This document shows, one piece after another, positions 1 through 64,000 of a stretch of DNA of 64,000 nucleotides. The DNA comes from Microbacterium sp. zg-Y1090. Its GTDB lineage: Bacteria; Actinomycetota; Actinomycetes; Actinomycetales; Microbacteriaceae. Location: positions 1,364,001 through 1,428,000 of the forward strand of contig NZ_CP126742.1 of the NCBI RefSeq assembly GCF_030246945.1. The letters are read 5' to 3'. Positions within the stretch are counted from its first letter, which is position 1, and every line of letters starts with the position of its first letter. The notes under the pieces are model-generated. The model was given only the letters and a program-made list of their open reading frames with translations, searched no databases and had not been told where the DNA came from. The position numbers and the translations under genes were made by a program.

Positions 1-279
1 CAGGTCGGCGCGCTCGGTGTTGCTGATGCCCAGGCCGCCCTGGTTGGCGATGTGCAGCGCCTGACGTTTGGCCATGTCCCAGGGAATCCCGTCCGCGGGC
101 GCCTGCGCGAACATGCCGCGCAGGTTCTGCATGACCGTCGCCATCATGGCGGGGTCGATGCCCATTCCCGACAGTCTCGCGAGCTGATCGGGATCCAGCG
201 CCCCCGGCTGCCCGCCGAACAGCTGACGCATCAGTTCCTGGAACTCGTCCTCGGGGGAGCGGTCTTCGCCGTCGGCCAT
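1..279 (-). CDS. Zinc-dependent metalloprotease family (DUF2342-like), N-terminal fragment
   Basis: Only the first 93 codons are inside the window; the gene continues past position 1. The peptide starts MADGEDRSPEDEFQELMRQL, followed by a Met-rich helix (GMGIDPAMMATVMQNLRGMF) and then IPWDMAKRQALHIANQGG. This N-terminal pattern resembles the actinobacterial DUF2342 family, called zinc-dependent metalloprotease or F420-biosynthesis-associated protein. The HExxH site of that family would lie outside the window, so activity cannot be checked here. The ATG was chosen because the acidic N-terminus begins there and nothing in frame upstream looks coding. The gene is divergent from the PDZ/Lon-like protease across about 130 bp. 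Confidence 0.75.
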   Translation of the reverse strand, partial: MADGEDRSPEDEFQELMRQLFGGQPGALDPDQLARLSGMGIDPAMMATVMQNLRGMFAQAPADGIPWDMAKRQALHIANQGGLGISNTERADL

Positions 280-410
280 GTCGGGCGCCTTTCAGCAGGT
301 GGGGGATGTCCCGTTCTACGCTAGTGGCACGCTCCCCTCGCACCACCCGGCAGGTTTTCGCCGGTCGCGAACGACCGGTCGCGAACGACCCGGCACAGGA
401 AGGCCTGCCA

Positions 411-1538
411 GTGGCCCTTTTCGATGAGAACGTCACGATCGTCCCCGCCCCGCGGCGGCGGCCCTCCCGGGGGACCATCGCCGGCATCTGGGCCCTGGTG
501 GTCGCACTCGTGGTGCTGCTCGTGCTCACCTTCCTGCCGACGGCGTATGTGATCCAGCAGCCCGGCCCCGTGTACGACACCCTCGGCACCGCGCGCACCG
601 CCGACGGCACCGACGTGCCGCTGATCTCGGTGGAGGGCGCCGAGACCTACCCGACGGCCGGCACGCTGGATCTGCTGACGGTGCAGGTCGAGGGCAACCG
701 CGAGCGTCCGCCGTCGTGGTTCGAACTCGCACTGGCCTGGTTCGATCGCACGCGCGCCGTCGTCCCCATCGATGAGGTGTTCCCGCGGGGCCAGACCAGC
801 GAGGAGCGCAGCGAGGAGAGTTCGGCGATGATGGTCGACTCGCAGCAGGAGGCCACCGCCGCGGCGCTGGGCGAGCTGGGGTACGACGTCGGCGCCGAGC
901 TGACGGTGCATTCCCTCACCGATGACTCCGCGGCACGGGATCTGCTGGAGGAGGGCGACGTGATCGTGGCGGTCGACGGCCGCGACGTCGCCGATGCCGC
1001 GGCCGTCCGGGCCGTCGTCGCCGAGGCCGCCGGTGCGCCGGTCACCCTCACCGTGCGCCGCGACGGCGAGACCCGCGACGTGTCGGTCACGCCGACCGAG
1101 CAGGAGGTGGACGGCGAGACGCTGTGGCTGCTGGGCGTGACGCTCATGCAGTCGTACGACTTCCCGATCGACGTCACCATCCAGCTCGACAACGTCGGCG
1201 GGCCGAGCGCGGGCATGATGTTCGCCCTCGGCATCATCGACCTGCTCACGCCGGGCGAACTCAACGGCGGCGCCGACGTGGCGGGAACGGGCACCATCGT
1301 CGGCACGGGCGAGGTGGGACCCATCGGCGGCATCCGTCAGAAGCTCTGGGGCGCGCAGGATGCCGGAGCGGAGATCTTCCTCGCGCCGACGGCGAACTGC
1401 GGCGAGGTCGTCGGCCATGTCCCCGACGGGCTGCAGGTGTTCGCGGTCGAGACGCTCGACGACGCGCTCGAGGTGCTCGAGACGGTGCGGGACGAGGGCG
1501 ACCTGGCGGCCCTACCCACCTGTGAACCTGCCCGCTGA
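411..1538 (+). CDS. PDZ and Lon-like (S16) membrane serine protease, YlbL type
   Basis: 375 aa. A cytoplasmic stub is followed by one membrane segment (about residues 20-42), a PDZ domain (about 180-245, core EEGDVIVAVDGRDV) and a Lon-type S16 protease domain. The Ser/Lys dyad is visible as Ser266 in GGPSAGMMFALG and Lys311 in GGIRQKLWGA, a spacing normal for S16 proteases. The family is a membrane-anchored protease of Gram-positive bacteria; its substrates are mostly unknown. The GTG at 411 was chosen because AGGAAGG lies just upstream and residue 1 then directly precedes the basic stub. The frame stays open back to 306, but that part lacks family features. UPF0182 follows 57 bp downstream, probably from its own promoter. 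Confidence 0.88.
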   Translation: MALFDENVTIVPAPRRRPSRGTIAGIWALVVALVVLLVLTFLPTAYVIQQPGPVYDTLGTARTADGTDVPLISVEGAETYPTAGTLDLLTVQVEGNRERPPSWFELALAWFDRTRAVVPIDEVFPRGQTSEERSEESSAMMVDSQQEATAAALGELGYDVGAELTVHSLTDDSAARDLLEEGDVIVAVDGRDVADAAAVRAVVAEAAGAPVTLTVRRDGETRDVSVTPTEQEVDGETLWLLGVTLMQSYDFPIDVTIQLDNVGGPSAGMMFALGIIDLLTPGELNGGADVAGTGTIVGTGEVGPIGGIRQKLWGAQDAGAEIFLAPTANCGEVVGHVPDGLQVFAVETLDDALEVLETVRDEGDLAALPTCEPAR

Positions 1539-1583
1539 TCGTTTCTCGGCGTCTGCTCGGCATCCCGGCGGAACGGAGCCGCC

Positions 1584-1589
1584 TAGGAT
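1584..1589 (+). promoter_or_regulatory. -10 box TAGGAT of UPF0182 gene, leaderless type
   Basis: TAGGAT ends six bases before the GTG at 1596, so transcription would begin at or next to the start codon. No Shine-Dalgarno sequence fits between. The same geometry recurs across the window. Confidence 0.5.
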
Positions 1590-1595
1590 TGAGGG

Positions 1596-4538
1596 GTGAC
1601 CACGACCTCAGCGCCGAACCAGGCCACGCCCAGCACCTCCCGCAGAGCCATCACGATCACCCTCGCGATCATCGCGCTGCTGGTGATCGCGTTCTTCGCG
1701 TTCTCCAACCTGTACGCCGACTGGCTCTGGTACGAGCAGCTCGGCTTCGACAGCGTGCTGGTGACGCAGTGGACCGCGCGGGTGACCATGTTCGCCATCG
1801 GCTTCTTCGCCATGGCGGTGCCGGTGTGGATCGCCATCCAGCTCGCCTATCGCCTGCGACCGGTGTACGCGCGTCTCAGCTCGCAGCTGGACCGCTACCA
1901 GGAGGTCGTGGAGCCCCTGCGCCGCCTGGCGATGTGGGGCATCCCGGTCTTCTTCGGCTTCTTCGCCGGCTTCGCCGCGTCGTCGCAGTGGGAGACCACG
2001 TGGCTGTGGCTCAACGGCGTGGCCACCGATGTGGCCGACCCCGAGTTCGGCCTCGACACCGGCTTCTACCTGTTCGCGATGCCGTTCTACACCGCCGTGC
2101 TCGGCTTCGTCTCGGCCGTGCTGCTGATCTGCCTGCTGGTCACCGCCGTCGTGTCCTACCTCTACGGGTCGGTGCGCGTGGGTCAGCGCGAGCTGCGCAT
2201 CTCGAAGTCCGCCCGCATCCAGCTGGCTGTGCTCGCCGGTCTCTACCTGCTCGTGCAGGCCGCGAGCCTGTGGCTCGACCGCTACCGCAGCCTCGTGCAG
2301 GACAGCGACCGCATCACCGGCGCCAGCTACATCGACGTCAACGCGATCATCCCCGGACAGGCGATCCTCGCCGTCATCGCCGCCCTGGTCGCGGTGCTCT
2401 TCTTCGTCACCGCGATCATCGGCCGCTGGCGCTACCCCCTCATCGCGACCGCGCTGCTGATCGTGTCGTCGCTCGTGGTGGGTGTGGCCTACCCGTGGTT
2501 CGTCTTCAACGTGCAGGTGCGACCCAACCAGCAGACGCTGGAGATGCCGTTCTTCGAGCGCAACCTGGAGGCGACCAAGTCCGCCTACGGCATCGACACG
2601 CTCGAGCGCACCGACTTCGAGGCGGTCACCGACGTCGAGCCCGGCCAGCTGCGCGAGGACGCCGAGACCACGGCATCCATCCGCATCATGGACCCGGCGA
2701 TCATCAACCCCACGGTGCGTCAGATCGAGCAGTACCGGTCGTACTACCAGTTCACCGACCCGCTCGACGTCGACCGCTACGACATCGACGGCCAGTCGCA
2801 GGACACCGTCGTGTCGGTGCGCGAGCTCAACCTCGCCCAGCTCGGCAACGCGGCATCGTGGTACAACACGACCCTCGTGTACACCCACGGGTACGGTCTC
2901 GTGGCCGCCAAGGGCAACGAGCGCACCGCCGACGGCAACCCGGTGTTCATCGAGCGAGGCATCCCCGTCACCGGCGAGCTCTCCGCCATCGGCGACGGCT
3001 TCGAGCCGCGGGTGTACTTCGGCGAATACTCGCCGATGTACTCGATCGTCGGCGCCCCTGCCGACCGTTCCCCCATCGAGCTGGACTACCCCAGCGGCGA
3101 GGACGGCGCGAACGAGACGAAGACGACCTTCGAGGGCGACGGCGGCCCGAGCATCGGCAACATGTTCAACCGCCTCATCTACGCGCTGAAGTTCCAGGCG
3201 ACCGACATCCTCTTCTCCGACGCCATCAACGACGACTCGCAGATCCTCTACGACCGCGACCCGCTGAGCCGGGTGCAGAAGGCCGCGCCCTACCTGGAGC
3301 TCGACAACGACCCGTACCCGAGCGTCGTCGACGGGCGCATCGTGTGGATCGTCGACGGCTACACGCTGAGCGCGAACTACCCGTACTCCAGCACGGTGAG
3401 CCTGAGCGACGCGATCTCGGATTCGACCAACCCCACTCCGACGGTGGCGCTGGACAACATCAACTACATCCGCAACTCGGTCAAGGCCACGGTGGACGCC
3501 TACGACGGCTCGGTCACGCTGTACGCCTGGGACACCGAGGACCCGCTGCTGCAGGCGTGGCAGAACGTCTATCCGTCGACGCTCGAGCCCATCTCGGAGA
3601 TGTCGGGCGAGCTGATGAGCCACGTGCGCTACCCGACCGACCTGTTCAAGGTGCAGCGGGCCATGCTCGGCAACTACCACGTCGAGGACGCGCAGTCGCT
3701 GTACCAGCGCGACAACGCGTGGAAGACGCCGAACGACCCGCAGGAGGACACGCAGCTGCAGCCGCCGTACTACCTGACGATGCAGATGCCCGGCCAGGAG
3801 AACCCGGCGTACTCCATGTTCACCACCTTCATCCCGGGCGGTGAGGACACGCGCAACGTGCTCATGGGCTACCTCGCGGTCGATTCCGACGCCGGCGCCG
3901 AAGACGGCGTGAAAGCCGAGGACTACGGCAAGCTGCGCATGCTCATCGTCGATGCCGAGACGCCCGTGCCCGGTCCCGGACAGGTGCAGAACACCTTCAA
4001 CGCCGACCCCGGCGTGTCGTCGTTCGTGAACATCCTGCAGCAGGGTCAGTCGCAGGTGCTCAACGGCAACCTGCTGACGCTCCCGGTCGGCGGCGGCCTG
4101 CTCTACGTGCAGCCGGTGTTCGTGCAGTCCTCCGGGGCCACGAAGCTGCCGACCCTGCAGAAGGTGCTGGTCGGCTTCGGCGACGAGGTCGCCTTCGAGG
4201 ACACGCTGCAGGATGCGCTGGACGTGCTGTTCGGCGGCGACTCCGGGGCCGTGACCGGTGACGAGGGCGTGACGCCCACCGATCCGATCGATCCGGACGC
4301 GCCGGTGGATCCGAACGCGCCGGTCATCCCCGTCGACGAGTACGAGGGCGCCCTTGAGGCCGCCCGCCAGGCGATGGTCGACCGCCAGACGGCGCTGCAG
4401 GCCGGCGACCTGGCCGGGTTCGCCGAGGCGGACGAGCGGCTCACCGCCGCTGTCGAGACGCTGCTCGAGCTGAGCGAGCAGGGGACCAACGGCACCACCG
4501 GCGGGACGGGCGACGAGGGCTCGACCGACGGGGAGTGA
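1596..4538 (+). CDS. UPF0182 family large membrane protein
   Basis: 980 aa, the normal size for this actinobacterial family. The N-terminal third holds about seven hydrophobic segments, the first near residues 15-37 and the last near 280-305. A long soluble region follows, predicted outside the membrane, with many Tyr/Asp-rich stretches. The C-terminus (about 885-980) is low-complexity, rich in Asp, Pro, Gly and Thr, and ends in a Gly/Glu tail. The biochemical role of the family is not established. The start is the GTG at 1596, six bases after a TAGGAT box. A strong hairpin follows the gene at 4568-4598. Confidence 0.92.
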   Translation: MTTTSAPNQATPSTSRRAITITLAIIALLVIAFFAFSNLYADWLWYEQLGFDSVLVTQWTARVTMFAIGFFAMAVPVWIAIQLAYRLRPVYARLSSQLDRYQEVVEPLRRLAMWGIPVFFGFFAGFAASSQWETTWLWLNGVATDVADPEFGLDTGFYLFAMPFYTAVLGFVSAVLLICLLVTAVVSYLYGSVRVGQRELRISKSARIQLAVLAGLYLLVQAASLWLDRYRSLVQDSDRITGASYIDVNAIIPGQAILAVIAALVAVLFFVTAIIGRWRYPLIATALLIVSSLVVGVAYPWFVFNVQVRPNQQTLEMPFFERNLEATKSAYGIDTLERTDFEAVTDVEPGQLREDAETTASIRIMDPAIINPTVRQIEQYRSYYQFTDPLDVDRYDIDGQSQDTVVSVRELNLAQLGNAASWYNTTLVYTHGYGLVAAKGNERTADGNPVFIERGIPVTGELSAIGDGFEPRVYFGEYSPMYSIVGAPADRSPIELDYPSGEDGANETKTTFEGDGGPSIGNMFNRLIYALKFQATDILFSDAINDDSQILYDRDPLSRVQKAAPYLELDNDPYPSVVDGRIVWIVDGYTLSANYPYSSTVSLSDAISDSTNPTPTVALDNINYIRNSVKATVDAYDGSVTLYAWDTEDPLLQAWQNVYPSTLEPISEMSGELMSHVRYPTDLFKVQRAMLGNYHVEDAQSLYQRDNAWKTPNDPQEDTQLQPPYYLTMQMPGQENPAYSMFTTFIPGGEDTRNVLMGYLAVDSDAGAEDGVKAEDYGKLRMLIVDAETPVPGPGQVQNTFNADPGVSSFVNILQQGQSQVLNGNLLTLPVGGGLLYVQPVFVQSSGATKLPTLQKVLVGFGDEVAFEDTLQDALDVLFGGDSGAVTGDEGVTPTDPIDPDAPVDPNAPVIPVDEYEGALEAARQAMVDRQTALQAGDLAGFAEADERLTAAVETLLELSEQGTNGTTGGTGDEGSTDGE

Positions 4539-4567
4539 CCCCGCGCTCCGCTGAGGCGTGAACCGAA

Positions 4568-4598
4568 CGAAGGCCCCCGGGACACCCGGGGGCCTTCG
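4568..4598. terminator. Bidirectional hairpin between UPF0182 and crtEb
   Basis: A perfect 14-bp stem CGAAGGCCCCCGGG with a 3-base loop (ACA) and its exact complement lies between two convergent genes. The T-tract is short, as is common in GC-rich actinobacteria. It could terminate both genes. Confidence 0.75.
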
Positions 4599-4613
4599 TC
4601 GTGGGCGTACGGC

Positions 4614-5480
4614 TCAGGGGTGCAGGACCACCCACCAGATCAGCAGCATCGTGACGCCGAAGCCGGCGAACTGGTTGAGCCACAGGAAGCGGCGCCAGCC
4701 GCGCGTGGCCTCCGCTGCGGTGTCGTCGGTGATCGAGCGGTGGGGCCAGAGCGTGGCGAGATACGGCAGCACCAGCAGGGCGGCGAGCGGTCCCGGCCAT
4801 GCGGTGAACAGCATGACGATGCCGGCGGCCGCATAGCAGGCCAGCGCGAAGCGCACCGTCCACCGGGCGCCGCGGGCGGTCGCGATCGACGAGATGCCCG
4901 CTTCGCGGTCGGCGACGACGTCCTGCACGGCGCCGAAGGCGTGGGAGGCGATGCCCCAGAGCCCGAAGGCCACGATGACGAGCACCAGCTGCCACGTCCA
5001 CGCGGCATCCGCCAGCACGAGCGCGTAGACGGCCGGGGAGAAGAAGTGGATCGAGCTGGTGATCGAGTCGGCGAAGGGGCGTTCCTTCAGCCGCAGCGGC
5101 GGGGCGCTGTAGAAGACGACGAAGAACAGGCTCGCCGCCAGCACCGCCCAGGATGCGGGGGAGCCGACCACGACGAGGTACACCACGAACGGCAGGCATG
5201 ACAGCCCGGCCGCCCACAGCGTCGGGGCGTGCAGGCTGCGGTCGAGCACGGCGCCGTGCGCGCCTCCCTTGCGGGGGTTGCGCAGGTCGGACTCGTAGTC
5301 GAAGACGTCGTTGATGCCGTACATCGCCAGGTTGTACGGCACGAGGAAGAACAGGGTCCCCACGATGAGCACCGTGTCGATCTCGCGGGTGGTCAGCAGG
5401 TACGCCGCCGCGAACGGGAACGCGGTGTTGATCCAGCTCACCGGGCGCGACGAGACCAGCAGCTGCGTCGCGGCGTTCAT
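4614..5480 (-). CDS. crtEb: UbiA-type prenyltransferase, lycopene elongase (C50 carotenoid)
   Basis: 288 aa and hydrophobic throughout, with about eight membrane segments. The UbiA aspartate-rich motif is seen at residues 57-65 (NDVFDYESD), and a second one near 185-193 (DVVADREAG). These bind prenyl diphosphate and magnesium. By family and position, last gene of a crtE-B-I-Ye-Yf operon, it should add C5 units to lycopene, giving the C50 skeleton of decaprenoxanthin or a related pigment, as CrtEb does in Corynebacterium glutamicum. Its ATG overlaps the crtYf stop (ATGA), so translation is probably coupled. Which C50 pigment is finally made cannot be read from sequence. Confidence 0.9.
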   Translation of the reverse strand: MNAATQLLVSSRPVSWINTAFPFAAAYLLTTREIDTVLIVGTLFFLVPYNLAMYGINDVFDYESDLRNPRKGGAHGAVLDRSLHAPTLWAAGLSCLPFVVYLVVVGSPASWAVLAASLFFVVFYSAPPLRLKERPFADSITSSIHFFSPAVYALVLADAAWTWQLVLVIVAFGLWGIASHAFGAVQDVVADREAGISSIATARGARWTVRFALACYAAAGIVMLFTAWPGPLAALLVLPYLATLWPHRSITDDTAAEATRGWRRFLWLNQFAGFGVTMLLIWWVVLHP

Positions 5481-5782
5481 GCGCGGCTCCGCGGGGTGAG
5501 CAGCGTCCACACCGCGGGGACGAGGAACGCCGCGCAGAGCGGGTAGGAGAAGTCTTCGATGGGCGCGAGGCCGATGCGGATGCCGCTGATGTTGTGCTCC
5601 GGGTAGGTGAAGAGGTCCACGGCGATCATGATGTTGTCGAAGACGGCCGTGAGGATCAACAGCACCACCGCAGCGACGGCCGACGCCGCCATGCGACGCC
5701 CGAAGTCGGGCCGGGTGGCACTGGCGAGGGTGGTGATCAGGGTGACCAGTGCGAACGGGACGATGATGAGGGCGTAGGTCAC
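5477..5782 (-). CDS. crtYf: Heterodimeric C50 carotenoid epsilon-cyclase subunit, CrtYf type
   Basis: 101 aa with three predicted membrane helices (about 3-21, 33-52, 78-97) and the motif FDNIMI followed by YPEHNISGIRIGLAPIEDF. That P-E-H-N/PIEDF region marks the small lycopene cyclase-domain proteins that work as pairs. The partner is crtYe directly upstream. Together they should close the end rings on the C50 chain made by CrtEb. The start is the GTG at 5782, overlapping the crtYe stop as GTGA; this start gives the expected family length. It could be called LbtA/LbtB or CrtYf depending on ring type, which sequence alone does not decide. Confidence 0.85.
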   Translation of the reverse strand: MTYALIIVPFALVTLITTLASATRPDFGRRMAASAVAAVVLLILTAVFDNIMIAVDLFTYPEHNISGIRIGLAPIEDFSYPLCAAFLVPAVWTLLTPRSRA

Positions 5783-6114
5783 GCGGTCTCCTCCTGCGAC
5801 CGCCGCGGCCCTTGCAGGCGCTGTGCGCCGCGGAAGCAGACCAGCGCCAGGTACGACAGGAAGGCCAGGAACACCGGCTCCTCCAGCGGCAGGTGCGGCG
5901 CGAGATCGATTCCGAGCAGCAGCGGGCTGTCGCCCTTGACGAACACCCCCTGGACGATGGCGACGGCGTCCCACGCGAGGAAGAACGCCGCCCCGATCGC
6001 GACCGCTGCCGCGGTGCGCCCCGGCGCGTGCCACCAGGCGAGGCGGAAGCGCGCATCGAGCGCGGCGATCCCGGCGGCGGACAGCAGGATCGCCAGCAGG
6101 TACAGCCCCGGCAT
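5779..6114 (-). CDS. crtYe: Heterodimeric C50 carotenoid epsilon-cyclase subunit, CrtYe type
   Basis: 111 aa with three membrane helices (about 1-19, 34-56, 74-97). It carries AWDAVAIVQGVF and then LGIDLAPHLPLEEPVFL, the PLEE motif typical of the small lycopene cyclase subunits. It pairs with CrtYf, encoded next. The ATG at 6114 shares one base with the crtI stop (TGATG), and the gene end overlaps crtYf by four bases, so the stoichiometry of the two cyclase halves is probably set by coupled translation. Confidence 0.85.
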   Translation of the reverse strand: MPGLYLLAILLSAAGIAALDARFRLAWWHAPGRTAAAVAIGAAFFLAWDAVAIVQGVFVKGDSPLLLGIDLAPHLPLEEPVFLAFLSYLALVCFRGAQRLQGPRRSQEETA

Positions 6115-7673
6115 CACGCCCCCGTGGTCGCCGGGACGGGAAGGGGGCCGGCGGTGCGGTCGCCGCGCAGGCGCTTGAGGACGAGCTCGGCGGAGATGAG
6201 ACACATCGGCAGGCCGATTCCGGGCAGCGCGGACGTGCCCGCGTAGTAGAGGCCGTCCACCTTCTTCGAGGCGTTTCCCGGCCGGAACATGGCGCTCTGG
6301 AACAGCGTGTGCGCCAAACCCAGAGAGTTGCCGCGCCACGCGTTGAGGTCGGCAGCGAAGTCGCCCGGTGCGACGGTGCGGCGCACCCGGATGCGCTCGG
6401 CGAGGTCGGGGATGCCGGTCCATTGCGCGATCTGGGCGATAGCCGTATCGGCTGCGCGCTCGATGAGGGCGTCGCCGTCGCCGTCGATCCCGCCGCGGCC
6501 GAGGCTCGGGTCGGCCGGGATCGGCACCAGCACGAAGAGGTTCTCGCTGCCCTCGGGCGCGACCGACGGGTCGGTCGCGCTGGGGCGGCACACGTACAGC
6601 GACGCCGGCTCCGGGATGCGGGTGTCGCGGCCGAAGATGACCGAGAAGTTCTCCCGCCAGTCGCGGGCGAACAGCAGGGTGTGGTGCGCGAGCTGCGGCA
6701 GCTCGCCCTCGACGCCCAGCATCAGCAGCAGCGCGCCGGGGCTCGGGATGCGCGAGCGCCACCACTTCTCCGGGCGCTCCCGCTGGTGCTCCGGGAGCAG
6801 CGCGGTCTCGGTGTGGTGCAGGTCGGCGGTGGAGACCACCACGTCGGCGTCGATGCGGGTGCCGTCGGCGAGGTCCACGCCGGTCGCGTCGCGACCTGCG
6901 GTGCGGATGCCGGTGACCGGCGTGCCGGTGCGCACCTCCACGCCGCGGGCGCGGGCGAGCCGCTCGATCGCGGCGATCACGGTGGTGAAGCCGCCCTGCG
7001 GGTAGAGCACCCCCTCGTCGAGGTCGAGGTGGCTCATCAGGTGGTACAGGCTCGGCACGCCGTACGGCGAGCCGCCGAGGAAGACCGCGGGGTACCCGAG
7101 CACCTGGCGCAGCAGCGGGTCCTGGAATCGGCTTTCCACCAGCGTGGACAGTCGCCGTGCGAGCAGCGGGGCCAGCTGCGGCAGACGTTTGAGCAGCTCG
7201 GGGTCGCGCAGTCCCGCGGTGGTCTCGTAGGTGTCGTAGAGGAAGCGGGTGACGGCCAGGTCGTAGGCGTCGCCGGCGGAGTCGAGGTACTGCGTGAGAC
7301 GCGCACCGGCGCCCGGCTCGCGCTGCTCGAACAGCGCGACCGCTTCGGCCCGCCCCGAGACGATGTCGAGCGGGTCCGCGGCTGTGCCCGGCTCCGGCTG
7401 GCCGTATACGCGGTACGCGGGGGTCAACGGCACGAGGTCGAGCTCCGCCGCCGCGCTCGTGCCGAGCAGGGCGAAGAAGTGGTCGAAGACCTCGGGCATG
7501 AGGTACCAGCTCGGGCCGGTGTCGAACCGGAACCCGTCGCGCTCCCACGATCCGGCGCGGCCGCCCAGCTCGTCTCTGCCCTCGACGAGCGTGACGTCGT
7601 GCCCTTCTTCGGCCAGCAGCGCGGCCGTGGCCAGTCCCGCGATTCCGCCGCCGATCACGACCGTGCGCGTCAT
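6114..7673 (-). CDS. crtI: Phytoene desaturase
   Basis: 519 aa. The N-terminus is an FAD-binding Rossmann fold, VVIGGGIAGLATAALLAEEG, followed by ELGGRAGSWERDGFRFDTGP, both diagnostic of CrtI-type desaturases. The C-terminus has the family motif around PGIGLPMCLISAELVLKRL. It should convert phytoene to lycopene at the membrane surface using FAD. Full length for the family. It overlaps crtB by four bases (ATGA) and crtYe by one. No frameshift or lost motif was seen. Confidence 0.95.
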   Translation of the reverse strand: MTRTVVIGGGIAGLATAALLAEEGHDVTLVEGRDELGGRAGSWERDGFRFDTGPSWYLMPEVFDHFFALLGTSAAAELDLVPLTPAYRVYGQPEPGTAADPLDIVSGRAEAVALFEQREPGAGARLTQYLDSAGDAYDLAVTRFLYDTYETTAGLRDPELLKRLPQLAPLLARRLSTLVESRFQDPLLRQVLGYPAVFLGGSPYGVPSLYHLMSHLDLDEGVLYPQGGFTTVIAAIERLARARGVEVRTGTPVTGIRTAGRDATGVDLADGTRIDADVVVSTADLHHTETALLPEHQRERPEKWWRSRIPSPGALLLMLGVEGELPQLAHHTLLFARDWRENFSVIFGRDTRIPEPASLYVCRPSATDPSVAPEGSENLFVLVPIPADPSLGRGGIDGDGDALIERAADTAIAQIAQWTGIPDLAERIRVRRTVAPGDFAADLNAWRGNSLGLAHTLFQSAMFRPGNASKKVDGLYYAGTSALPGIGLPMCLISAELVLKRLRGDRTAGPLPVPATTGA

Positions 7674-8536
7674 GTGCGCGCTCCCTTCGGGCCGAAGCCC
7701 AGCATTGCCCTCGCTGCGAGCGTAGCCTTCACCGGGTCGGGCACCCGCACGCGGGTGTCGGTTCCCTCGCCGCCGGCGGCGCGCAGACGCGCCGCCAGGC
7801 TCGCGAAGAGATCGTGGGCCGCCGTCACGGCGCGGCGGCTGTCGGCGGGGAGCAGCGGCACGACCGCCGCCGCAGCGGCGAGGTCGGCGTCGATGCGGTC
7901 GAGCACCTCGGCGCGGGTCGCGCCGCCCGCGCGCACGCCGAGGTAGTCACGTCCCAGTGCCCCGGAATCGTGCGAGAGGTCGCGCAGGAAATTGACGTCT
8001 TGGAAGGCCGCTCCGAGTCGTCGCGCGCCGTCGACCAGCGCGGGGGAGGGCGTGGTGGGAGCCGGCGCGCCGGCGTTGACGAACACCTGCAGGCACATCA
8101 GTCCCACGACTTCGGCGGAGCCGTACACGTAGGCGTCGTGGCTGGAGGCATCGTGCGCGGCGACGTCGAGGTCGGTGCGCATCGATGCGAAGAACGGCCG
8201 CACCAGGTCGGCGCCGATGCCGGTCTCGCGCGCGGTGCGGCAGAACGCGTGCACGATGAGGTTCGCCGAGAACCCTCTGGTGAGGGCGGTCAGCGTCTCG
8301 GCCTCGAGTTCGTCGAGCACCCGGCGCAGCGTCTCGGGTGCGAGCCCCGCCTCGGCCCCCGGGCCGTCGACGATCTCGTCGGCCACCCGCACCAGCGCGT
8401 ACACATTGCGGACGTGCCCGCGCACCCGCGCGCCGAGCAGTCGCGTCGCGAGCGAGAACGACGTCGAGTAGGCCGAGATGATGGTGGCGGCGGCGTCGCG
8501 CGCCGCCCTGTCGTAGAGGTCCAGACCCGTACTCAC
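7670..8536 (-). CDS. crtB: Phytoene synthase
   Basis: 288 aa squalene/phytoene synthase family. Both Asp-rich motifs are present: RVADEIVDG (DxxxD form) in the N-terminal half, and AAFQDVNFLRDLSHD in the C-terminal half, a typical signature 2. It should join two GGPP from CrtE into phytoene. The GTG at 8536 was chosen because it forms a GTGA overlap with the crtE stop and gives the standard family length. The frame is open further upstream, but there it runs through crtE in another frame. Confidence 0.93.
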   Translation of the reverse strand: MSTGLDLYDRAARDAAATIISAYSTSFSLATRLLGARVRGHVRNVYALVRVADEIVDGPGAEAGLAPETLRRVLDELEAETLTALTRGFSANLIVHAFCRTARETGIGADLVRPFFASMRTDLDVAAHDASSHDAYVYGSAEVVGLMCLQVFVNAGAPAPTTPSPALVDGARRLGAAFQDVNFLRDLSHDSGALGRDYLGVRAGGATRAEVLDRIDADLAAAAAVVPLLPADSRRAVTAAHDLFASLAARLRAAGGEGTDTRVRVPDPVKATLAARAMLGFGPKGART

Positions 8537-9591
8537 GGGATGCGTGCTCCGATCGCGTCGCAGAGTTGCGCCAGCAGCAGCGTCGCAGGCGACGGCAGTG
8601 CATCGTCGGCGGCGGCGACCCTGGCTTCGGCGAGCGTACCCTGCACGAGCTCGACCAGGCGGGTGCGCGCGCCGCTGGCATCCAGCGCGCGCTGCGCGTC
8701 GCGCACCGCGACGGGGCCGGTCCACGCCAGCGCGATCGCATCGTCGACCTGTGTCCAGGCCGCGCTCTCCCGGGCGAGGGAGACCAGCGGCGTCCGCTTC
8801 GCGGCACGGAGGTCCGCGCCCTCCGCCCGTCCGGCCTGCGCGGCGGGGGAGAAAGCCCCGATGAGGTCGTCGACGAGCTGGAACGCGAGGCCCGCCAGAG
8901 CGCCGGATCGGCCGAGCGCGGCGTCGGTGGCAGCCGGTGCGCCGGCCAGCGCCGCGCCCGCTCGCAGCGGAGCGGCGAAGGAGTACACGGCGGTCTTGTC
9001 GTGCGTCGTCACCAGCAGCTCCGCGGTGTCGGGGCAGTCCTGCCGCACTGCGTTCGACACGTCCGAGAGCTCACCCGCCGCCGAGACGAGAACAGCGTCG
9101 TCGAGCAGGTCGAGCAGGGCGGCGCGCGCGGCGGAGGGCAGCTCGGCGAGGGCGATCATGCGGGTCGCCTCGTGCAGCAGCACGTCTCCGGCGAGGATGC
9201 CTGCCGTCTCTCCCAGCAGGTTCGCTCCCGTGTCCGGCACGCCCTGCGCTCGGGCGCGGGCGGCGAACTCCCCGGCGACGTTGGGCTCCCCCCGACGCTC
9301 GGTGTCGCGATCGATCACATCGTCGTGGACGACGAACGCGGTGTGGAGCAGCTCGAACGCGGCGGCGACCTGGAACACCGGGTCGCCGGGCGCCTCACCG
9401 CCGCAGGCGCGGTAGGCGGCCACGACCAGTGCGGGGCGGAATCTCTTGCCGCCGGCTGCTGCGCGGCGCATCGCCCCGGCGAGGGGGCGCATGTCGCCCG
9501 TGAGGGACTCGAGCCGACTGTCGAGGCGATCGAACGCGGCGTCGATGGCGCCGTCGATGCAGGCGCGGTCCTGCGCCGAGAGGGGGATCAC
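8533..9591 (-). CDS. crtE: Geranylgeranyl diphosphate synthase
   Basis: 352 aa polyprenyl synthase. The first Asp-rich motif is HDDVIDRD and the second is FQLVDDLIGAF; GGKRFRPALV is the basic substrate-binding motif. It should build C20 GGPP from IPP and DMAPP and feed CrtB. The last D of motif two is replaced by G (DDLIG), a form often seen in actinobacterial members and not by itself a sign of lost function. The GTG at 9591 overlaps the idi stop (GTGA). The longer open frame upstream of it is antisense-free shadow within idi. Confidence 0.92.
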   Translation of the reverse strand: MIPLSAQDRACIDGAIDAAFDRLDSRLESLTGDMRPLAGAMRRAAAGGKRFRPALVVAAYRACGGEAPGDPVFQVAAAFELLHTAFVVHDDVIDRDTERRGEPNVAGEFAARARAQGVPDTGANLLGETAGILAGDVLLHEATRMIALAELPSAARAALLDLLDDAVLVSAAGELSDVSNAVRQDCPDTAELLVTTHDKTAVYSFAAPLRAGAALAGAPAATDAALGRSGALAGLAFQLVDDLIGAFSPAAQAGRAEGADLRAAKRTPLVSLARESAAWTQVDDAIALAWTGPVAVRDAQRALDASGARTRLVELVQGTLAEARVAAADDALPSPATLLLAQLCDAIGARIP

Positions 9592-10142
9592 GGCGCACCG
9601 CGTCCGGAGTGCGTCAGCGCATCGAACACCCGCATCTGCTCGGCCTGCAGCACCAGCCACGGGCTGAACGCCCACGGCGTGGCCGTCAGCGCCTTGGCGA
9701 GGTCTGCCGGGTCGACCCAGCGGGCTTCCGCCACCTCCCGCGGGTTGAGCACCGGCTCGCCGCTCGCGCGTGCGGTGTAGACGGGGCAGATCTCGTGCTC
9801 GACGATGCCCGACGCGTCGACGGCGCGGTAGCGGAACAACGGCAGGGTGACCTCGATGTCGGTCAGATGCAGGCCGACTTCGTAGTCGGCACGGCGCCGC
9901 ACGGCGGCGAGCAGCGTCTCGGCGGGTCGGGGATGACCGCAGAAGGAGTTGCTCCACACGCCGGGCCATGTCTTCTTGTCCAGGGCGCGACGGGTGACGA
10001 GCACTTGGCCCTCGTCGTTGAGCACGTGGCAGGAGAAAGCGAGATGCAGGGCGGTGTCGGTGCCGTGCACGCTCGCCTTCGGGGCGGTGCCGATCTCGCG
10101 TCCGTCGTCGTCGAGGAGGACGACCAGCTCTTCATCATTCAT
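9588..10142 (-). CDS. idi: Isopentenyl-diphosphate delta-isomerase, type I
   Basis: 184 aa Nudix-fold enzyme. WSNSFCGHPRPAE contains the active-site Cys, and the metal/acid motif is seen in VEHEICPVY. It interconverts IPP and DMAPP, supplying CrtE with its allylic starter. It is the first gene of the crt operon, so the pathway is encoded from C5 units to C50 pigment in one transcript. The ATG at 10142 is preferred over a GTG at 10148 because AGGAG lies five bases before the ATG but directly abuts the GTG. The MarR-type operator lies 15-29 bp upstream. Confidence 0.93.
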   Translation of the reverse strand: MNDEELVVLLDDDGREIGTAPKASVHGTDTALHLAFSCHVLNDEGQVLVTRRALDKKTWPGVWSNSFCGHPRPAETLLAAVRRRADYEVGLHLTDIEVTLPLFRYRAVDASGIVEHEICPVYTARASGEPVLNPREVAEARWVDPADLAKALTATPWAFSPWLVLQAEQMRVFDALTHSGRGAP

Positions 10143-10156
10143 TAGCACTCCTGGTT

Positions 10157-10171
10157 GCTAGTTTATCTAGC
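10157..10171. promoter_or_regulatory. Palindromic operator between idi and marR genes
   Basis: GCTAG-TTTAT-CTAGC is a perfect 5-bp inverted repeat with a 5-base centre; allowing one mismatch extends it to seven bases per side (TTGCTAG/CTAGCGA). It sits in the divergent gap between the carotenoid operon and a MarR gene and is the most AT-rich stretch there. This is the expected place for a CrtR-like repressor to control both directions. Binding is inferred. Confidence 0.6.
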
Positions 10172-10212
10172 GATCTGGCACGATGATACCGATGGTGAGC
10201 GGGGGTGTCCAC

Positions 10213-10689
10213 ATGACTTCGGAGCACCGGCAGTCCACAGGACACGACCGGGCTGTGCGATCAGCGCTGCAGGCGGTGCGGTCGTTCAGCGACTCCGTCG
10301 ACCGCATGCACAGCGGCATGAAGGACGAGATGGAGATGAACGCCACGGATGTGGCGGCGCTGCGCATGCTCATCATGCGCGAGCAGCGGGGAGTCTCGGT
10401 GAGCCCGCACGACGTCTCCCGCCACCTGCGGATCTCCACCGCGTCGACGACGAAGCTCCTCGACCGTTTGAGCGAATCCGGCCACATCGTGCGCCGCCGG
10501 CATCCGTCGGATCGCCGCGCCCTCATCGTCGCGCTGACCGACCGCACCCGCCAGGACTTCCATCACCACTTCGGCCGTCGGCTGCAGGACATGCGCGCGG
10601 TGGCCGACCACTACACCGACGAGCAGCTGGCGACGGTGACGCGCTTCCTCGAGGACATGGGGAAGGTGCTCGACCCCGACCAGCAGTGA
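10213..10689 (+). CDS. MarR family regulator, likely controller of the carotenoid operon
   Basis: 158 aa from this start. The winged-helix core runs from TDVAALRMLIMREQRGVSVS through a recognition helix in LRISTASTTKLLDRLSESGH to the wing RRRHPSDRRALIVALTD. It is divergent from idi with a palindrome between. In corynebacteria a MarR protein, CrtR, represses crt genes and senses GGPP; the same arrangement here suggests the same role, but the ligand is unknown. The ATG at 10213 was chosen for the upstream GCGGGGGTG. An upstream in-frame ATG at 10183 lies only 12 bases from the operator and has no ribosome site. A perfect hairpin terminator follows. Confidence 0.85.
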   Translation: MTSEHRQSTGHDRAVRSALQAVRSFSDSVDRMHSGMKDEMEMNATDVAALRMLIMREQRGVSVSPHDVSRHLRISTASTTKLLDRLSESGHIVRRRHPSDRRALIVALTDRTRQDFHHHFGRRLQDMRAVADHYTDEQLATVTRFLEDMGKVLDPDQQ

Positions 10690-10740
10690 TCGATCGCGGA
10701 TGCCGTGGTGGGACCGGTGGCGCAACCGCTCCGGGAAACA

Positions 10741-10773
10741 GAAGAAGGCCCCCGCGTTGCGGGGGCCTTCTTC
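10741..10773. terminator. Perfect 15-bp hairpin between marR and tRNA-fMet
   Basis: GAAGAAGGCCCCCGC, a three-base loop, and its exact complement. It lies between the convergent marR gene and initiator tRNA gene and can serve both. Confidence 0.85.
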
Positions 10774-10779
10774 ATCTTG

Positions 10780-10853
10780 TTGCGGGGGCAGGATTTGAAC
10801 CTACGACCTCTGGGTTATGAGCCCAGCGAGCTACCGAACTGCTCCACCCCGCG
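10780..10853 (-). tRNA. Initiator tRNA-Met (CAT)
   Basis: A 74-nt cloverleaf read on the minus strand. The acceptor strands are CGCGGGG and CCCCGCA, giving the C1/A72 mismatch typical of bacterial initiator tRNA. The anticodon arm is CTGGGCTCATAACCCAG with anticodon CAT and three consecutive G-C pairs, another initiator mark. The T arm is GTAGGTTCAAATCCTGC. CCA is not encoded. Confidence 0.95.
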
Positions 10854-10864
10854 GCACGAGATAT

Positions 10865-10870
10865 AGCCTA
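10865..10870 (-). promoter_or_regulatory. -10 box TAGGCT of tRNA-fMet
   Basis: TAGGCT on the minus strand ends 11 bases before the tRNA 5' end, right for a short 5' leader. No convincing -35 hexamer was seen. Confidence 0.45.
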
Positions 10871-10978
10871 ACACGCTCTCGGAGTGCTCGATGACACCGG
10901 CCGGCAACGGCGTCCGCTCGACGCCCCCGCTCGACGCCCCCGCTTGCCGCTCCGCGGCGGCGTCGCCAGGATGATCGC

Positions 10979-11488
10979 ATGTCCGACACCCCGATGGACG
11001 CGCGGCCGACCGCGCCCGACGGCCGCGATGAGTCACCCGCCGAGCGCGCGGACCGCAACTGGAGCGAAGTGCTGCAGGAGCTGCGCGTGCTGCAGACAGG
11101 AACACAGATCCTCACGGGGTTCCTGCTGGCTCTCGCCTTCCAGCCCGCGTTCGGCGACCTCGACACCGGGCAGCGCAGCTTCTACCTCGTGCTCATCGCG
11201 CTGTCGGCGCTGAGCGCGATCGTCGCCCTGGCGCCCGTGGCGCTGCACAGGTTCCTCTTCCGGCAGCGCGCGAAGGGCACCGTGGTCGCCTACGGGCACC
11301 TTGCGCTGCTGACCTCTCTGCTGACGGTGTCGCTCCTGCTGGTGGGCGTGGTCACCTTCGTCTTCGACGTCGTGCTCGGTCAGGCGGCATCATGGATCGT
11401 GGGCCTCGCGCTGGGCGGGGTGATCGTGATGCTGTGGATCGTGGTGCCACTGGTGGTGCGGGTGCGCAGGGAAGGACGGAGTCGATGA
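10979..11488 (+). CDS. DUF6328 family membrane protein
   Basis: 169 aa. After a hydrophilic N-terminus come the family motif NWSEVLQELRVLQTGTQILT (about residues 27-46) and four hydrophobic helices (about 44-64, 70-92, 106-128, 134-156). The function of this actinobacterial family is unknown. Its end overlaps the nitrilase start by four bases (ATGA), so the two are probably cotranscribed, but the pairing gives no clear functional hint. Confidence 0.85.
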   Translation: MSDTPMDARPTAPDGRDESPAERADRNWSEVLQELRVLQTGTQILTGFLLALAFQPAFGDLDTGQRSFYLVLIALSALSAIVALAPVALHRFLFRQRAKGTVVAYGHLALLTSLLTVSLLLVGVVTFVFDVVLGQAASWIVGLALGGVIVMLWIVVPLVVRVRREGRSR

Positions 11489-12294
11489 GCGAGGTGTCGA
11501 TCGGCGTCGCCGTCGCGCAGTTCGGACCGACTGCCGATCCCGCAGCGAACCTCGCCCAGATCGATCGGCTCGCCGCCCGTGCGCGTGAGCGCGGGGCCGG
11601 GCTCGTGCTGTTCCCGGAGTACTCGTCGTACTTCGTCGACCCCTTCGACGATTCGCTGGCCGCTCACGCCGAGGAGGTGGACGGTGCGTTCACCTCGGCG
11701 CTGAGCGCCATCGCCGCGCGGCACGGCCTCACGGTGGCGGCAGGCATGCTCGAGAAGGCCGACGGCGGGCGACGCGTGCACAACACCGTCGTCGCGGTGG
11801 ATGCCGATGGGGTGCGCGCGCGGTACCGCAAGCTGCACCTGTACGACGCGTTCGGCCAGCGGGAGTCGGATTGGGTGGCGCCGGGGGAGCAGGGCGAACC
11901 GCAGACGTTCACCGTCGACGGCATGCGCTTCGCCCTCATGACCTGTTACGACCTGCGGTTCCCCGAAGTGGCGCGCCTGCTGGTGGATGCCGGCGCCGAC
12001 GCCATCCTGGTGGCGGCGGAGTGGGTGCGCGGCCCGCTCAAAGAGCACCACTGGCGCACGCTGCTGACAGCCCGCGCCATCGAGAACACCGTGTTCGTCG
12101 CCGCCGCCGACCACCCGCCGCCCCTCGGTGTCGGTCACTCGATCGTCATCGACCCGCAGGGCGTGCAGATCGCCGGTGTCGGCACGGGCACCGATGTCGC
12201 GGTGGCGCACGTGGAGCAGGCGATGGTCGCCCGGGTGCGCAGGGTCAACCCGGCGCTGGCGCTGCGGCGCTTCCGGGTCGTCCCTCGGGACTGA
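11485..12294 (+). CDS. Carbon-nitrogen hydrolase (nitrilase superfamily)
   Basis: 269 aa. The Glu-Lys-Cys triad is visible: Glu in VLFPEYSSYF, Lys in RYRKLHLYDAFG, and Cys in MTCYDLRFPEVARLL. Length and motifs fit the predicted-amidase branch, which includes omega-amidase (Nit2) and deaminated-glutathione amidase (Nit1) relatives. The substrate cannot be told from sequence. It follows the DUF6328 gene with an ATGA overlap and is convergent with the aminotransferase downstream. A nitrilase beside a class I aminotransferase is compatible with a transaminase/omega-amidase pair, an inference only. Confidence 0.88.
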   Translation: MSEVSIGVAVAQFGPTADPAANLAQIDRLAARARERGAGLVLFPEYSSYFVDPFDDSLAAHAEEVDGAFTSALSAIAARHGLTVAAGMLEKADGGRRVHNTVVAVDADGVRARYRKLHLYDAFGQRESDWVAPGEQGEPQTFTVDGMRFALMTCYDLRFPEVARLLVDAGADAILVAAEWVRGPLKEHHWRTLLTARAIENTVFVAAADHPPPLGVGHSIVIDPQGVQIAGVGTGTDVAVAHVEQAMVARVRRVNPALALRRFRVVPRD

Positions 12295-12307
12295 CGGTCG
12301 GGCCGAG

Positions 12308-13510
12308 TCAGCGCGCCAGCGCCGCCAGGCGGGCGACGGCGTCGTCGAGCACTTCGGTGCGCTTGCAGGCGGCGAAGCGCACGAGCGTGGCGTAGTCGGC
12401 CCGGTGCCCGGGCGTCACGAAGGCGGTGAGCGGAATGGCGACGACGCCCGCGCGCTCGGGCAGCTCCCGGCAGAACGTCGCCGCGTCCGCGGCACCCAGC
12501 GGCGCGGCATCCGCCACCGTGAAGTAGGAGCCGTGCGGCGTCGAGACGGCGAAGCCCGCGGTCCGAAGCCCGGCGCCGAGCAGATCCCGCTTCGCCCGCA
12601 TCGTCGCCGCGGCTCCGGCGAAGAAGGCGTCGGGCAGCCGCAGCCCCGTCGCGATCGCGGGCTGGAAGGGTGCGCCGTTGACGTAGGTGAGGAACTGCTT
12701 GACGGCCAGCACGGCGTCGACGAGGTCGGCGGGACCGGAGATCCAACCGATCTTCCACCCCGTGGTGGCGAAGGTCTTCCCTGCCGACGAGATCGTGAGG
12801 GTGCGCTCCCACGCACCGGGAAGCGTCGCGATCGGGACGTGGACGGCATCGAAGACCAGGTGCTCGTAGACCTCGTCGGTGAGGATGAGGGCGTCATGAC
12901 GCTCGGCCAGGCGCACCACCTCGTCCAGCGTGTCGCGGCCGAACACCGCCCCGGTGGGGTTGTGCGGATCGTTGACGAGGATGACCCGGGTGCGGTCGGT
13001 GACGGCGCGGCGGAGGTCCTCGGGGTCGGGCTGGAAGTCGGGCCAGCGCAGCGGCACCGTCACCAGCTTCGCTCCGGCCAGAGCCACGCACGCGGCGTAG
13101 CTGTCGTAGAAGGGCTCGAAGACGACCACCTCGTCGTCGGGTCCGTCGATGAGGGCCAGCAGCGCCGCGGCGAGCGCCTCGGTGGCGCCGGCGGTGACGA
13201 GCACGTCGCGCTCGGCGTCCAGCCGCAGGCCGTAGAAACGCTGCTGGTGCTCGGCGATCGCTTCGCGCAGCTCCGGCGTGCCGCGACCCGGCGGGTACTG
13301 GTTCACGCCCTGGGCGATGGCCTCGCGGGCGGCGTCCAGCACCTCGGCGGGGCCGTCTTCGTCCGGGAACCCCTGACCGAGGTTCACGGCGCCGGTATGG
13401 GTTGCCAGCGCGCTCATCTCGGCGAAGATGGTGGGAACGGCCGTGCCGTCGTCGGTCAGAAGTCCCGCGCCTCGCGCGGCACGGCGCCAGGCACCGGGAA
13501 TCTCTCGCAC
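12308..13510 (-). CDS. PLP-dependent aminotransferase class I/II (DapC / kynurenine aminotransferase-like)
   Basis: 400 aa fold-type I enzyme. Seen: NLGQGFPDEDGP at the N-terminus, NDPHNPTGAVFG, LTDEVYEHLVFD, and the PLP-lysine region ISSAGKTFATTGWKIGW, where the Lys of SAGK forms the Schiff base. The GKTF..TGWK pattern fits the branch holding methionine/kynurenine aminotransferases and the actinobacterial proteins called DapC. The exact substrate is uncertain. The GTG at 13510 was chosen because a TAGCGT box ends seven bases upstream, the leaderless geometry seen elsewhere here. The nitrilase is convergent 13 bp away. Confidence 0.88.
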   Translation of the reverse strand: MREIPGAWRRAARGAGLLTDDGTAVPTIFAEMSALATHTGAVNLGQGFPDEDGPAEVLDAAREAIAQGVNQYPPGRGTPELREAIAEHQQRFYGLRLDAERDVLVTAGATEALAAALLALIDGPDDEVVVFEPFYDSYAACVALAGAKLVTVPLRWPDFQPDPEDLRRAVTDRTRVILVNDPHNPTGAVFGRDTLDEVVRLAERHDALILTDEVYEHLVFDAVHVPIATLPGAWERTLTISSAGKTFATTGWKIGWISGPADLVDAVLAVKQFLTYVNGAPFQPAIATGLRLPDAFFAGAAATMRAKRDLLGAGLRTAGFAVSTPHGSYFTVADAAPLGAADAATFCRELPERAGVVAIPLTAFVTPGHRADYATLVRFAACKRTEVLDDAVARLAALAR

Positions 13511-13517
13511 CCCGCAC

Positions 13518-13523
13518 ACGCTA
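13518..13523 (-). promoter_or_regulatory. -10 box TAGCGT of the aminotransferase, leaderless type
   Basis: TAGCGT ends seven bases before the GTG at 13510 on the minus strand, supporting that start over an alternative GTG at 13519. Confidence 0.45.
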
Positions 13524-13607
13524 CACGCATAGGGTCATCCCAACCGGGGCATACCCTACACACAGCAACGGACGCCATCCTTGTTCTGCACGTCAGAAGG
13601 AGTTCCC

Positions 13608-15083
13608 ATGAGCGACACCCAGGGCATCCGCCCCGACGAGACCCCCGCCGGCAGCCAGCCGGCCTCCCCGCTTCCCCCCGTTCCCACCCAGCCCGCGGCA
13701 CAGGCCGCGCAGCAGGCGCCGACCTATCCGGCCGACCCCGGTCGCGCCGGGCACCCCGGCAACCCCGGCGCGCCGTCCGGGTACGGCGTCCCGCCGTTCG
13801 GCCCCGCCGCCTCCGCGCAGCAGCCGTACGGCGCCGCTCCGCAGTCATCGGCCACCTACGGTGCGCCCGGTGCGCCGGCTCCGGCGTCGAACAAGACCCG
13901 CATGGGCGCCGGCTCCGTCGCCGCGCTGATGGTCGCCGCCGCCCTCGTCGGCGGCACCGCCGGGCTCGGCGGCGCCTACGCCGGCGTGAACATCTGGAAC
14001 GCCTCGCAGCCCGTGACCGCCACCGGCCCCGCGTCGGTCACCGTCAACGACCCGGGCGGCGTCAACCAGACCACCGCGATCGCCGCAAAGGTGGTGCCGA
14101 GCGTCGTGACCATCTCCGCGAACTCGGACTCGTCCGGCGGCACCGGCTCGGGCGTCGTGCTGAGCGAGGACGGCTACGTCGTGACCAACACCCACGTGGT
14201 CACCCTCGACGGCGCCACCTCCGACGCCGCCCTGTCGGTCACGACCGCTGACGGCCGCGTGTACGACGCCGAGATCGTCGGGCTCGACCCGATGTACGAC
14301 CTCGCCGTGATCAAGCTGCAGGATGCCTCCGGGCTCACCCCGATCGAGTTCGCCGACTCCGCCAAGCTCAACGTCGGCGACGAGGCAGTGGCCGTCGGCG
14401 CCCCGCTGGGCCTGTCGAACACCGTGACCACCGGCATCGTGAGCGCGCTGAACCGCTCCATCTCCATCGCCTCGTCGGCCGCGCCCGAGACCCCGGGCGA
14501 TGGCACCGAGCAGGCGCCGGACGACCAGGAAGGCCCGTTCTACTTCGACTTCGGTCAGGGCGCGCCGCAGCAGGCGACCTCGACGATCTCGATCTCGGTG
14601 CTGCAGACGGATGCCGCCATCAACCCCGGAAACTCCGGCGGCGCGCTGGTCGACTCCGAGGGCAAGCTGATCGGCATCAACGTCGCCATCGCGACCGCCG
14701 GCTCCAGCAGCGAGTCGGGCTCGATCGGCGTCGGCTTCGCGATCCCGTCCGACATCGTCGAGCGCATCACCGACGAGATCATCGAGAACGGTGCCGCCAC
14801 GCACGGCCTGCTGGGCGCCATGGTCGCCCCGGCCGCGAGCATCGAGGGCGCCACCACCACCGGCGCGTACATCGATGAGGTCACCGAAGGCGGCGCGGCC
14901 GCAGAGGCCGGCCTGCGCTCGGGAGACATCGTCACCGGGTTCGACGGCCTCCCGATCACGGACGCCACCGACCTCACCGCCCAGGTGCGCGGTGTCGCCG
15001 GCGGCAGCACGGTGGATCTCACGTACATCCGCGACGGTGAGACCCGCACCACCGAGGTCACGCTGGGCGAACTCACCGACTGA
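13608..15083 (+). CDS. HtrA-type trypsin-like serine protease with PDZ domain
   Basis: 491 aa. Residues 1-97 are a Pro/Ala/Gln-rich cytoplasmic tail, and about 99-121 is one membrane helix. The protease domain carries His196 (VVTNTHVV), Asp231 (MYDLAVIK) and Ser343 (NPGNSGGALV). An acidic loop (about 291-318) interrupts the domain, common in actinobacterial HtrA proteins. The PDZ domain covers about 395-490. It is expected to act outside the membrane in quality control of exported proteins. The ATG at 13608 has AGAAGGAG upstream. A TACCCT at 13552-13557 could be its -10 box. It does not appear to share a transcript with the glycerophosphotransferase downstream, which has its own box. Confidence 0.93.
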   Translation: MSDTQGIRPDETPAGSQPASPLPPVPTQPAAQAAQQAPTYPADPGRAGHPGNPGAPSGYGVPPFGPAASAQQPYGAAPQSSATYGAPGAPAPASNKTRMGAGSVAALMVAAALVGGTAGLGGAYAGVNIWNASQPVTATGPASVTVNDPGGVNQTTAIAAKVVPSVVTISANSDSSGGTGSGVVLSEDGYVVTNTHVVTLDGATSDAALSVTTADGRVYDAEIVGLDPMYDLAVIKLQDASGLTPIEFADSAKLNVGDEAVAVGAPLGLSNTVTTGIVSALNRSISIASSAAPETPGDGTEQAPDDQEGPFYFDFGQGAPQQATSTISISVLQTDAAINPGNSGGALVDSEGKLIGINVAIATAGSSSESGSIGVGFAIPSDIVERITDEIIENGAATHGLLGAMVAPAASIEGATTTGAYIDEVTEGGAAAEAGLRSGDIVTGFDGLPITDATDLTAQVRGVAGGSTVDLTYIRDGETRTTEVTLGELTD

Positions 15084-15113
15084 GCTGACCGGTCTTCGGA
15101 CGCCACCCCGCGA

Positions 15114-15119
15114 TAGGCT
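15114..15119 (+). promoter_or_regulatory. -10 box TAGGCT, leaderless type
   Basis: TAGGCT ends six bases before the GTG at 15126. Confidence 0.5.
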
Positions 15120-15125
15120 CGCGGG

Positions 15126-16385
15126 GTGGCGTCCTTCTCGTTCGGCGCGGGCAACGCCGGCAAGCTCGCCCGCCTCCCGGTATACGCGGCGGGGCGACTT
15201 TTCACGCTGATGATCCCTCGCACGCGCGATCGCTGGGTGTTCGGTTCCGCCGCGGGCCTCGCCGACGGGGGCTGGGCGCTCTGGCAGGAGGCCGTGGACC
15301 GCCACGGCGCCGACGCCACCTGGCTGACCGGCACGCCCGCCGAGGCCGACCAGGCGCGCGCCCTCGGCATCCGCTTCGCCCCGAAGCACTCGCTGCGCGG
15401 CTTCCTCCTCACCGCCAGAGCACGGGTCATCGTGGTCACGCACGGCTTCGGCGACGTCAACCGCTACGCCGTGGCGGGCGGGTTCGTGGTGCAGCTGTGG
15501 CATGGCATCCCGCTCAAGCGCATCGGGCTGGATTCACCCGAGACGCTGCGCAGCCGGTTCCTGCCCCGCTCGCGCGCCGTCCGGGCGGTGCTGCGCATCA
15601 TGTACCGGCGGGCGGCGGCGGGGATCCGCGTGCTGCCCGCGGCATCCGAGCTCGTGCGCGGGCGTCTGGAGTCGGCCTTCGCGCTGCCCGACGGCCGCGT
15701 CGTGGTCACCGGCGAGCCCCGCGTCGACGTGCTCTCCGCGGGAACGGCCGCCGTGCGGAGGGAGAACGGCCGCCGCCTCATCGCGGCGGCGACCGGCCCG
15801 CTCGGCGCCGTCTCCCGATGCGTGCTGTATGCCCCCACGTGGCGCGATGGCGACGCGGATCCCTCCATCCCGCGGCCCGAGGAGTGGCGTCGGATCGTCG
15901 ACGTCCTCGAGCAGCACGACGCCGTGCTGCTGGTGCGGCCCCACCATCTCGGCGCCGGACGCTACACGCCGCCGGCGGACTCCGACCGGGTGCGGATGAT
16001 GGGGGTGGACCGGATGCCGGACGTCACACCGGCCCTTCCCGGCCTGGACGTGCTCATCACGGACTACTCCTCGCTCGCCTACGACGCCGGCCTCGTTCCG
16101 CTGCCGGTGCTCTTCCTCGCACCCGACGAAGCGGCCTACGCCGCCCGGCGCGGGTTCTACGGCACCTATGCCGACGTCGCCGGACCCGATCCCGCCGAGG
16201 GCTGGGACGCCGTGTGTCGCCAGCTGGCCGCCGTGCTGGCGGATCCGGCGGCGCGCGCCGAGCGGATCGCGCGCTCCGAGCGGCTGAGCGCGCGCGTACA
16301 CGCCTACCACGACGGCGGCAACACCGCACGGGTCCACCGGGTCATCCGGGCGGCGCTGTCGTCACGATCGAAAGGACCGGCATGA
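15126..16385 (+). CDS. CDP-glycerol:polymer glycerophosphotransferase family protein
   Basis: 419 aa in the TagB/TagF superfamily. Key motifs are present: QLWHGIPLKRIG, CVLYAPTWRDGD, LLVRPHHL, and VLITDYSSLAYDAG. In the family these bind CDP-glycerol and transfer glycerol phosphate to a teichoic-acid-like polymer on the inner membrane face. It is the first of three such proteins within 5.2 kb and is followed by the second with an ATGA overlap. The acceptor and the donor, glycerol, ribitol or another polyol phosphate, cannot be read from sequence. The GTG start follows a TAGGCT box by six bases. Confidence 0.87.
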   Translation: MASFSFGAGNAGKLARLPVYAAGRLFTLMIPRTRDRWVFGSAAGLADGGWALWQEAVDRHGADATWLTGTPAEADQARALGIRFAPKHSLRGFLLTARARVIVVTHGFGDVNRYAVAGGFVVQLWHGIPLKRIGLDSPETLRSRFLPRSRAVRAVLRIMYRRAAAGIRVLPAASELVRGRLESAFALPDGRVVVTGEPRVDVLSAGTAAVRRENGRRLIAAATGPLGAVSRCVLYAPTWRDGDADPSIPRPEEWRRIVDVLEQHDAVLLVRPHHLGAGRYTPPADSDRVRMMGVDRMPDVTPALPGLDVLITDYSSLAYDAGLVPLPVLFLAPDEAAYAARRGFYGTYADVAGPDPAEGWDAVCRQLAAVLADPAARAERIARSERLSARVHAYHDGGNTARVHRVIRAALSSRSKGPA

Positions 16386-17836
16386 TCCGAGCACGCCTCT
16401 TCGCCCAGGACGGCGCGACCCTCGAGCTGAGCGGCACGGGCGCGCGCCCGCAGCGGGCCGAGCTGATCGGGCCGCGGGCGCGGGTCACCGCCCGGCTCAC
16501 CGGGCGCGGAACCACCTGGCGCGCGGTCTTCGCGCTGCAGGCGGCGCGCTGGGGCGGTCCGGAGCTGCCGCTTCCGTCGGGGCTGTACGACGTGGTCGTG
16601 ACGGGGCCGGACGGCGAGAGGCTGGATGCCACCGCGGCGGTGCCGCTGACCATGCTCGGCACGCTCCGCGCGGAGCTCGACGCAGCGGTGCTGCGGGTGG
16701 GGCCTCCCGTGGATCCCGCCTACGACTCCGGTGAGGGCCAGGCCGCGCTGGAGCGTCGCTACGTCACGCGGCCGGGGGACGACCTCGAGAACGCGGTGTT
16801 CTTCGAGAGCTTCTACGGCCGCAACGCCAGCTGCAATCCGCTGGCGATCGACCGGGAGCTGGCGCGGGTCGCTCCCGGGGTGACGCGGTACTGGAGCGTC
16901 GTGGACCTGTCGGTGGTGGTTCCCGAGGGGGCCGTCGCCGTCGTGGAGGGCTCGCCCCAGTGGTGGCGCGCCCGGGGTGCGTCGCGCCTGCTGGTGGTCA
17001 ACGACTGGCTGCGCCGCCGGTACGTGCGCCGCCGCGGTCAGCGGGTGCTGCAGACCTGGCACGGCACGCCGCTGAAGCGCCTGGCACTGCATCGACCGGG
17101 GTTCGACCCGCGTCGTGCCGTCGCGGTCGTGCGCGAGTCCCGACGGTGGGACGTGCTGCTGGCGCAGAACCCGTATGCCGCGCGCATCATGACCAAGGCC
17201 TACGCGTTCCTCACCCGCCCGGTGTGGGTGGAGGGCTATCCGCGCAACGACATGCTCGTCACCGGCGACGGCGCCGAGACCCGGCGCACGCTGGGGATCT
17301 CGCCGGGTGAGCGGGTGCTGCTGTACGCCCCCACCTGGCGTGACGACCGGGAGCAGATGGTCGACTTCGTCGACCCGGCTCAGCTGGCCGCGGGATCCGA
17401 CGCCGTCGTGCTGGTGCGCGGACATTCCCGCACCCTGCTGCCCGGGCGCGACGCGACCGGTCCGCGTGTCATCGACGTCACCGCGTTCCCCGACACCGCG
17501 CAGCTGCTGCTGGCCGCGGACGCGCTCATCACCGACTACTCGTCGGTGATGTTCGACTTCAGCGTCACGGGCAAGCCCATGTACTTCCTGGTGCCCGACC
17601 TGGAGTACTACCGCGGCGAACTGCGCGGCTTCTACTTCGACCTGGTCGCCCATGCGCCCGGCCCCGTCGTGCGCACCGCGGATGAGCTCGTGGCCGCCCT
17701 CGCCGATGAGGGGGCGACCGAGCGCCACGCCGAGGCCTACGCCGCCTGGCGAGCCCGGTTCAACCCCCGCGACGACGGTCACGCGGCGGAGCGGGTGGTC
17801 GCCCGGCTGCTGGACCAGGGGTTCATCGACCGCTGA
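16382..17836 (+). CDS. CDP-glycerol glycerophosphotransferase family protein, second copy
   Basis: 484 aa. An N-terminal beta-rich region of about 130 residues (ELSGTGARPQRAELIGPRAR onward) precedes the catalytic part, which has QTWHGTPLKRLA, VLLYAPTWRDDRE, VLVRGHSR and LITDYSSVMFDFSVTGKP. All family motifs are intact, so it should be active. The extra N-terminal domain distinguishes it from the first copy and might bind the nascent polymer. The ATG at 16382 overlaps the upstream stop (ATGA); the open frame further upstream is a shadow of the first gene. Confidence 0.87.
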   Translation: MIRARLFAQDGATLELSGTGARPQRAELIGPRARVTARLTGRGTTWRAVFALQAARWGGPELPLPSGLYDVVVTGPDGERLDATAAVPLTMLGTLRAELDAAVLRVGPPVDPAYDSGEGQAALERRYVTRPGDDLENAVFFESFYGRNASCNPLAIDRELARVAPGVTRYWSVVDLSVVVPEGAVAVVEGSPQWWRARGASRLLVVNDWLRRRYVRRRGQRVLQTWHGTPLKRLALHRPGFDPRRAVAVVRESRRWDVLLAQNPYAARIMTKAYAFLTRPVWVEGYPRNDMLVTGDGAETRRTLGISPGERVLLYAPTWRDDREQMVDFVDPAQLAAGSDAVVLVRGHSRTLLPGRDATGPRVIDVTAFPDTAQLLLAADALITDYSSVMFDFSVTGKPMYFLVPDLEYYRGELRGFYFDLVAHAPGPVVRTADELVAALADEGATERHAEAYAAWRARFNPRDDGHAAERVVARLLDQGFIDR

Positions 17837-17859
17837 CGGGCGGAGCGCGCCGGCGTCGG

Positions 17860-18960
17860 TCAGGGCAGCGGGGTGTTCCGGGTGCCCAGGCGCGAGGTGT
17901 CGACGGTGTCCTTGGCGCCGCGCAGCACGCCGCGGATGAAGCCTGCGCCCCAGGCGAGGTGCATCGTGGGGAGCACCGCGAGCGTCCACAGCTTGTCGCG
18001 CCAGCCCGTGCCCCCTCCGGACCCCGCGGCGACGGCGATGACGAGCGCGGCATAGGCCGCCAGCGGCAGGTAGAGCACCGAGGCCACCAGCGACACCCAG
18101 CCGGTGACCACGCCGGTCAGCTGCAGCACGGCCAGGACGGCGTCGTGGGTGGTGAGCACGACCAGCACGGGCGGGGCGAAGTAGCGCAGCGAGTTGCGGC
18201 GGCCGTAACGGCGCACGAGTTCGCCGCGCCACGTGCCCGTCGCGAAGAACTGCCGCACCAGGCGCGTCCAGCTCTCGCGCGGCCAGTAGGTCACCGCCAG
18301 CTCGGGATCGAACCACACGCGGTAGCCCGCGTTGCGGATGCGCAGATTCAGTTCCCAGTCCTCGCCGCGGCGGATGCTCTCATCGAACATCCCCACTTCC
18401 TCCAGCACCGCCCGGCGCATGACGCCGAGGTACGCCGACTCGGCGGGGCCCTCGTCGCCGCCACTGTGGTACGCGCCGCCGCCCAGGCCGATGGGGGAGT
18501 TGTAGGCGCGTGCGACCGCGCGCTGAAAGGGGGTGCGCCCGTCGGCGCGCATGATGCCGCCGACGTTGGCGGCGCGCACCCGGTCGAGCGTCGCCAGCGC
18601 GCGCCGGGTGTAGCCGGGGGTGAGCTCGGAGTGGGCGTCGACCCGCACGATGGTGGGATGGTGCCCGGCTCGGATGGCCAGATTCAGCCCGACCGGGATG
18701 TCGGCGGCGGGGTTGTCGACCAGCACGATGCGCGGGTCGGCGGCCGCCAGCTGCCGTGCGAGCTCGGTGGTGCCGTCGGTGGAGGGCCCCAGCGCGAGCA
18801 CCAGTTCCACGGGCCGCCCGTCGACGTCCTGATCGAGCACCGTGCGCGTCGCGCGCTCGAGGTACGCCCGCTCGTTGAGCACCGGCATCACGAACGTGAC
18901 GCCTGCGTCCGCGGCGACCGCAGGGGCGTCCTTTCCGCTGCGGGTGGCGTCGACGTGCAT
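17860..18960 (-). CDS. Glycosyltransferase family 2 protein with C-terminal membrane helices
   Basis: 366 aa. The GT-A domain begins VTFVMPVLNERAYLE; the metal-binding region is IVRVDAHSE (D-A-H in place of D-X-D), and the acceptor acid lies in RRGEDWELNLRIRN. Two to three hydrophobic helices follow (about 255-330). This layout fits membrane-attached sugar transferases of cell-surface polysaccharide synthesis. It is convergent with the second glycerophosphotransferase and divergent from the third. A CATGAT at 18967-18972 lies six bases before its ATG and may be the -10 box. Confidence 0.85.
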   Translation of the reverse strand: MHVDATRSGKDAPAVAADAGVTFVMPVLNERAYLERATRTVLDQDVDGRPVELVLALGPSTDGTTELARQLAAADPRIVLVDNPAADIPVGLNLAIRAGHHPTIVRVDAHSELTPGYTRRALATLDRVRAANVGGIMRADGRTPFQRAVARAYNSPIGLGGGAYHSGGDEGPAESAYLGVMRRAVLEEVGMFDESIRRGEDWELNLRIRNAGYRVWFDPELAVTYWPRESWTRLVRQFFATGTWRGELVRRYGRRNSLRYFAPPVLVVLTTHDAVLAVLQLTGVVTGWVSLVASVLYLPLAAYAALVIAVAAGSGGGTGWRDKLWTLAVLPTMHLAWGAGFIRGVLRGAKDTVDTSRLGTRNTPLP

Positions 18961-18987
18961 CAGTCGATCATGTCATGCGCCGCGACG

Positions 18988-18993
18988 TAGGCT
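18988..18993 (+). promoter_or_regulatory. -10 box TAGGCT, leaderless type
   Basis: TAGGCT ends six bases before the GTG at 19000. Only 15 bases separate it from the candidate box (CATGAT) of the divergent GT2 gene. Confidence 0.5.
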
Positions 18994-18999
18994 GGAGAC

Positions 19000-20277
19000 G
19001 TGGGTGTCGTGACGGATGGACGGAAGGCCGTGGCTCTGCTGCGCCGGGCGCTGGAGAACCGATCGGCGGCGATCGCGGCGCGCCGTGAGCTGGCTGCCCG
19101 CGGACGGCATCCGTCGATGCACTACCGCGTCGCCGTGTACTTCGCCGACGGTGCGGTCAACATGTACCAGATGCGGCAGTGGTACAAGCCGCTGGCCGAG
19201 CTGTCGGCGCACTGGCCCGTCGTGGTGCTCAGTCGGGCCGCCACCGGCGCGCAGGCGCTGCTGGCCGACGGCGCGCTGCCGGTCGCGTTCGTGCCGACGG
19301 TGCGGGACCTCGAGCGCGTCATCGCCGACCAGGACATCCGCGTCGTGCTGTACGTGAACCAGAACACCCGGAACTTCCAGATGTTCCGTTACGGGCGGCG
19401 CTGGCATGTGTTCATCAACCACGGCGAGTCCGACAAGATGTACATGACCACCAACCAGTTCAAGGCCTACGACTACGCGCTCGTGGCCGGTGACGCCGCG
19501 CGGGAGCGTCTGGCGCGGGTGCTGTGGGACTACGACATCGAACGCCGCACGATCGAGATCGGCCGCCCGCAGGCCGACCACTACTCGGGGACGCTGCCGT
19601 ACACGCCCGACGACCGCACGGTCGTGCTGTACGCCCCGACGTGGGAGGGCGACCGGCCATCGGCCCACTACGGCTCGATCGCGACGCACGGCGAGGCCCT
19701 CACGCAGGCGGTGCTCGCCAGCCCCGCCCATCGGCTGATCTACCGCCCGCATCCCCGCTCGGGTGTGGTCGACCACGAGTACGGTGCGGCGAACGCGCGC
19801 ATCATCGCCGCCATCGCCGCCGCCAATGCCGCCGACCCCACCGCTGCGCACGTGTACGACGACGGACCCGATCTCGGCTGGCAGCTCGCCGCGGCGGATG
19901 TCGCCGTCGTGGACATCTCCGCCATGGTGTACGACCGGCTCGCCGCCGACCGCCCCCTGCTGGTGACGCGCCCGGCGGACCCTCGGGCGAGCATCGACAC
20001 CCACGGCTATCTCTCTGCCTGCGAGTGGCTGGATGCCGCATCGGCCGGCCGTATCGTCTCGGAAGCCGACCGGGTGCTCTCCGATCCCGACGCCGCCGCG
20101 CGACTGCGGGAGTGGGTGCGGCACTATTTCGGCGACACGACACCGGGCGCGGCGACCGAGCGGTTCCATGCAGCGATCCGGCAGCTGATGGACGAATGGG
20201 ACCGGTGGCACGCGCTGACCGCCGGCGACCCGGTGGACGACGATCAGGACGACGCCGAACTCGACGACGGCGTGTGA
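19000..20277 (+). CDS. CDP-glycerol glycerophosphotransferase family protein, divergent third copy
   Basis: 425 aa. The family is recognised from VVLYAPTWEGDRPSAHYGS, the preceding phosphate-binding region and the overall length. Two hallmark motifs are altered: the usual W-H-G is FINHGESDKMY, and the usual ITDYSS is VVDISAMVYDRL. The His of the first and the acid of the second remain, so activity is possible with changed substrate. The C-terminus is acidic (DDDQDDAELDD). The stop lies one base from the stop of the convergent maltokinase gene, leaving no room for a terminator. Confidence 0.8.
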   Translation: MGVVTDGRKAVALLRRALENRSAAIAARRELAARGRHPSMHYRVAVYFADGAVNMYQMRQWYKPLAELSAHWPVVVLSRAATGAQALLADGALPVAFVPTVRDLERVIADQDIRVVLYVNQNTRNFQMFRYGRRWHVFINHGESDKMYMTTNQFKAYDYALVAGDAARERLARVLWDYDIERRTIEIGRPQADHYSGTLPYTPDDRTVVLYAPTWEGDRPSAHYGSIATHGEALTQAVLASPAHRLIYRPHPRSGVVDHEYGAANARIIAAIAAANAADPTAAHVYDDGPDLGWQLAAADVAVVDISAMVYDRLAADRPLLVTRPADPRASIDTHGYLSACEWLDAASAGRIVSEADRVLSDPDAAARLREWVRHYFGDTTPGAATERFHAAIRQLMDEWDRWHALTAGDPVDDDQDDAELDDGV

Positions 20278-20278
20278 G

Positions 20279-21661
20279 TCAGCGCGCGGACGATGCGGTG
20301 ACGAGCCGTTCGACCGCGCGCAGCGGGATCGTGAGCCAGGTGGGCCGCGAGCGGGATTCGTACACCGCCTCGTAGACGGCCTTGTCCAGTTCGAGGGCGT
20401 TCAGCAGCGCACCCGTGATCTTCGCCCGCGGGCGGGCGCGGTCGGCGTAGCCGGCGAGGAACCCGTCCCGGGCGTTGTCCGCCCAGTCCCGGAGTGCGGC
20501 GGTCTGGTCGGGGTGTTCGATGCGCACCGACCCGGCGACGTACTCGAACGAGCGGAGCATGCCGGCGACGTCGCGCAGTGCCAGGTCGGGTGCGGTGCGC
20601 TCTGCCATGGCGCGCATGGGTTCGCCCTCGAAATCCAGCAGCACCCAGCCGCGGTCGGGCACGGCCAGCACCTGACCGAGGTGGTAATCGCCGTGGATGC
20701 GCTGCAGGGGCGGCCACTCGACGTCGAGCGCGCGGTCGTACACGGCTTCGATCGCGCGGCGCGCGTCGACCAGTGCCGGAACCTCGGCGATCGCCGTCGA
20801 CAGGCGTCGCTGCCAGGCATCCCGCATGGCGGCGCGGTCGAGCGCCGTGGCGGGAGCCGTGGGGAAGAGGTGCGCGAGCGAGCGATGCACATCGGCGGTG
20901 GCGGCGCCCAGGTCGAAGGCGGGCCGGGAGAAGTCGCCGCTCTCCGCCGCAGAGCGCAGCGCCAGCCGCCACGCGTCCTCCACGTCGGGGAGGAACTCCT
21001 GAGCGAACGCCAGTGAGCCGGTGAGCCGGCTCGGGGCGCCGGCGTCGGTCCACGAGCACTCCAGCCATCCGACCGCGCGCGGGACATGGGGGGAGCGTGC
21101 GTCGCTGAGCGCGTTGTTCAGTTCGATGTCGGGATTGGTGCCCGATTGCAGCTGCCGGTAGATCTTGCAGATGATCGGCGGTGCGCCGTCGGCGAAGCGG
21201 AAGCAGACCGACGTGTTGGACTGCTCCCCGGTGAGCACAGCGGCACGGTGCGCCTCCAGAGCCGCACCGAGGTGCGGGGAGGATGCCGACGGGTGCCCGA
21301 CCGCGACGGTGCGGCCCGCCCGCACCGTGCCGCCGCGGGTGATCAGCTGCAGCAGCGCCGACGAATATGCGGGGTCATGCGGAGCATCGATCAGCGTGGT
21401 CCCGGGCTCGGGGTGGCCGATCACGTGCGCGGCCTGGCCATGGGGCACGGTCTCCGTGGGGCGGGAGACGACGGGCACCTGGTACGAGATCGCCGGCAGC
21501 GTGCCCTCGTCGGTGAGGATGAGCGTGCGCGCGCGCACGCCCGGCTCGTCGCCGGGCATCTCCCACGAAGCGACGTGGCGAAGGTGCGGCGTGCGGCCTT
21601 TGGCGGCGTACCAGCGCTGACGCGGCATCCAGGCAGCGAGGCTCGCCAGCGTGCTGTCCAT
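20279..21661 (-). CDS. mak: Maltokinase (Mak)
   Basis: 460 aa. The N-terminal cap (MDSTLASLAAWMPRQRWYAA) is typical of maltokinases. The kinase fold carries IHGDYHLGQVLAV and VLLDFEGEPMR, the catalytic loop and metal-binding loop of this aminoglycoside-phosphotransferase-like family. It should make maltose 1-phosphate, the donor for GlgE in the TreS-Mak-GlgE route to alpha-glucan. treS and glgE are not in the window, so this copy stands apart from its usual partners. The ATG at 21661 is preceded by TACGCT at a seven-base distance. Confidence 0.88.
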   Translation of the reverse strand: MDSTLASLAAWMPRQRWYAAKGRTPHLRHVASWEMPGDEPGVRARTLILTDEGTLPAISYQVPVVSRPTETVPHGQAAHVIGHPEPGTTLIDAPHDPAYSSALLQLITRGGTVRAGRTVAVGHPSASSPHLGAALEAHRAAVLTGEQSNTSVCFRFADGAPPIICKIYRQLQSGTNPDIELNNALSDARSPHVPRAVGWLECSWTDAGAPSRLTGSLAFAQEFLPDVEDAWRLALRSAAESGDFSRPAFDLGAATADVHRSLAHLFPTAPATALDRAAMRDAWQRRLSTAIAEVPALVDARRAIEAVYDRALDVEWPPLQRIHGDYHLGQVLAVPDRGWVLLDFEGEPMRAMAERTAPDLALRDVAGMLRSFEYVAGSVRIEHPDQTAALRDWADNARDGFLAGYADRARPRAKITGALLNALELDKAVYEAVYESRSRPTWLTIPLRAVERLVTASSAR

Positions 21662-21668
21662 GCCCGCG

Positions 21669-21674
21669 AGCGTA
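21669..21674 (-). promoter_or_regulatory. -10 box TACGCT of mak, leaderless type
   Basis: TACGCT ends seven bases before the maltokinase ATG on the minus strand. Confidence 0.45.
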
Positions 21675-21717
21675 TTGGGGTGTCCCGATGCTGTCGAGAG
21701 GCGCGCCCGGCCGGGGA

Positions 21718-21939
21718 TCAGTCGCCGTCGCCGCCCGAGTCGGAGCCGCCGGCGATGTCCCACAGGCGTGGATCGACCGGGATCTCCACCGAGGCGACGG
21801 CGCCGCCTTCGACGAGGGCGAGCGCATCGGGCAGCTCATCCGCGTCGACCGAGGTGCTCGGCGCGGTGGGCACCAGGGGCTCGCCGGGGAGCCCCGCCCA
21901 CTCGGTGGGTTCCTCCGGGCGCTGCATGAACATTCCCAT
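21718..21939 (-). CDS. Small conserved hypothetical protein
   Basis: 73 aa and acidic, starting MGMFMQRPEEPTEWAGLPGE and ending in a Gly/Ser/Asp tail. It has no membrane segment or known domain. The N-terminal motif looks conserved in character (Pro/Glu/Trp-rich), and codon use is coding-like, with G or C in most third positions. It lies between maltokinase and an uncharacterised protein on the same strand, without overlap. A second in-frame ATG two codons later would also fit. Function unknown. Confidence 0.6.
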   Translation of the reverse strand: MGMFMQRPEEPTEWAGLPGEPLVPTAPSTSVDADELPDALALVEGGAVASVEIPVDPRLWDIAGGSDSGGDGD

Positions 21940-21972
21940 GGTTCCATTGTGCGCCCGACCGGGCGCGACGGG

Positions 21973-22947
21973 TCAGTCCGCGTCGAGCGCGGCTGCTGCC
22001 CCCGCGGGGTCGTCGCCGGTGTCCGAGCGGCGCTCGATCGCGCGTCGGCCGGGACGGACAACGCCGCCCACGCGCCGAGCCGCCCACTGCACGCCGTGCG
22101 CGGCACCGCTGCCGGCGGCGGCGAGGGCGCCGCCGGCGCGGCGAGCACCCCTCAGGGCCGCGTGCTCCAGCCGGATGGCACCCTCCTTGGGTTCCAGCTC
22201 CGGGGGGTACGTCGCCGGCGGTGCGCCGAAGCCGCGGCGGGCATTGGCGAGCACCCGGCGGCCGAGGATGTGGTTGCCGGTGCCGCCCACAGCCGCTCCG
22301 ATGCCGAACGGAAGAGCTTTCCCGAGCACCGAGGCTCCGCCTTTCGCGGCGAACTGGCGCACGAACGTGGATTTCAGCCGGTCCACCAGAGGGCCGACGG
22401 CGGCGCGGGGGAGCGTCTTGGTGATCATCTCGCCCCAGTACTTGTCGCGCGTGACCCCCTTGCCCGCGGCCTGCCCGGCCAATTGGGAGACCAGATCGAT
22501 GCCCTCGCGCCCCAGCATGAGGGTGAGGACGAGCGCACGGGCGCGGTCCGGGTCGTCCACAGGGATGCCGTGGAGCTCGGACATCGATTGGGCGTACAGC
22601 GCCGTGGCCTCGAGGAACCCGAGCGTCTCGACGCCTCCGAGTGCGAGGGTGACCCCGGTGCCGATGCCGGGAACGACGGCGGTCGCGCCCACGGTCGCGC
22701 CGCCCCCGGTGACCGCGGCGAGGTAGCGCCGCTCCAGGATGCGGGCGATCTCCGCTGTCCCGGCATCCGGATGCCGAAGCCGGATGCTGCGCAGGTGCGC
22801 CACCACCGCGGGACGCTGGATCGCCAGCACCCGGTCGAGCATCCGCACGAGCAGGGGGTTGTCGACGGTGGCCGTGGGGAGCGAACCTGCCGCCCACGGC
22901 GCATCGTCGGCGAGCGTGTGGATGCGATGCACCTTCTCGTCGGCCAT
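21973..22947 (-). CDS. Conserved hypothetical protein with a hydrophobic centre, EcsC-like at best
   Basis: 324 aa. I do not recognise this family with certainty. About residues 84-107 (TVGATAVVPGIGTGVTLALG) form a Gly-rich hydrophobic segment, and a second Gly-rich one lies near 215-235. The C-terminus (about 255-324) is Arg/Ala-rich and low-complexity. The layout is loosely like EcsC-type proteins. The ATG at 22947 was chosen because a TAGGAT box ends seven bases upstream; another ATG at 22965 would overlap that box. It is followed by the 73-residue protein on the same strand. Confidence 0.65.
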   Translation of the reverse strand: MADEKVHRIHTLADDAPWAAGSLPTATVDNPLLVRMLDRVLAIQRPAVVAHLRSIRLRHPDAGTAEIARILERRYLAAVTGGGATVGATAVVPGIGTGVTLALGGVETLGFLEATALYAQSMSELHGIPVDDPDRARALVLTLMLGREGIDLVSQLAGQAAGKGVTRDKYWGEMITKTLPRAAVGPLVDRLKSTFVRQFAAKGGASVLGKALPFGIGAAVGGTGNHILGRRVLANARRGFGAPPATYPPELEPKEGAIRLEHAALRGARRAGGALAAAGSGAAHGVQWAARRVGGVVRPGRRAIERRSDTGDDPAGAAAALDAD

Positions 22948-22954
22948 GCGCAGA

Positions 22955-22960
22955 ATCCTA
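22955..22960 (-). promoter_or_regulatory. -10 box TAGGAT, leaderless type
   Basis: TAGGAT ends seven bases before the ATG at 22947 on the minus strand and fixes that start over the ATG at 22965. Confidence 0.45.
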
Positions 22961-22997
22961 TGCACGCCGCCTGGAGGGACGCACCGGCTTGCGAAGG

Positions 22998-23690
22998 TCA
23001 GACGAAGAGGTTCGCGCGCTCCAGGTCTTCGGCGAAGTCCACCTCGACGGCGTAGAGATCGGAGATGTCCAGCGGCTGCAGGCGCACGCCGTCCTCGGCG
23101 ATGGCCAGCTCCAGGCCCCGCTCGAAGTAGTCCTGGTCATCGACGCGGGCGAGCTGGCGCATGAACGCCCGCTTGTCGCCGGCGGAGATGTAGTTGATCC
23201 CCACGGCCTCGCCGATGCCGCCGGTCACCGTCTTGGACAGCCCGGCGATGTAGCCGGCGGCGTCGACGGTGTACTTGACCTCTTCGTCGCTGACCTTGGC
23301 GGTGTTGACGGTGACGAACGAACGGTCGGCCTCGATCAGGGCGATCGCGCGGCCGAGCACACGCGGGTCGAACACCACGTCGCCGTTCATCCACAGCACG
23401 CCGCCCTTGCCGGTGGCGGCCAGCGCCCGCATCAGCGACTTCGACGTGTTGGTCTGGTCGTAGCGGTCGTTGTACACGTAGTCGACGTCGGGGAAGGCTT
23501 CGACGATCGTCTCGGCGCGGTAGCCGACGACGGTGGTGATGCGAGCGGTCTTGCCGAAGGCCGCCCGGATGTTGTCGTGCTGCTGCTGCATGATGCTGCG
23601 GCCGTCGCTGAGCTCGGTGAGCGGCTTGGGCAGGCTGCGTCCGAGTCGCGAGCCCATGCCGGCTGCGAGGATCACGGTCTGAAGAGTCAC
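22998..23690 (-). CDS. Nucleotidyltransferase (NTP transferase), LicC-like
   Basis: 230 aa. The nucleotide-binding start is VILAAGMGSRLG with SLPKPLTEL just after, and VLWMNGDVVFDP supplies the metal-binding Asp. YVYNDRYDQTNTSKSL resembles LicC-type CTP:phosphocholine or sugar-phosphate nucleotidyltransferases. With three CDP-polyol-type transferases nearby it may make an activated donor for the same polymer, which is inference. The GTG at 23690 was chosen for AGGAG seven bases upstream. A 5-bp inverted repeat CTGTC-GGTT-GACAG at 23717-23730 lies in the leader and could be a protein site. Confidence 0.82.
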   Translation of the reverse strand: MTLQTVILAAGMGSRLGRSLPKPLTELSDGRSIMQQQHDNIRAAFGKTARITTVVGYRAETIVEAFPDVDYVYNDRYDQTNTSKSLMRALAATGKGGVLWMNGDVVFDPRVLGRAIALIEADRSFVTVNTAKVSDEEVKYTVDAAGYIAGLSKTVTGGIGEAVGINYISAGDKRAFMRQLARVDDQDYFERGLELAIAEDGVRLQPLDISDLYAVEVDFAEDLERANLFV

Positions 23691-23887
23691 GGGGTTGCTC
23701 CTGAAGTCTGTGTTCACTGTCGGTTGACAGAGAGGACACCCCTTTGTGCCTGGTCAATGGTAGCGAGGGCACCTGAGAAGGGGCAGAATACCCGGCCGCC
23801 GTTGTCGTTTCGTGACAAATCGGACGAAGTATGACCGATCCGAGGCTCGACCGCGTCGAGGTCGGATCTGCTTGATACCGTGGTCGG

Positions 23888-25231
23888 GTGACAGCGTCGC
23901 TGCCCTTGCCCCACGACCCTGCTCCGGATGACGTTCCGGCGCAGAACGACGTGGAGCGTTCGGGAGGGCGGCCTGCGGCGAAGCCGCGCAAGCCCCGTCC
24001 GCGCGGCTCTGCAGCGAGCCGGAAGCCGGCAGCCGCCGCGGTCGCGCCGCTCGTCCCCGCCCCGCCGCCGCTGCCTCCGCGTCCGCCGTTGCCGCCCATC
24101 CCGGCGGCCGAAGCGGCCCGCGCGGCGGTGCCCGCCACGTTGCCACCCCGCCCTGCCGAATCGGCGGCCGCCGTTGCGGCTCGCATCGCCGAGCACCGCG
24201 CGGCCGTGTCATCGGTCGTCGCCCCCGCTCCCGCGGTGGAACCCGAGCCGATCGTCGAGCCCGCGCCGATCGTCGAGCCTGAGCCGGAGCCTGAGCCTGA
24301 GCCGATCGTGGAGCCTGAGCCCACCGCCGAGCCGGAGCCCGGCGCCGCCCCCGAGGCGGACGATGGCGCGCCGCTCGACGATCCGGAGGACACCTCCGTC
24401 GCCGGTGCCGACGCGGTCGAATCCGTCATGGCCTCCCTCGAGGGTGACGTGCGCGCCGACGCGGACGACGCCGTGCCCGCTCTGCGGTTGCGCGGCGTGA
24501 CGAAGGTGTTCGGCGGTGTCGCGGTGGTCGACGGCATCGACCTCACCGTTCCGGCGGGCGCGTTCTACGGCCTCGTCGGTCCCAACGGCGCCGGCAAGAC
24601 CACCACGCTGTCGATGATCGCGGGGCTCCTGCGTCCCGACCGCGGCAGCGTCAAGGTCAACGGCATCGACGCCGCAGCCGACCCCGTCGCCGCCAAGCGG
24701 CTGCTGGGCGTGCTTCCCGATCGGCTGCGCACCTTCGACCGGCTCACCGGCCGCCAGCTGCTGCATTACTACGGCCTGCTGCGGGGTCTTCCCGGTCCCG
24801 TCGCCGACAGCAGGGCAGCAGACCTGGCACGTGCGTTCGACCTCACCGACGCCCTCTCGCGGCCGGTGTCGGACTACTCCGGCGGTATGACGAAGAAGAT
24901 CATGCTCGCGGGGGCGATGATCCACTCGCCTCGCGTGCTCGTGCTCGATGAGCCCTTCGAGGCGGTCGACCCGGTCTCCAGCGCCGTCATCCTCGACATC
25001 CTCGGCGCCTATGTCGCCCACGGCGGCACCGTGATCCTCTCCAGCCACGGCATGGAGCTCGTCGAGCGGGTCTGCACGCGCGTCGCCGTCATCGTGGCCG
25101 GACAGGTGCTGGCCGAAGGCACGGTCGACGAGGTGCGCGGCGAGCTCACCCTCGAACAGCGCTTCGTCGAGCTGGCAGGCGGGCTGAGCGATGTGGAAGG
25201 CCTGGAGTGGTTGCACACGTTCTCCGACTGA
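23888..25231 (+). CDS. ABC transporter ATP-binding protein with long disordered N-terminal extension
   Basis: 447 aa. The ABC domain begins near residue 200: Walker A GPNGAGKTTT (Lys near 236), signature DYSGGMTKKIMLAG, Walker B VLVLDEPFEAVDP, and an H-loop in ILSSHGMEL. This is the single-domain exporter type. Residues 1-195 are unusual: Pro/Ala-rich, with basic stretches, then a run of Pro-Glu repeats (about 118-150) and an acidic part. The permease follows, overlapping by 25 bases. The substrate is unknown. No other good start was seen between the GTG and the ABC domain with a ribosome site, so the extension is probably translated. Confidence 0.88.
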   Translation: MTASLPLPHDPAPDDVPAQNDVERSGGRPAAKPRKPRPRGSAASRKPAAAAVAPLVPAPPPLPPRPPLPPIPAAEAARAAVPATLPPRPAESAAAVAARIAEHRAAVSSVVAPAPAVEPEPIVEPAPIVEPEPEPEPEPIVEPEPTAEPEPGAAPEADDGAPLDDPEDTSVAGADAVESVMASLEGDVRADADDAVPALRLRGVTKVFGGVAVVDGIDLTVPAGAFYGLVGPNGAGKTTTLSMIAGLLRPDRGSVKVNGIDAAADPVAAKRLLGVLPDRLRTFDRLTGRQLLHYYGLLRGLPGPVADSRAADLARAFDLTDALSRPVSDYSGGMTKKIMLAGAMIHSPRVLVLDEPFEAVDPVSSAVILDILGAYVAHGGTVILSSHGMELVERVCTRVAVIVAGQVLAEGTVDEVRGELTLEQRFVELAGGLSDVEGLEWLHTFSD

Positions 25232-26769
25232 GGTTCGCGCTGCTGGTCGGAGCGCTGCGCGGCGACGCATCGCACCGCGCGCGCATGACGGGCGGGCTGA
25301 TCCTCCTGGCGGCAGGCGTCGCCGCGGCGTGCGCCGCGCTGCTCACCCTGCGCGAGGCGCCCGACGCCGTGGCGACGACCATCACGGTGCTCGCCGGCTC
25401 GGCGATCACCCTCTCCTTCGCGCTGGGTCCCCTCGTCGCCGGCGGTGACGACCCGCTCGATCCCCGGCGGTTCGCCGTCCTGGCCACGCGACCGGGCCCG
25501 CTCGCTGCCGCCATCGCCCTCGCCGGGGCGGTGAGCCTGCCGGTCATCGCCCTATTGCCCATCGCGGCATGCGTCGTGGTCGTCTGGCACGCGCACGGCG
25601 TCGCGTGGGGCCTGGGAGTCGTCGCGGTGCTGCTGTGGCTCGCCACCACCGTGCTGCTCGCCCGCATCTCGTTCGCCGTCGCCGACGTCGTGCTCAACGA
25701 ACGCCGCTCCCGAGAGCTCACCGGCATCCTGTTGCTGGCGCTGCTCGTCTTCGTCGTCCCTGCCGTGGTCTTCGTCGCCTCCCTCGATTGGGACGGACAG
25801 GTGCCGACGCCGCTGGCCGACGTCGTGCGCGGCCTGGCGCTGTCGCCGCTCGGCGCCGGCCTCGGCATCGCCGGCGCCGCGGCCGGCACGCCGGAGGACG
25901 TCGTCGCGCCCGTGCTCGTGGCGGTGGGCACGCTCGCGGTGCTCGCCGGATGCTGGTACCTGCTGGTCCGGCGCATGCTCACCACCACGCCCCGGCCGGC
26001 CACGGTGCGCGAGGGCGGGGGACTGGGCTGGTTCGCGATGACACCGCGCACGCCCGCCGGGGCCGTCGCCGCCCGGAGTCTCGTGTACTGGACCCGCGAC
26101 CGCCGCTATCTCGTGAACGTCGCGGTCATCCCGGTGGCCGCAGCGCTGACGATCGTGCCGCTGGCGATCGTCGGCGTGCCGACGGAGGTCATCGCTCTGG
26201 TGCCGGTGCCCCTCATGGCGCTCTTCCTCGGCTGGCTGCCGCACAACGATCTCGCCTATGACTCCACGGCGGTGTGGATGCACATCGCCGGCGCGGTGCG
26301 CGGCGCCGCCGATCGGCTGGGGCGACTGGTCCCGGTGCTGCTGGTGGGCGTGCCGCTGCTGGCGGTCACCGTGCCGCTGGCGATCTGGGCCCACGGCGAC
26401 GGAGCTGTCATGCCCGCACTCGCGGGTGTGTGCGCGGCGCTGTTCCTCTCCGGACTGGGACTGTCGAGCATCGCCTCCGCGGCGGCGCCGTACGCCGTCA
26501 CCCGCCCGGGCGACAGCCCCTTCCAGCAGCCGCAGCGCACCGGCGGCTCCCTCTCGCAGGGCGTCGTCCTCGTCGGCGCGCTCGTCGCGGCCGCTCCCGC
26601 CCTGTGGTTCGGCTGGCTGGCGCTCACGGTGGACCCGGGGGAGGCGTGGCGCGCGCTGTGGGCCGGTGCGGGCGTCGGTGTGGTCATCCTCGTTGCCGGC
26701 GTGCTGCTGGGCGGCGCGATCTTCGACCGGCGCAGCAGCAGGCTGATGGAATTCGCCGAAGCGACCTGA
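25207..26769 (+). CDS. ABC transporter permease
   Basis: 520 aa with about twelve hydrophobic segments, the first two near residues 27-46 and 53-75, others through 495. It lacks a soluble catalytic domain. It overlaps the ATPase gene and is clearly its partner, forming an ABC-2-like exporter with duplicated halves. The start GTG at 25207 has GGAAGG upstream within the ATPase gene. The transported compound cannot be predicted; no biosynthetic gene lies beside it. Confidence 0.85.
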   Translation: MVAHVLRLRFALLVGALRGDASHRARMTGGLILLAAGVAAACAALLTLREAPDAVATTITVLAGSAITLSFALGPLVAGGDDPLDPRRFAVLATRPGPLAAAIALAGAVSLPVIALLPIAACVVVVWHAHGVAWGLGVVAVLLWLATTVLLARISFAVADVVLNERRSRELTGILLLALLVFVVPAVVFVASLDWDGQVPTPLADVVRGLALSPLGAGLGIAGAAAGTPEDVVAPVLVAVGTLAVLAGCWYLLVRRMLTTTPRPATVREGGGLGWFAMTPRTPAGAVAARSLVYWTRDRRYLVNVAVIPVAAALTIVPLAIVGVPTEVIALVPVPLMALFLGWLPHNDLAYDSTAVWMHIAGAVRGAADRLGRLVPVLLVGVPLLAVTVPLAIWAHGDGAVMPALAGVCAALFLSGLGLSSIASAAAPYAVTRPGDSPFQQPQRTGGSLSQGVVLVGALVAAAPALWFGWLALTVDPGEAWRALWAGAGVGVVILVAGVLLGGAIFDRRSSRLMEFAEAT

Positions 26770-26794
26770 TCCGCCCCGCACCGGGCGCCCCGGA

Positions 26795-26800
26795 TAGAAT
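26795..26800 (+). promoter_or_regulatory. -10 box TAGAAT of the DUF3039 gene
   Basis: TAGAAT ends eight bases before the ATG at 26809, consistent with a leaderless or nearly leaderless transcript. Confidence 0.45.
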
Positions 26801-26808
26801 GGCTGACC

Positions 26809-27075
26809 ATGAGCACGCCGATCGACAGCCCCGACCAGGGGGGTCTCGCGACCCTCGACCGTGAGCTCGAGGAGCTCATCCGAGAAGAGAACATCGAGCC
26901 CGGCGACCACGAGCGCTTCTCCCACTACGTCAAGAAGGAGAAGATCCTCGAATCCGCCCTCACCGGAAAGCCGGTGCGCGCGCTGTGCGGCAAGAAATGG
27001 ACTCCGGGCCGCGACCCGGAGAAGTTCCCGGTCTGCCCCGCGTGCAAGGAGATCTACGAGTCCCTGAACACCTGA
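26809..27075 (+). CDS. DUF3039 domain protein
   Basis: 88 aa. The C-terminal half shows VRALCGKKWTPGRDPEKFPV and then CPACKEIY, giving C-x(n)-CPxC cysteines that look like a zinc-binding site. The N-terminal half is helical and acidic. This small protein is widespread in actinobacteria and has no assigned role. It lies alone between the ABC exporter and the convergent pncB gene, with a 13-bp gap to the latter. Confidence 0.88.
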   Translation: MSTPIDSPDQGGLATLDRELEELIREENIEPGDHERFSHYVKKEKILESALTGKPVRALCGKKWTPGRDPEKFPVCPACKEIYESLNT

Positions 27076-27088
27076 CGCCGGCTGCGAT

Positions 27089-28423
27089 TCACCCGACGTC
27101 GACGAATCGCGTCGGGAGGGCGGGGTCGGACCTGCTGAGCGCGAGGGCGCGCACCGGCAGCTCCTCCCGCACGGCGAAGTGATGTTCGCGGGCGGCGCCC
27201 ACCCCGGCGGCGCCGAGGTAGGCGGCATCCACGTCTCCGCCGTCGACGAGCGTGACCTGCAGCGCCCGCGCCTCCGGGTGGTCGGCGGCGGTGGGGACCT
27301 CTTCGAAACCGTCGGCCACGGCGATCAGCTCGGCTGTGGCGACCCCGCGATCGAGGGTGCGGAACGCGGCCTTGCGGCCGCCCTTGGACCCCTTGTCGGT
27401 GGATGCCTTCGCCACCGCGACCCATGATCCGTCGGACCCCTGCCGCGCGGTGAGCTTGTAGACCATGCCCGCCGTCGGCGCGCCGGAGCCGGTGACGACG
27501 GACGTCCCCACCCCGTAGGAGTCGACGGGGGATGCCGCCAGCGCGGCGATCGCGAACTCGTCGAGATCGCTGGTCACGGTGATCTTCGTCTCGGTCGCGC
27601 CGAGCGCATCGAGCTGCGCGCGCACCTCGGCGGCGACGGTGGGAAGGTCGCCGGAGTCGATGCGCACGCCGCCGAGCCCGGTGCCCGCCACACGGATCGC
27701 CGTCTCGACGCCGCGGCGGATGTCGTAGGTGTCCACCAGCAGGGTGGTGTCGATGCCGAGTGCGTCGATCTGCGCACGGAAGGCATCCTCTTCGGAATCG
27801 TGCAGCAGCGTCCAGGAGTGCGCCGCCGTGCCCATCGTGGGGATACCCCAGGTGCGCCCGGCCTCGAGGTTGCTGGTCGCCCCGAATCCGACGATGTAGG
27901 CCGCGCGGGCGGCGGCGACGGCGGAGTTCTCGCCGGCACGGCGCGAGCCCATCTCGGCGAGCGGCCGGTCGCCCGCGGCGATGCTCATGCGCGCGGCGGC
28001 GTTGGCGACGGCGGAGTCGTGGTTGAGCACGCTGAGGGCGAGCGTCTCCAGCACGACGGCCTCGGCGAACGTTCCCTCGACGGTGAGCACCGGCGACCCG
28101 GGGAAGTACACCTCCCCCTCGCGGTAGCCGGTGATGGTGCCGCTGAACCGGTAGTCCTCCAGGAAGGCCACGGTGGCGGCATCCACGACTCTGTTGTCGC
28201 GCAGGTAGCGCAGTTCGTCGTCGCCGAAGTGGAAGTCCTGCAGCAGCGACAGCAGACGCCCGGTTCCCGCCACGACGCCGAACCGGCGCGCGCCCGGGAG
28301 GCGGCGGCCGAACAGCTCGAAGACGCAGCGGCGATCGGCCGACCCGTCGTGCAGCGCGGCGTCGAGCATCGTCAGCTCGTACCGGTCGGTCAACAGTGCG
28401 GTGCTGGGGGGCGCGACGCTCAT
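27089..28423 (-). CDS. pncB: Nicotinate phosphoribosyltransferase
   Basis: 444 aa. The N-terminal [16 protein letters not shown] is the classic start of the family. The PRPP/nicotinate site region is visible as [31 protein letters not shown] and [16 protein letters not shown]. It salvages nicotinate into NaMN for NAD synthesis, using ATP and PRPP. It is divergent from murI, with the two -10 boxes only 14 bases apart. Confidence 0.94.
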
Positions 28424-28429
28424 GGGGTC

Positions 28430-28435
28430 AGCCTA
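28430..28435 (-). promoter_or_regulatory. -10 box TAGGCT of pncB, leaderless type
   Basis: TAGGCT on the minus strand ends six bases before the ATG at 28423. Its position coincides with the expected -35 region of the divergent murI promoter. Confidence 0.55.
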
Positions 28436-28449
28436 TCCAGGCGCTCGCG

Positions 28450-28455
28450 TAGGCT
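28450..28455 (+). promoter_or_regulatory. -10 box TAGGCT of murI, leaderless type
   Basis: TAGGCT ends seven bases before the GTG at 28463. Confidence 0.55.
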
Positions 28456-28462
28456 GGGGGAC

Positions 28463-29281
28463 GTGAACGACGCCCCGATCGGAATCTTCGACTCCGGCGT
28501 CGGCGGACTCACCGTGGCGCGCGCCGTATCGGCGCTGCTGCCGCGGGAGTCGATCCTGTATCTCGGCGACACCGCCCACTCGCCGTACGGACCCAAGCCG
28601 ATCGCCGACGTACGCCGCTACTCGCTGGAAGTGCTCGACACCCTGGTGGACGAGGGCGTCAAGATGCTCGTGATCGCCTGCAACACCGCCTCTGCGGCCG
28701 TGCTGCGCGACGCACGTGAGCGCTACGACGTCCCGGTGGTGGAGGTCATCGGCCCTGCCGTGCGCACCGCGATGTCCACCACCCGCAACGGCCGCATCGG
28801 CGTGATCGGCACGGAGGGCACCATCGGCTCCCGCGCCTACCAGGACATGCTCGAGGTCAACGAGAGGCTCGCGGTCTCCGCCCGTGCGTGTCCGCGCTTC
28901 GTGGACTTCGTCGAGGCCGGCATCACCGACACTCCCGAGGTGCTGGAGGTCGCCGAGGAGTACCTCGCGCCGCTGCGTCACGCGGCGGTCGACACCCTCG
29001 TGCTCGGGTGCACGCACTACCCGTTCCTCGAGGGCGCCATCAGCTACGTGATGGGACCGGAGGTGTCGCTGGTCTCCAGCGACACCGAGACCGCGAAGGA
29101 CGTCTACCGTCAGCTGGTCTCGCGCGACCTGCTCGCCTCGACGACCGCCATCGCGCAACACGACTACCAGGCCACCGGCACCTCGGCCGACGACTTCCTG
29201 CGTCTCGCGCACCGACTCATGGGGCGCGAAGTCAGCTCCGTGCGCCTGGTGCAGACCGGCGCCATCGACCTGCCCCGCTGA
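28463..29281 (+). CDS. murI: Glutamate racemase
   Basis: 272 aa. [16 protein letters not shown] opens the protein. The two catalytic cysteines are Cys73 (IACNTASA) and Cys183 ([10 protein letters not shown]), both in their normal motifs. It provides D-glutamate for peptidoglycan. The GTG at 28463 gives the standard length; the long open frame upstream is antisense to pncB. rph follows 30 bp downstream with rdgB overlapping it, an order (murI-rph-rdgB) common in actinobacteria. Confidence 0.95.
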
Positions 29282-29311
29282 CCCCCGGGTCCGCCCACCC
29301 CCTGGAGAGAT

Positions 29312-30055
29312 ATGAGCGACATCATCCGAGCCGACGGCCGCGCCGTCGACGACCTGCGTCCCGTCACCATCGAGCGCGGCTGGAGCGCCCATGCCGAGGG
29401 ATCGGCGTTGATCTCCTTCGGTGGCACCAAGGTGCTGTGCACGGCGTCCTTCACCAACGGGGTGCCACGCTGGCTCACCGGCAAGGGCAAGGGCTGGGTC
29501 ACCGCCGAGTACGCGATGCTCCCGCGGGCCACGAACTCGCGCAATGACCGCGAGTCGATCAAGGGCCGTGTGGGCGGTCGCACCCACGAGATCTCACGCC
29601 TCATCGGTCGCGCGCTGCGCGCCGTCGTGGACACGAAGGCGCTGGGCGAGAACACGATCGTGATCGACTGCGACGTGCTGCAGGCCGACGGCGGCACCCG
29701 CACCGCGGCGATCACCGGCGCATACGTCGCGCTGGCGGACGCGATCGAGTGGGGCCGGGAGAAGAAGTTCATCGCGCAGCGGTCGCAGGTGCTGGTTGAC
29801 TCGGTGGCGGCGGTGTCGGTCGGCATCATCGACGGGGAGCCCATGCTCGACCTGGCGTACGTCGAGGACGTGCGCGCCGAGACCGACATGAACCTCGTCG
29901 TCACCGGCCGTGGACTGTTCGTCGAGGTGCAGGGCACCGCCGAGGGTGCACCGTTCGACAAGCGCGAGCTCGATGCGCTGCTCGAACTGGGTGTGGCCGG
30001 CTGCGCCGACCTGCGCGACCTGCAGGCGGCCGCGCTGGAAGCGCCGGCGCAGTGA
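29312..30055 (+). CDS. rph: Ribonuclease PH
   Basis: 247 aa, full length. Family motifs are visible: [12 protein letters not shown] at the N-terminus, [39 protein letters not shown], and [18 protein letters not shown]. It trims tRNA 3' ends by phosphorolysis. The ATG has GGAGAG upstream (TGGAGAGAT). Its stop overlaps the rdgB start as GTGA. Confidence 0.96.
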
Positions 30056-30678
30056 GCGCCGGCAGCGCCCTGCCCGGCGGCCGCGTCGTGCTGGCCACCC
30101 ACAACCCGCACAAGATCGAGGAGTTCCAGTCGATCGTGCGGGCGACCCGCCCCGACCTCGAGGTCGTCGGCTACGACGGCCCCGAGCCGGTCGAGGACGG
30201 CGTCACGTTCGCCCAGAACGCCCTCATCAAGGCGCGGGCCGCCGCTGCGCACACCGGCCTGCCCGCCCTCGCCGACGACTCCGGGCTGTGCGTGGACGTG
30301 CTCGGGGGCTCGCCCGGCGTCTTCTCCGCGTACTGGGCGGGACACGCGAAGGATGCCACGGCGAACCTCGAACTGCTGCTGGACCAGCTGAGCGACATCG
30401 CCGACCCGCACCGCACCGCGCACTTCGTCTCGACGATCGCGCTGGTGCTCCCCGGGGGCGCGGAGCACGTCGTCGAGGGCGTCTGGGACGGTCGCCTGGC
30501 GACGGCTCCCGCCGGTGACGGAGGGTTCGGGTACGACCCGATCTTCATCCCCGCCGACCAGCCCGAAAACGAGGAGCGCACGGTCGGCGAGTGGTCGGCG
30601 GGGGAGAAGAACGCCGCCTCGCACCGCGCGCGCGCGTTCGCCGCGCTCACGCCGCTGCTGGCGGACCTCGAGGCCTGA
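30052..30678 (+). CDS. rdgB: dITP/XTP pyrophosphatase (RdgB/HAM1)
   Basis: 208 aa. Motifs: [14 protein letters not shown] (nucleotide-binding start), [20 protein letters not shown], and [13 protein letters not shown], then [11 protein letters not shown] at the C-terminus. It removes deaminated purine triphosphates such as dITP and XTP. The GTG start overlaps the rph stop (GTGA), so the two are translationally coupled. Confidence 0.95.
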
Positions 30679-30734
30679 GAACGGGTCTCATTCCCGACAG
30701 CGCTGATGGGGGTCCGGCGGCGTCGTCGCGGACG

Positions 30735-30740
30735 TAGCGT
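30735..30740 (+). promoter_or_regulatory. -10 box TAGCGT of the CDF transporter, leaderless type
   Basis: TAGCGT ends six bases before the ATG at 30747. GGAGG also lies in that spacer but would be too close to act as a ribosome site. Confidence 0.4.
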
Positions 30741-30746
30741 GGAGGC

Positions 30747-31661
30747 ATGCACGACCACGCACCCGTCCGCGGCATCCGCGGCGCCGGCAATCGGCGCCTG
30801 CTCGCGATGTCGCTGGCGCTGACCGCGGTCGTGCTGGTCGTGCAGGTGGTCGGCGCCCTGCTGTCGGGGTCGCTGGCGCTGCTGGCCGACGCCGGACACA
30901 TGTTCACCGATGCGGCCGCGCTGGTCATCGCGCTCATCGCGAGCACGGTCGCCGCGCGCCCCGCGAACGAGCGTGCCACCTTCGGCTACCAGCGCGCGGA
31001 GGTCTTCGGGGCCCTCATCAATGCCGTCATCCTGCTGGCGCTGGCGGTGGGGATCACGGTCGAGGCGGTGCGCAGGCTGCTGGATCCCGCCGGAGCCGAG
31101 GTCGCCGGCGGTCTCATGCTCTTCGTCGCCGTGGTCGGCCTCATCGCCAACGCCATCTCGCTGTGGCTGCTGGGCGCGGCGCAGAAGCGCAGCATCAACG
31201 TGCGCGGCGCGTATCTGGAGGTGCTGGGCGACCTGCTGGGGTCGGCGGCGGTGATCGTGGCCGCCGTCGTGATCGTCTTCACGGGGTGGACGCGGGCGGA
31301 TGCGCTGGTGTCGCTGCTCATCGCCGTACTCATCGTGCCGCGGGCGGTGACCCTCCTCCGGGAGGTCGCAGCGGTGCTGGGGGAGAGCGCGCCCGCGGGC
31401 GTGCAGGTCGCGCAGATCCGGCAGCACATCCTCGATACGCCCGGCGTCGTCGACGTGCATGACGTGCACGTGTGGCAGCTCACCCGCGGCGCTCCGGTGT
31501 TCATGGCGCACGTCGTGGTGGACGATGCCTACCTGGCCCGCGAACCGGCGACCGAGATCCTGACCCGGCTGCAGTCCTGTCTGTCGGACCATTTCGACGT
31601 GGCGCACTCGACGTTCCAGCTCGAGCCCGCCGGGCACGTCGAGCATGACGCGCATGCGTGA
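30747..31661 (+). CDS. Cation diffusion facilitator (CzcD-like) metal transporter
   Basis: 304 aa with six predicted membrane helices and a C-terminal cytoplasmic domain (about 215-304). The metal site of helix 2 is intact: ADAGHMFTDA (His51, Asp55, also Asp48). In helix 5 the usual HxxxD reads LEVLGD, with Glu158 in place of His and Asp162 kept. The N-terminus is His-rich (MHDHAP) and the C-terminus ends HVEHDAHA. It should export zinc or a related divalent metal; the Glu may shift selectivity. It ends 19 bp from the convergent ligD. Confidence 0.9.
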   Translation: MHDHAPVRGIRGAGNRRLLAMSLALTAVVLVVQVVGALLSGSLALLADAGHMFTDAAALVIALIASTVAARPANERATFGYQRAEVFGALINAVILLALAVGITVEAVRRLLDPAGAEVAGGLMLFVAVVGLIANAISLWLLGAAQKRSINVRGAYLEVLGDLLGSAAVIVAAVVIVFTGWTRADALVSLLIAVLIVPRAVTLLREVAAVLGESAPAGVQVAQIRQHILDTPGVVDVHDVHVWQLTRGAPVFMAHVVVDDAYLAREPATEILTRLQSCLSDHFDVAHSTFQLEPAGHVEHDAHA

Positions 31662-31679
31662 GACGTGGGCGGTGCGCCC

Positions 31680-34469
31680 TCATTCCTCCCGCGTCACTTC
31701 GTCCGGCGTCTTGTCGGGACGCAGGCCGCGCCAGCGCGCGTGACGGAGCGTGCCGCCCGGGGTGAACTCGGCGTACTCGACTTCCGCGACGGTCACGGGG
31801 CGCACCCAGAGCGCGTCGGAGGCGTCGGCGCGGGGGATGCCGACGAACGGGTCGGCGTCGGTGCGCAGCGGGGTCAGAGTCTCGTCGAGCCGCGCCAACG
31901 TGCGGTCGCTGAACCCCGAGCCGACGCGGCCGACGTACTGCAGGCCGTCGGGGCCGGGGATGCCGAGCAGCAGGGAGCCGATCGACCCGGTGCGGCCGCC
32001 CTTGCCCGGCCGGATGGCCCCGATGACGACCTCCTGCGTGTGCGTGATCTTGACCTTCAGCCAGTGCTCTGAGCGCTGCCCGCGCCGGTAGGTCGAGGCG
32101 GGGTCCTTGACCACGAGACCCTCGAGACGGTGTCGACGCGCGGTGGCCAGGGCGGTGTCGACGTCATCGAGCACCGGCGGGACGTCGATCCGCGGCGGGG
32201 CGGTGGGAAGGGTGTCAAGCAGTCTGCGCCGATCGCGCAACGGGAGGGTCGTCACGTCGCGTCCGTCGTGGGCGAGGACGTCGAAGAGGTACCAGGCGGT
32301 CGGGGTGCGAGCCGCCTCACGGGCGATGTCCCGGCTGCCGGTGAGGTGCATTCGGTTCTGCAGCAGGGAGAAGCTCGGCCGCCCCGTCTCGTCGAGGGCC
32401 ACGATCTCGCCGTCGACGACGACGGGCGTCGGGCCGAACGCGGCGGCCGCGGCTTCGGTCAGCTCCGGATACCGGGCGGTGATGTCGGTTCCGTTGCGGC
32501 CGCGCAGGTGCAGGGTCGTGCCGTCCCAGGCGCCGAGCGACCGGATGCCGTCCCATTTCAGCTCCGCCCACGCCCCGCCGCCGTTCCACCGGCCGGCGGC
32601 CTCCTTTGCACGCGCCGCGGTCGATGCTGTCGCCAGCATCGGTCGAAGGTCGTCGTCGTGGCGAGCCGTGGTGCGCGCAAGGCCATCGTCATCCTCGCCC
32701 GACCCGCGAGATTTCCGTTGTCCTCTCGATTCGTCATGTGAGTTCCCGCTCACACGGTGGCCGGGCGCGGTGTGTTTCGGGCCCGCGCCCCCCTCCACGG
32801 CACCGGTCAATTCGTCATGTGACTTCCCGCTCACACGATCACCGGGTGAGCCCTCGCTCACACCCTCGCCGAGCGGGTCGTCGGTCTGATTCCCGCCGGG
32901 TGACTTCCCGCTCACACGGTCGGCGTCGGCCGGGGGGCGGTGCGCGGTGGCGTCGGCCGTGGGGCGATGCGCGGAGGTGTGGTGTGAGCCGGAACTCACA
33001 TGACGAATCAAGAGTGTCGGAGATTTTGAGGCGCCGGACGGGGCGCCGGCATGCGGGGGGCGCGCGGCGGCGACAGCGCCCCCGGCCGCGGTGGGCTTCA
33101 TCCGGTGCATCAGCCAAGTCGACTTCTCGCCGGCTCCGTCGGTGCGGATGAGCGCCAGCCGCACGTCGCCGAGTGGCCCGCCCGGCCTCCCGTGAACGGT
33201 GAGGATGATCTCGTCGTCCCGCCACTTCTCGAGATCGTAGACGCCCTCGTCCCAGATCGTGACCGTGCCCCCGCCGTACTCGCCGCGCGGGATCTCCCCC
33301 TCGAACGCGGCGTACTCCAGCGGGTGATCCTCGGTCATCACGGCGAGGTGATTGCGGTCCGGTGATTCGGGCACGCCCTTGGGCACCGCCCAGCTGACCA
33401 GCACGCCGTCGCGCTCCAGCCGGAAGTCCCAGTGCAGCCGTGAGGCGTGATGCTCCTGGATCACGAAGCGGGGCAGGCCGTCTCCGGCCGCACGGCCGCC
33501 GAGCGCGTTGGCCGGGACGGGCTCGGGGGTGGCTCCCGCCGTGCGCTTGGCGATGTAGGTGGCCAGCGGCCCCGCCGTCGATGCCCGGGCGCCCGCCGCG
33601 AACCCCAGCGGGGCGATCGGGTCCTCTCCCGCCTCCACACGGGCGAGCACCTCGCCCAGCAGGAGGTGTCGCAGATCGGGGTCGTCGAGCTCCGCCCACG
33701 TGCGCGGCGCCGCCACCGTGGGCTGTTCGCGACCGCGCAGGGAGTAGGGCGCGATCGTGGTCTTCGAGCCGTTGTTCTGGCTCCAGTCGATGAACACCCG
33801 CCCGGTGCGCTGCGCCTTGGCCATCTGGCTCACGACGAGGTCGGGATGGTCCGCCTCCACGGCTCTGGCCAGTTCCCGCGCCACGATCGTGATCTGCTCG
33901 CTCGTCTGCGTCCCCGGCAGCGCCGCATAGAGGTGGATCCCCTTGCTGCCGCTGGTCACCGGGTACGGTTCGAGACCCATGTCCGTCAAGATCGCGCGGA
34001 GCAGCCGCGCGACCTCCGCGCACTCCGCCAAGCCCATTCCCGGGCCCGGGTCGAGGTCGAGCACGATCCGGTCGGCGGCAGCGCGGCCGCCATCGGGGGC
34101 GAACCGCCACTGGGGGACGTGCAACTCCAGGCTCGCCACCTGAGCCAGGTACACGAGCGTCGCGCGATCCTCGACCAGCGGATAGTCCTTCGCGCCGGTC
34201 GAGTGCGCGATCGGCATCCGCTTCACCCAGTCGGGCGCGCCCGGTTCGAGATCCTTCGCGAAGAAAGACGGGGCATCGACACCCTCGGGCCACCGTTTGC
34301 GGGTGACCGGTCGCCCCGTGATCTGCGGGATCATCGCCGGAGCGACCCGGGTGACGTAGTCGATCACCTCGCCCTTGGTGGTGCCGGTGGCGGGGTAGAG
34401 GACCTTGTCCAGGTTCGTCAGACGCAGCCGGCGACCGTCGATGCGCACGAGCTGACCCTCACCTGCCAT
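31680..34469 (-). CDS. ligD: Multifunctional ATP-dependent DNA ligase D (polymerase-phosphoesterase-ligase)
   Basis: 929 aa NHEJ enzyme in the order polymerase, 3'-phosphoesterase, ligase. The polymerase domain (about 10-300) has the catalytic DLDPG at 138-142 and SGSKGIHLYA. The phosphoesterase domain (about 330-470) has FVIQEHHASRLHWDFRLERD and IPRGEYGGG. The ligase domain (about 615-929) has the nucleotide-accepting Lys in AELKWDGIRS, then VVDGEIVALDE and EGLVVKDPAS. The linker (about 487-580) is unusual: it is made largely of five copies of a 20-30 bp palindromic DNA repeat, yet the frame stays open. It works with Ku, encoded divergently 60 bp away. The ATG is preceded by a TAGCCT box at six bases. 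Confidence 0.95.
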   Translation of the reverse strand: MAGEGQLVRIDGRRLRLTNLDKVLYPATGTTKGEVIDYVTRVAPAMIPQITGRPVTRKRWPEGVDAPSFFAKDLEPGAPDWVKRMPIAHSTGAKDYPLVEDRATLVYLAQVASLELHVPQWRFAPDGGRAAADRIVLDLDPGPGMGLAECAEVARLLRAILTDMGLEPYPVTSGSKGIHLYAALPGTQTSEQITIVARELARAVEADHPDLVVSQMAKAQRTGRVFIDWSQNNGSKTTIAPYSLRGREQPTVAAPRTWAELDDPDLRHLLLGEVLARVEAGEDPIAPLGFAAGARASTAGPLATYIAKRTAGATPEPVPANALGGRAAGDGLPRFVIQEHHASRLHWDFRLERDGVLVSWAVPKGVPESPDRNHLAVMTEDHPLEYAAFEGEIPRGEYGGGTVTIWDEGVYDLEKWRDDEIILTVHGRPGGPLGDVRLALIRTDGAGEKSTWLMHRMKPTAAGGAVAAARPPHAGAPSGASKSPTLLIRHVSSGSHHTSAHRPTADATAHRPPADADRVSGKSPGGNQTDDPLGEGVSEGSPGDRVSGKSHDELTGAVEGGAGPKHTAPGHRVSGNSHDESRGQRKSRGSGEDDDGLARTTARHDDDLRPMLATASTAARAKEAAGRWNGGGAWAELKWDGIRSLGAWDGTTLHLRGRNGTDITARYPELTEAAAAAFGPTPVVVDGEIVALDETGRPSFSLLQNRMHLTGSRDIAREAARTPTAWYLFDVLAHDGRDVTTLPLRDRRRLLDTLPTAPPRIDVPPVLDDVDTALATARRHRLEGLVVKDPASTYRRGQRSEHWLKVKITHTQEVVIGAIRPGKGGRTGSIGSLLLGIPGPDGLQYVGRVGSGFSDRTLARLDETLTPLRTDADPFVGIPRADASDALWVRPVTVAEVEYAEFTPGGTLRHARWRGLRPDKTPDEVTREE
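32728..33009. repeat. Five palindromic repeat copies inside the ligD linker
   Basis: Unit, read on the minus strand: GTGTGAGCGGGAACTCACAT followed by GACGAATC; its core GTGAG-N6-CTCAC can form a hairpin. Copies on the plus strand: 32728-32757, 32809-32838, partial 32844-32863, partial 32898-32919, and one inverted copy at 32982-33009. Direct copies encode RVSGNSHDES/RVSGKSHDEL-like peptides; the inverted one encodes LIRHVSSGSHH. No stop codon is introduced. Confidence 0.85.
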
Positions 34470-34475
34470 GTCAGC

Positions 34476-34481
34476 AGGCTA
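34476..34481 (-). promoter_or_regulatory. -10 box TAGCCT of ligD, leaderless type
   Basis: TAGCCT on the minus strand ends six bases before the ligD ATG. A plus-strand TAGGCG at 34494-34499, six bases before a GTG at 34506, may be the opposing ku box. Confidence 0.5.
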
Positions 34482-34529
34482 GTGCGCAAGCTCTAGGCGT
34501 GACGGGTGGGGCAGGTGTTCACTGGGATC

Positions 34530-35516
34530 ATGAGGGCGATCTGGAAGGGCGCGCTGACCTTCGGACTGGTGAACGTGCCGGTGAAGGTCTACTCCGCGAC
34601 GGAAGACCACGACCTGCCGCTGCACCAGGTGCACGCCGCCGACGGCGGACGCATCCGGTACCAGCGGATCTGCGAGATCGACGGCGAGGTCGTTCCCTAC
34701 GCCGACATCGACAAGGCCTACGACGACGGCGACCGCACGGTCGTGCTCACGAAGGAGGACATCGCGTCGCTGCCGGCCGAACGCAGCCGCGAGATCGATG
34801 TCGTCGAGTTTGTCCCGAGCGAGCAGGTGGACCTGCTCACCCTCGACAAGGCCTACTACCTCGAACCGGACTCCGCCTCACCCAAGGCGTACGTGCTGCT
34901 GCGCAGGACACTCGAGCAGACCGACCGCACCGCGATCGTGCGGTTCTCGCTGCGGCAGAAGACACGCCTGGCTGCGCTGCGCGTGCGCGGAGACGTGCTG
35001 GTGCTGCAGACGCTGCTGTGGGCGGACGAAGTGCGCGAGGCGTCTTTCCCGTCGCTGGACGAGTCGGTGCGCATCTCGGCCAAGGAGCTCGAGCTGTCCG
35101 CCAGCCTCGTCGAGAGCTTCGCCTCCGACTTCGACCCCGAAGACTTCGCCGACGAATACCAGCAGGAACTGCGTACACTCATCGACGCGAAGCTGGAGCA
35201 GGGCGATGCTCTGGACACCTCCCAGACCTTCGGCGAGACGGAGGAGCCGGAGTCCGGCGGCGAGGTCATCGATCTGATGGCAGCGCTGCGTGCCAGCGTC
35301 GAGCGCTCGCGGGCGGCGCGGGGCAACGCGCCGTCCACGAGCGACGAGCCGGCGGAGACCCCGGCTCCGAAGAAGGCCGCGGTGTCGACCGCCAAGAAGG
35401 CGTCCGGGAAGAAGTCGCCTGCGAAGGAGGCGCCTGCCAAGAGCGCCCCCGCCAAGAAGGCGCCCGCGAAGAGCGCGCCCGCCAAGAAGGCGACGGCGAA
35501 GAAGAAGGCCAGCTAG
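34530..35516 (+). CDS. ku: Ku DNA end-binding protein
   Basis: 328 aa. The bacterial Ku core starts MRAIWKGALTFGLVNVPVKV and continues with RIRYQRICEIDGEVV and DKAYYLEPD, through about residue 255. The C-terminus (about 280-328) is an Ala/Lys/Pro-rich tail with repeated KKAPAKSAPA, a DNA-binding or LigD-recruiting extension seen in actinobacterial Ku. It binds DNA ends and recruits LigD. The ATG at 34530 was chosen because Ku proteins normally begin at MRAIWKG; a leaderless GTG at 34506 (adding eight residues) is a real alternative. Its stop codon shares the tetranucleotide CTAG with the convergent DedA gene's stop. Confidence 0.93.
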   Translation: MRAIWKGALTFGLVNVPVKVYSATEDHDLPLHQVHAADGGRIRYQRICEIDGEVVPYADIDKAYDDGDRTVVLTKEDIASLPAERSREIDVVEFVPSEQVDLLTLDKAYYLEPDSASPKAYVLLRRTLEQTDRTAIVRFSLRQKTRLAALRVRGDVLVLQTLLWADEVREASFPSLDESVRISAKELELSASLVESFASDFDPEDFADEYQQELRTLIDAKLEQGDALDTSQTFGETEEPESGGEVIDLMAALRASVERSRAARGNAPSTSDEPAETPAPKKAAVSTAKKASGKKSPAKEAPAKSAPAKKAPAKSAPAKKATAKKKAS

Positions 35517-36313
35517 CCGCGCGCCGCGGCGGAACCGTCGGGATCGTCGATGTCGTCGTCGAAGACGTCCTGGTCGAGGACCAGCTCCTCGGCCTCGGCG
35601 GCATCCGTCACGGCGTCGTCGCCGGCGGCGGCCTCGCGCGCGACCTTGCGTCGCTCGGCGAAGTAGTGCCACACGACGAAGACGAGCGTGCCGGCGACGG
35701 CGGCCAGGAGGATGACGTCGATGTACTCCGACACGAAGTCGCCGACGAAGGGGATGAACCCGATGCCGTACCCGATCATCGTCAGGCCGAAGCCCCAGAG
35801 GACGGCGCCGATGAAGTTGTACAGCGAGTAGCGCCGCCAGGGCATGTGGCCCACACCGGCCGCGACCGGCGCGAACGTGCGCACGATCGGGACGAACCGG
35901 GCGAGGATGATCGTCAGCCCTCCGTAGCGCTCGAAGAACGCGTTGGTGCGCTCGACGTTGCGACGGCTGAAGATGCCGGATTCCTTGCGCTCGAACACCG
36001 CCGGCCCGCCCTTGTGGCCGATCAGGTAGCCGGCTTCGCCGCCGACGAACGCCGAGAGGCCGATCAGCAGAGCCACCCACCACGCGCTGAGGCCGAAGAC
36101 GCCATGGGGCGCGACCTCGGTGGAGTGCGACAGCAGTCCGGCCATGATGAGCAGGGTGTCGCCCGGCAGCAGGAACCCGACCAGCAGGCCCGTCTCGGCG
36201 AAGACGATGAAGCACACCACCAGCAGCGCCCACGGCTGCGAGTTCGTGATGATCGTCGCGGGATCCAGCCAAGGGATCAGCGCGGTCGGTGCGTGCAGTG
36301 CGGTTTCAAGCAC
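35513..36313 (-). CDS. DedA family membrane protein
   Basis: 266 aa. The family motifs are seen as FAETGLLVGFLLPGDTLLI (E in the first helix region, then G-D), GGEAGYLIGHKGG, and ILARFVPIVRTFAPVAAGVG with F-x-R-x-x-P-x-x-R. About five or six hydrophobic segments follow. DedA proteins of the VTT group are linked to lipid or undecaprenyl phosphate translocation. The C-terminal 45 residues are acidic and soluble. The gene is convergent with ku and overlaps it by four bases at the stop codons. A second family member is at 56372-57007. Confidence 0.92.
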   Translation of the reverse strand: MLETALHAPTALIPWLDPATIITNSQPWALLVVCFIVFAETGLLVGFLLPGDTLLIMAGLLSHSTEVAPHGVFGLSAWWVALLIGLSAFVGGEAGYLIGHKGGPAVFERKESGIFSRRNVERTNAFFERYGGLTIILARFVPIVRTFAPVAAGVGHMPWRRYSLYNFIGAVLWGFGLTMIGYGIGFIPFVGDFVSEYIDVILLAAVAGTLVFVVWHYFAERRKVAREAAAGDDAVTDAAEAEELVLDQDVFDDDIDDPDGSAAARG

Positions 36314-36372
36314 GAAGTCCCCGTCGGTCGGATGCGGCGGTCAGTCTCGACGGATGCCGAAGCATCCGTCCG

Positions 36373-36454
36373 TGCGGAAGGTGGGACTCGAACCCACACG
36401 CCCGAAGGCACAGGAACCTAAATCCTGCGTGTCTACCGATTCCACCACTCCCGC
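36373..36454 (-). tRNA. tRNA-Leu (TAG)
   Basis: 82-nt class II tRNA on the minus strand. The acceptor strands are GCGGGAG and CTTCCGC with a G-T pair; the D arm is TGGTGGAATCGGTAGACACG; the anticodon arm is CAGGATTTAGGTTCCTG with anticodon TAG; the long variable arm is TGCCTTCGGGCG. The T arm is GTGGGTTCGAGTCCCAC. CCA is not encoded. Confidence 0.95.
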
Positions 36455-36468
36455 GGGTGCCCCACAGT

Positions 36469-37314
36469 CTAGTGGGGGGAGAGGGAGTCATCCGCAGCGG
36501 AGACCCCCGCCGCCTGCGCGCGGGCGTCGCCGGCGCGCACGCGCGGCGAGCCGCCGATGAACCAGTAGGCCGCGCCCACGATGAGCGCGCCGCCGACGAG
36601 GTTGCCGAAGCCGACCCACAGCATGTTCGCGCCGAAGGCCGCCCACGTCGCGTCATGCACGCCGGTCAGCATGCCGAGGGCGTACGTGGTCATGTTCGCC
36701 ACGACGTGCTCGAAGCCGGACGCCACGAACGCCAGGATCGCGAGGAGGATGACGGCGATCTTCGGGCCGTCGGTGGTCAGGCGCGCGCACATCCAGATCG
36801 CGAGGCACACCAGCACGTTGCACAGCACGCCGCGGAGGAACAGCTCGTGGGGCAGCTCACCGGCCTTGGCAGCGAGCAGCTCGGCGAGCATGGCCTCGGC
36901 GGCGGGCGCGGCATGCAGGATGCCGGCGCCGGCCACGACGATGGAGAAGACCACCGCCCCGGCGAGGTTGGCCACGAACGTGACCGCGAGGGCGGCTGCC
37001 GCGCGCCCCGCTCCGACTGCGCGCATGAGCGCGCCCTGGGTGAGGGTCATCATCGACGAGGTGGCCAGCTCGCCGCCGGCGAAGACGACGAGGGTGAGCG
37101 CGGCGGCGAACACCAGTCCGCTGACCAGGCGCCCCGCGCCCGAGCCTGCGGCGCTCAGGGGACCCGCGGTGCTGATCATGAGCACCACGCCGATACCGAG
37201 ATAGGCGCCGGCGAGCATCCCCGAGACGGCGAACCGAGCGGGAGCGCGCAGGCCCTGCACCTTGTGACGCGCAGCCTCGCGCTGCACCTCGAGTGCCTGT
37301 GCGACGGTCAGCAT
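36469..37314 (-). CDS. Formate/nitrite transporter family channel
   Basis: 281 aa with about six hydrophobic helices. GMLAGAYLGIGVVLMIS and FAGGELATSSMMTLTQGAL are typical FNT pore regions, as are GVLCNVLVCLAIWM and GFEHVVANM, the latter containing the His near the pore. It conducts formate, nitrite or hydrosulfide; which of them is not evident. The ATG at 37314 was chosen as the only good start near the first family motif; the open frame runs on upstream without coding character. A short CCCCAC/GTGGGG hairpin spans its stop codon (36460-36477). Confidence 0.88.
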   Translation of the reverse strand: MLTVAQALEVQREAARHKVQGLRAPARFAVSGMLAGAYLGIGVVLMISTAGPLSAAGSGAGRLVSGLVFAAALTLVVFAGGELATSSMMTLTQGALMRAVGAGRAAAALAVTFVANLAGAVVFSIVVAGAGILHAAPAAEAMLAELLAAKAGELPHELFLRGVLCNVLVCLAIWMCARLTTDGPKIAVILLAILAFVASGFEHVVANMTTYALGMLTGVHDATWAAFGANMLWVGFGNLVGGALIVGAAYWFIGGSPRVRAGDARAQAAGVSAADDSLSPH

Positions 37315-37420
37315 GTCGTGCGGCAACGGCGAAGCGGTCGGGTCATGAGGACATCCTGCCGTGCACGGCGCGGTCTGCGCGCGGGAATCGGCCGGTGAAA
37401 ACCCACCCCGTGCCGCCCGA

Positions 37421-38113
37421 TCAGGCGCCCGCGGGCACCGGGGTGAGCGACTCCAGAACAGCCGCGCGCAGGCGGGCGGGCGCGCGGTCACCGCCGGCGC
37501 GATGCGTGACGCGACCGGGCAGCATCGCCGCCGCCGACGGAGCGGACGACCCCCACCCGCACAGCTGCACGGCGAGGGCGAGCTCGGCGCCGTCCGTCGC
37601 GGGCGCGGAACGGCACACCTTGCCCGGGTGACCGGGAAGGATGAGCCCGCGGGCGGCGGCGACATCGTGCAGCGCCGCGGTGCGGAACATCGTGGCGCTC
37701 CCCGTGATCACGCTCGCCTTCCCGCTGACGACGCCGAGGTCGTCGTCGCGCGCGAACTCCCGCAGCGCAGTGGCGATGAACTCCGCCGGCATCCGCGTCT
37801 CGGCCGTGAGGATGAGCACGAACGTCGGCGCATGGCCCTCCCCCTGCGCCAGCGCCTCGTCGACGGCGGCGGCCGTGTCTGCCGTGGTGATCACCCGGGC
37901 TCCGTGGGCGACGGCGGCGTCGATGGCCTCCTCGGCGTCCGGCCTCGTGAGAACGGTGACGCGGCGTGGGACGACCGTCTGCAGCGCCATCGCATCCAGG
38001 ACGGACAGCACGCCCGACGGGTCGTCGTGGGCGGCGACGAGCACCGCGAGGTGAGACCCTCCGATCCGCCGGTGCGGTCGCCGGGCGCGGAGGGGGTGCA
38101 GGGGGAAGGTCAT
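37421..38113 (-). CDS. Shrunken, probably inactive paralog of the GT2 at 39368-40498
   Basis: 230 aa. It aligns along its whole length with the GT2 encoded two genes upstream: LAVLVAAHD to LAVLIPAHN, QTVVPRRVTVL to QTAVPRRVVVV, and ITGSATMFRTAALHDVAAAR to VTGTASMFRTAALREVAAAR. Catalytic parts are lost. D-A-D is T-A-E (residues 103-105), T-E-D is TDGAE (173-177), about 32 residues before the ITGSATMF motif are deleted, and the QxxRW motif and membrane helices are missing. The reading frame is intact and codon use looks normal. It is therefore not a plain pseudogene; a regulatory or sugar-binding role is possible. Confidence 0.75.
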   Translation of the reverse strand: MTFPLHPLRARRPHRRIGGSHLAVLVAAHDDPSGVLSVLDAMALQTVVPRRVTVLTRPDAEEAIDAAVAHGARVITTADTAAAVDEALAQGEGHAPTFVLILTAETRMPAEFIATALREFARDDDLGVVSGKASVITGSATMFRTAALHDVAAARGLILPGHPGKVCRSAPATDGAELALAVQLCGWGSSAPSAAAMLPGRVTHRAGGDRAPARLRAAVLESLTPVPAGA

Positions 38114-38147
38114 GATCGGATCTCGCTTCTGGGTGATGCGGCCGACA

Positions 38148-38187
38148 CTCGGGCCCCGGGGCGCGCGGGGCGTCCCCGGGGCCCGAG
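38148..38187 (-). terminator. 14-bp hairpin after the surface-protein gene
   Basis: CTCGGGCCCCGGGG and its exact complement with a 12-base loop, lying between the surface-protein stop and the shrunken GT gene on the same strand. It could end transcription or reduce expression of the downstream gene. Confidence 0.6.
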
Positions 38188-38192
38188 GCCGG

Positions 38193-39113
38193 TCAGCTGC
38201 GGGCGGCGCGCCGCCCTGCGACGAGCGCCAGCCCGAGGCCGAGCGCGCCGGCACCGGCGAGTGCGACGGGCACTGCGGTGCCGGAACCACCCGTGTACGC
38301 CAGCGTGGCCGGGGCGGCGCACTCGACGGCGGGGTGGTGCACCTCCCTGGTCACGGCAGGGACAGCGGGGGTGCCGGGGACGCCGGGAACGGCGGGCTGG
38401 AACTCCTGGTCCACGACGGTGACCTCCTCAGTCACCGCCGGGTGCTCCACGGTGTGGGTCTCGGCCGGGTGCTCCACGGTGTGGGTCTCGGCCGGGTGCT
38501 CCACGGTGTGGGTCTCGGCCGGGTGCTCCACGGTGTGGGTCTCGGCCGGGTGGTGCACCGTCGTGGTCACGGCTTCGAGGTAGAACCAGTCGCCGTTGCC
38601 TGAGCCGCCGTGGGAGCGGTAGTACGCGCCCTCGTGGCCCACGCCGTGGGGGTCGCCCTTCACATTGGGCTGCCAGTCGGCGCCCGGGAAGGCCGGCGGG
38701 TCGTCGGAGAGGTGCGGGCCGCCGGTCCACGAGTAGCGCTGCCAGTGGTCGAACACCTCCTCGTCCCAGGCCTCCCTGTCGACGACGGTCTCGGTCCAGG
38801 CCTCCTTGTCGACGACGGTTTCGGTCCAGGCCTCCTTGTCGACGACGGTTTCGGTCCAGGCCTCCTTGTCGACGACGGTCTCGGTCCAGGCCTCCTGGAT
38901 GACGCGGGTCTCCAGGTGGCTCACCTCGGGGACCTCCGGCACGCCGGGGATCTCGGCGACGGCGGGCACCGCGGGGGTCACGAGGACCGTCTCGGTCCAG
39001 GCAGCCCGCGGAACGCACGGGGCGTCCGCAGCCGGTGCCGCGGACGCGCCGAGCATCAGCGGGCTCGCAGCGATGACGAGCGCCGCAGTGGCGCTCGCGA
39101 CCTGCTTTCTCAC
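38193..39113 (-). CDS. Repeat-rich cell-wall surface protein with LAYTG sorting signal
   Basis: 306 aa. A signal peptide spans about 1-26 (MRKQVASATAALVIAASPLM, cut near ASA/AP). Then comes a Pro/Val-rich part, four tandem 10-residue units EAWTETVVDK/R (74-113) with a fifth degenerate one, and a compact Trp/Gly/His-rich domain (about 122-185). Four units of HPAETHTVE follow (188-223), then another Pro/Val part, LAYTG at 271-275, a hydrophobic helix and RRAARS. The ending is a classic sortase signal of the LAxTG type used by class E sortases. GTG at 39113 has AGAAAGGAG upstream. It is probably displayed on the wall; the ligand and function are unknown. No sortase gene is in the window. Confidence 0.88.
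   Translation of the reverse strand: MRKQVASATAALVIAASPLMLGASAAPAADAPCVPRAAWTETVLVTPAVPAVAEIPGVPEVPEVSHLETRVIQEAWTETVVDKEAWTETVVDKEAWTETVVDKEAWTETVVDREAWDEEVFDHWQRYSWTGGPHLSDDPPAFPGADWQPNVKGDPHGVGHEGAYYRSHGGSGNGDWFYLEAVTTTVHHPAETHTVEHPAETHTVEHPAETHTVEHPAETHTVEHPAVTEEVTVVDQEFQPAVPGVPGTPAVPAVTREVHHPAVECAAPATLAYTGGSGTAVPVALAGAGALGLGLALVAGRRAARS
38445..38552 (-). repeat. Four 27-bp tandem repeats encoding HPAETHTVE
   Basis: Four units, identical at the DNA level, in phase with the reading frame of the surface protein. Near-identity at synonymous sites suggests recent expansion or homogenisation. Confidence 0.9.
38770..38889 (-). repeat. Four 30-bp tandem repeats encoding EAWTETVVDK/R
   Basis: Four units differing only at one or two positions (K/R change and one T/C), in phase with the surface-protein frame. 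Copy number is likely to vary between strains. Confidence 0.9.
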
Positions 39114-39146
39114 CGCAACTCCTTTCTGTCGTGATGGGTGGGTCAG

Positions 39147-39167
39147 CCCGCGGGCACTGCCCGCGGG
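39147..39167 (-). terminator. 9-bp hairpin between mini-protein and surface-protein genes
   Basis: CCCGCGGGC-ACT-GCCCGCGGG lies just after the stop of the 53-residue gene and 34 bp before the surface-protein GTG. There is no T-run, so attenuation or RNA stabilisation is as likely as termination. Confidence 0.5.
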
Positions 39168-39172
39168 ACGCA

Positions 39173-39334
39173 TCAGGGCTCGGTGCGCGCCTTGCGGCGC
39201 ATCCGGACGACGCGGCCGACGGAGAGGGCCGCGAGCCCGGCGACGAAGAGGGTCCAGCCCGCCACCCAGGTGTGGGCGAGCGCGGCGCCGGTGGTGGCGA
39301 GCACCCCGGATGCGGTGCTGTTGAGCTGGTACAT
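39173..39334 (-). CDS. 53-residue membrane mini-protein with LATTG sorting-like motif
   Basis: A gene too short for most callers. The peptide starts MYQLNSTASGVLATTGAALA, continues with one hydrophobic helix (about 22-43), and ends with the basic tail VVRMRRKARTEP. LATTG at 12-16, then a helix, then Arg/Lys is exactly the order of a sortase sorting signal, but there is no signal peptide and only 11 residues precede the motif. GGAAGAA lies eight bases before the ATG. It sits between the GT2 and the LAYTG surface protein on the same strand. It might be a sortase-related decoy, a cleaved peptide or an accessory membrane protein; the role is unknown. Confidence 0.65.
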   Translation of the reverse strand: MYQLNSTASGVLATTGAALAHTWVAGWTLFVAGLAALSVGRVVRMRRKARTEP

Positions 39335-39367
39335 GGATGGGTTCTTCCGGAAGAGAGGGGGTCCCGC

Positions 39368-40498
39368 TCAGCTGGAGGGGACGAAGAGGGGTGACTCGTG
39401 TGCGGTGACGTGGTTCCAGGCGGTGTCGCGGCGCAGCAGCGCCAGCGCGACGGCGTGCACGAACGCCGCCTGCAGGGCGATGTCATAGGCGATCTCCGGC
39501 AGCACGGCGGCGGCGAGCATCCGGGCGCGTGGTCCGCCCGGCCACACGGTGATGACGCGCTCGACGATGAAGACGCCGCCCACGGCGAGCCAGAATCCGC
39601 TCACGGCGAAGGTGCCGGTGGCGACCGACAGCGCGGTCAGCAGCAGCAGCGTGGCGATCGTGAGGATGCCGACGAGGATCATCGCCTGCTGGCCGAAGTA
39701 GCGCAGCGTGACGCGGGAGACGCCGTACTCGCGCAGGTTGTCGAGCATGCCCTTGTACCAGCGCACGCGCTGGCGATGCAGATCGCCCCAGGTGGGCATG
39801 AGCTCGGTGGTGCAGACGCATTCCTCCGGCGCAACCATCCGCCAGCCGCACGTCTTGAGGGCGAGGGTCAGCTCGGAGTCCTCGGTGATGGCGCCGCGGT
39901 CGTAGACGTCGCCGCGGGTGCCCGGCAGGAGATCACCTCGGGCGGCGGCGACCTCGCGCAGCGCCGCGGTGCGGAACATCGACGCGGTGCCGGTGACGAC
40001 GCTCACCCGTCCGGTGGCCCGGATCTGGGTCCCGTAGCGGACGTACTCGTTCGCCTGGAACTGCTGCAGCATGCTCATCGGCCGCTCGCCGACGAAGAGG
40101 CCGCTCACGGCGCCGAGTGCGTCGTCTGCGTTCAGCGCGGCCAGGGACACGTCGATGAACTGCGGGTCCAGGCGCGTGTCGGCATCGACGACGAGGATGA
40201 AGGGCGGCGCGTCGTCGCCCAGCGCTGCGAGCGCCTGATTGAGCGCACCGGCCTTGCGGTCCGTGTTGTCACGGGTCACCATGACGTCGGCCCCGTGGGC
40301 GGCAGCGACGTACCCCGTGGCGTCCGTGCAGTTGTCGGCGACGACCACCACGCGTCGGGGCACCGCCGTCTGCCGCGACAGGGCGTCGAGCGTCTCGGCG
40401 ATGGCGTCGGCTTCGTTGTGCGCGGGGATGAGGACGGCGAGCTCGCTCGCGCGTACGACGCGCCGCGAGGACGGGAGGGGCCGTACCGTCGGGCTCAT
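39368..40498 (-). CDS. Processive-type GT2 glycosyltransferase with membrane helices
   Basis: 376 aa. The GT-A domain has LAVLIPAHNEADAI, the substrate Asp in VVVADNCTDA, D-A-D at 105-107 (VVDADTR), T-E-D at 205-207 (AITEDSEL), and QRVRW at 243-247. These together mark the processive branch of family 2 (PgaC/IcaA, hyaluronan and cellulose synthase type). The C-terminus has about three or four helices (about 268-355). It should make or extend a membrane-attached polysaccharide, or glycosylate the neighbouring surface protein. The ATG at 40498 was chosen; an in-frame GTG at 40525 is possible. Confidence 0.87.
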   Translation of the reverse strand: MSPTVRPLPSSRRVVRASELAVLIPAHNEADAIAETLDALSRQTAVPRRVVVVADNCTDATGYVAAAHGADVMVTRDNTDRKAGALNQALAALGDDAPPFILVVDADTRLDPQFIDVSLAALNADDALGAVSGLFVGERPMSMLQQFQANEYVRYGTQIRATGRVSVVTGTASMFRTAALREVAAARGDLLPGTRGDVYDRGAITEDSELTLALKTCGWRMVAPEECVCTTELMPTWGDLHRQRVRWYKGMLDNLREYGVSRVTLRYFGQQAMILVGILTIATLLLLTALSVATGTFAVSGFWLAVGGVFIVERVITVWPGGPRARMLAAAVLPEIAYDIALQAAFVHAVALALLRRDTAWNHVTAHESPLFVPSS

Positions 40499-40748
40499 GG
40501 CGGGACCGCTCTTTCTCGCCGGCACCCCGGCGCTCGGGCGGGCCGTCAGGAGCGCGGGCGGCCACGCGGCGGCACCACGGCGGTCCCGCGGTCATCCAGT
40601 CCACTCGCGGGGTGCGGAGCACAGATGGGCGCGGAGGCGATCTGAGCATCGCGGTGCGCCCGATCGAGTACGTCAGGCGGCCATGCTGAGCACGCGGAGA
40701 ACCCGTCTGAGTACTCGCTGTGGGGGCCGCAGCCGGCGCTGCGGCGGC
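40499..40748. other. 250-bp intergenic region between luxR-type gene and GT2
   Basis: No gene was recognised. It contains a 7-bp hairpin GCCGCAG-N6-CTGCGGC (40726-40745) four bases after the regulator's stop codon. The promoter of the GT2/surface-protein genes must lie here if they are separate from the regulator, but no clear -10 box was found. Confidence 0.5.
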
Positions 40749-43364
40749 TCAGACCAGCCCGATGAGGTCCTCGCGCGTCTTCACGCCGAGCTTGCGGAAG
40801 ACGCGGTAGAGGTGGTTGTCGATCGTCCGCTCACTGACGACCAGCCGCTCGGCGACTTCCCGGTTGGTCAGGCCCGCGGCGATCAGATGGGCGACCTCGC
40901 GCTCGCGGGGTGTCAACACGGATTCCGGGTCGAGACGTGCCGACAGCACCAGCGAGAGGTCGTCGCCTGCGGCGTGCACGGCACGGCGCAGGTGGAGCGA
41001 TTCCCGCGCAGCGGCGTCGGAGCGCCCTTCCTGACGCAGGTAGCGCACCGCCATCGCGTGTGCACGGGTGGCGTAGAGCACGAGGCCCGCATCGCGGAGG
41101 ACGTCCGCCGCGGCGAGCAGCCGTTCGGGTGAGTGATCGCCCGCGCCCTCGAGGAAGGCGCCCATCGCCGGCATGATCGAGCCCTGACTGGCGAAGGCCA
41201 CCTGTGCCGCGCGGGCCGTGCGTTCCCCGTCCACATGCAGCTCCAGCAGCCGCACCGATTCGAAGACGGCGGCCAGGAGGTGCCCGTCGTCGATGAGGGT
41301 GGTGACCTCCTCCCACGCACCGGCGGTCGCCTCGTCGGCGGGCACACCGCGGGCGAGGGCGAGCGCCGCGGCAGTGGCGGCGGGGCTCATGTACGGGAAG
41401 GGCCCCGCGCTGAGGCCCAGCGCGTCGAGCTGCACGACCATGTCGTGCGCGCTGTCGAAGGCGCCTTCCCACAGGGACAGACCGGCGCTGATGGAGAGCA
41501 GGCCGGCGCGGGCCTCAGGGGCGAGGACGGCAGGGGCGTTCACAGCGAACAGGCTCGTCAGATGGTCGCGCAGGGTGCCGAGCCGCCCCTGCAGGAAAAG
41601 TCCGAGCGCCACCACGTAGCCGTAGGGCTCGATTCGCGTGCGGTCGAGGGTGCCGCGGGCGAGGTCGAGCTGCCGCTGCGAGCTCTGTATGGCGCCGGCG
41701 ATGTCGCCGTCGCAGAGCTGGGCGAGCGGTATCACCGAGTAGGGATCGCGGCGCAGCGGGTCGGCGGGGGAGAGGTCGGCGAAGTCGGCGACCGCGTCGC
41801 TCGTGCGCCCGCCACTGAGCAGCACCTCGCCGCGGACGAGCCGCACGATGTCGACGGCGTTCCAGCGCGGCAGCCCCGAGGTCTGCAACGGCCGGGCCAG
41901 CTGGCGCACCTGCTCGATCTCGGCCGGTCGCGGGTAGGCCGGCAGCTCAGCCGTTCCCAGTCCGGGCAGCATCAGGCGCAGATGCTGCTCGACGGCGGAG
42001 ACGGCGGCGCCCGAACCGGGGATCTCGTGAGCCGTCTGCGTCAGCAGGTCCATCGCCTGGTGCGTTTCGCGGCGGCTGGTCGCGCGGTACACGACCTCCC
42101 ACAGCCGCAGCCGCAGGGCGTCACGGTCCGCCGGCAGCTGCGCGGTGCGTGCGGCGGCGAGCACGTCGTCGATCTCGTGGTCGTCGGCGCCATCGTCGAG
42201 GAGCGCCTGGACGTAGGCGACCGCGGTGAGCGCCCCGGGTCGGGCCTCCCACTGCGCCCGGGACTGGGTCACGCGTCGTGCGGTCTCCTCGTGCAGCACC
42301 CGCCCGAGGATCGCGGCGGCCTCAGGCGACGAAGACCAGCGGTTCGGCGCGTGGAGGGGCGGTCGCGGGCTCTGACCGGGCAGGGCAGTGGACGCATCCG
42401 TCTGCGTGCGCGCTTCTGCGACGCGGTCGGCGGCGGCCCGCCCGCGAGCGGCCGGCGCGCGATGCCGCAGATAGTCCTCCAGAACCGGGGGGAACAACGC
42501 GGCCACGGGACCGCGATCGTCGTCGACGAAGCGGAGCAGGCCGCGGTCGTCGAGCGCGGTGAGGATCGACCACGGCAGCAAGCGCCGCACCGTCACCAGG
42601 TCGGTGGGGCCCAGCTCCGCCAGTACCCAGCATCCCTCGCGCTCGGCTTCGCTGAGTCCTTCGGTGAGTTTCACCAGGGTCGCCGCGAGCCCTCTGCTCC
42701 ACAGGTCGCGCTCAGCCGACCAGCGCTGGCCGCGCTGCACCAGACCGCCCGCCTGCCGGGCGGTGAGGGTGATCGCGCGGGCGATGCCCGGCAGTCCCCC
42801 CGACAGGGCGTAGACGCGACCCGCGGCGTCGGCGTCGACGTCGCCGCCGAGGGTGTCCGACACGAGACGGTGGATCGCCTCGAACGACGCAGGCGGAATC
42901 CACAGTGCGGTGGCCTCGCGCCGCGCCAGGACGGTGTCGACGGCCGCTGCGCCGGGGTAGGGCGGCCGCACGGTGATGACGACGGTCACAGCGGGGTCGT
43001 CGGCTGCCGCAGCGAGCACGGTCGCCGAGGCTTCGTCCAGGCGATCGCCGTCCGAGACGAGCAGCAGCACCGGCGCGGACCCCGCACGCGACGACAGAGC
43101 CTGTGCGGCGCCGAGGGGGGTCAGCGCGCCGCTGTTGGGCGCGTGGATGCCGGACAGGGCGAGTGACTCGAGCGGGCGACCCGCCGCCCCGTGTCCCGTG
43201 AGGGACCGTACGGTCCATTCCTCGCCCGCCATGACGTCGCCCACGAGGCGGAGCGTCTCCCGCCGGCCGGCGCCGGGCAGCCCCACCACCACCACGCAGA
43301 TGCCGGAGCGCACCGACTCCGCGATCGTGCTGACCAGCCCGGAGCGCGGAGACGGCGTCGCCAT
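40749..43364 (-). CDS. Large LuxR-type regulator with degenerate P-loop (MalT/LAL-like)
   Basis: 871 aa. The C-terminal LuxR helix-turn-helix (about 810-871) is clear: LTPREREVAHLIAAGLTNRE and VSERTIDNHLYRVFRKLGV. The N-terminus is an ATPase-like domain, but its Walker A is GLPGAGRRE (28-36), with Arg-Arg in place of Lys-Ser/Thr; a Walker B-like VLLLVSDGDRLDE follows. The middle (about 400-790) is helical and Ala/Leu-rich, like the repeat domain of STAND regulators. It lies directly upstream of the GT2/surface-protein genes on the same strand and may control them. CATAGT six bases before the ATG could be its -10 box. Confidence 0.85.
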   Translation of the reverse strand: MATPSPRSGLVSTIAESVRSGICVVVVGLPGAGRRETLRLVGDVMAGEEWTVRSLTGHGAAGRPLESLALSGIHAPNSGALTPLGAAQALSSRAGSAPVLLLVSDGDRLDEASATVLAAAADDPAVTVVITVRPPYPGAAAVDTVLARREATALWIPPASFEAIHRLVSDTLGGDVDADAAGRVYALSGGLPGIARAITLTARQAGGLVQRGQRWSAERDLWSRGLAATLVKLTEGLSEAEREGCWVLAELGPTDLVTVRRLLPWSILTALDDRGLLRFVDDDRGPVAALFPPVLEDYLRHRAPAARGRAAADRVAEARTQTDASTALPGQSPRPPLHAPNRWSSSPEAAAILGRVLHEETARRVTQSRAQWEARPGALTAVAYVQALLDDGADDHEIDDVLAAARTAQLPADRDALRLRLWEVVYRATSRRETHQAMDLLTQTAHEIPGSGAAVSAVEQHLRLMLPGLGTAELPAYPRPAEIEQVRQLARPLQTSGLPRWNAVDIVRLVRGEVLLSGGRTSDAVADFADLSPADPLRRDPYSVIPLAQLCDGDIAGAIQSSQRQLDLARGTLDRTRIEPYGYVVALGLFLQGRLGTLRDHLTSLFAVNAPAVLAPEARAGLLSISAGLSLWEGAFDSAHDMVVQLDALGLSAGPFPYMSPAATAAALALARGVPADEATAGAWEEVTTLIDDGHLLAAVFESVRLLELHVDGERTARAAQVAFASQGSIMPAMGAFLEGAGDHSPERLLAAADVLRDAGLVLYATRAHAMAVRYLRQEGRSDAAARESLHLRRAVHAAGDDLSLVLSARLDPESVLTPREREVAHLIAAGLTNREVAERLVVSERTIDNHLYRVFRKLGVKTREDLIGLV

Positions 43365-43412
43365 GCCCCCACTATGGTCGGCGGGGTGCGATCGCGCCAG
43401 CCTCGCGCGGGG

Positions 43413-44342
43413 TCAGCTGCGCGGGTGCGCCGGCCGCGTCAGGTTCAGCAGCAGCACGGTCATCGCGGCCGCGGAGAGGGCGGCGAGCACCATGTGCACG
43501 CCGACGGCGAGCTCGGGCAGGCCGTTGCGCGCCTGGTAGATCCCGACGGCGATCTGCACAAGAACCACACCGAGCAGTGTCGTCGCCCACCGCCGGGTGG
43601 GCAGGGTCCGAGCCCAGGCGGCCCCGGCCAGCACGAGGAGGGCGGCCAGCAGCACGTATCCCGGCCAGGCGTGCACGTGCTCGAGCACTTCGGCGTTGAA
43701 GCCGTTGCGGCCGGCCTCGACGTCTCCCGAATGGGGGCCCGCGCCGGTGGTCAGCACGCCGAAGGAGATGGTGACGGCAAGGGGGACGAGGGTCGCGTAC
43801 GCGGTGCGGGCGTACCAGAGGGGCACCGCGCGGCGCCGCGGCCCCGGCACGGTGTGCATGCGCACGAGGAAGGCCGCGCAGACGCACACCAGCAGCAGCG
43901 AGGCGACGTAGTGGAAGCCGACGATGAAGGGGTTCAGACCGGTCAGCACCGTGATGCCGCCGACGATCGCCTGCGCGACGACGCCGCCGACGACGACGAG
44001 GGCGAGCATGAACAGGTCGCGGCGCTCCCGGCGCATCCGCCACAGGAGAACGACGACGATGAGGGCGAGGATGCCGACGAGGCCGGTCAGCGTGCGGTTG
44101 CCGAACTCGATCACCCCGTGAATGCCCATCTCGGGGGTGTTGACGAGCGACTCGGGGGTGCAGGTCGGCCATGTGGGGCACCCCAGACCCGACCCGGTCA
44201 GGCGTACCGCGCCGCCGGTGGCGATGATCAGCACCTCGGCGAGGAACGACAGCCAGGCGAAGACGCGGATGCGGCGGTCCACCGTGGCGGGGAGCCAGTC
44301 GTGGAACCGGGAAGGGGTGCGCGTCGCGACCGCCTGGGACAT
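43413..44342 (-). CDS. ctaA: Heme A synthase (COX15/CtaA)
   Basis: 309 aa with eight predicted membrane helices. LTGSGLGCPTWPTCTPESLV is the signature of the first half, and His residues sit in GVIEFGNR/IVGFHYVAS and LEHVHAWPG/VGVHMVLAA. It converts heme O to heme A for cytochrome aa3. The ATG at 44342 has AGGAGG six bases upstream; the open frame beyond it has no family sequence. It is divergent from sufB across 252 bp. SURF1, another cytochrome aa3 assembly factor, is at 58861-59763. Confidence 0.93.
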   Translation of the reverse strand: MSQAVATRTPSRFHDWLPATVDRRIRVFAWLSFLAEVLIIATGGAVRLTGSGLGCPTWPTCTPESLVNTPEMGIHGVIEFGNRTLTGLVGILALIVVVLLWRMRRERRDLFMLALVVVGGVVAQAIVGGITVLTGLNPFIVGFHYVASLLLVCVCAAFLVRMHTVPGPRRRAVPLWYARTAYATLVPLAVTISFGVLTTGAGPHSGDVEAGRNGFNAEVLEHVHAWPGYVLLAALLVLAGAAWARTLPTRRWATTLLGVVLVQIAVGIYQARNGLPELAVGVHMVLAALSAAAMTVLLLNLTRPAHPRS

Positions 44343-44594
44343 CTCGTCGCCTCCTGGGAATGCACATCGGATCGCGTCGGTTCGGGCCCGCGGGCCACGA
44401 CCAGGCGCCGGCGTTGCCTGTAGACTCGTGCTTTGGGGATGCCGCGCACAAGCGCCGGTCATCCCTCCCAGTCTAGGTGTGATCTCACGCCCAGTTGAGC
44501 GGGCCCGGAAGCGGCATCACCACCCTCGGAACTCCACGAGGGGGCAGGAATGCCGGGACGGATGACACCGTTGTGGCCCAGAGGAGGAAACGTC
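44343..44594. promoter_or_regulatory. Divergent ctaA/suf promoter region
   Basis: 252 bp without a gene. A TAGACT at 44421-44426 (plus strand) is a candidate -10 box for the suf operon and would give a leader of about 165 nt. Within that leader CCCTCG-N8-CGAGGG (about 44523-44542) can form a hairpin. No SufR gene or recognisable SufR/IscR site was found. Confidence 0.35.
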
Positions 44595-46013
44595 ATGTCG
44601 GATGTGCTGATCGACCGTCCCGAGCTCGATGGGCTGGGGGTGTACGAGTTCGGCTGGCACGACCCCGACGCCGCCGGCGCGACCGCCAGGCGCGGACTGA
44701 GCGAAGCGGTGGTGCGTGACATCTCCGCTCTCAAGGCCGAGCCCGAGTGGATGCTGAAGACCCGCCTGAAGGCCCTGCAGCTGTTCGGTCGCAAGCCGAT
44801 GCCGACGTGGGGCGCCGACCTCAGCGACATCGACTTCGACAACATCAAGTACTTCGTGCGCTCCACGGAGAAGCAGGCCCAGACGTGGGAGGACCTCCCC
44901 GACGACATCAAGAACACGTACGAGCGCCTCGGCATCCCCGAGGCCGAGCGCCAGCGTCTGGTCGCCGGCGTCGCCGCCCAGTACGAGTCGGAGGTCGTGT
45001 ACCACCAGATCCGCGAAGACCTCGAGGCGCAGGGTGTCATCTTCATGGACACCGACACCGCCCTGCGCGAGCACCCCGAGTTCTTCGAGGAGTACTTCGG
45101 CACGGTCATCCCGTCCGGTGACAACAAGTTCGCCGCGCTGAACACCGCGGTGTGGTCGGGCGGATCGTTCGTCTACGTCCCCAAGGGCGTGCACGTCGAC
45201 ATCCCGCTGCAGGCGTACTTCCGGATCAACACCGAGAACATGGGTCAGTTCGAGCGGACCCTGATCATCGCGGACGAAGACTCCTACGTGCACTACATCG
45301 AGGGCTGCACGGCCCCGATCTACCAGTCCGACTCGCTGCACTCCGCGGTCGTCGAGATCATCGTGAAGAAGAACGCCCGCGTGCGCTACACGACGATCCA
45401 GAACTGGTCCACGAACGTCTACAACCTCGTCACCAAGCGTGCCGTCGCACACGAGGGCGCCACGATGGAATGGGTCGACGGCAACATCGGCTCCAAGGTG
45501 ACGATGAAGTACCCGTCGATCTTCCTGGTGGGCGAGCACGCCAAGGGCGAGACCCTGTCGGTGGCCTTCGCCGGTCCCGGCCAGCACCAGGACGCCGGCG
45601 CCAAGATGATCCACATGGCGCCGTACACGCAGTCGTCGATCATCTCGAAGTCGATCGCCCGCGGCGGCGGCCGTGCCGGCTACCGCGGCGAGGTGCGGGT
45701 GGATGCCAACGCGCACCACTCCGCCAACACGGTGCGCTGCGACGCGCTGCTGGTCGACACGAAGTCCCGCTCCGACACGTACCCCGCGATCGACATCCGC
45801 GTCGACGACGTGCAGCTCGGGCACGAGGCGACCGTGTCGAAGGTCAGCGAGGAGCAGCTGTTCTACCTGCAGTCCCGCGGCATGCCCGAGGACGAAGCCA
45901 TGGCGATGATCGTCCGCGGCTTCATCGAGCCCATCGCCCGCGAGTTGCCCATGGAGTACGCCCTCGAGCTGAACAAGCTCATCGAGATGGGCATGGAAGG
46001 ATCCGTCGGCTGA
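44595..46013 (+). CDS. sufB: Fe-S cluster assembly scaffold SufB
   Basis: 472 aa. Family motifs: [50 protein letters not shown] with the conserved Cys, and [11 protein letters not shown]. It forms the SufBC2D scaffold that assembles Fe-S clusters. The ATG at 44595 follows AGAGGAGGAAAC, an excellent ribosome site. The stop shares one base with the sufD start (TGATG). It heads a five-gene operon sufB-sufD-Rieske-sufC-sufT. Confidence 0.96.
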
Positions 46014-47203
46014 TGACCAGCGTCACCCAGGCCCCCGCCACCCGCGGAGAGGGCCACATCGACCCTGCCGCCGCTTTCGTGCCGGTGCAGACCCGGTCGG
46101 AGCGTCCGACCTCGTTCGACCCGGCCGACTTCGGCGCGCCCACCGGCCGTGAGGTCAACTGGAAGCACACCCCGCTGACGCGGCTCGGTGCCGTGCTGAC
46201 CGACGAGGAGCCCGACGCCACCGCCGTCGCGCACCGCATCACCGGTCCGGAAGGCCTCGTGATCGCGTCGACCGGCCACGATGCCCCGGCGCGCGGCGAG
46301 GTCTTCCGTCCCGAGGATCTGCCCGCGGCGATCGCATGGAAGCGCAGCCCCGACGCGGTGCACGTGCGCATCCCCGCCGGGGTCGAGCAGGACGACCTGC
46401 TGCGCATCGACCTCGCCGGGCGGGATGCCGGTGCCCACGGGGCCGACCACATCATCGTCGAGGCGATGCCGCAGTCCGCTGCCACGGTGCTGCTCTACCA
46501 CTCCGGCACCGCTCAGTACGCGCAGAACGTGGAGATCATCGTGCGCGACGGCGCGCGGCTGAACCTCGTGACGGTGCAGCGCTGGGACGAGGACGCCGTG
46601 CACGTGGCATCCCACCAGGCGCGTGTGGACCGCGACGCGTCGCTCACGCATGTCGTGGTGAGCCTCGGGGGCGGCGTCGTGCGCGTGAACCCCTCGGTCG
46701 AGCTCTCCGGGGCCGGCTCCTCCTGCAAGCTGTACGGCGTGTCGTTCTCCGACTCCGGCCAGCACCTGGAGAGCCAGGTGTACATGCACCACAAGGGACC
46801 CCACACGAAGGGCGACGTGCTCTACAAGGGCGCCCTGCAGGGCGAGAGCGCGCGCAGCGTGTGGATCGGCGACGTGCTGATCGGCCCGGATGCCGCCGGC
46901 ACGGATTCGTACGAGGCCAACCGCAACCTGGTGCTCACCGACGGCGCCCGCGCCGAGTCCATCCCGAACCTCGAGATCGAGACCGGTGACATCCAGGGCG
47001 CAGGCCACGCCAGCGCCACCGGACGCTTCGACGACGAGCAGCTGTTCTATCTGCAGGCCCGCGGCATCGGCGAAGCGGAGGCGCGACGCCTGGTGGTCCT
47101 CGGCTTCCTCGGCGAGATCGTGCAGAAGACCGGCATCCCCTCGCTGGAGGAGGAGCTCACGGCGGCCATCCTCGCAGAGCTCGACGCGGAGCCGTCGGCA
47201 TGA
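46013..47203 (+). CDS. sufD: Fe-S cluster assembly protein SufD
   Basis: 396 aa, paralogous to SufB. The C-terminal beta-helix core holds VYMHHKGPHTKGDVLYKGAL, SYEANRNLVL, IPNLEIET and GRFDDEQLFYLQARGI. It pairs with SufB in the SufBC2D complex. The start overlaps the sufB stop, and its stop overlaps the Rieske gene start (ATGA); the four upstream genes are therefore tightly coupled. Confidence 0.95.
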   Translation: MTSVTQAPATRGEGHIDPAAAFVPVQTRSERPTSFDPADFGAPTGREVNWKHTPLTRLGAVLTDEEPDATAVAHRITGPEGLVIASTGHDAPARGEVFRPEDLPAAIAWKRSPDAVHVRIPAGVEQDDLLRIDLAGRDAGAHGADHIIVEAMPQSAATVLLYHSGTAQYAQNVEIIVRDGARLNLVTVQRWDEDAVHVASHQARVDRDASLTHVVVSLGGGVVRVNPSVELSGAGSSCKLYGVSFSDSGQHLESQVYMHHKGPHTKGDVLYKGALQGESARSVWIGDVLIGPDAAGTDSYEANRNLVLTDGARAESIPNLEIETGDIQGAGHASATGRFDDEQLFYLQARGIGEAEARRLVVLGFLGEIVQKTGIPSLEEELTAAILAELDAEPSA

Positions 47204-47526
47204 CCGCCACCCGCGTCTGCGCACTGAGCGAACTCGAGCAGGACACCGCCCGCCGGGTCGAGGTCGACGGGGTCCCCATCGCCCTCGTTCTGGATTCGAA
47301 CGGTGAGGTGCACGCCATCGGCGACACCTGCACCCACGGCGACATCTCGCTCTCCGACGGATTCGTCGAGGGGGAGACCCTGGAATGCTGGGCCCACGGC
47401 TCGGCGTTCTCGCTGCTCACCGGCCGTCCCCTCAACCTCCCCGCTTACGAGCCCGTCCCCGTCTACGTCGTCGAGATCGACGGCGACGACGTGCTCATCG
47501 ATCCGACCCTGAAGAAGGAAGTCTGA
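47200..47526 (+). CDS. Rieske [2Fe-2S] ferredoxin of the SUF operon
   Basis: 108 aa. The two Rieske cluster motifs are complete: C-T-H-G at 44-47 (DTCTHGDISL) and C-W-A-H-G at 63-67. It resembles the ferredoxin subunit of non-heme dioxygenases but has no oxygenase partner here. Lying between sufD and sufC with ATGA overlap, it more likely supplies electrons to Fe-S assembly, an arrangement common in actinobacterial suf operons. Confidence 0.9.
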   Translation: MTATRVCALSELEQDTARRVEVDGVPIALVLDSNGEVHAIGDTCTHGDISLSDGFVEGETLECWAHGSAFSLLTGRPLNLPAYEPVPVYVVEIDGDDVLIDPTLKKEV

Positions 47527-47528
47527 CA

Positions 47529-48299
47529 ATGTCTGTCCTCGAGATCCGCGACCTGCACGTGACGGTCGAGACCGATGAGGGAACGACCCCGATCCTCAAC
47601 GGCGTCACCCTCACCATCCGCACCGGTGAGACCCACGCCATCATGGGCCCCAACGGCTCCGGCAAGTCGACGCTGGCGTACACGATCGCCGGTCACCCCA
47701 AGTACACCGTCACCGGCGGCTCGATCACCTTCGACGGTCAGGACGTGCTGGAGATGACGGTCGACGAGCGCGCCCGTGCCGGTGTCTTCCTCGCCATGCA
47801 GTACCCGGTGGAGATCCCCGGCGTCACCGTGACGAACTTCCTGCGCACGGCCAAGACCGCCATCGACGGTGAGGCCCCCTCGCTGCGTTCGTGGACCAAG
47901 GACGTCAAGGAGTCGATGAAGAACCTGCGCATGGACCCGAAGTTCGCGCAGCGCAACGTCAACGAGGGCTTCTCGGGCGGCGAGAAGAAGCGTCACGAGA
48001 TTCTGCAGCTCGAGCTGCTGCGCCCGAAGATCGCGGTGCTCGACGAGACCGACTCCGGCCTGGATGTCGATGCGCTGAAGATCGTCTCCGAGGGCGTCAA
48101 CCGCGCCAAGGAGAACACCGGCCTCGGCGTGCTGCTGATCACCCACTACACGCGCATCCTCCGCTACATCCACCCCGACTTCGTGCACGTCATGGTCGCC
48201 GGGCGCATCGCGGAGGAGGGCGGCCCGGAGCTCGCCGAGCGTCTCGAAGCCGAAGGCTACGACCGCTACCTCGAGCCCGCCGCCGACGCGGACGCGTAG
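47529..48299 (+). CDS. sufC: Fe-S cluster assembly ATPase SufC
   Basis: 256 aa ABC ATPase. Walker A MGPNGSGKSTLAYTIAG, signature NEGFSGGEKKRHEILQL, Walker B IAVLDETDSGLDVDA and H-loop ITHYTR are all intact. Asp-Glu-Thr in Walker B is typical of SufC. It powers the SufBC2D complex. The ATG at 47529 lies two bases after the Rieske stop. Its stop codon is part of the probable -10 box of the next gene. Confidence 0.96.
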   Translation: MSVLEIRDLHVTVETDEGTTPILNGVTLTIRTGETHAIMGPNGSGKSTLAYTIAGHPKYTVTGGSITFDGQDVLEMTVDERARAGVFLAMQYPVEIPGVTVTNFLRTAKTAIDGEAPSLRSWTKDVKESMKNLRMDPKFAQRNVNEGFSGGEKKRHEILQLELLRPKIAVLDETDSGLDVDALKIVSEGVNRAKENTGLGVLLITHYTRILRYIHPDFVHVMVAGRIAEEGGPELAERLEAEGYDRYLEPAADADA

Positions 48300-48302
48300 G
48301 AT
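48297..48302 (+). promoter_or_regulatory. -10 box TAGGAT built on the sufC stop codon
   Basis: The sufC stop TAG plus GAT forms TAGGAT ending six bases before the ATG at 48309. The last suf gene may thus also be made from a leaderless internal transcript. Confidence 0.4.
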
Positions 48303-48308
48303 CGCCTC

Positions 48309-48638
48309 ATGACCGCGACGCTCACCACCGAGAAGTACGAAGAGGTGATCGAGGCGCTCAAGGACGTGATGGACCCCGAGCTCGGGATCAACGTCGTCGA
48401 CCTCGGCCTCATCTACGACCTCGCGTGGGATGACGAGAACGACGCCCTCGTCATCCACATGACGCTCACCTCCGCCGGCTGCCCGCTCACCGACGTGCTG
48501 GAGGAGCAGACGGCTCAGGCCCTCGACCAGGTCGTCGAGCGCTTCCGCATCAACTGGGTGTGGATGCCGCCGTGGGGCCCCGAGCGCATCACCGATGACG
48601 GGCGCGACATGATGCGCGCCCTCGGCTTCGCCATCTGA
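48309..48638 (+). CDS. MIP18/SufT-like Fe-S assembly factor (DUF59)
   Basis: 109 aa. The family core reads VMDPELGINVVDLGLIYDL, with the reactive Cys in LTSAGCPLTDVLEEQ and a WMPPWGPERIT end. SufT-type proteins help load clusters onto target enzymes. It is the last gene of the operon and precedes a strong hairpin. Genes for the cysteine desulfurase SufS and scaffold SufU, often found between sufC and this gene, are absent. Confidence 0.9.
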   Translation: MTATLTTEKYEEVIEALKDVMDPELGINVVDLGLIYDLAWDDENDALVIHMTLTSAGCPLTDVLEEQTAQALDQVVERFRINWVWMPPWGPERITDDGRDMMRALGFAI

Positions 48639-48658
48639 CGCTGCGTCATCGCACGCGC

Positions 48659-48691
48659 AAGGCCCGACGCCACGACCGGCGTCGGGCCTTT
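48659..48691 (+). terminator. 13-bp hairpin terminator of the suf operon
   Basis: AAGGCCCGACGCC, a six-base loop and GGCGTCGGGCCTT followed by T, 20 bases after the last suf gene. Confidence 0.8.
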
Positions 48692-48700
48692 CGCGTGGGC

Positions 48701-48891
48701 GTTTCGTCTCGGGCGCTGCGCGCCCTCGCTCAACGACCGGGGGCGGCGGTGGGGCGGTGGGGCGTTTCGTCTCGGGCGCTGCACGCCCTCGCTCAACGAC
48801 CGGGGGCGGTGGGGCGTTTCGTCTCGGGCGCTGCGCGCCCTCGCTCAACGACCGGGGGTCTCGCTGCGCGCCCTCGCTCAACGACCGGGGG
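48701..48891. repeat. Array of four units of a 43-bp GC-rich repeat
   Basis: Units GTTTCGTCTCGGGCGCTGCG followed by CGCCCTCGCTCAACGACCGGGGG, at 48701-48743, 48764-48806 and 48816-48858, with a truncated fourth at 48859-48891. Each holds the palindrome GGGCGC-TGC-GCGCCC. Spacers of 0-20 bp are G-rich. It fills the 298-bp gap between sufT and the next gene. It looks like an interspersed intergenic repeat that has multiplied in place. Confidence 0.85.
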
Positions 48892-48936
48892 CAACCGATG
48901 GGCGCCCGGCGTCGACGGGCATGCCAAGCTTGAATC

Positions 48937-50097
48937 GTGACCCCCACCCCCCTCCAGGCCCCGCCGCTGGAGCAGCTGCGGCAACGCAGCAGCACGAAGT
49001 GGCGCACCTATCCCGATGACGTGCTGCCGCTGTTCGTGGCGGAGCTGGACTTCGACCTGGCGCCGGCGATCACCCAGGTGCTGCAGCGCGCCGTGCTGGC
49101 GGGGGACACCGGCTACACGCCGCCCGACCCCGGCATCCGCGACGCCTTCGCCGGGTACGCCCGGCGGCGGTGGAACTGGGATGTGGCGCCGGAGCGCGTG
49201 CGTTCGACGGGGGACGTCATGATGGGCGTGGTCGAGGTGCTGCGCCGCGTCATCACCCCCGGCGGTGGTGTCGTGATCACGCCGCCGGTGTACCCGCCGT
49301 TCGGCGACTGCATCGAAGAGGCCGGCGGCGTCGTCATCCGGGTGCCGCTGAGCGACACCGGCGCCGCCTGGCGGCTCGACCTCGAAGGGCTGGAGCGGGC
49401 GTTCGCCGCCGGAGCGTCCGCGATGCTGCTGTGCAACCCGCACAACCCCACCGGCACCGTGCACGCGCGCGACGACCTCGCGGCGCTGGCCGATATGGCC
49501 GAGCGCTACGGGGTCACCGTCATCAGCGACGAGATCCACGCCCCGCTCACCCAGCCCGGGGTGACGTTCACCCCCTACCTCGACGCATCGCCGGCGGCCG
49601 CCCGGCACGGCTTCGCCGTCACCAGCGCCAGCAAGACCTACAACCTCGCAGGGTTGAAGTGCGCCGTGATGGTCGCGGGCTCCGATGACACCGCCGCCGT
49701 GCTGGCGGGGCTGCCCGCCGAGGTGGAATGGCGCACCGGGCTCTTCGGCGCGCTGGCGAACGTCGCGGCCTTCTCCCCGCAGAGCGACGACTGGCTCGCC
49801 TCGCTGCTGGCGGCCCTCGACGACAACCGGCGACTCCTGGCAGACCTGCTCGCCGAGCAGCTCCCGGCCGCGCGCTACCGGGTGCCGGAGGCCGGGTTCC
49901 TGGCGTGGGTGGATCTGACCGGTCTGGGCTGGGGGGACAACCCCGCGGCGACCATCCTGCGCGAGGCGAAGGTGGCCCTGCACTCCGGCCCCGCGTTCGG
50001 CGCGGAAGGCGCGGGCCACGTGCGCATCAACTTCGGCTGCGCACCGGAGGTGCTGCGCGAGGCGATCGGGCGCATCGGCGCCCTCGCGCGCGCATGA
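48937..50097 (+). CDS. MalY/PatB-type PLP-dependent aminotransferase or C-S lyase
   Basis: 386 aa. RQRSSTKWRTYPDDVLPLFV and AELDFDLAPAI form the MalY/PatB start (K-W and W/L-x-A-D/E-x-D-F). NPHNPTGTVHARDDL, VISDEIHAPLTQPG and the PLP-Lys in TSASKTYNLAGLK follow. Family members cleave cystathionine or act as aminotransferases. An MFS transporter follows with a four-base overlap (ATGA), so the two are probably coexpressed. The GTG start lies six bases after AAGCTT, a weak version of the leaderless box. Confidence 0.87.
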   Translation: MTPTPLQAPPLEQLRQRSSTKWRTYPDDVLPLFVAELDFDLAPAITQVLQRAVLAGDTGYTPPDPGIRDAFAGYARRRWNWDVAPERVRSTGDVMMGVVEVLRRVITPGGGVVITPPVYPPFGDCIEEAGGVVIRVPLSDTGAAWRLDLEGLERAFAAGASAMLLCNPHNPTGTVHARDDLAALADMAERYGVTVISDEIHAPLTQPGVTFTPYLDASPAAARHGFAVTSASKTYNLAGLKCAVMVAGSDDTAAVLAGLPAEVEWRTGLFGALANVAAFSPQSDDWLASLLAALDDNRRLLADLLAEQLPAARYRVPEAGFLAWVDLTGLGWGDNPAATILREAKVALHSGPAFGAEGAGHVRINFGCAPEVLREAIGRIGALARA

Positions 50098-51458
50098 GCG
50101 ACACCCGGACGGCGGCGGGAATCTGGTCCGCAGGCTACGTGTGGGTGACCCTCGGCGCGGTCGCGATGATCTTCCTCGCCGCCACCCAGGCTCTGGCCGT
50201 GACGACGGTCATGCCGGTCGTCAGCGCCGACCTCGACGGTGAGGCGCTGTACGCGGCGGCCTTCTCGGCGACGGTCGCGACCAGCGTCATCGGGATGGTG
50301 GTCGCAGGCGCCTGGTGCGACCGTTCGAGCCCGCTGGGTCCGCTCACCGCGGCCGTCGTGCTGTTCGCCGCCGGCCTCGTCGTGGCGGGCCTCGCCCCGA
50401 GCATGGAGGTGCTCGTCGCGGGCCGGCTGCTGCAGGGGCTCGGCACCGGCGGTCAGACGGTGGCGCTGTACGTCGTGGTGGCGCGGGTCTTCCCCGGCCG
50501 GCTGCACGGCCGGGTGTTCGCGGCGTTCTCCGCCGCCTGGGTGATCCCCTCGCTCGTCGGTCCGGTGCTCGCGGGGGCCGTGGCGGAGTTCCTCCACTGG
50601 CGATGGGTGTTCCTCGGCGTCGCCGTCCTCACCCTCGCCGCCTTCGCGCTGGTGTCGCTGCGCCTCAGGGGTACCGACCTGGGCACATCACAGCCGGACC
50701 GTACGCCTGTGGGCACGCGGCTGCTGTGGGCGGTGCTCGTCGCGGGAGGGGCTCTGGCGCTGACCCTCGCCGGCAGCGCGGGCGCGTGGATGCCGGCGGT
50801 CGTCGTGGCATCCATCGTCGTGCTCGTGCTCACCGTGCGCCCGCTGGTGCCCGCGGGCACCCTGCGCGCGGCCCGCGGACTCCCCAGCGTCGTGCTGATG
50901 CGCGGCCTCATCGCCGGCGCCCTCTTCGGGGCGGAGGTGTACGTGCCCAAGCTGCTCATCGACGAGTACGGTTTCTCACCGGTGTGGGCAGGACTCGGTC
51001 TCACCGCCGCCGCCCTGATGTGGGCCTTCGCCGCAGCGGTGCAGGGGCGGTGGGGCGATCATCTCGGCAATGCGCGCATCACCATGATCGGCACCGCGCT
51101 GCTGGCCGTCGCGATCGCCTCGGGCCTCGCCACCGCGGTGTGGGGTCTGCATCCGGCCCTGCTCATCGCCGTCTGGTCGCTGGCGGGCGGCGGGATGGGG
51201 TTGATGTACCCGCGCCTGACCGTGCTGACGCTGGCATACTCGACGCCGCAGAACCAGGGCTTCAACTCTTCAGCGCTGTCGATCTCGGATGCCGTGGGCT
51301 CCGCCGTCGTGATCGCGACGATGGGGCTGGTGTTCACGACGTTCGCGGCGACCGGCGCGGGGTTCGCGGCGGTGTTCGCCCTCGGCGTCGCGGTCGCGCT
51401 GGCGGGCCTCGTGCCCGGTCTGCGGCTCGGCCACGCTCACGAGGAGGCGCGGGCCTGA
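50094..51458 (+). CDS. MFS transporter
   Basis: 454 aa with about 12-14 helices. The early motif A-like loop is GAWCDRSSPLGP, and GRLLQGLGTGGQTVALYVV fits motif C of the drug:H+ antiporter (DHA) group. The overlap with the MalY-like gene (ATGA) suggests it exports or imports a compound related to that enzyme, which remains unknown. It is convergent with the siderophore-interacting protein gene. Confidence 0.88.
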   Translation: MSDTRTAAGIWSAGYVWVTLGAVAMIFLAATQALAVTTVMPVVSADLDGEALYAAAFSATVATSVIGMVVAGAWCDRSSPLGPLTAAVVLFAAGLVVAGLAPSMEVLVAGRLLQGLGTGGQTVALYVVVARVFPGRLHGRVFAAFSAAWVIPSLVGPVLAGAVAEFLHWRWVFLGVAVLTLAAFALVSLRLRGTDLGTSQPDRTPVGTRLLWAVLVAGGALALTLAGSAGAWMPAVVVASIVVLVLTVRPLVPAGTLRAARGLPSVVLMRGLIAGALFGAEVYVPKLLIDEYGFSPVWAGLGLTAAALMWAFAAAVQGRWGDHLGNARITMIGTALLAVAIASGLATAVWGLHPALLIAVWSLAGGGMGLMYPRLTVLTLAYSTPQNQGFNSSALSISDAVGSAVVIATMGLVFTTFAATGAGFAAVFALGVAVALAGLVPGLRLGHAHEEARA

Positions 51459-51474
51459 CGGGCCGGCGCGCCGC

Positions 51475-52380
51475 TCAGTTCTCGGCTCGCCCGAGCCGCC
51501 AGTAGCCCATGAACGCCACCGCCCGGCGGTCCACGCCGTGCTCGGCGACGAGGCGTCGGCGCAGCGTCTTGATGGCCCCCGACTCGCCGGCGAGCCACGC
51601 GTACAACGGTGCGCTCTTGAGGGCGGCGCCGCCCTTCGCGGTGCGGGGCACCTCCCACAGGATGCCGTGGTCGATGTCGACCTCCTCGACCTCGCCACCG
51701 CGCCCGGCCGGAACGAGATGCGTCGCCGCGTCGGTGGCCTCGGTCAGCAGGTGCGTGCTGCGTGGCCCGTCGTCCCGGCCCGCCACGCGGTACTCGAAGC
51801 CGGGGTGGCGAGGCAGGTAGGCGGCATCCGCTGCGCAGGGCAGCTCGACCACCACGACGCCGCGCGCCTCGGCGGGAAGCTGCTCGAGGATCGTCGCGAT
51901 CGCGGGGGCCGCGGTCTCATCACCGGCCAGCAGCAGATGGTCGGTGCGGGCCGGTGGCACGAAGTCGATGCCGTAGCTCACGCCGGTGTGGGCCCGCGTG
52001 GGGGCGTAGATCATCACCTCGTCGCCGACGGCGGCGCGGGCGATCCAGTCCGACGCGGGACCGAGCACGTCGTGGGCGACCATGTCGACGTCGACCTCGG
52101 CCACCTCGTTGCGCACCGCGCGCGTGGTGTACGTGCGAAAGGGCGGTCGGGCGTTCTCGGGGAGGTCGCGCCAGCGCAGGTACCACTGTTCGTCGGTGGG
52201 CATGGCGTCCAGCCCCGCCTCGGCGGCGGGGAAGACGATCTTGATGCGCTGGTCGAAGCCGGGGTCGCCGAAGTCGGCGAGGTCGTCGCCGCCGAAGGTG
52301 AACCGCCGGAAGCTCGGCGTGAGGTCGGCGATCGCCTTCACGCGGGCGCGGAAGAAGCGGGACGTCTCAGGGGGTGCCAT
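51475..52380 (-). CDS. Siderophore-interacting protein (ferric-siderophore reductase)
   Basis: 301 aa in the ViuB/YqjH family. The FAD-binding region is seen as PPFRTYTTRAVRNEVAEVDV (R-x-Y-T), followed by GPASDWIARAAVGDEVMIY and LLLAGDETAAPAI. The NAD-binding end is LYAWLAGESGAIKTLRRRLV. It reduces ferric siderophore in the cytoplasm to free iron. The ATG at 52380 overlaps the ATPase gene end by 14 bases, making it the last gene of the iron-uptake operon. Confidence 0.92.
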   Translation of the reverse strand: MAPPETSRFFRARVKAIADLTPSFRRFTFGGDDLADFGDPGFDQRIKIVFPAAEAGLDAMPTDEQWYLRWRDLPENARPPFRTYTTRAVRNEVAEVDVDMVAHDVLGPASDWIARAAVGDEVMIYAPTRAHTGVSYGIDFVPPARTDHLLLAGDETAAPAIATILEQLPAEARGVVVVELPCAADAAYLPRHPGFEYRVAGRDDGPRSTHLLTEATDAATHLVPAGRGGEVEEVDIDHGILWEVPRTAKGGAALKSAPLYAWLAGESGAIKTLRRRLVAEHGVDRRAVAFMGYWRLGRAEN

Positions 52381-53224
52381 CGGGTGCTCCGGACGAGGTC
52401 GGGGGGAGGGGCGGTGCGGGCGGGGACTGCACATGGTGACGGCCGCGGGGGAGCACCAGCGGGGAACCGGACACGGGATCGGGCACGACGAGGGCGTCGA
52501 GGTCGAACACGTCGCGGATGAGGTCGGCGGTGATGACCTCGGCAGGGGCGCCGCTGGCGACGACGCGACCGCCGCGCACGGCGAAGACGTGGTCGGCGTA
52601 GCGCGCGGCGAGGTTGATGTCGTGCAGCACCATCACGATGGTCGTGCCGCGGGCGCGGTTGAGGTCGGTGAGCAGGTCGAGCACCTCGATCTGATGCGAC
52701 ACGTCGAGGAAGGTCGTCGGCTCGTCCAGCAGCAGGATGTCGGTCTCCTGCGCCAGTGCCATCGCGATCCACACCCGCTGGCGCTGCCCACCGGACAGCT
52801 CATCGACCGGGCGGTCGGCGAGCTCCGCGGTGCCCGTGTCGGCCAGCGCCTGCGCGACGACGGCGTAGTCGTTCTCACTCCACCGCGCCAGCATCCGCTG
52901 GTGCGGGTGGCGCCCGCGGCCGACGAGGTCGGCCACGGCGATGCCTTCGGGCGCGGTGGGACTCTGCGGCAGCAGGCCCAGGGTGCGCGCGATCTCCTTC
53001 GTGGGCAGCGACCGCAGCGCAGCGCCGTCCAGCAGCACCTGACCCGCGGTCGGGGTGAGGAGCCGGGCGAGGGCGCGCAGCAGGGTCGACTTGCCGCAGC
53101 CGTTGGCGCCGACGATGACGGTGATGCGGCCAGGCGGGACCTCGAGGTCGAGGCCCGCGACGACCGGCCGATCGCCGTACGAAAGAGTGAGCGCCTCGGC
53201 GCGCAGCGTGTGGGCGGTGGTCAC
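52367..53224 (-). CDS. Iron-siderophore ABC transporter ATP-binding protein
   Basis: 285 aa. Walker A VGANGCGKSTLLRALAR, signature ELSGGQRQRVWIAMALAQ, Walker B ILLLDEPTTFLDVSHQIE and H-loop VLHDINLAARYA are typical of FecE/FhuC-type ATPases. The C-terminus carries a Pro-rich tail. The GTG at 53224 overlaps the upstream permease stop (GTGA). Confidence 0.95.
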   Translation of the reverse strand: MTTAHTLRAEALTLSYGDRPVVAGLDLEVPPGRITVIVGANGCGKSTLLRALARLLTPTAGQVLLDGAALRSLPTKEIARTLGLLPQSPTAPEGIAVADLVGRGRHPHQRMLARWSENDYAVVAQALADTGTAELADRPVDELSGGQRQRVWIAMALAQETDILLLDEPTTFLDVSHQIEVLDLLTDLNRARGTTIVMVLHDINLAARYADHVFAVRGGRVVASGAPAEVITADLIRDVFDLDALVVPDPVSGSPLVLPRGRHHVQSPPAPPLPPTSSGAPDGTP

Positions 53225-54246
53225 AGCGACCCTCCCGAGCGGTTGGTCCTGATGAGCAGGTAGACGAGGTACGGAGCGCCGAGCACGCCGGTGACGACGC
53301 CGACGGGGTAGCGGGTGTCGAACGCGAACTGGCCGATGAGGTCGGCGGCCAGCACGAGGGCGGCGCCCACGAGTGCGGCCGGCAGCAGCGGCGACGCACC
53401 CGGCCCGACGAGCCGCGCGGCGATGGGGCCGGCCATGAAGGCCACGAACGCGATGGGGCCGGCCGCGGCGGTCGCGAAGGCCAGCAGCACGACCGCGCCG
53501 ACGATCAGCACGATGCGCGTGGGCCCGACCCGCACCCCGAGCGCCGTCGCGGAGTCGTCGCCCAGGCGCAGCACGCCGAGCGCGCGGCCCTGCACGAGCA
53601 TGGCGGGCACGGCCACGAGGCACGCCAGGGCGAGAGGGGCGACCGTGCCCCACGTGGCGCCGTTGAGGCTGCCGGTGAGCCACTGCATCGCCGTCTGCAG
53701 GTCCCACGCGGCGGCACGGGAGAGCACGTAGGTGACGGCGCTGTCGAGCATCGCGGCGACGCCGATCCCGATGAGGATCAGCCGGGTCCCCGTGAAGCCT
53801 CCGCGGTGCGACAGCAGGTAGATGGCGGTCGCCGTCAGCAGCGCGCCCGCCAGTGCCAGCATCGACACGGCGGTCTCGTTGAGGGAGAGCACGATGATCC
53901 CGAACACGGCGGCGGCGCTGGCCCCCGAGGTGATGCCGATGATGTCGGGAGAGGCGAGCGGGTTGCGCAGCATCGTCTGGAACGTCGTGCCCGCCATGCC
54001 GAAGGCGAGGCCCGCGAGCAGCCCGAGGGTCGCGCGGGGCAGCCGCAGCTCGCCCACCGTGAAGGACGCCCCCGGCACGGTCTGGCCGAGCATGACGGCC
54101 CACACCTCGGCGGGCGAGTAGAACGTCTGGCCGACCATGAGGCTTGCGGCGTAGACGGCGACCACCACGAGCGCGAGGATGCCGGTGATCAGGGCACGGC
54201 GCCGCTGCCTGCGGCGCCTGCCGACGGCGATCTGAGCGACGCTCAC
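53221..54246 (-). CDS. Iron-siderophore ABC transporter permease (FecCD family), second subunit
   Basis: 341 aa with nine or ten hydrophobic helices. Family motifs include GLAFGMAGTTFQTMLRNPLA, DIIGITSGASAAAVFGI and GPIAFVAFMAGPIAARLVG. It forms the membrane channel with the permease encoded just upstream. GTG at 54246 overlaps that gene's stop (GTGA). The longer frame upstream is a shadow. Confidence 0.94.
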   Translation of the reverse strand: MSVAQIAVGRRRRQRRRALITGILALVVVAVYAASLMVGQTFYSPAEVWAVMLGQTVPGASFTVGELRLPRATLGLLAGLAFGMAGTTFQTMLRNPLASPDIIGITSGASAAAVFGIIVLSLNETAVSMLALAGALLTATAIYLLSHRGGFTGTRLILIGIGVAAMLDSAVTYVLSRAAAWDLQTAMQWLTGSLNGATWGTVAPLALACLVAVPAMLVQGRALGVLRLGDDSATALGVRVGPTRIVLIVGAVVLLAFATAAAGPIAFVAFMAGPIAARLVGPGASPLLPAALVGAALVLAADLIGQFAFDTRYPVGVVTGVLGAPYLVYLLIRTNRSGGSL

Positions 54247-55289
54247 AGCTCGCGAACCCTCTGCCGGCGGACGATCCAGATGAACACCGGCGCACCGATG
54301 AACGCGGTGATGATGCCGACCTCGATCTCGCTGCCCGGTGCGATGACGCGACCGACGACGTCGGCGGCGACCAGAAGCGCAGCACCGGCGACGGCGGTGA
54401 AGGGCAGCAGCCAGCGATGATCGGTGCCGACGAGCAGTCGGCAGAGGTGCGGGACGACCAGCCCCACGAATCCGATGGGGCCGGCCACCGCTGTGGCCGC
54501 GCCGCACAGCACGATCGCGCCGGCGGAGGACACCAGCCGGGTGCGGCCCACGTTCTCGCCGAGCCCGGTGGCGAGGTCGTCGCCGAGGGCGAGGGAGTTC
54601 ATGCCGCGGGTGGTGGCGAAGCAGACGAGGGCGCCGATCGCCAGCACCGGCGCGACGGCGCCGATGCGGTCCCAGGTCGCCCCGCCGACGCCGCCGATCT
54701 GCCAGAAGCGGAAGCTCTCCATGACGTCCACCCGCGGCAGCAGCACGGCGCTGACGAGCGAGGTGAAGGCGGCGGAGATCGCCGCACCGGCCAGTGCCAG
54801 CTTCAGCGGCGTCGCCCCGCCGCGTCCGAGGGAGCCGACCGCGTAGACGAACACGGCCGCGGCCGCGGCGCCGGCGATGGCGACGCCCATCAGGCTGTAG
54901 GGGGCGTTCAGCTCGAAGAAGGCGATGCCGATCACGACGGCCAGTGAGGCGCCGGCCGAGACACCCAGGATCCCGGGATCGGCCAGCGGGTTGCGGGTGA
55001 CGGCCTGCATCGTGGTGCCGGACATGGCCAGCGCGGCCCCGACGAGCATCGCCAGCACCGTGCGCGGGATGCGCGCCACCACCGCCGCCTCGGAGATCCC
55101 GTTCGTCGATCCGCCCAGGGCGGCGATGATCTCCTGGAGGGTGACTTCGCGCACCCCGAACGCCACCGACGCCACGCACAGCAGCGCCAGCAGCACGGCG
55201 GTGCCGCCGATCCACGCCACGCGCACCGCCGCCGGGCGCCGCAGCGGGGCGGCGTCCGGCGGCGGTGCGACGGTGGGGGCGGCGCTCAC
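54243..55289 (-). CDS. Iron-siderophore ABC transporter permease (FecCD family), first subunit
   Basis: 348 aa. Motifs: MLVGAALAMSGTTMQAVTRN, LADPGILGVSAGASLAVV, and GPIGFVGLVVPHLCRLLVG, the last being the coupling region for the ATPase. About nine helices. It follows the binding-protein gene by five bases, forming one operon SBP-permease-permease-ATPase-SIP. Confidence 0.94.
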   Translation of the reverse strand: MSAAPTVAPPPDAAPLRRPAAVRVAWIGGTAVLLALLCVASVAFGVREVTLQEIIAALGGSTNGISEAAVVARIPRTVLAMLVGAALAMSGTTMQAVTRNPLADPGILGVSAGASLAVVIGIAFFELNAPYSLMGVAIAGAAAAAVFVYAVGSLGRGGATPLKLALAGAAISAAFTSLVSAVLLPRVDVMESFRFWQIGGVGGATWDRIGAVAPVLAIGALVCFATTRGMNSLALGDDLATGLGENVGRTRLVSSAGAIVLCGAATAVAGPIGFVGLVVPHLCRLLVGTDHRWLLPFTAVAGAALLVAADVVGRVIAPGSEIEVGIITAFIGAPVFIWIVRRQRVREL

Positions 55290-55294
55290 CCGTC

Positions 55295-56323
55295 TCAGCC
55301 CAGCGGCGCGGCGAGCACCGCGAAGTACTCGTCGATGCCCCAGCCGATCGACAGGGGGGAGGGGTTGGCCGATGCGGCGAGCGGGGTGGAGTCCTCCAGC
55401 ACCGCGATGCGGCCCTCGGCGATCGCGGGGATCTGCGACAGCAGCGGGTCTGCCTGCAGGTCCTGCACGATGGTTCCTTCCGGGTCGCCGTACGTGACGA
55501 AGACATCGACGTCGGCGAAGCGGTCGGCCTGCTCGGAGCTGACGGTCACGTAGAAGCCGTCGGTGCCTGCGGACTCCTCCGCGACGATGGCGGGGGCGGG
55601 GAGGCCGAGCTCCTCGAGGAAGCCCGGGCGCGTGTCGTGGCTGGTGTAGAAGCCGATCGAGCTGAGGTTCGACGGGTCGAGGTAGGAGAAGAGCACCGAG
55701 GCCTCGGCGAGCGCGGGGTGGTCCGCGAGGGCGGTGTCGACCTGAGCCTGCAGGTCGTCGATGAGCTGGTCGCCCTCATCGGCGAGACCGAGTGCGGCCG
55801 AGTTCAGCCGGATCATGTCCTGGTACGACGTCGCCCATTTGACGTCGGGGTAGGCCACCACCGGGGCGATCTTCGAAAGGGTCTCGTAGTCCTCTTCACT
55901 CAGTCCGGAGTAGGCGGCGAGGATCACGTCGGGCTGCGTGTCGGCGACGGCCTCGAAGTCGATGCCGTCGGTCTCGTCGAACAGCACGGGCGTCTCGGCA
56001 TCCAGCTCCTCGAGGCGCTCCTCGACCCACGGGAGAACGCCGTCGCCGTCGTCGTCGCCCCACGTCGCCTTGCTCATGCCCACCGGCACGATGCCGAGCG
56101 CGAGCGGCACCTCGTGGTTGGCCCATGCCACCGTGGCCACCCGCTCGGGCTGCTCGGGGATCACCGTCTCGCCGAGTGCGTGCTGCACGGTGACGGGGAA
56201 GGCGCCGTCGGCGGTGGTCTCCGCGGGCGGCTGCGAGCCGGGGGTCGACGCGCCGGCGGCACAGCCGGAGAGCGCCACGGCGGAGACGGCGAGGGCGGCG
56301 AGGGCGAGGCGGATGCGGGGCAC
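55295..56323 (-). CDS. Iron-siderophore ABC transporter substrate-binding lipoprotein
   Basis: 342 aa. A lipoprotein signal with lipobox LSGC (Cys21) is followed by an acidic linker and the FecB/FepB fold, with IPEQPERVATVAWANHEVPL, DVILAAYSGLSEEDYETLSK and SIGWGIDEYFAVLA at the end. It captures ferric siderophore at the cell surface. GTG start with GGAGG ten bases upstream. A DtxR/IdeR-like box lies 38-56 bp upstream. No siderophore biosynthesis genes are in the window. Confidence 0.94.
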   Translation of the reverse strand: MPRIRLALAALAVSAVALSGCAAGASTPGSQPPAETTADGAFPVTVQHALGETVIPEQPERVATVAWANHEVPLALGIVPVGMSKATWGDDDGDGVLPWVEERLEELDAETPVLFDETDGIDFEAVADTQPDVILAAYSGLSEEDYETLSKIAPVVAYPDVKWATSYQDMIRLNSAALGLADEGDQLIDDLQAQVDTALADHPALAEASVLFSYLDPSNLSSIGFYTSHDTRPGFLEELGLPAPAIVAEESAGTDGFYVTVSSEQADRFADVDVFVTYGDPEGTIVQDLQADPLLSQIPAIAEGRIAVLEDSTPLAASANPSPLSIGWGIDEYFAVLAAPLG

Positions 56324-56360
56324 GGAGGACCTCCGGTGGGAAACGGGGAGCGTCCTGAAG

Positions 56361-56379
56361 TTAGGACAGGCTTACTTTA
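56361..56379 (-). promoter_or_regulatory. DtxR/IdeR-like iron box of the siderophore-uptake operon
   Basis: TTAGGACAGGCTTACTTTA matches the IdeR/DtxR consensus TTAGGTTAGGCTAACCTAA at 14 of 19 positions by eye. It lies upstream of the binding-protein gene and overlaps a possible -10 TAACTT on the minus strand. The box also covers the last codons of the upstream DedA gene. Confidence 0.65.
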
Positions 56380-57007
56380 CTCCATCGACCTCCAGAACCG
56401 CCAACGGGGTGGGACGGTGACGCCGGCGACGGGCAGCGACGCGGTCGATCACGAGACCGATCGTCAGCGCGATCGCGATGCCGATGGCGGCGCTGAGCAG
56501 CGGCTGGTCTGTCGCCCAATGACCGGCGAGCAGCCCGATCGCCGCGCTGAACAGCGTCCAGGTGACGGCGGCCACGATGCTGAGAGGAAGGAAGCGGCCC
56601 CAGGGATACCCGACGGCGCCCGCCGACATGTTCACGGCGACGCGTCCCACAGGGATGTAACGGGCGCCGATGATGAGCATCGCTCCACGACGATCCAGCG
56701 ACGTCGCGGCCCGCGTGAAGGCCGCCGCGACCCGAGGGTGCCGCATCCACGCCCACCGGGAGGTGCCGACGGTGCGTCCGAGCGCGAACGCGAGGTTGTC
56801 GCCGACGACGGCGCCCGTCGCCGCGGCCGCGCACAGCAGCGCGAGGTGGGGTCCGCCTGCGGCTGCCGCGACGGCCGCCGCCGCGACCAGCACCGTCTCG
56901 CTCGGGACCGGCGGGAACACCCCGTCGAGCACGGCCGCGAGGAGCATCACGAGGTACAGCCACGGGGATGCCGCCGCCTGCAGGATGAGGTCGTTGAGAA
57001 GGTCCAC
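56372..57007 (-). CDS. DedA/VTT family membrane protein, second copy
   Basis: 211 aa. GVFPPVPSETVLVAAAAVAA is the P-x-P-S-E variant of the family's first motif; ATGAVVGDNLAFALGR and GARYIPVGRVAVNMSAGAVG contain the conserved Gly-Asp and R-x-x-P-x-x-R. Four or five hydrophobic segments. The group is linked to phospholipid or undecaprenyl phosphate flipping. The stop lies inside the iron box of the downstream operon. The GTG start is six bases after TAGCGT. Confidence 0.88.
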   Translation of the reverse strand: MDLLNDLILQAAASPWLYLVMLLAAVLDGVFPPVPSETVLVAAAAVAAAAGGPHLALLCAAAATGAVVGDNLAFALGRTVGTSRWAWMRHPRVAAAFTRAATSLDRRGAMLIIGARYIPVGRVAVNMSAGAVGYPWGRFLPLSIVAAVTWTLFSAAIGLLAGHWATDQPLLSAAIGIAIALTIGLVIDRVAARRRRHRPTPLAVLEVDGVK

Positions 57008-57013
57008 ACTTCG

Positions 57014-57019
57014 ACGCTA
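57014..57019 (-). promoter_or_regulatory. -10 box TAGCGT of the second DedA gene, leaderless type
   Basis: TAGCGT on the minus strand ends six bases before the GTG at 57007. Confidence 0.45.
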
Positions 57020-57114
57020 GGAATCCCGTCGTTCCGTGGCATCCGTCGCAGGTCGCACACCGGGTCCGTCGCTGGGGGTGTCCTGGGCGGGCGGGAGCCG
57101 CAGCTGCGGCGACG

Positions 57115-57120
57115 TATACT
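57115..57120 (+). promoter_or_regulatory. -10 box TATACT upstream of the ABC-F gene
   Basis: TATACT is near the bacterial consensus and lies 52 bases before the GTG, giving a leader of about 45 nt. It is one of few boxes here that predict a normal, leadered mRNA. Confidence 0.45.
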
Positions 57121-57172
57121 GGGGGGCTGGCCCTCCGCCACCCCCACCACCCCCGAAGAACGGACGTTCGCT

Positions 57173-58771
<1,599 letters not shown>

Positions 58772-58860
58772 TCCGAGCCCATCGTGCGCGCGCCCCGCGT
58801 CGGGTCGCACGCCGTCCGCCGTGTGGCCGATCCGCGACAGGCCGTTCCGCGACCGGGCGG

Positions 58861-59763
58861 TCAACGGGAGGCGCGGTCCAGGAGCGCGTCCTCGTCGTCG
58901 GCATCGCGATCTCTGCGGCGACGCACCGGACGCGGCCGGCGCACGGGTCGCGCGACAGCCGCGGGCTGCCCGGCCTGCTCCGCCGCTGCGGCGGCCGCGT
59001 CGGCGCGGTCGGCCGCGTCCTCGCGTCGGTGGCGCAGCTCGATGCGGATCATGTAGCCGATGAAGACGAAGCCCATCACGGCGAAGAGGATCCACTGGAT
59101 GGCATACGACAGGTGCGGTCCCGGATCTTCGGACGGAGACGGGATGGCGGCCGGTGTCGTCGCCGGAGCGGGGTCCTCGCTGACCATCAGACCATAGGCA
59201 TCGAGGATGAGGGCGTCCCCGTCGTCGATGAGGTCGGCCACGAGCGGCAGGTGGATGGTCGGAACCTGCCCCTCGGGGGCGGACCGCCCGGAGGTCGGCA
59301 GCGCCTCTCCCGTCTTCAGTCGCACCACCACCGTGGCCGGTCCCTCGGGGGCCGGCGGCACGACGTCGGGCTCGGGCTGGTCGGCACCGGGCCGCACCCA
59401 TCCGCGATCCACCAGCAGCACGCGGCCGTCGTCGGTGCGGAACGGCACGAGCACCTCGAAGGCCGCTGTGCCGCCGTGCGGCCGGTTGCGCACCAGAAGC
59501 GTGCTGTCATCGTCGTACTCGCCGACGAGGGTGACCGGATGCCACTGGTCGCCTGGATCGAAGTCTCCACCGACCGGGATCAGGTCAGCCAAGGGCACGG
59601 CGGGCGCGTCGTAGTTCGCCGCGACGAGGTCGAGCTGGGTCGCGCGGGCTTCGTTGCGGTCGAACTGCCACTGCGACAGCAGGGCGCAGGCGATGGCGAA
59701 TACCACGGCCACGGCGACGTATCCCGACCAGCGCACCGCCGCCGGCACGGCACGCCGGCTCAC
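58861..59763 (-). CDS. SURF1 family cytochrome oxidase assembly protein
   Basis: 300 aa with two membrane helices, one at about 12-31 (followed by SQWQFDRNEARA) and one near 226-246 (IQWILFAVMGFVFIGYMIRI). Family motifs: LVRNRPHGGTAAFEVLVPF and VLLVDRGWVRPG. The C-terminal tail is Arg/Ala-rich. It helps assemble heme A into cytochrome aa3, matching the ctaA gene at 43413-44342. The GTG overlaps the upstream small gene's stop (GTGA). Confidence 0.9.
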   Translation of the reverse strand: MSRRAVPAAVRWSGYVAVAVVFAIACALLSQWQFDRNEARATQLDLVAANYDAPAVPLADLIPVGGDFDPGDQWHPVTLVGEYDDDSTLLVRNRPHGGTAAFEVLVPFRTDDGRVLLVDRGWVRPGADQPEPDVVPPAPEGPATVVVRLKTGEALPTSGRSAPEGQVPTIHLPLVADLIDDGDALILDAYGLMVSEDPAPATTPAAIPSPSEDPGPHLSYAIQWILFAVMGFVFIGYMIRIELRHRREDAADRADAAAAAAEQAGQPAAVARPVRRPRPVRRRRDRDADDEDALLDRASR

Positions 59764-59963
59764 GAGGCGTCCGCCGGGAGGAGAGGCTCGACCGCAACCG
59801 GGAAGTCGCGGGCTGCCAGGTAGTCGCGCAGGTACCCCGCATGCGCCTCGCACGCCGCCCACGTCTTGCGCCGGTCGGCGGGGTGGATGCGGGGGTTACG
59901 CCAGACGACGAGCCAGACGGCGCCGTCGCGACAGCCGGCGCGTGAGCAGATGGTCTCGGTCAC
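59760..59963 (-). CDS. Small conserved Cys-containing protein
   Basis: 67 aa, starting MTETICSRAGCRDGAVWLVV and ending in LLPADAS. Two Cys in C-x4-C near the N-terminus and a third Cys/His pair (ACEAHAGYL) later may bind a metal, like a short zinc ribbon. Both ends overlap neighbours by four bases (GTGA), so it is part of the DUF3099-small protein-SURF1 operon. Proteins of this kind are sometimes labelled acetone carboxylase in databases, which the sequence does not support. Function unknown. Confidence 0.75.
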   Translation of the reverse strand: MTETICSRAGCRDGAVWLVVWRNPRIHPADRRKTWAACEAHAGYLRDYLAARDFPVAVEPLLPADAS

Positions 59964-60322
59964 TTCTCGGGATCTTCCGGTCGCGGGGGCTGTTCGGTCA
60001 GCCGGATGACGTCGGGGGCTGCGGCCGGGCGCGGCGGCGGGGCGGTGGGGGTGGCCGGCAGCGCACGCCCGGGCGCCACGATTCCGGTCGGCTTGGCGTC
60101 CTTGCCCACGTTCGCCAGCACCACGGCGATGTAGGGCAGCACGATAGCTCCGAGCGCCAGGATCAGCGTGTGCCAGCCGTAGGGCATGATCGCGACCATC
60201 AGCACGAAGCAGGTGGCGCGCACCCCCATCGTGATGAAGTAGGTGGTCATGCGTGACCCCGCTTCGTCGCGCGGGGCTGACGGAAGCGAGGTCGCAGACT
60301 GAGCGCTGGTCGACTTCTTCAC
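59960..60322 (-). CDS. DUF3099 domain membrane protein
   Basis: 120 aa. Two hydrophobic helices with little between (about 26-46 and 50-70), containing TTYFITMGVRATCFVLMVAI and GWHTLILALGAIVLPYIAVV, the DUF3099 core. The C-terminal third is Pro/Ala-rich. The GTG start follows TAGGCT by nine bases. First gene of the group leading to SURF1. Role of the family is not known. Confidence 0.87.
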   Translation of the reverse strand: MKKSTSAQSATSLPSAPRDEAGSRMTTYFITMGVRATCFVLMVAIMPYGWHTLILALGAIVLPYIAVVLANVGKDAKPTGIVAPGRALPATPTAPPPRPAAAPDVIRLTEQPPRPEDPEK

Positions 60323-60362
60323 GGTCCATCAAGCCTACGCCGCCCCGCGCAGGCCGAGCCCG

Positions 60363-61040
60363 TCAGGAGAACTGGAAGGACGTGGTCGAGGAAGCGTTGC
60401 CCGCCGCGATCGCGAAACCGATCAGGAGGATGAACAGGAGGATCGCGCCGACACCGATCCAGCCGATGATCGTCCCTGCCAGGGCGACGCCGCGCCCGCG
60501 CTCGCCCGTGCGGGCGATCTGGCGCAGCGAGAGGTGCCCCATGATCACGCCGGCCACCGAACCGATGACCGGGAGGATGAAGAGCAGGCCGAGACCGCTG
60601 GCCACGAGCGAGAGGATCGCCAGCACGTTCGTCTTGGGCCCGGCATAGCCGTAGACGCCGGGGTAGCCGGCGGACCCCTGGCCAGAGGGCGCCTGCGCGG
60701 CGCCGGGATAGCCGGGGGGCGCGTAGGCCGGCTGCTGGCCGTATGCGGGAGGCTGCTGGCCGTATGCGGGAGGCTGCTGGCCGGACGCGACGTGCTGCTG
60801 GCCGTACGCGGGAGGCTGCTGGCCGTACGCGCCGGGCCGCGCAGCGGGTGCGCCGTAGGTCGGCGGCTGCTGCGGCTGCTGCTGTGCGGGGCCGCCATAC
60901 GCGGGCGGGGCATAGGCGGGGGGCGGGTTGTACGCCGGAGGAGGCGAATACGCCGGCGGGCTGTATCCGGGCGTGCGAGCGTCTGAGCCCGCCGCCGGGG
61001 GAGTGCCGTCGGCGGGGGGAGTGGTGTCGGCGTTGCTCAC
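60363..61040 (-). CDS. DUF4190 domain membrane protein with Pro/Tyr/Gln-rich N-terminus
   Basis: 225 aa. Residues 1-135 are low-complexity, first SPPAYNPPPAY-like, then five 7-residue units of the QQPPAYG type. The DUF4190 part (about 137-225) has two helices, with VLAILSLVASGLGLLFILPV and GVIMGHLSLRQIARTGERGR between them. GTG at 61040 chosen as the start of the low-complexity tail. Such tails are common on actinobacterial envelope proteins. Function unknown. Confidence 0.82.
   Translation of the reverse strand: MSNADTTPPADGTPPAAGSDARTPGYSPPAYSPPPAYNPPPAYAPPAYGGPAQQQPQQPPTYGAPAARPGAYGQQPPAYGQQHVASGQQPPAYGQQPPAYGQQPAYAPPGYPGAAQAPSGQGSAGYPGVYGYAGPKTNVLAILSLVASGLGLLFILPVIGSVAGVIMGHLSLRQIARTGERGRGVALAGTIIGWIGVGAILLFILLIGFAIAAGNASSTTSFQFS
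60730..60834 (-). repeat. Five 21-bp tandem repeats encoding QQPPAYG-like units
   Basis: Five in-frame units of 21 bp; the third (QQHVASG region) is the most diverged. Confidence 0.8.
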
Positions 61041-61111
61041 GTGTCGGGCCTCTCGTCGGGTTCGCCCCAGCGTCCCAGTGCCGCGGGCGGGTGTCAAAAC
61101 GGGCGCACCGC

Positions 61112-61117
61112 TAGGCT
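61112..61117 (+). promoter_or_regulatory. -10 box TAGGCT upstream of fabG
   Basis: TAGGCT lies 41 bases before the ATG; the mRNA would have a leader that includes the ribosome site GGGAG. Confidence 0.45.
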
Positions 61118-61119
61118 AG

Positions 61120-61869
<750 letters not shown>

Positions 61870-61883
61870 CCCCGCACCGACGC

Positions 61884-62573
61884 TCAGACGGCGCGCGCGA
61901 GCGTCTCGGCGAAGGGCTGGGGCTGCGAGAACTGCGGCCAGTGACCGCTGCCGAGGTGCACCACCTGCGCGTCTTCGATCGCCCCGAACTCGTCGGCGAA
62001 CGCGCCCCACTTCGAGATCGCGGCGCGGAACGCGGCGTCATCGAACGCCCCGGAGAGGATCGTCACCGGCACGGTGTGACGTCGGGGGTCCGTCAGCTGC
62101 AGCGGGTCGGTCGGAACGCGCGCCGGAACGCTCTTGGCGCGCGCCGCCACCGCCTCTCGGGTGGGCGCGTCCAGATCCGCGATGTCGTCGTCATCGAAGG
62201 AGTCCCAGCCGGGAAACGGCACCACTGCGTCGACGACGTCGAACTCGGAGATGACGGCGCCGCTGGGCGGCGGGACGCTGTCGACGAAGACGACGCGCGC
62301 CACCTTGTCGGGCCGGGCGTCGGCAGCGCCCCACGCGACGTTGCCGCCGCCGCTGTGACCCACGAGCACCACGGGGCCGGATGCCGCGTCGATCTCGGCC
62401 ACGACGGCCTCGATCCAGTCGGTCATGCCGATGCCGGCGCTCTCGGCCGCGGTCGCGCCGACGCCGGGGAGTGTCAGCGGGCGGGGGGAGTGGCCCGCGG
62501 CGCGCAGCGCCGGGAGGGTGTCGTCCCACGATGACGCGTCGAGCCAGAGTCCCGGAATGAGGATGATGTCCAT
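61884..62573 (-). CDS. Alpha/beta hydrolase
   Basis: 229 aa. The nucleophile elbow is VLVGHSGGGNVAW (G-H-S-G-G), and the likely catalytic His is in LGSGHWPQFSQPQPF. Full-length single-domain hydrolase of the YdeN/esterase-like kind; substrate unknown. The ATG is six bases after TAGCCT. It is convergent with fabG across 14 bp. Confidence 0.87.
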   Translation of the reverse strand: MDIILIPGLWLDASSWDDTLPALRAAGHSPRPLTLPGVGATAAESAGIGMTDWIEAVVAEIDAASGPVVLVGHSGGGNVAWGAADARPDKVARVVFVDSVPPPSGAVISEFDVVDAVVPFPGWDSFDDDDIADLDAPTREAVAARAKSVPARVPTDPLQLTDPRRHTVPVTILSGAFDDAAFRAAISKWGAFADEFGAIEDAQVVHLGSGHWPQFSQPQPFAETLARAV

Positions 62574-62579
62574 GCCCGG

Positions 62580-62585
62580 AGGCTA
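62580..62585 (-). promoter_or_regulatory. -10 box TAGCCT of the alpha/beta hydrolase, leaderless type
   Basis: TAGCCT on the minus strand ends six bases before the ATG at 62573. Confidence 0.5.
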
Positions 62586-62653
62586 CGCGGGTGCTCCGAC
62601 ATCGGGTGCCCCGGTGTCTCGGCGCTGACGTTCGGTGCGCGCCCCCGCAGGGC

Positions 62654-63289
62654 TCAGGGGAGGAGTGGGACGACCTCGCGCAGGTCGAGGCCGTCGATGA
62701 CGAGGTCGGCCTGCGCGCGCACGGCGGGCTTGGCGTTGAAGGCGAGTCCGAGCCCGGCCGCCGCCATCATCTGCAGGTCGTTCGCCCCGTCGCCGACGGC
62801 GATGGTGCGCGACAGGGGAACGCCGTACTGCGCGGCCCAGGCGCGCAGTACGGCGGCCTTACCCGCGGCATCCACGATCTCGCCGTCGACGACGCCGGTG
62901 AGCGACCCGTCCGCGGTGACGAGGCGGTTCGCCCGCCACACGTCGACGCCGAGATCGGGCGCGACGTCGTCGAGGATCTCGTGGAAGCCGCCGGAGACCA
63001 CGGCAGCGATCCCGCCGCGGGCGTGGATCTGGTCGATCAGCTCCCTCACGCCGGCAGTGGGCTCGACACGCGAGAGCACGCGGGCGAAGGATGCCACCGG
63101 CACGCCCTCCAGCTGAGCCACCCGGGACCGCAGGCTCGTGGCGAAGTCGACCTCGCCGCGCATGGCGGCTTCGGTCGCCGCCGCCACTTCTGCGCCGCGC
63201 CCCGCTTCATCGGCGATGAGTTCGATGACCTCGTTGCGGATCAGGGTGGAATCGGCGTCGAACACGACGAGGAACCGGGCAGGCAGCAC
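62654..63289 (-). CDS. serB: Phosphoserine phosphatase
   Basis: 211 aa HAD-family enzyme. Motif I is VVFDADSTLIRNEVIELIAD (Asp11 and Asp13), motif II AVVSGGFHEI, motif III with GKAAVLRAWA, and motif IV IAVGDGANDLQMMAAAG, all typical of SerB. It makes serine from phosphoserine. Shorter than SerB proteins with an N-terminal ACT domain. The GTG start is six bases after TAGCGT. Confidence 0.92.
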   Translation of the reverse strand: MLPARFLVVFDADSTLIRNEVIELIADEAGRGAEVAAATEAAMRGEVDFATSLRSRVAQLEGVPVASFARVLSRVEPTAGVRELIDQIHARGGIAAVVSGGFHEILDDVAPDLGVDVWRANRLVTADGSLTGVVDGEIVDAAGKAAVLRAWAAQYGVPLSRTIAVGDGANDLQMMAAAGLGLAFNAKPAVRAQADLVIDGLDLREVVPLLP

Positions 63290-63295
63290 ACCTTT

Positions 63296-63301
63296 ACGCT
63301 A
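63296..63301 (-). promoter_or_regulatory. -10 box TAGCGT of serB, leaderless type
   Basis: TAGCGT on the minus strand ends six bases before the GTG at 63289. Confidence 0.45.
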
Positions 63302-63330
63302 GCGCGCGCGGCGCCATGTCCCGTGCCGGG

Positions 63331-64000
63331 TCAGCGCTCGACGACGACGTTCTTGCCGACGATCGTGATGCCCGAGTCGGTCACCGTGAACCCGCGGGAC
63401 AGATCACGTGCGCGGTCGACGCCCACCGTCGCGCCGTCGAGCAGGCGGACGTTCTTGTCGAGGATCGCGCGGTGCACCCGGGCGCCCGCCCCGATGTCGA
63501 CGTGATCGAACAGCACCGAGTCGGTGATCGTCGACCCGCCGCCGGTGAGGGCCCACGGCCCCACGACGCTGCGTTCGAGGTGCGTTCCCGAAAGCACCGA
63601 ACCGAGCGACACGATCGAGTCGATCGCATTGCCCATGCGGCCCACCGAGTCGCGCACGAACTTCGCCGGCGGTGAGTTGACCGTCTGGGAATGGATCGGC
63701 CACGCGGTGTTGTACAGATTGAACACCGGGAGGGTCGAGATCAGATCCATGTGGGCGTCGAAGAACGAATCGATCGTCCCCACGTCGCGCCAGTAGTCGC
63801 GGTCGCGATCGTTGGAGCCGGGCACCTCGTTGCGCTTGAAGTCGTAGACGCCGGCTTCGCCACGGTCGACGAAGTAGGGGATGATGTCGCCCCCCATGTC
63901 ATGGTTCGATGACGATGACTCACCGTCGGCCTCGACGGCGGCGATGAGTGCGTCGGCGTTGAAGATGTAGTTGCCCATCGACGCGAGCACCTCGTGCGGC
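63331..64000 (-). CDS. glgC: Glucose-1-phosphate adenylyltransferase, C-terminal part
   Basis: The gene enters from beyond position 64000, so only about the last 223 residues are visible. EVLASMGNYIFNADALIAA and DYWRDVGTIDSFFDAHMDL are GlgC signatures, and the C-terminal beta-helix is present (GNAIDSIVSLGSVLSGTHLE, then LLDGATVGVDRARD). It makes ADP-glucose for glycogen. Together with maltokinase at 20279-21661 it points to active alpha-glucan metabolism. The start and N-terminal nucleotide site are outside the window. Confidence 0.94.
   Translation of the reverse strand, partial: PHEVLASMGNYIFNADALIAAVEADGESSSSNHDMGGDIIPYFVDRGEAGVYDFKRNEVPGSNDRDRDYWRDVGTIDSFFDAHMDLISTLPVFNLYNTAWPIHSQTVNSPPAKFVRDSVGRMGNAIDSIVSLGSVLSGTHLERSVVGPWALTGGGSTITDSVLFDHVDIGAGARVHRAILDKNVRLLDGATVGVDRARDLSRGFTVTDSGITIVGKNVVVER

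Follow-up and report, generated by a model that had tools for sequence, protein, structure and literature searches.

Organization of the locus

The window, that is, the whole 64,000-nucleotide stretch of Microbacterium sp. zg-Y1090 DNA analysed here, carries four open reading frames whose presence and minus-strand orientation were confirmed. They encode, in 5'-to-3' gene order, a GT2 enzyme, a mini-protein, a repeat protein, and a second GT2 copy (Table 1), and are separated by 33, 59, and 79 bases. The four genes appear to be coding, because their third-position GC is 0.91 to 0.96; the value is 0.89 for the gene of the large LuxR-type regulator upstream. The sole terminator-like site between positions 37200 and 40800 is on the plus strand. 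The first-pass annotation had described four same-strand genes with short gaps and a large LuxR regulator upstream, and both descriptions are borne out.

Table 1. Features of the GT2-mini-protein locus and their coordinates in the window
Feature	Position	Strand	Description and basis
GT2, predicted hyaluronan-synthase fold	39368..40498	-	376 aa; DAD, TED, and QRVRW intact; AlphaFold2 model with Foldseek and VIA-align matches
Mini-protein (MYQLNSTASGV-LATTG-membrane helix-RMRRK), GT2 partner	39173..39334	-	53 aa; adjacency in related loci
LATTG sorting motif of mini-protein	39287..39301	-	Sequence; LAxTG as class E sortase signal (PMC5148588)
Repeat protein with LAYTG anchor and, by eye, a signal peptide	38193..39113	-	306 aa; lineage-specific accessory
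LAYTG sorting motif of repeat protein	38289..38303	-	Sequence
27-base repeats (HPAETHTVE), 4.3 copies	38437..38552	-	Within repeat protein gene
30-base repeats (EAWTETVVDK), 4.4 copies	38766..38896	-	Within repeat protein gene
Catalytically emptied GT2 copy	37421..38113	-	230 aa; alignment and tree; without C-terminal helices
Large LuxR-type regulator, upstream of GT2	40749..43364	-	871 aa; GerE, 62 bits

GT2 and the mini-protein are a conserved pair

With the mini-protein sequence alone as the query, 33 matches were found outside the window genome, and in 23 of the 24 related loci read among them a GT2 gene adjoins the mini-protein gene. One search returned 20 matches in 19 genomes, 11 of which were read (the window's own, G428, G452, G445, G403, G478, G417, G783, G812, G837, and G462); the nine left unread, which include another G837 match, ranged from 5.4e-8 to 9.3e-6 in open frames of 214 to 5805 aa, and the unread match in G832 (5.4e-8) outscored that in G462, which was read. 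A search of 199 genomes matched 18, namely the window genome and 17 more; of these 17, we read 15 at 17 kb and left out two on short contigs. Starting from the enzyme, we kept 80 of 228 GT2 relatives, picked by their likeness to mini-associated GT2s (148 lie outside this set), and scanned for frames of 35 to 110 aa starting between -60 and +500 bases from the GT2 end. A mini-protein was present at all 80 loci. On these two counts, chance adjacency was rejected. The conserved core is thus two genes, GT2 and the mini-protein directly downstream; the pair occurs in many actinobacteria, GT2 nearly always beside the mini-protein.

The LuxR-type gene is a less convincing member. Two congeners, G428 and G837, share the order LuxR-GT2-mini, and a LuxR-type gene lies within 3.5 kb of 16 of 106 mini-protein loci versus 1 of 16 control loci. 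Neighboring genes from 102 loci (101 downstream and 100 upstream) were deduplicated to 62 and 61, and the downstream gene of L178 was omitted; GerE is found in 5 of 61 next genes on the downstream side and in 4 of 61 on the upstream side, among the 25 of 75 and 25 of 67 families listed. Beyond the window's own lineage, we do not count this gene as part of the unit.

The GT2 enzyme lacks N-terminal membrane helices

The D-A-D, T-E-D, and QxxRW motifs reported in the first-pass annotation are all intact in the window GT2, at residues 105, 205, and 243, and Q[RK]xRW is present in 80/80 of the relatives kept. An AlphaFold2 model (pLDDT 88.3) matches hyaluronan synthase (HAS) and BcsA, and predicts the overall fold with C-terminal channel helices. 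The structural match starts at HAS residue 79, placing TMH1-TMH2 outside the enzyme: the two N-terminal membrane helices that HAS carries in the same chain are absent from the window GT2. The N-terminal hydrophobic stretch is likewise missing in all 80 relatives. Sixteen longer GT2 relatives have N-terminal helices (seen by alignment in 14, the other two having extensions of like length), and every one of them is without a mini-protein. The GT2 tree, which has a very distant outgroup and was built without the emptied copy and without residues 1 to 170 of the fusion at locus L070 (below), gives no order of appearance for the mini-protein and the N-terminal helices.

Features of the mini-protein family

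Family members are 50 to 75 aa long. They start with MY (78 of 80), have an uncharged head that is followed in most cases by LAxTG, and continue with a single membrane helix and a basic tail. Only 30 of 1383 residues in 82 heads are charged, and a head holds 2.3 Ser/Thr. Across 95 mini-proteins, A and R at the helix end and tail are found in all, F and P in a fraction of 0.95, and M and Y in 0.98; the helix end and tail are as strictly conserved as the head start. The window member has LATTG, a hydrophobic helix (peak 1.58), and a basic tail; by eye, no N-terminal export signal is seen in the 11 residues that precede LATTG. The piece left of a sortase cut is predicted to be 11 to 25 residues, a head of 7 to 21 plus LAxT. 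The motif is kept in 69/80, with a free x position and LA/LP switches by lineage. The 11 motif-less members, like those at L138 and L151, are still paired with GT2, and motif-less mini-proteins retain MY and the helix.

Likeness of the mini-protein to helix 2 of the longer GT2s is no more than suggestive of homology. A GT2 of G046 (L072) ends in a mini-like helix without the motif, scoring 9.9 bits as a fragment and 6.3 bits at full length, which hints at a fusion of the mini-protein to the GT2 C terminus; a search of two congeners at 1e-30 did not recover this gene. The G171 mini-protein, used as a single-protein query of named genomes, matched 593 stretches, with zero confirmed.

Sortases accompany the pair

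LAxTG is a class E sortase signal (PMC5148588). The window motif is of this kind, and the genome encodes a sortase of class E (248 bits, with a cut-off of 160), in agreement with the annotated assignment of the signal. A sortase is the next gene in nine loci, and the adjoining sortases fall into two classes. The suggested co-variation with sortase E was examined in 42 genomes (G452 and G1194, being the same, counted once; L227 left out): a complete lack of class E match is confined to genomes with motif-less mini-proteins, 3/12 versus 0/30 with the motif. Together with the GT2-mini adjacency, the motif and the class E sortase support the annotated theme, which links wall anchoring with glycosyl transfer at this locus.

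The repeat protein and the emptied copy are lineage-specific

The repeat protein was found in 2 of 99 genus genomes, the window's own and G428, and looks like a recent addition. In G428 it is 94% identical, and the GT2 there has lost residues 230 to 338, including QxxRW and the membrane helices; conservation of the repeat protein beside a deleted enzyme speaks against the annotated idea that GT2 acts on it in that genome.

The second GT2 copy is catalytically emptied, as had been claimed: aligned with GT2, it has TAE for DAD, TDG for TED, and APARL for QRVRW, and it also lacks some 30 residues ahead of the VTGTA block. In the tree it is nearest by path to the GT2 of its own lineage, a placement without support. 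A search matched nine genomes, eight of them through ordinary or intact GT2s, and gave no orthologue among 99 genus genomes; the GT2-like hits L088 and L093 were rejected because they retain DAD. This copy, too, looks like a recent addition. The proposed four-gene cassette therefore does not stand as a unit, since the repeat protein is confined to 2/99 and the emptied copy to 1/99 genus genomes; the part of its synteny that is conserved is the old pair, GT2 and the mini-protein.

The combination of wall anchor and glycosyltransferase recurs at the distant locus L070, where a fused degenerate GT2 domain, a GT2, a mini-protein, and a large LAYTG repeat protein stand in a row. A tblastn comparison of the window repeat protein with L070 gave zero hits at E 1e-3, so there is no sign that the two LAYTG proteins are related. 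Nor were the L070 fused domain and the emptied copy joined in one family, their branches being long and their placement unsupported.

A proposed two-part synthase with a sortase site

On balance, we favor a reading in which GT2 and the mini-protein form a two-part membrane-embedded polysaccharide synthase of the HAS fold, the mini-protein supplying a channel helix and a sortase site at the polymer exit for attachment to the wall. GT2 would polymerize sugar in the cytosol and thread the polymer outward. The mini-protein, head outside and basic tail inside, would stand in for the second HAS membrane helix, a helix that contributes to the form of the channel and of its outer opening, and so place its head and LAxTG at that opening. 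Cleavage after LAxT by a sortase, of class E or in some lineages of another class, would then link the head to peptidoglycan, so that the head, perhaps with the polymer, is tied to the wall, or the synthase site is marked. The wall-anchored repeat protein and the dead GT2 copy would be later additions in the window lineage. A broader version, which we put forward tentatively and regard as the less probable claim, is that across Actinomycetota one GT2-mini-sortase unit makes a polymer, exports it, and attaches it covalently to the wall via the 11- to 25-residue peptide, the detached channel helix bearing the sortase signal and sortase class and site being swapped together between lineages; class F with an [ST]APF-type site in Nonomuraea, Microbispora, and Microtetraspora would be an example.

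It is unlikely that the mini-protein is instead an acceptor, given a sugar or a chain by GT2 at Tyr2 or at N/S/T of the short head and then fixed to the wall by sortase as a glycopeptide, with a helix serving only for sorting. The near-constant MY start, the uncharged, Ser/Thr-bearing heads, a motif that suits the local sortase in most cases, and the nine adjoining sortases would agree with this; however, motif-less members retain MY and the helix, conservation of the helix end and tail exceeds the need of a mere sorting signal, and the GT2 site is cytosolic in the HAS fold, while the head would lie outside by the positive-inside rule. Rather unlikely as well is a plain small activating subunit like PgaD/IcaD, in which LAxTG is a relic or packing motif uncut by sortase. 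Persistence of the pairing after motif loss and the motif-less helix of the G046 GT2 are in line with it, but retention of the motif in most members with a free x position and LA/LP changes by lineage, the adjacent sortases of two classes, and the restriction of class E absence to motif-less genomes all argue against it. Less likely still is the annotated view, which may overlap the other readings, that the repeat protein is glycosylated by GT2 or holds a polymer that GT2 makes, with the emptied copy as a helper: the four closely spaced same-strand genes and the same four kinds of parts at L070 fit it, but its two extra genes are rare in the genus while GT2-mini is widespread, the G428 repeat protein persists beside a deleted GT2, and tblastn at E 1e-3 gives no match between the window repeat protein and L070.

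The GT2-mini association is a hint of an as yet undescribed mechanism by which surface polymers are built or anchored. If the two-part synthase is correct, it would join two separate fields, sortases in protein anchoring and membrane-embedded polymer synthases; a synthase channel would be split between two genes, its outer end a sortase site. Gram-positive bacteria would have a new route to tie polysaccharide to peptidoglycan, and a family of tiny LAxTG proteins, known to date under a generic name alone, would gain a function.

Comparison with known systems

Searches of an open-access library turned up no paper on the GT2-mini pair. By predicted fold, the window GT2 is akin to class I hyaluronan synthases (Chlorella virus HAS, 8sne/7sp7; Xenopus HAS1, 8smn), sharing C-terminal membrane helices, DxD, and QxxRW over 323 aligned residues (2.9 A, 14% identity), but it is without TMH1-TMH2, and its partner is a second protein with a single helix and a sortase motif. 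PgaCD and IcaAD, two-part poly-GlcNAc synthases, also combine a processive-type GT2 with a small membrane protein encoded next door. Yet PgaD and IcaD contain two helices and are not known to carry a sortase motif, where the mini-protein has one helix and a motif, and PgaC_IcaA, although the best NCBIfam match of the window GT2, scores 75 bits, far under the cut-off of 422.3 for the equivalog TIGR03937.

NCBIfam NF058583 (LAXTG_small_WW, LAXTG motif-containing small protein; model length, 54) is a distant model of the mini-protein: many MY-start members align from position 1, none of the 22 scanned reaches the 65-bit cut-off (best, 37.6 for L183; window, 16.1), and three have no match at the limits used. 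As a search model in 398 family genomes it was too unspecific, hitting 312 at E 0.01 and none over the cut-off, and its name is silent on any GT2. The mini-protein resembles Streptomyces chaplins, class E sortase substrates (PMC5148588), in its LAxTG, hydrophobic stretch, and basic tail; it differs in that no N-terminal signal peptide is seen in it by eye, and only the short head peptide would lie left of the cut.

The four genes and a widespread pair

The first-pass annotation had described a cassette of a processive glycosyltransferase (GT2), an LATTG mini-protein, a repeat protein and an emptied GT2 copy. All four open reading frames were found as claimed; they are separated by 33, 59 and 79 bases, and their third-position GC is 0.91 to 0.96. 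The GT2 has DAD at 105, TED at 205 and QRVRW at 243; in the copy, these are replaced by TAE, TDG and APARL, confirming that it is catalytically emptied, and alignment with the GT2 indicates that it lacks the C-terminal helices. The mini-protein reads MYQLNSTASGVLATTG, then a membrane helix and a basic tail, and the repeat protein combines 30- and 27-base tandem units with an LAYTG anchor. The genome is one contig of 3.07 Mb. Elsewhere in the window, a LigD-like ligase and a Ku-like gene, whose product has a C-terminal tail rich in Lys/Ala, are by eye a putative bacterial end-joining pair.

Coordinates of features in the window and in loci of relatives
Sequence	Positions	Strand	Feature
Window	39368-40498	minus	GT2
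Window	39173-39334	minus	mini-protein
Window	38193-39113	minus	repeat protein
Window	37421-38113	minus	emptied GT2 copy
Window	31680-35516	minus/plus	ATP-dependent DNA ligase (LigD-like, 929 aa, minus) head to head with Ku-like gene (336 aa, plus)
L087 (G428)	7653-8549		GT2 with internal loss
L072 (G046)	8294-9775		related GT2 with extra C-terminal helix
L070 (Herbiconiux, inferred)	7784-9382		degenerate GT2 domain fused to N-terminus of active GT2

Strong GT2 relatives were found in 18 of 199 genomes of the family, own included, and 15 of the other 17 were read, at 17 kb each. Twelve encode a longer GT2, extended at its N-terminus and lacking a small neighbour; in two (G040 and G171) a mini-protein immediately follows the GT2; and in G046 the GT2 has an additional C-terminal helix, which looks like a fused mini-protein minus the motif. 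The G046 helix ends RLVPVR. Profiles built from the loci with a mini-protein and searched by mini-protein sequence alone matched 8 of 296 genomes of the class, 19 of 198 of the genus and 8 of 346 of the phylum, own included each time, in overlapping samples. Outside the own genome there were 33 matches, and neighbourhoods were read for 24, all but nine generally weaker genus matches that mostly fall within long frames. In 23, a GT2 of this kind lies immediately 5' of the mini-protein; the other, L110, a second copy in G727, is an orphan with the motif LAMTG, the fetched 17 kb containing no GT2. The pair is thus widely but thinly distributed.

When named genomes were scanned with a GT2 alignment, 228 relatives emerged, of which 80 were kept; all 80 have a mini-protein directly downstream, in a sample biased toward such GT2s because the query was built from them. 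Gaps run from -32 to +90 bases (median, 6), and the genera include Microbacterium, Rathayibacter, Herbiconiux, Arthrobacter, Pseudarthrobacter, Paenarthrobacter, Promicromonospora, Citricoccus, Streptomyces, Jiangella, Amycolatopsis, Pseudonocardia, Geodermatophilus, Micromonospora, Nonomuraea and Microbispora. We regard the pairing as virtually certain; no study of it was found in searches of an open-access library.

Mini-protein sequence and sortases

Among the 80 named mini-proteins, 78 start with MY, followed by N (56), D (13), Q (6) or S (3), and 69 contain [LMI][AP]x[TS]G after a head of 7 to 21 residues (median, 17). The M and Y are conserved in 98% of 95 distinct sequences, the motif G in 97%, and the helix-end A and R in all. 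Those at L179, L138 and L150 lack the MY start, and that at L189 has a frame-broken head. No signal peptide was seen in the mini-proteins, and the cut-off of NF058583, a distant NCBIfam model of the mini-protein, was reached by none of the 22 scanned. Only 30 of 1,383 head residues are charged, while the last 14 residues of the named proteins average 3.9 Lys/Arg, so that by the positive-inside rule the head should lie outside the membrane. That the mini-protein serves as a glycan acceptor strikes us as rather unlikely.

In the own genome, one sortase belongs to class E (248 bits; cut-off, 160) and another is class F-like (125 bits; cut-off, 166). The motif varies by lineage: it is mostly LAxTG, with LPITG in G590 and LPETG in G949, G969 and G979, which are outside the class. 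A sortase is the next gene at nine mini-protein loci. Class E genes come straight after the mini-protein at L150 (G590) and L228 (Citricoccus), and in G553 (L109) a class F-like gene, which scores 66 bits and so falls under the cut-off, is divergent from the GT2. Class F genes are likewise divergent at L227 and L229 (Nonomuraea), L230 (Microbispora) and L234 (Microtetraspora), all above cut-off, and, by tblastn position, at L232 and L233. At these six loci, from the same three genera, [ST]APF replaces LAxTG and is possibly a new sortase site. Four more mini-protein loci have a sortase match 6 to 8 kb away, and none was found near the longer GT2s of 16 control loci, the flanks being unequal (about 8 kb for controls, 4.5 kb for most named loci).

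Sortase E co-variation, which the first-pass annotation had proposed to check, was borne out loosely. Among 42 distinct genomes, class E scored above its cut-off in 25 of the 30 that bear the motif and in 8 of the 12 that lack it; a missing match (1e-10) was confined to three motif-less genomes (two Pseudonocardia, one Nonomuraea). The motif-bearing genomes below cut-off scored 136 and 140 bits and, for the three with LPETG, about 70; motif-less Actinomycetospora gave 48 bits only. A plain subunit whose motif is idle is, in our estimate, unlikely.

Additions to the pair and its neighbours

Synteny of the four genes held in part: the upstream LuxR regulator, GT2 and mini-protein are kept in two relatives, while the repeat protein is absent from one and the emptied copy from both. 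G837 retains LuxR (51%), GT2 (70%) and mini-protein (67%) next to a VTT gene; it gave no repeat-protein match, and the emptied copy matched only its own GT2. G428, a one-contig genome, has LuxR, GT2, a mini-protein with the motif LATSG and a repeat protein 94% identical to the window's, and no emptied copy; its GT2 has lost residues 230-338, QxxRW included, in frame. The repeat protein thus probably joined an existing GT2-mini pair, and the emptied copy came later, though losses may have played a part. Synonymous divergence from G428 is 0.14 for the repeat protein, 0.21 for the GT2 and 0.38 for the mini-protein, below ctaA (0.44) and LuxR (0.57), a pattern suggesting that the two species have exchanged this stretch. 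The earlier proposal that the GT2 acts on the repeat protein, or makes a polymer that it holds, is very unlikely, though it may overlap with other readings.

Next genes, deduplicated to 61 downstream and 61 upstream, comprised, among the 25 commonest families, sortases (2 downstream, 2 upstream), response regulators (6 and 2), LuxR types (5 and 4), and polysaccharide deacetylases (1 and 1). A Wzz-like chain-length protein and two GH26 also occur downstream, and the remainder were mixed. At L193 (Pseudonocardia), a NodB-type deacetylase gene overlaps the end of the mini-protein gene, and upstream at L070 are, by eye, genes resembling UDP-glucose dehydrogenase, epimerase and deacetylase. Such neighbours would fit a surface polymer, sometimes deacetylated. 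The fused domain at L070 is a second dead GT2 beside the enzyme kind seen in the window. On balance, we lean toward the GT2, with its predicted hyaluronan-synthase fold, and the mini-protein forming a split polysaccharide synthase, on which a sortase would act at the polymer exit.
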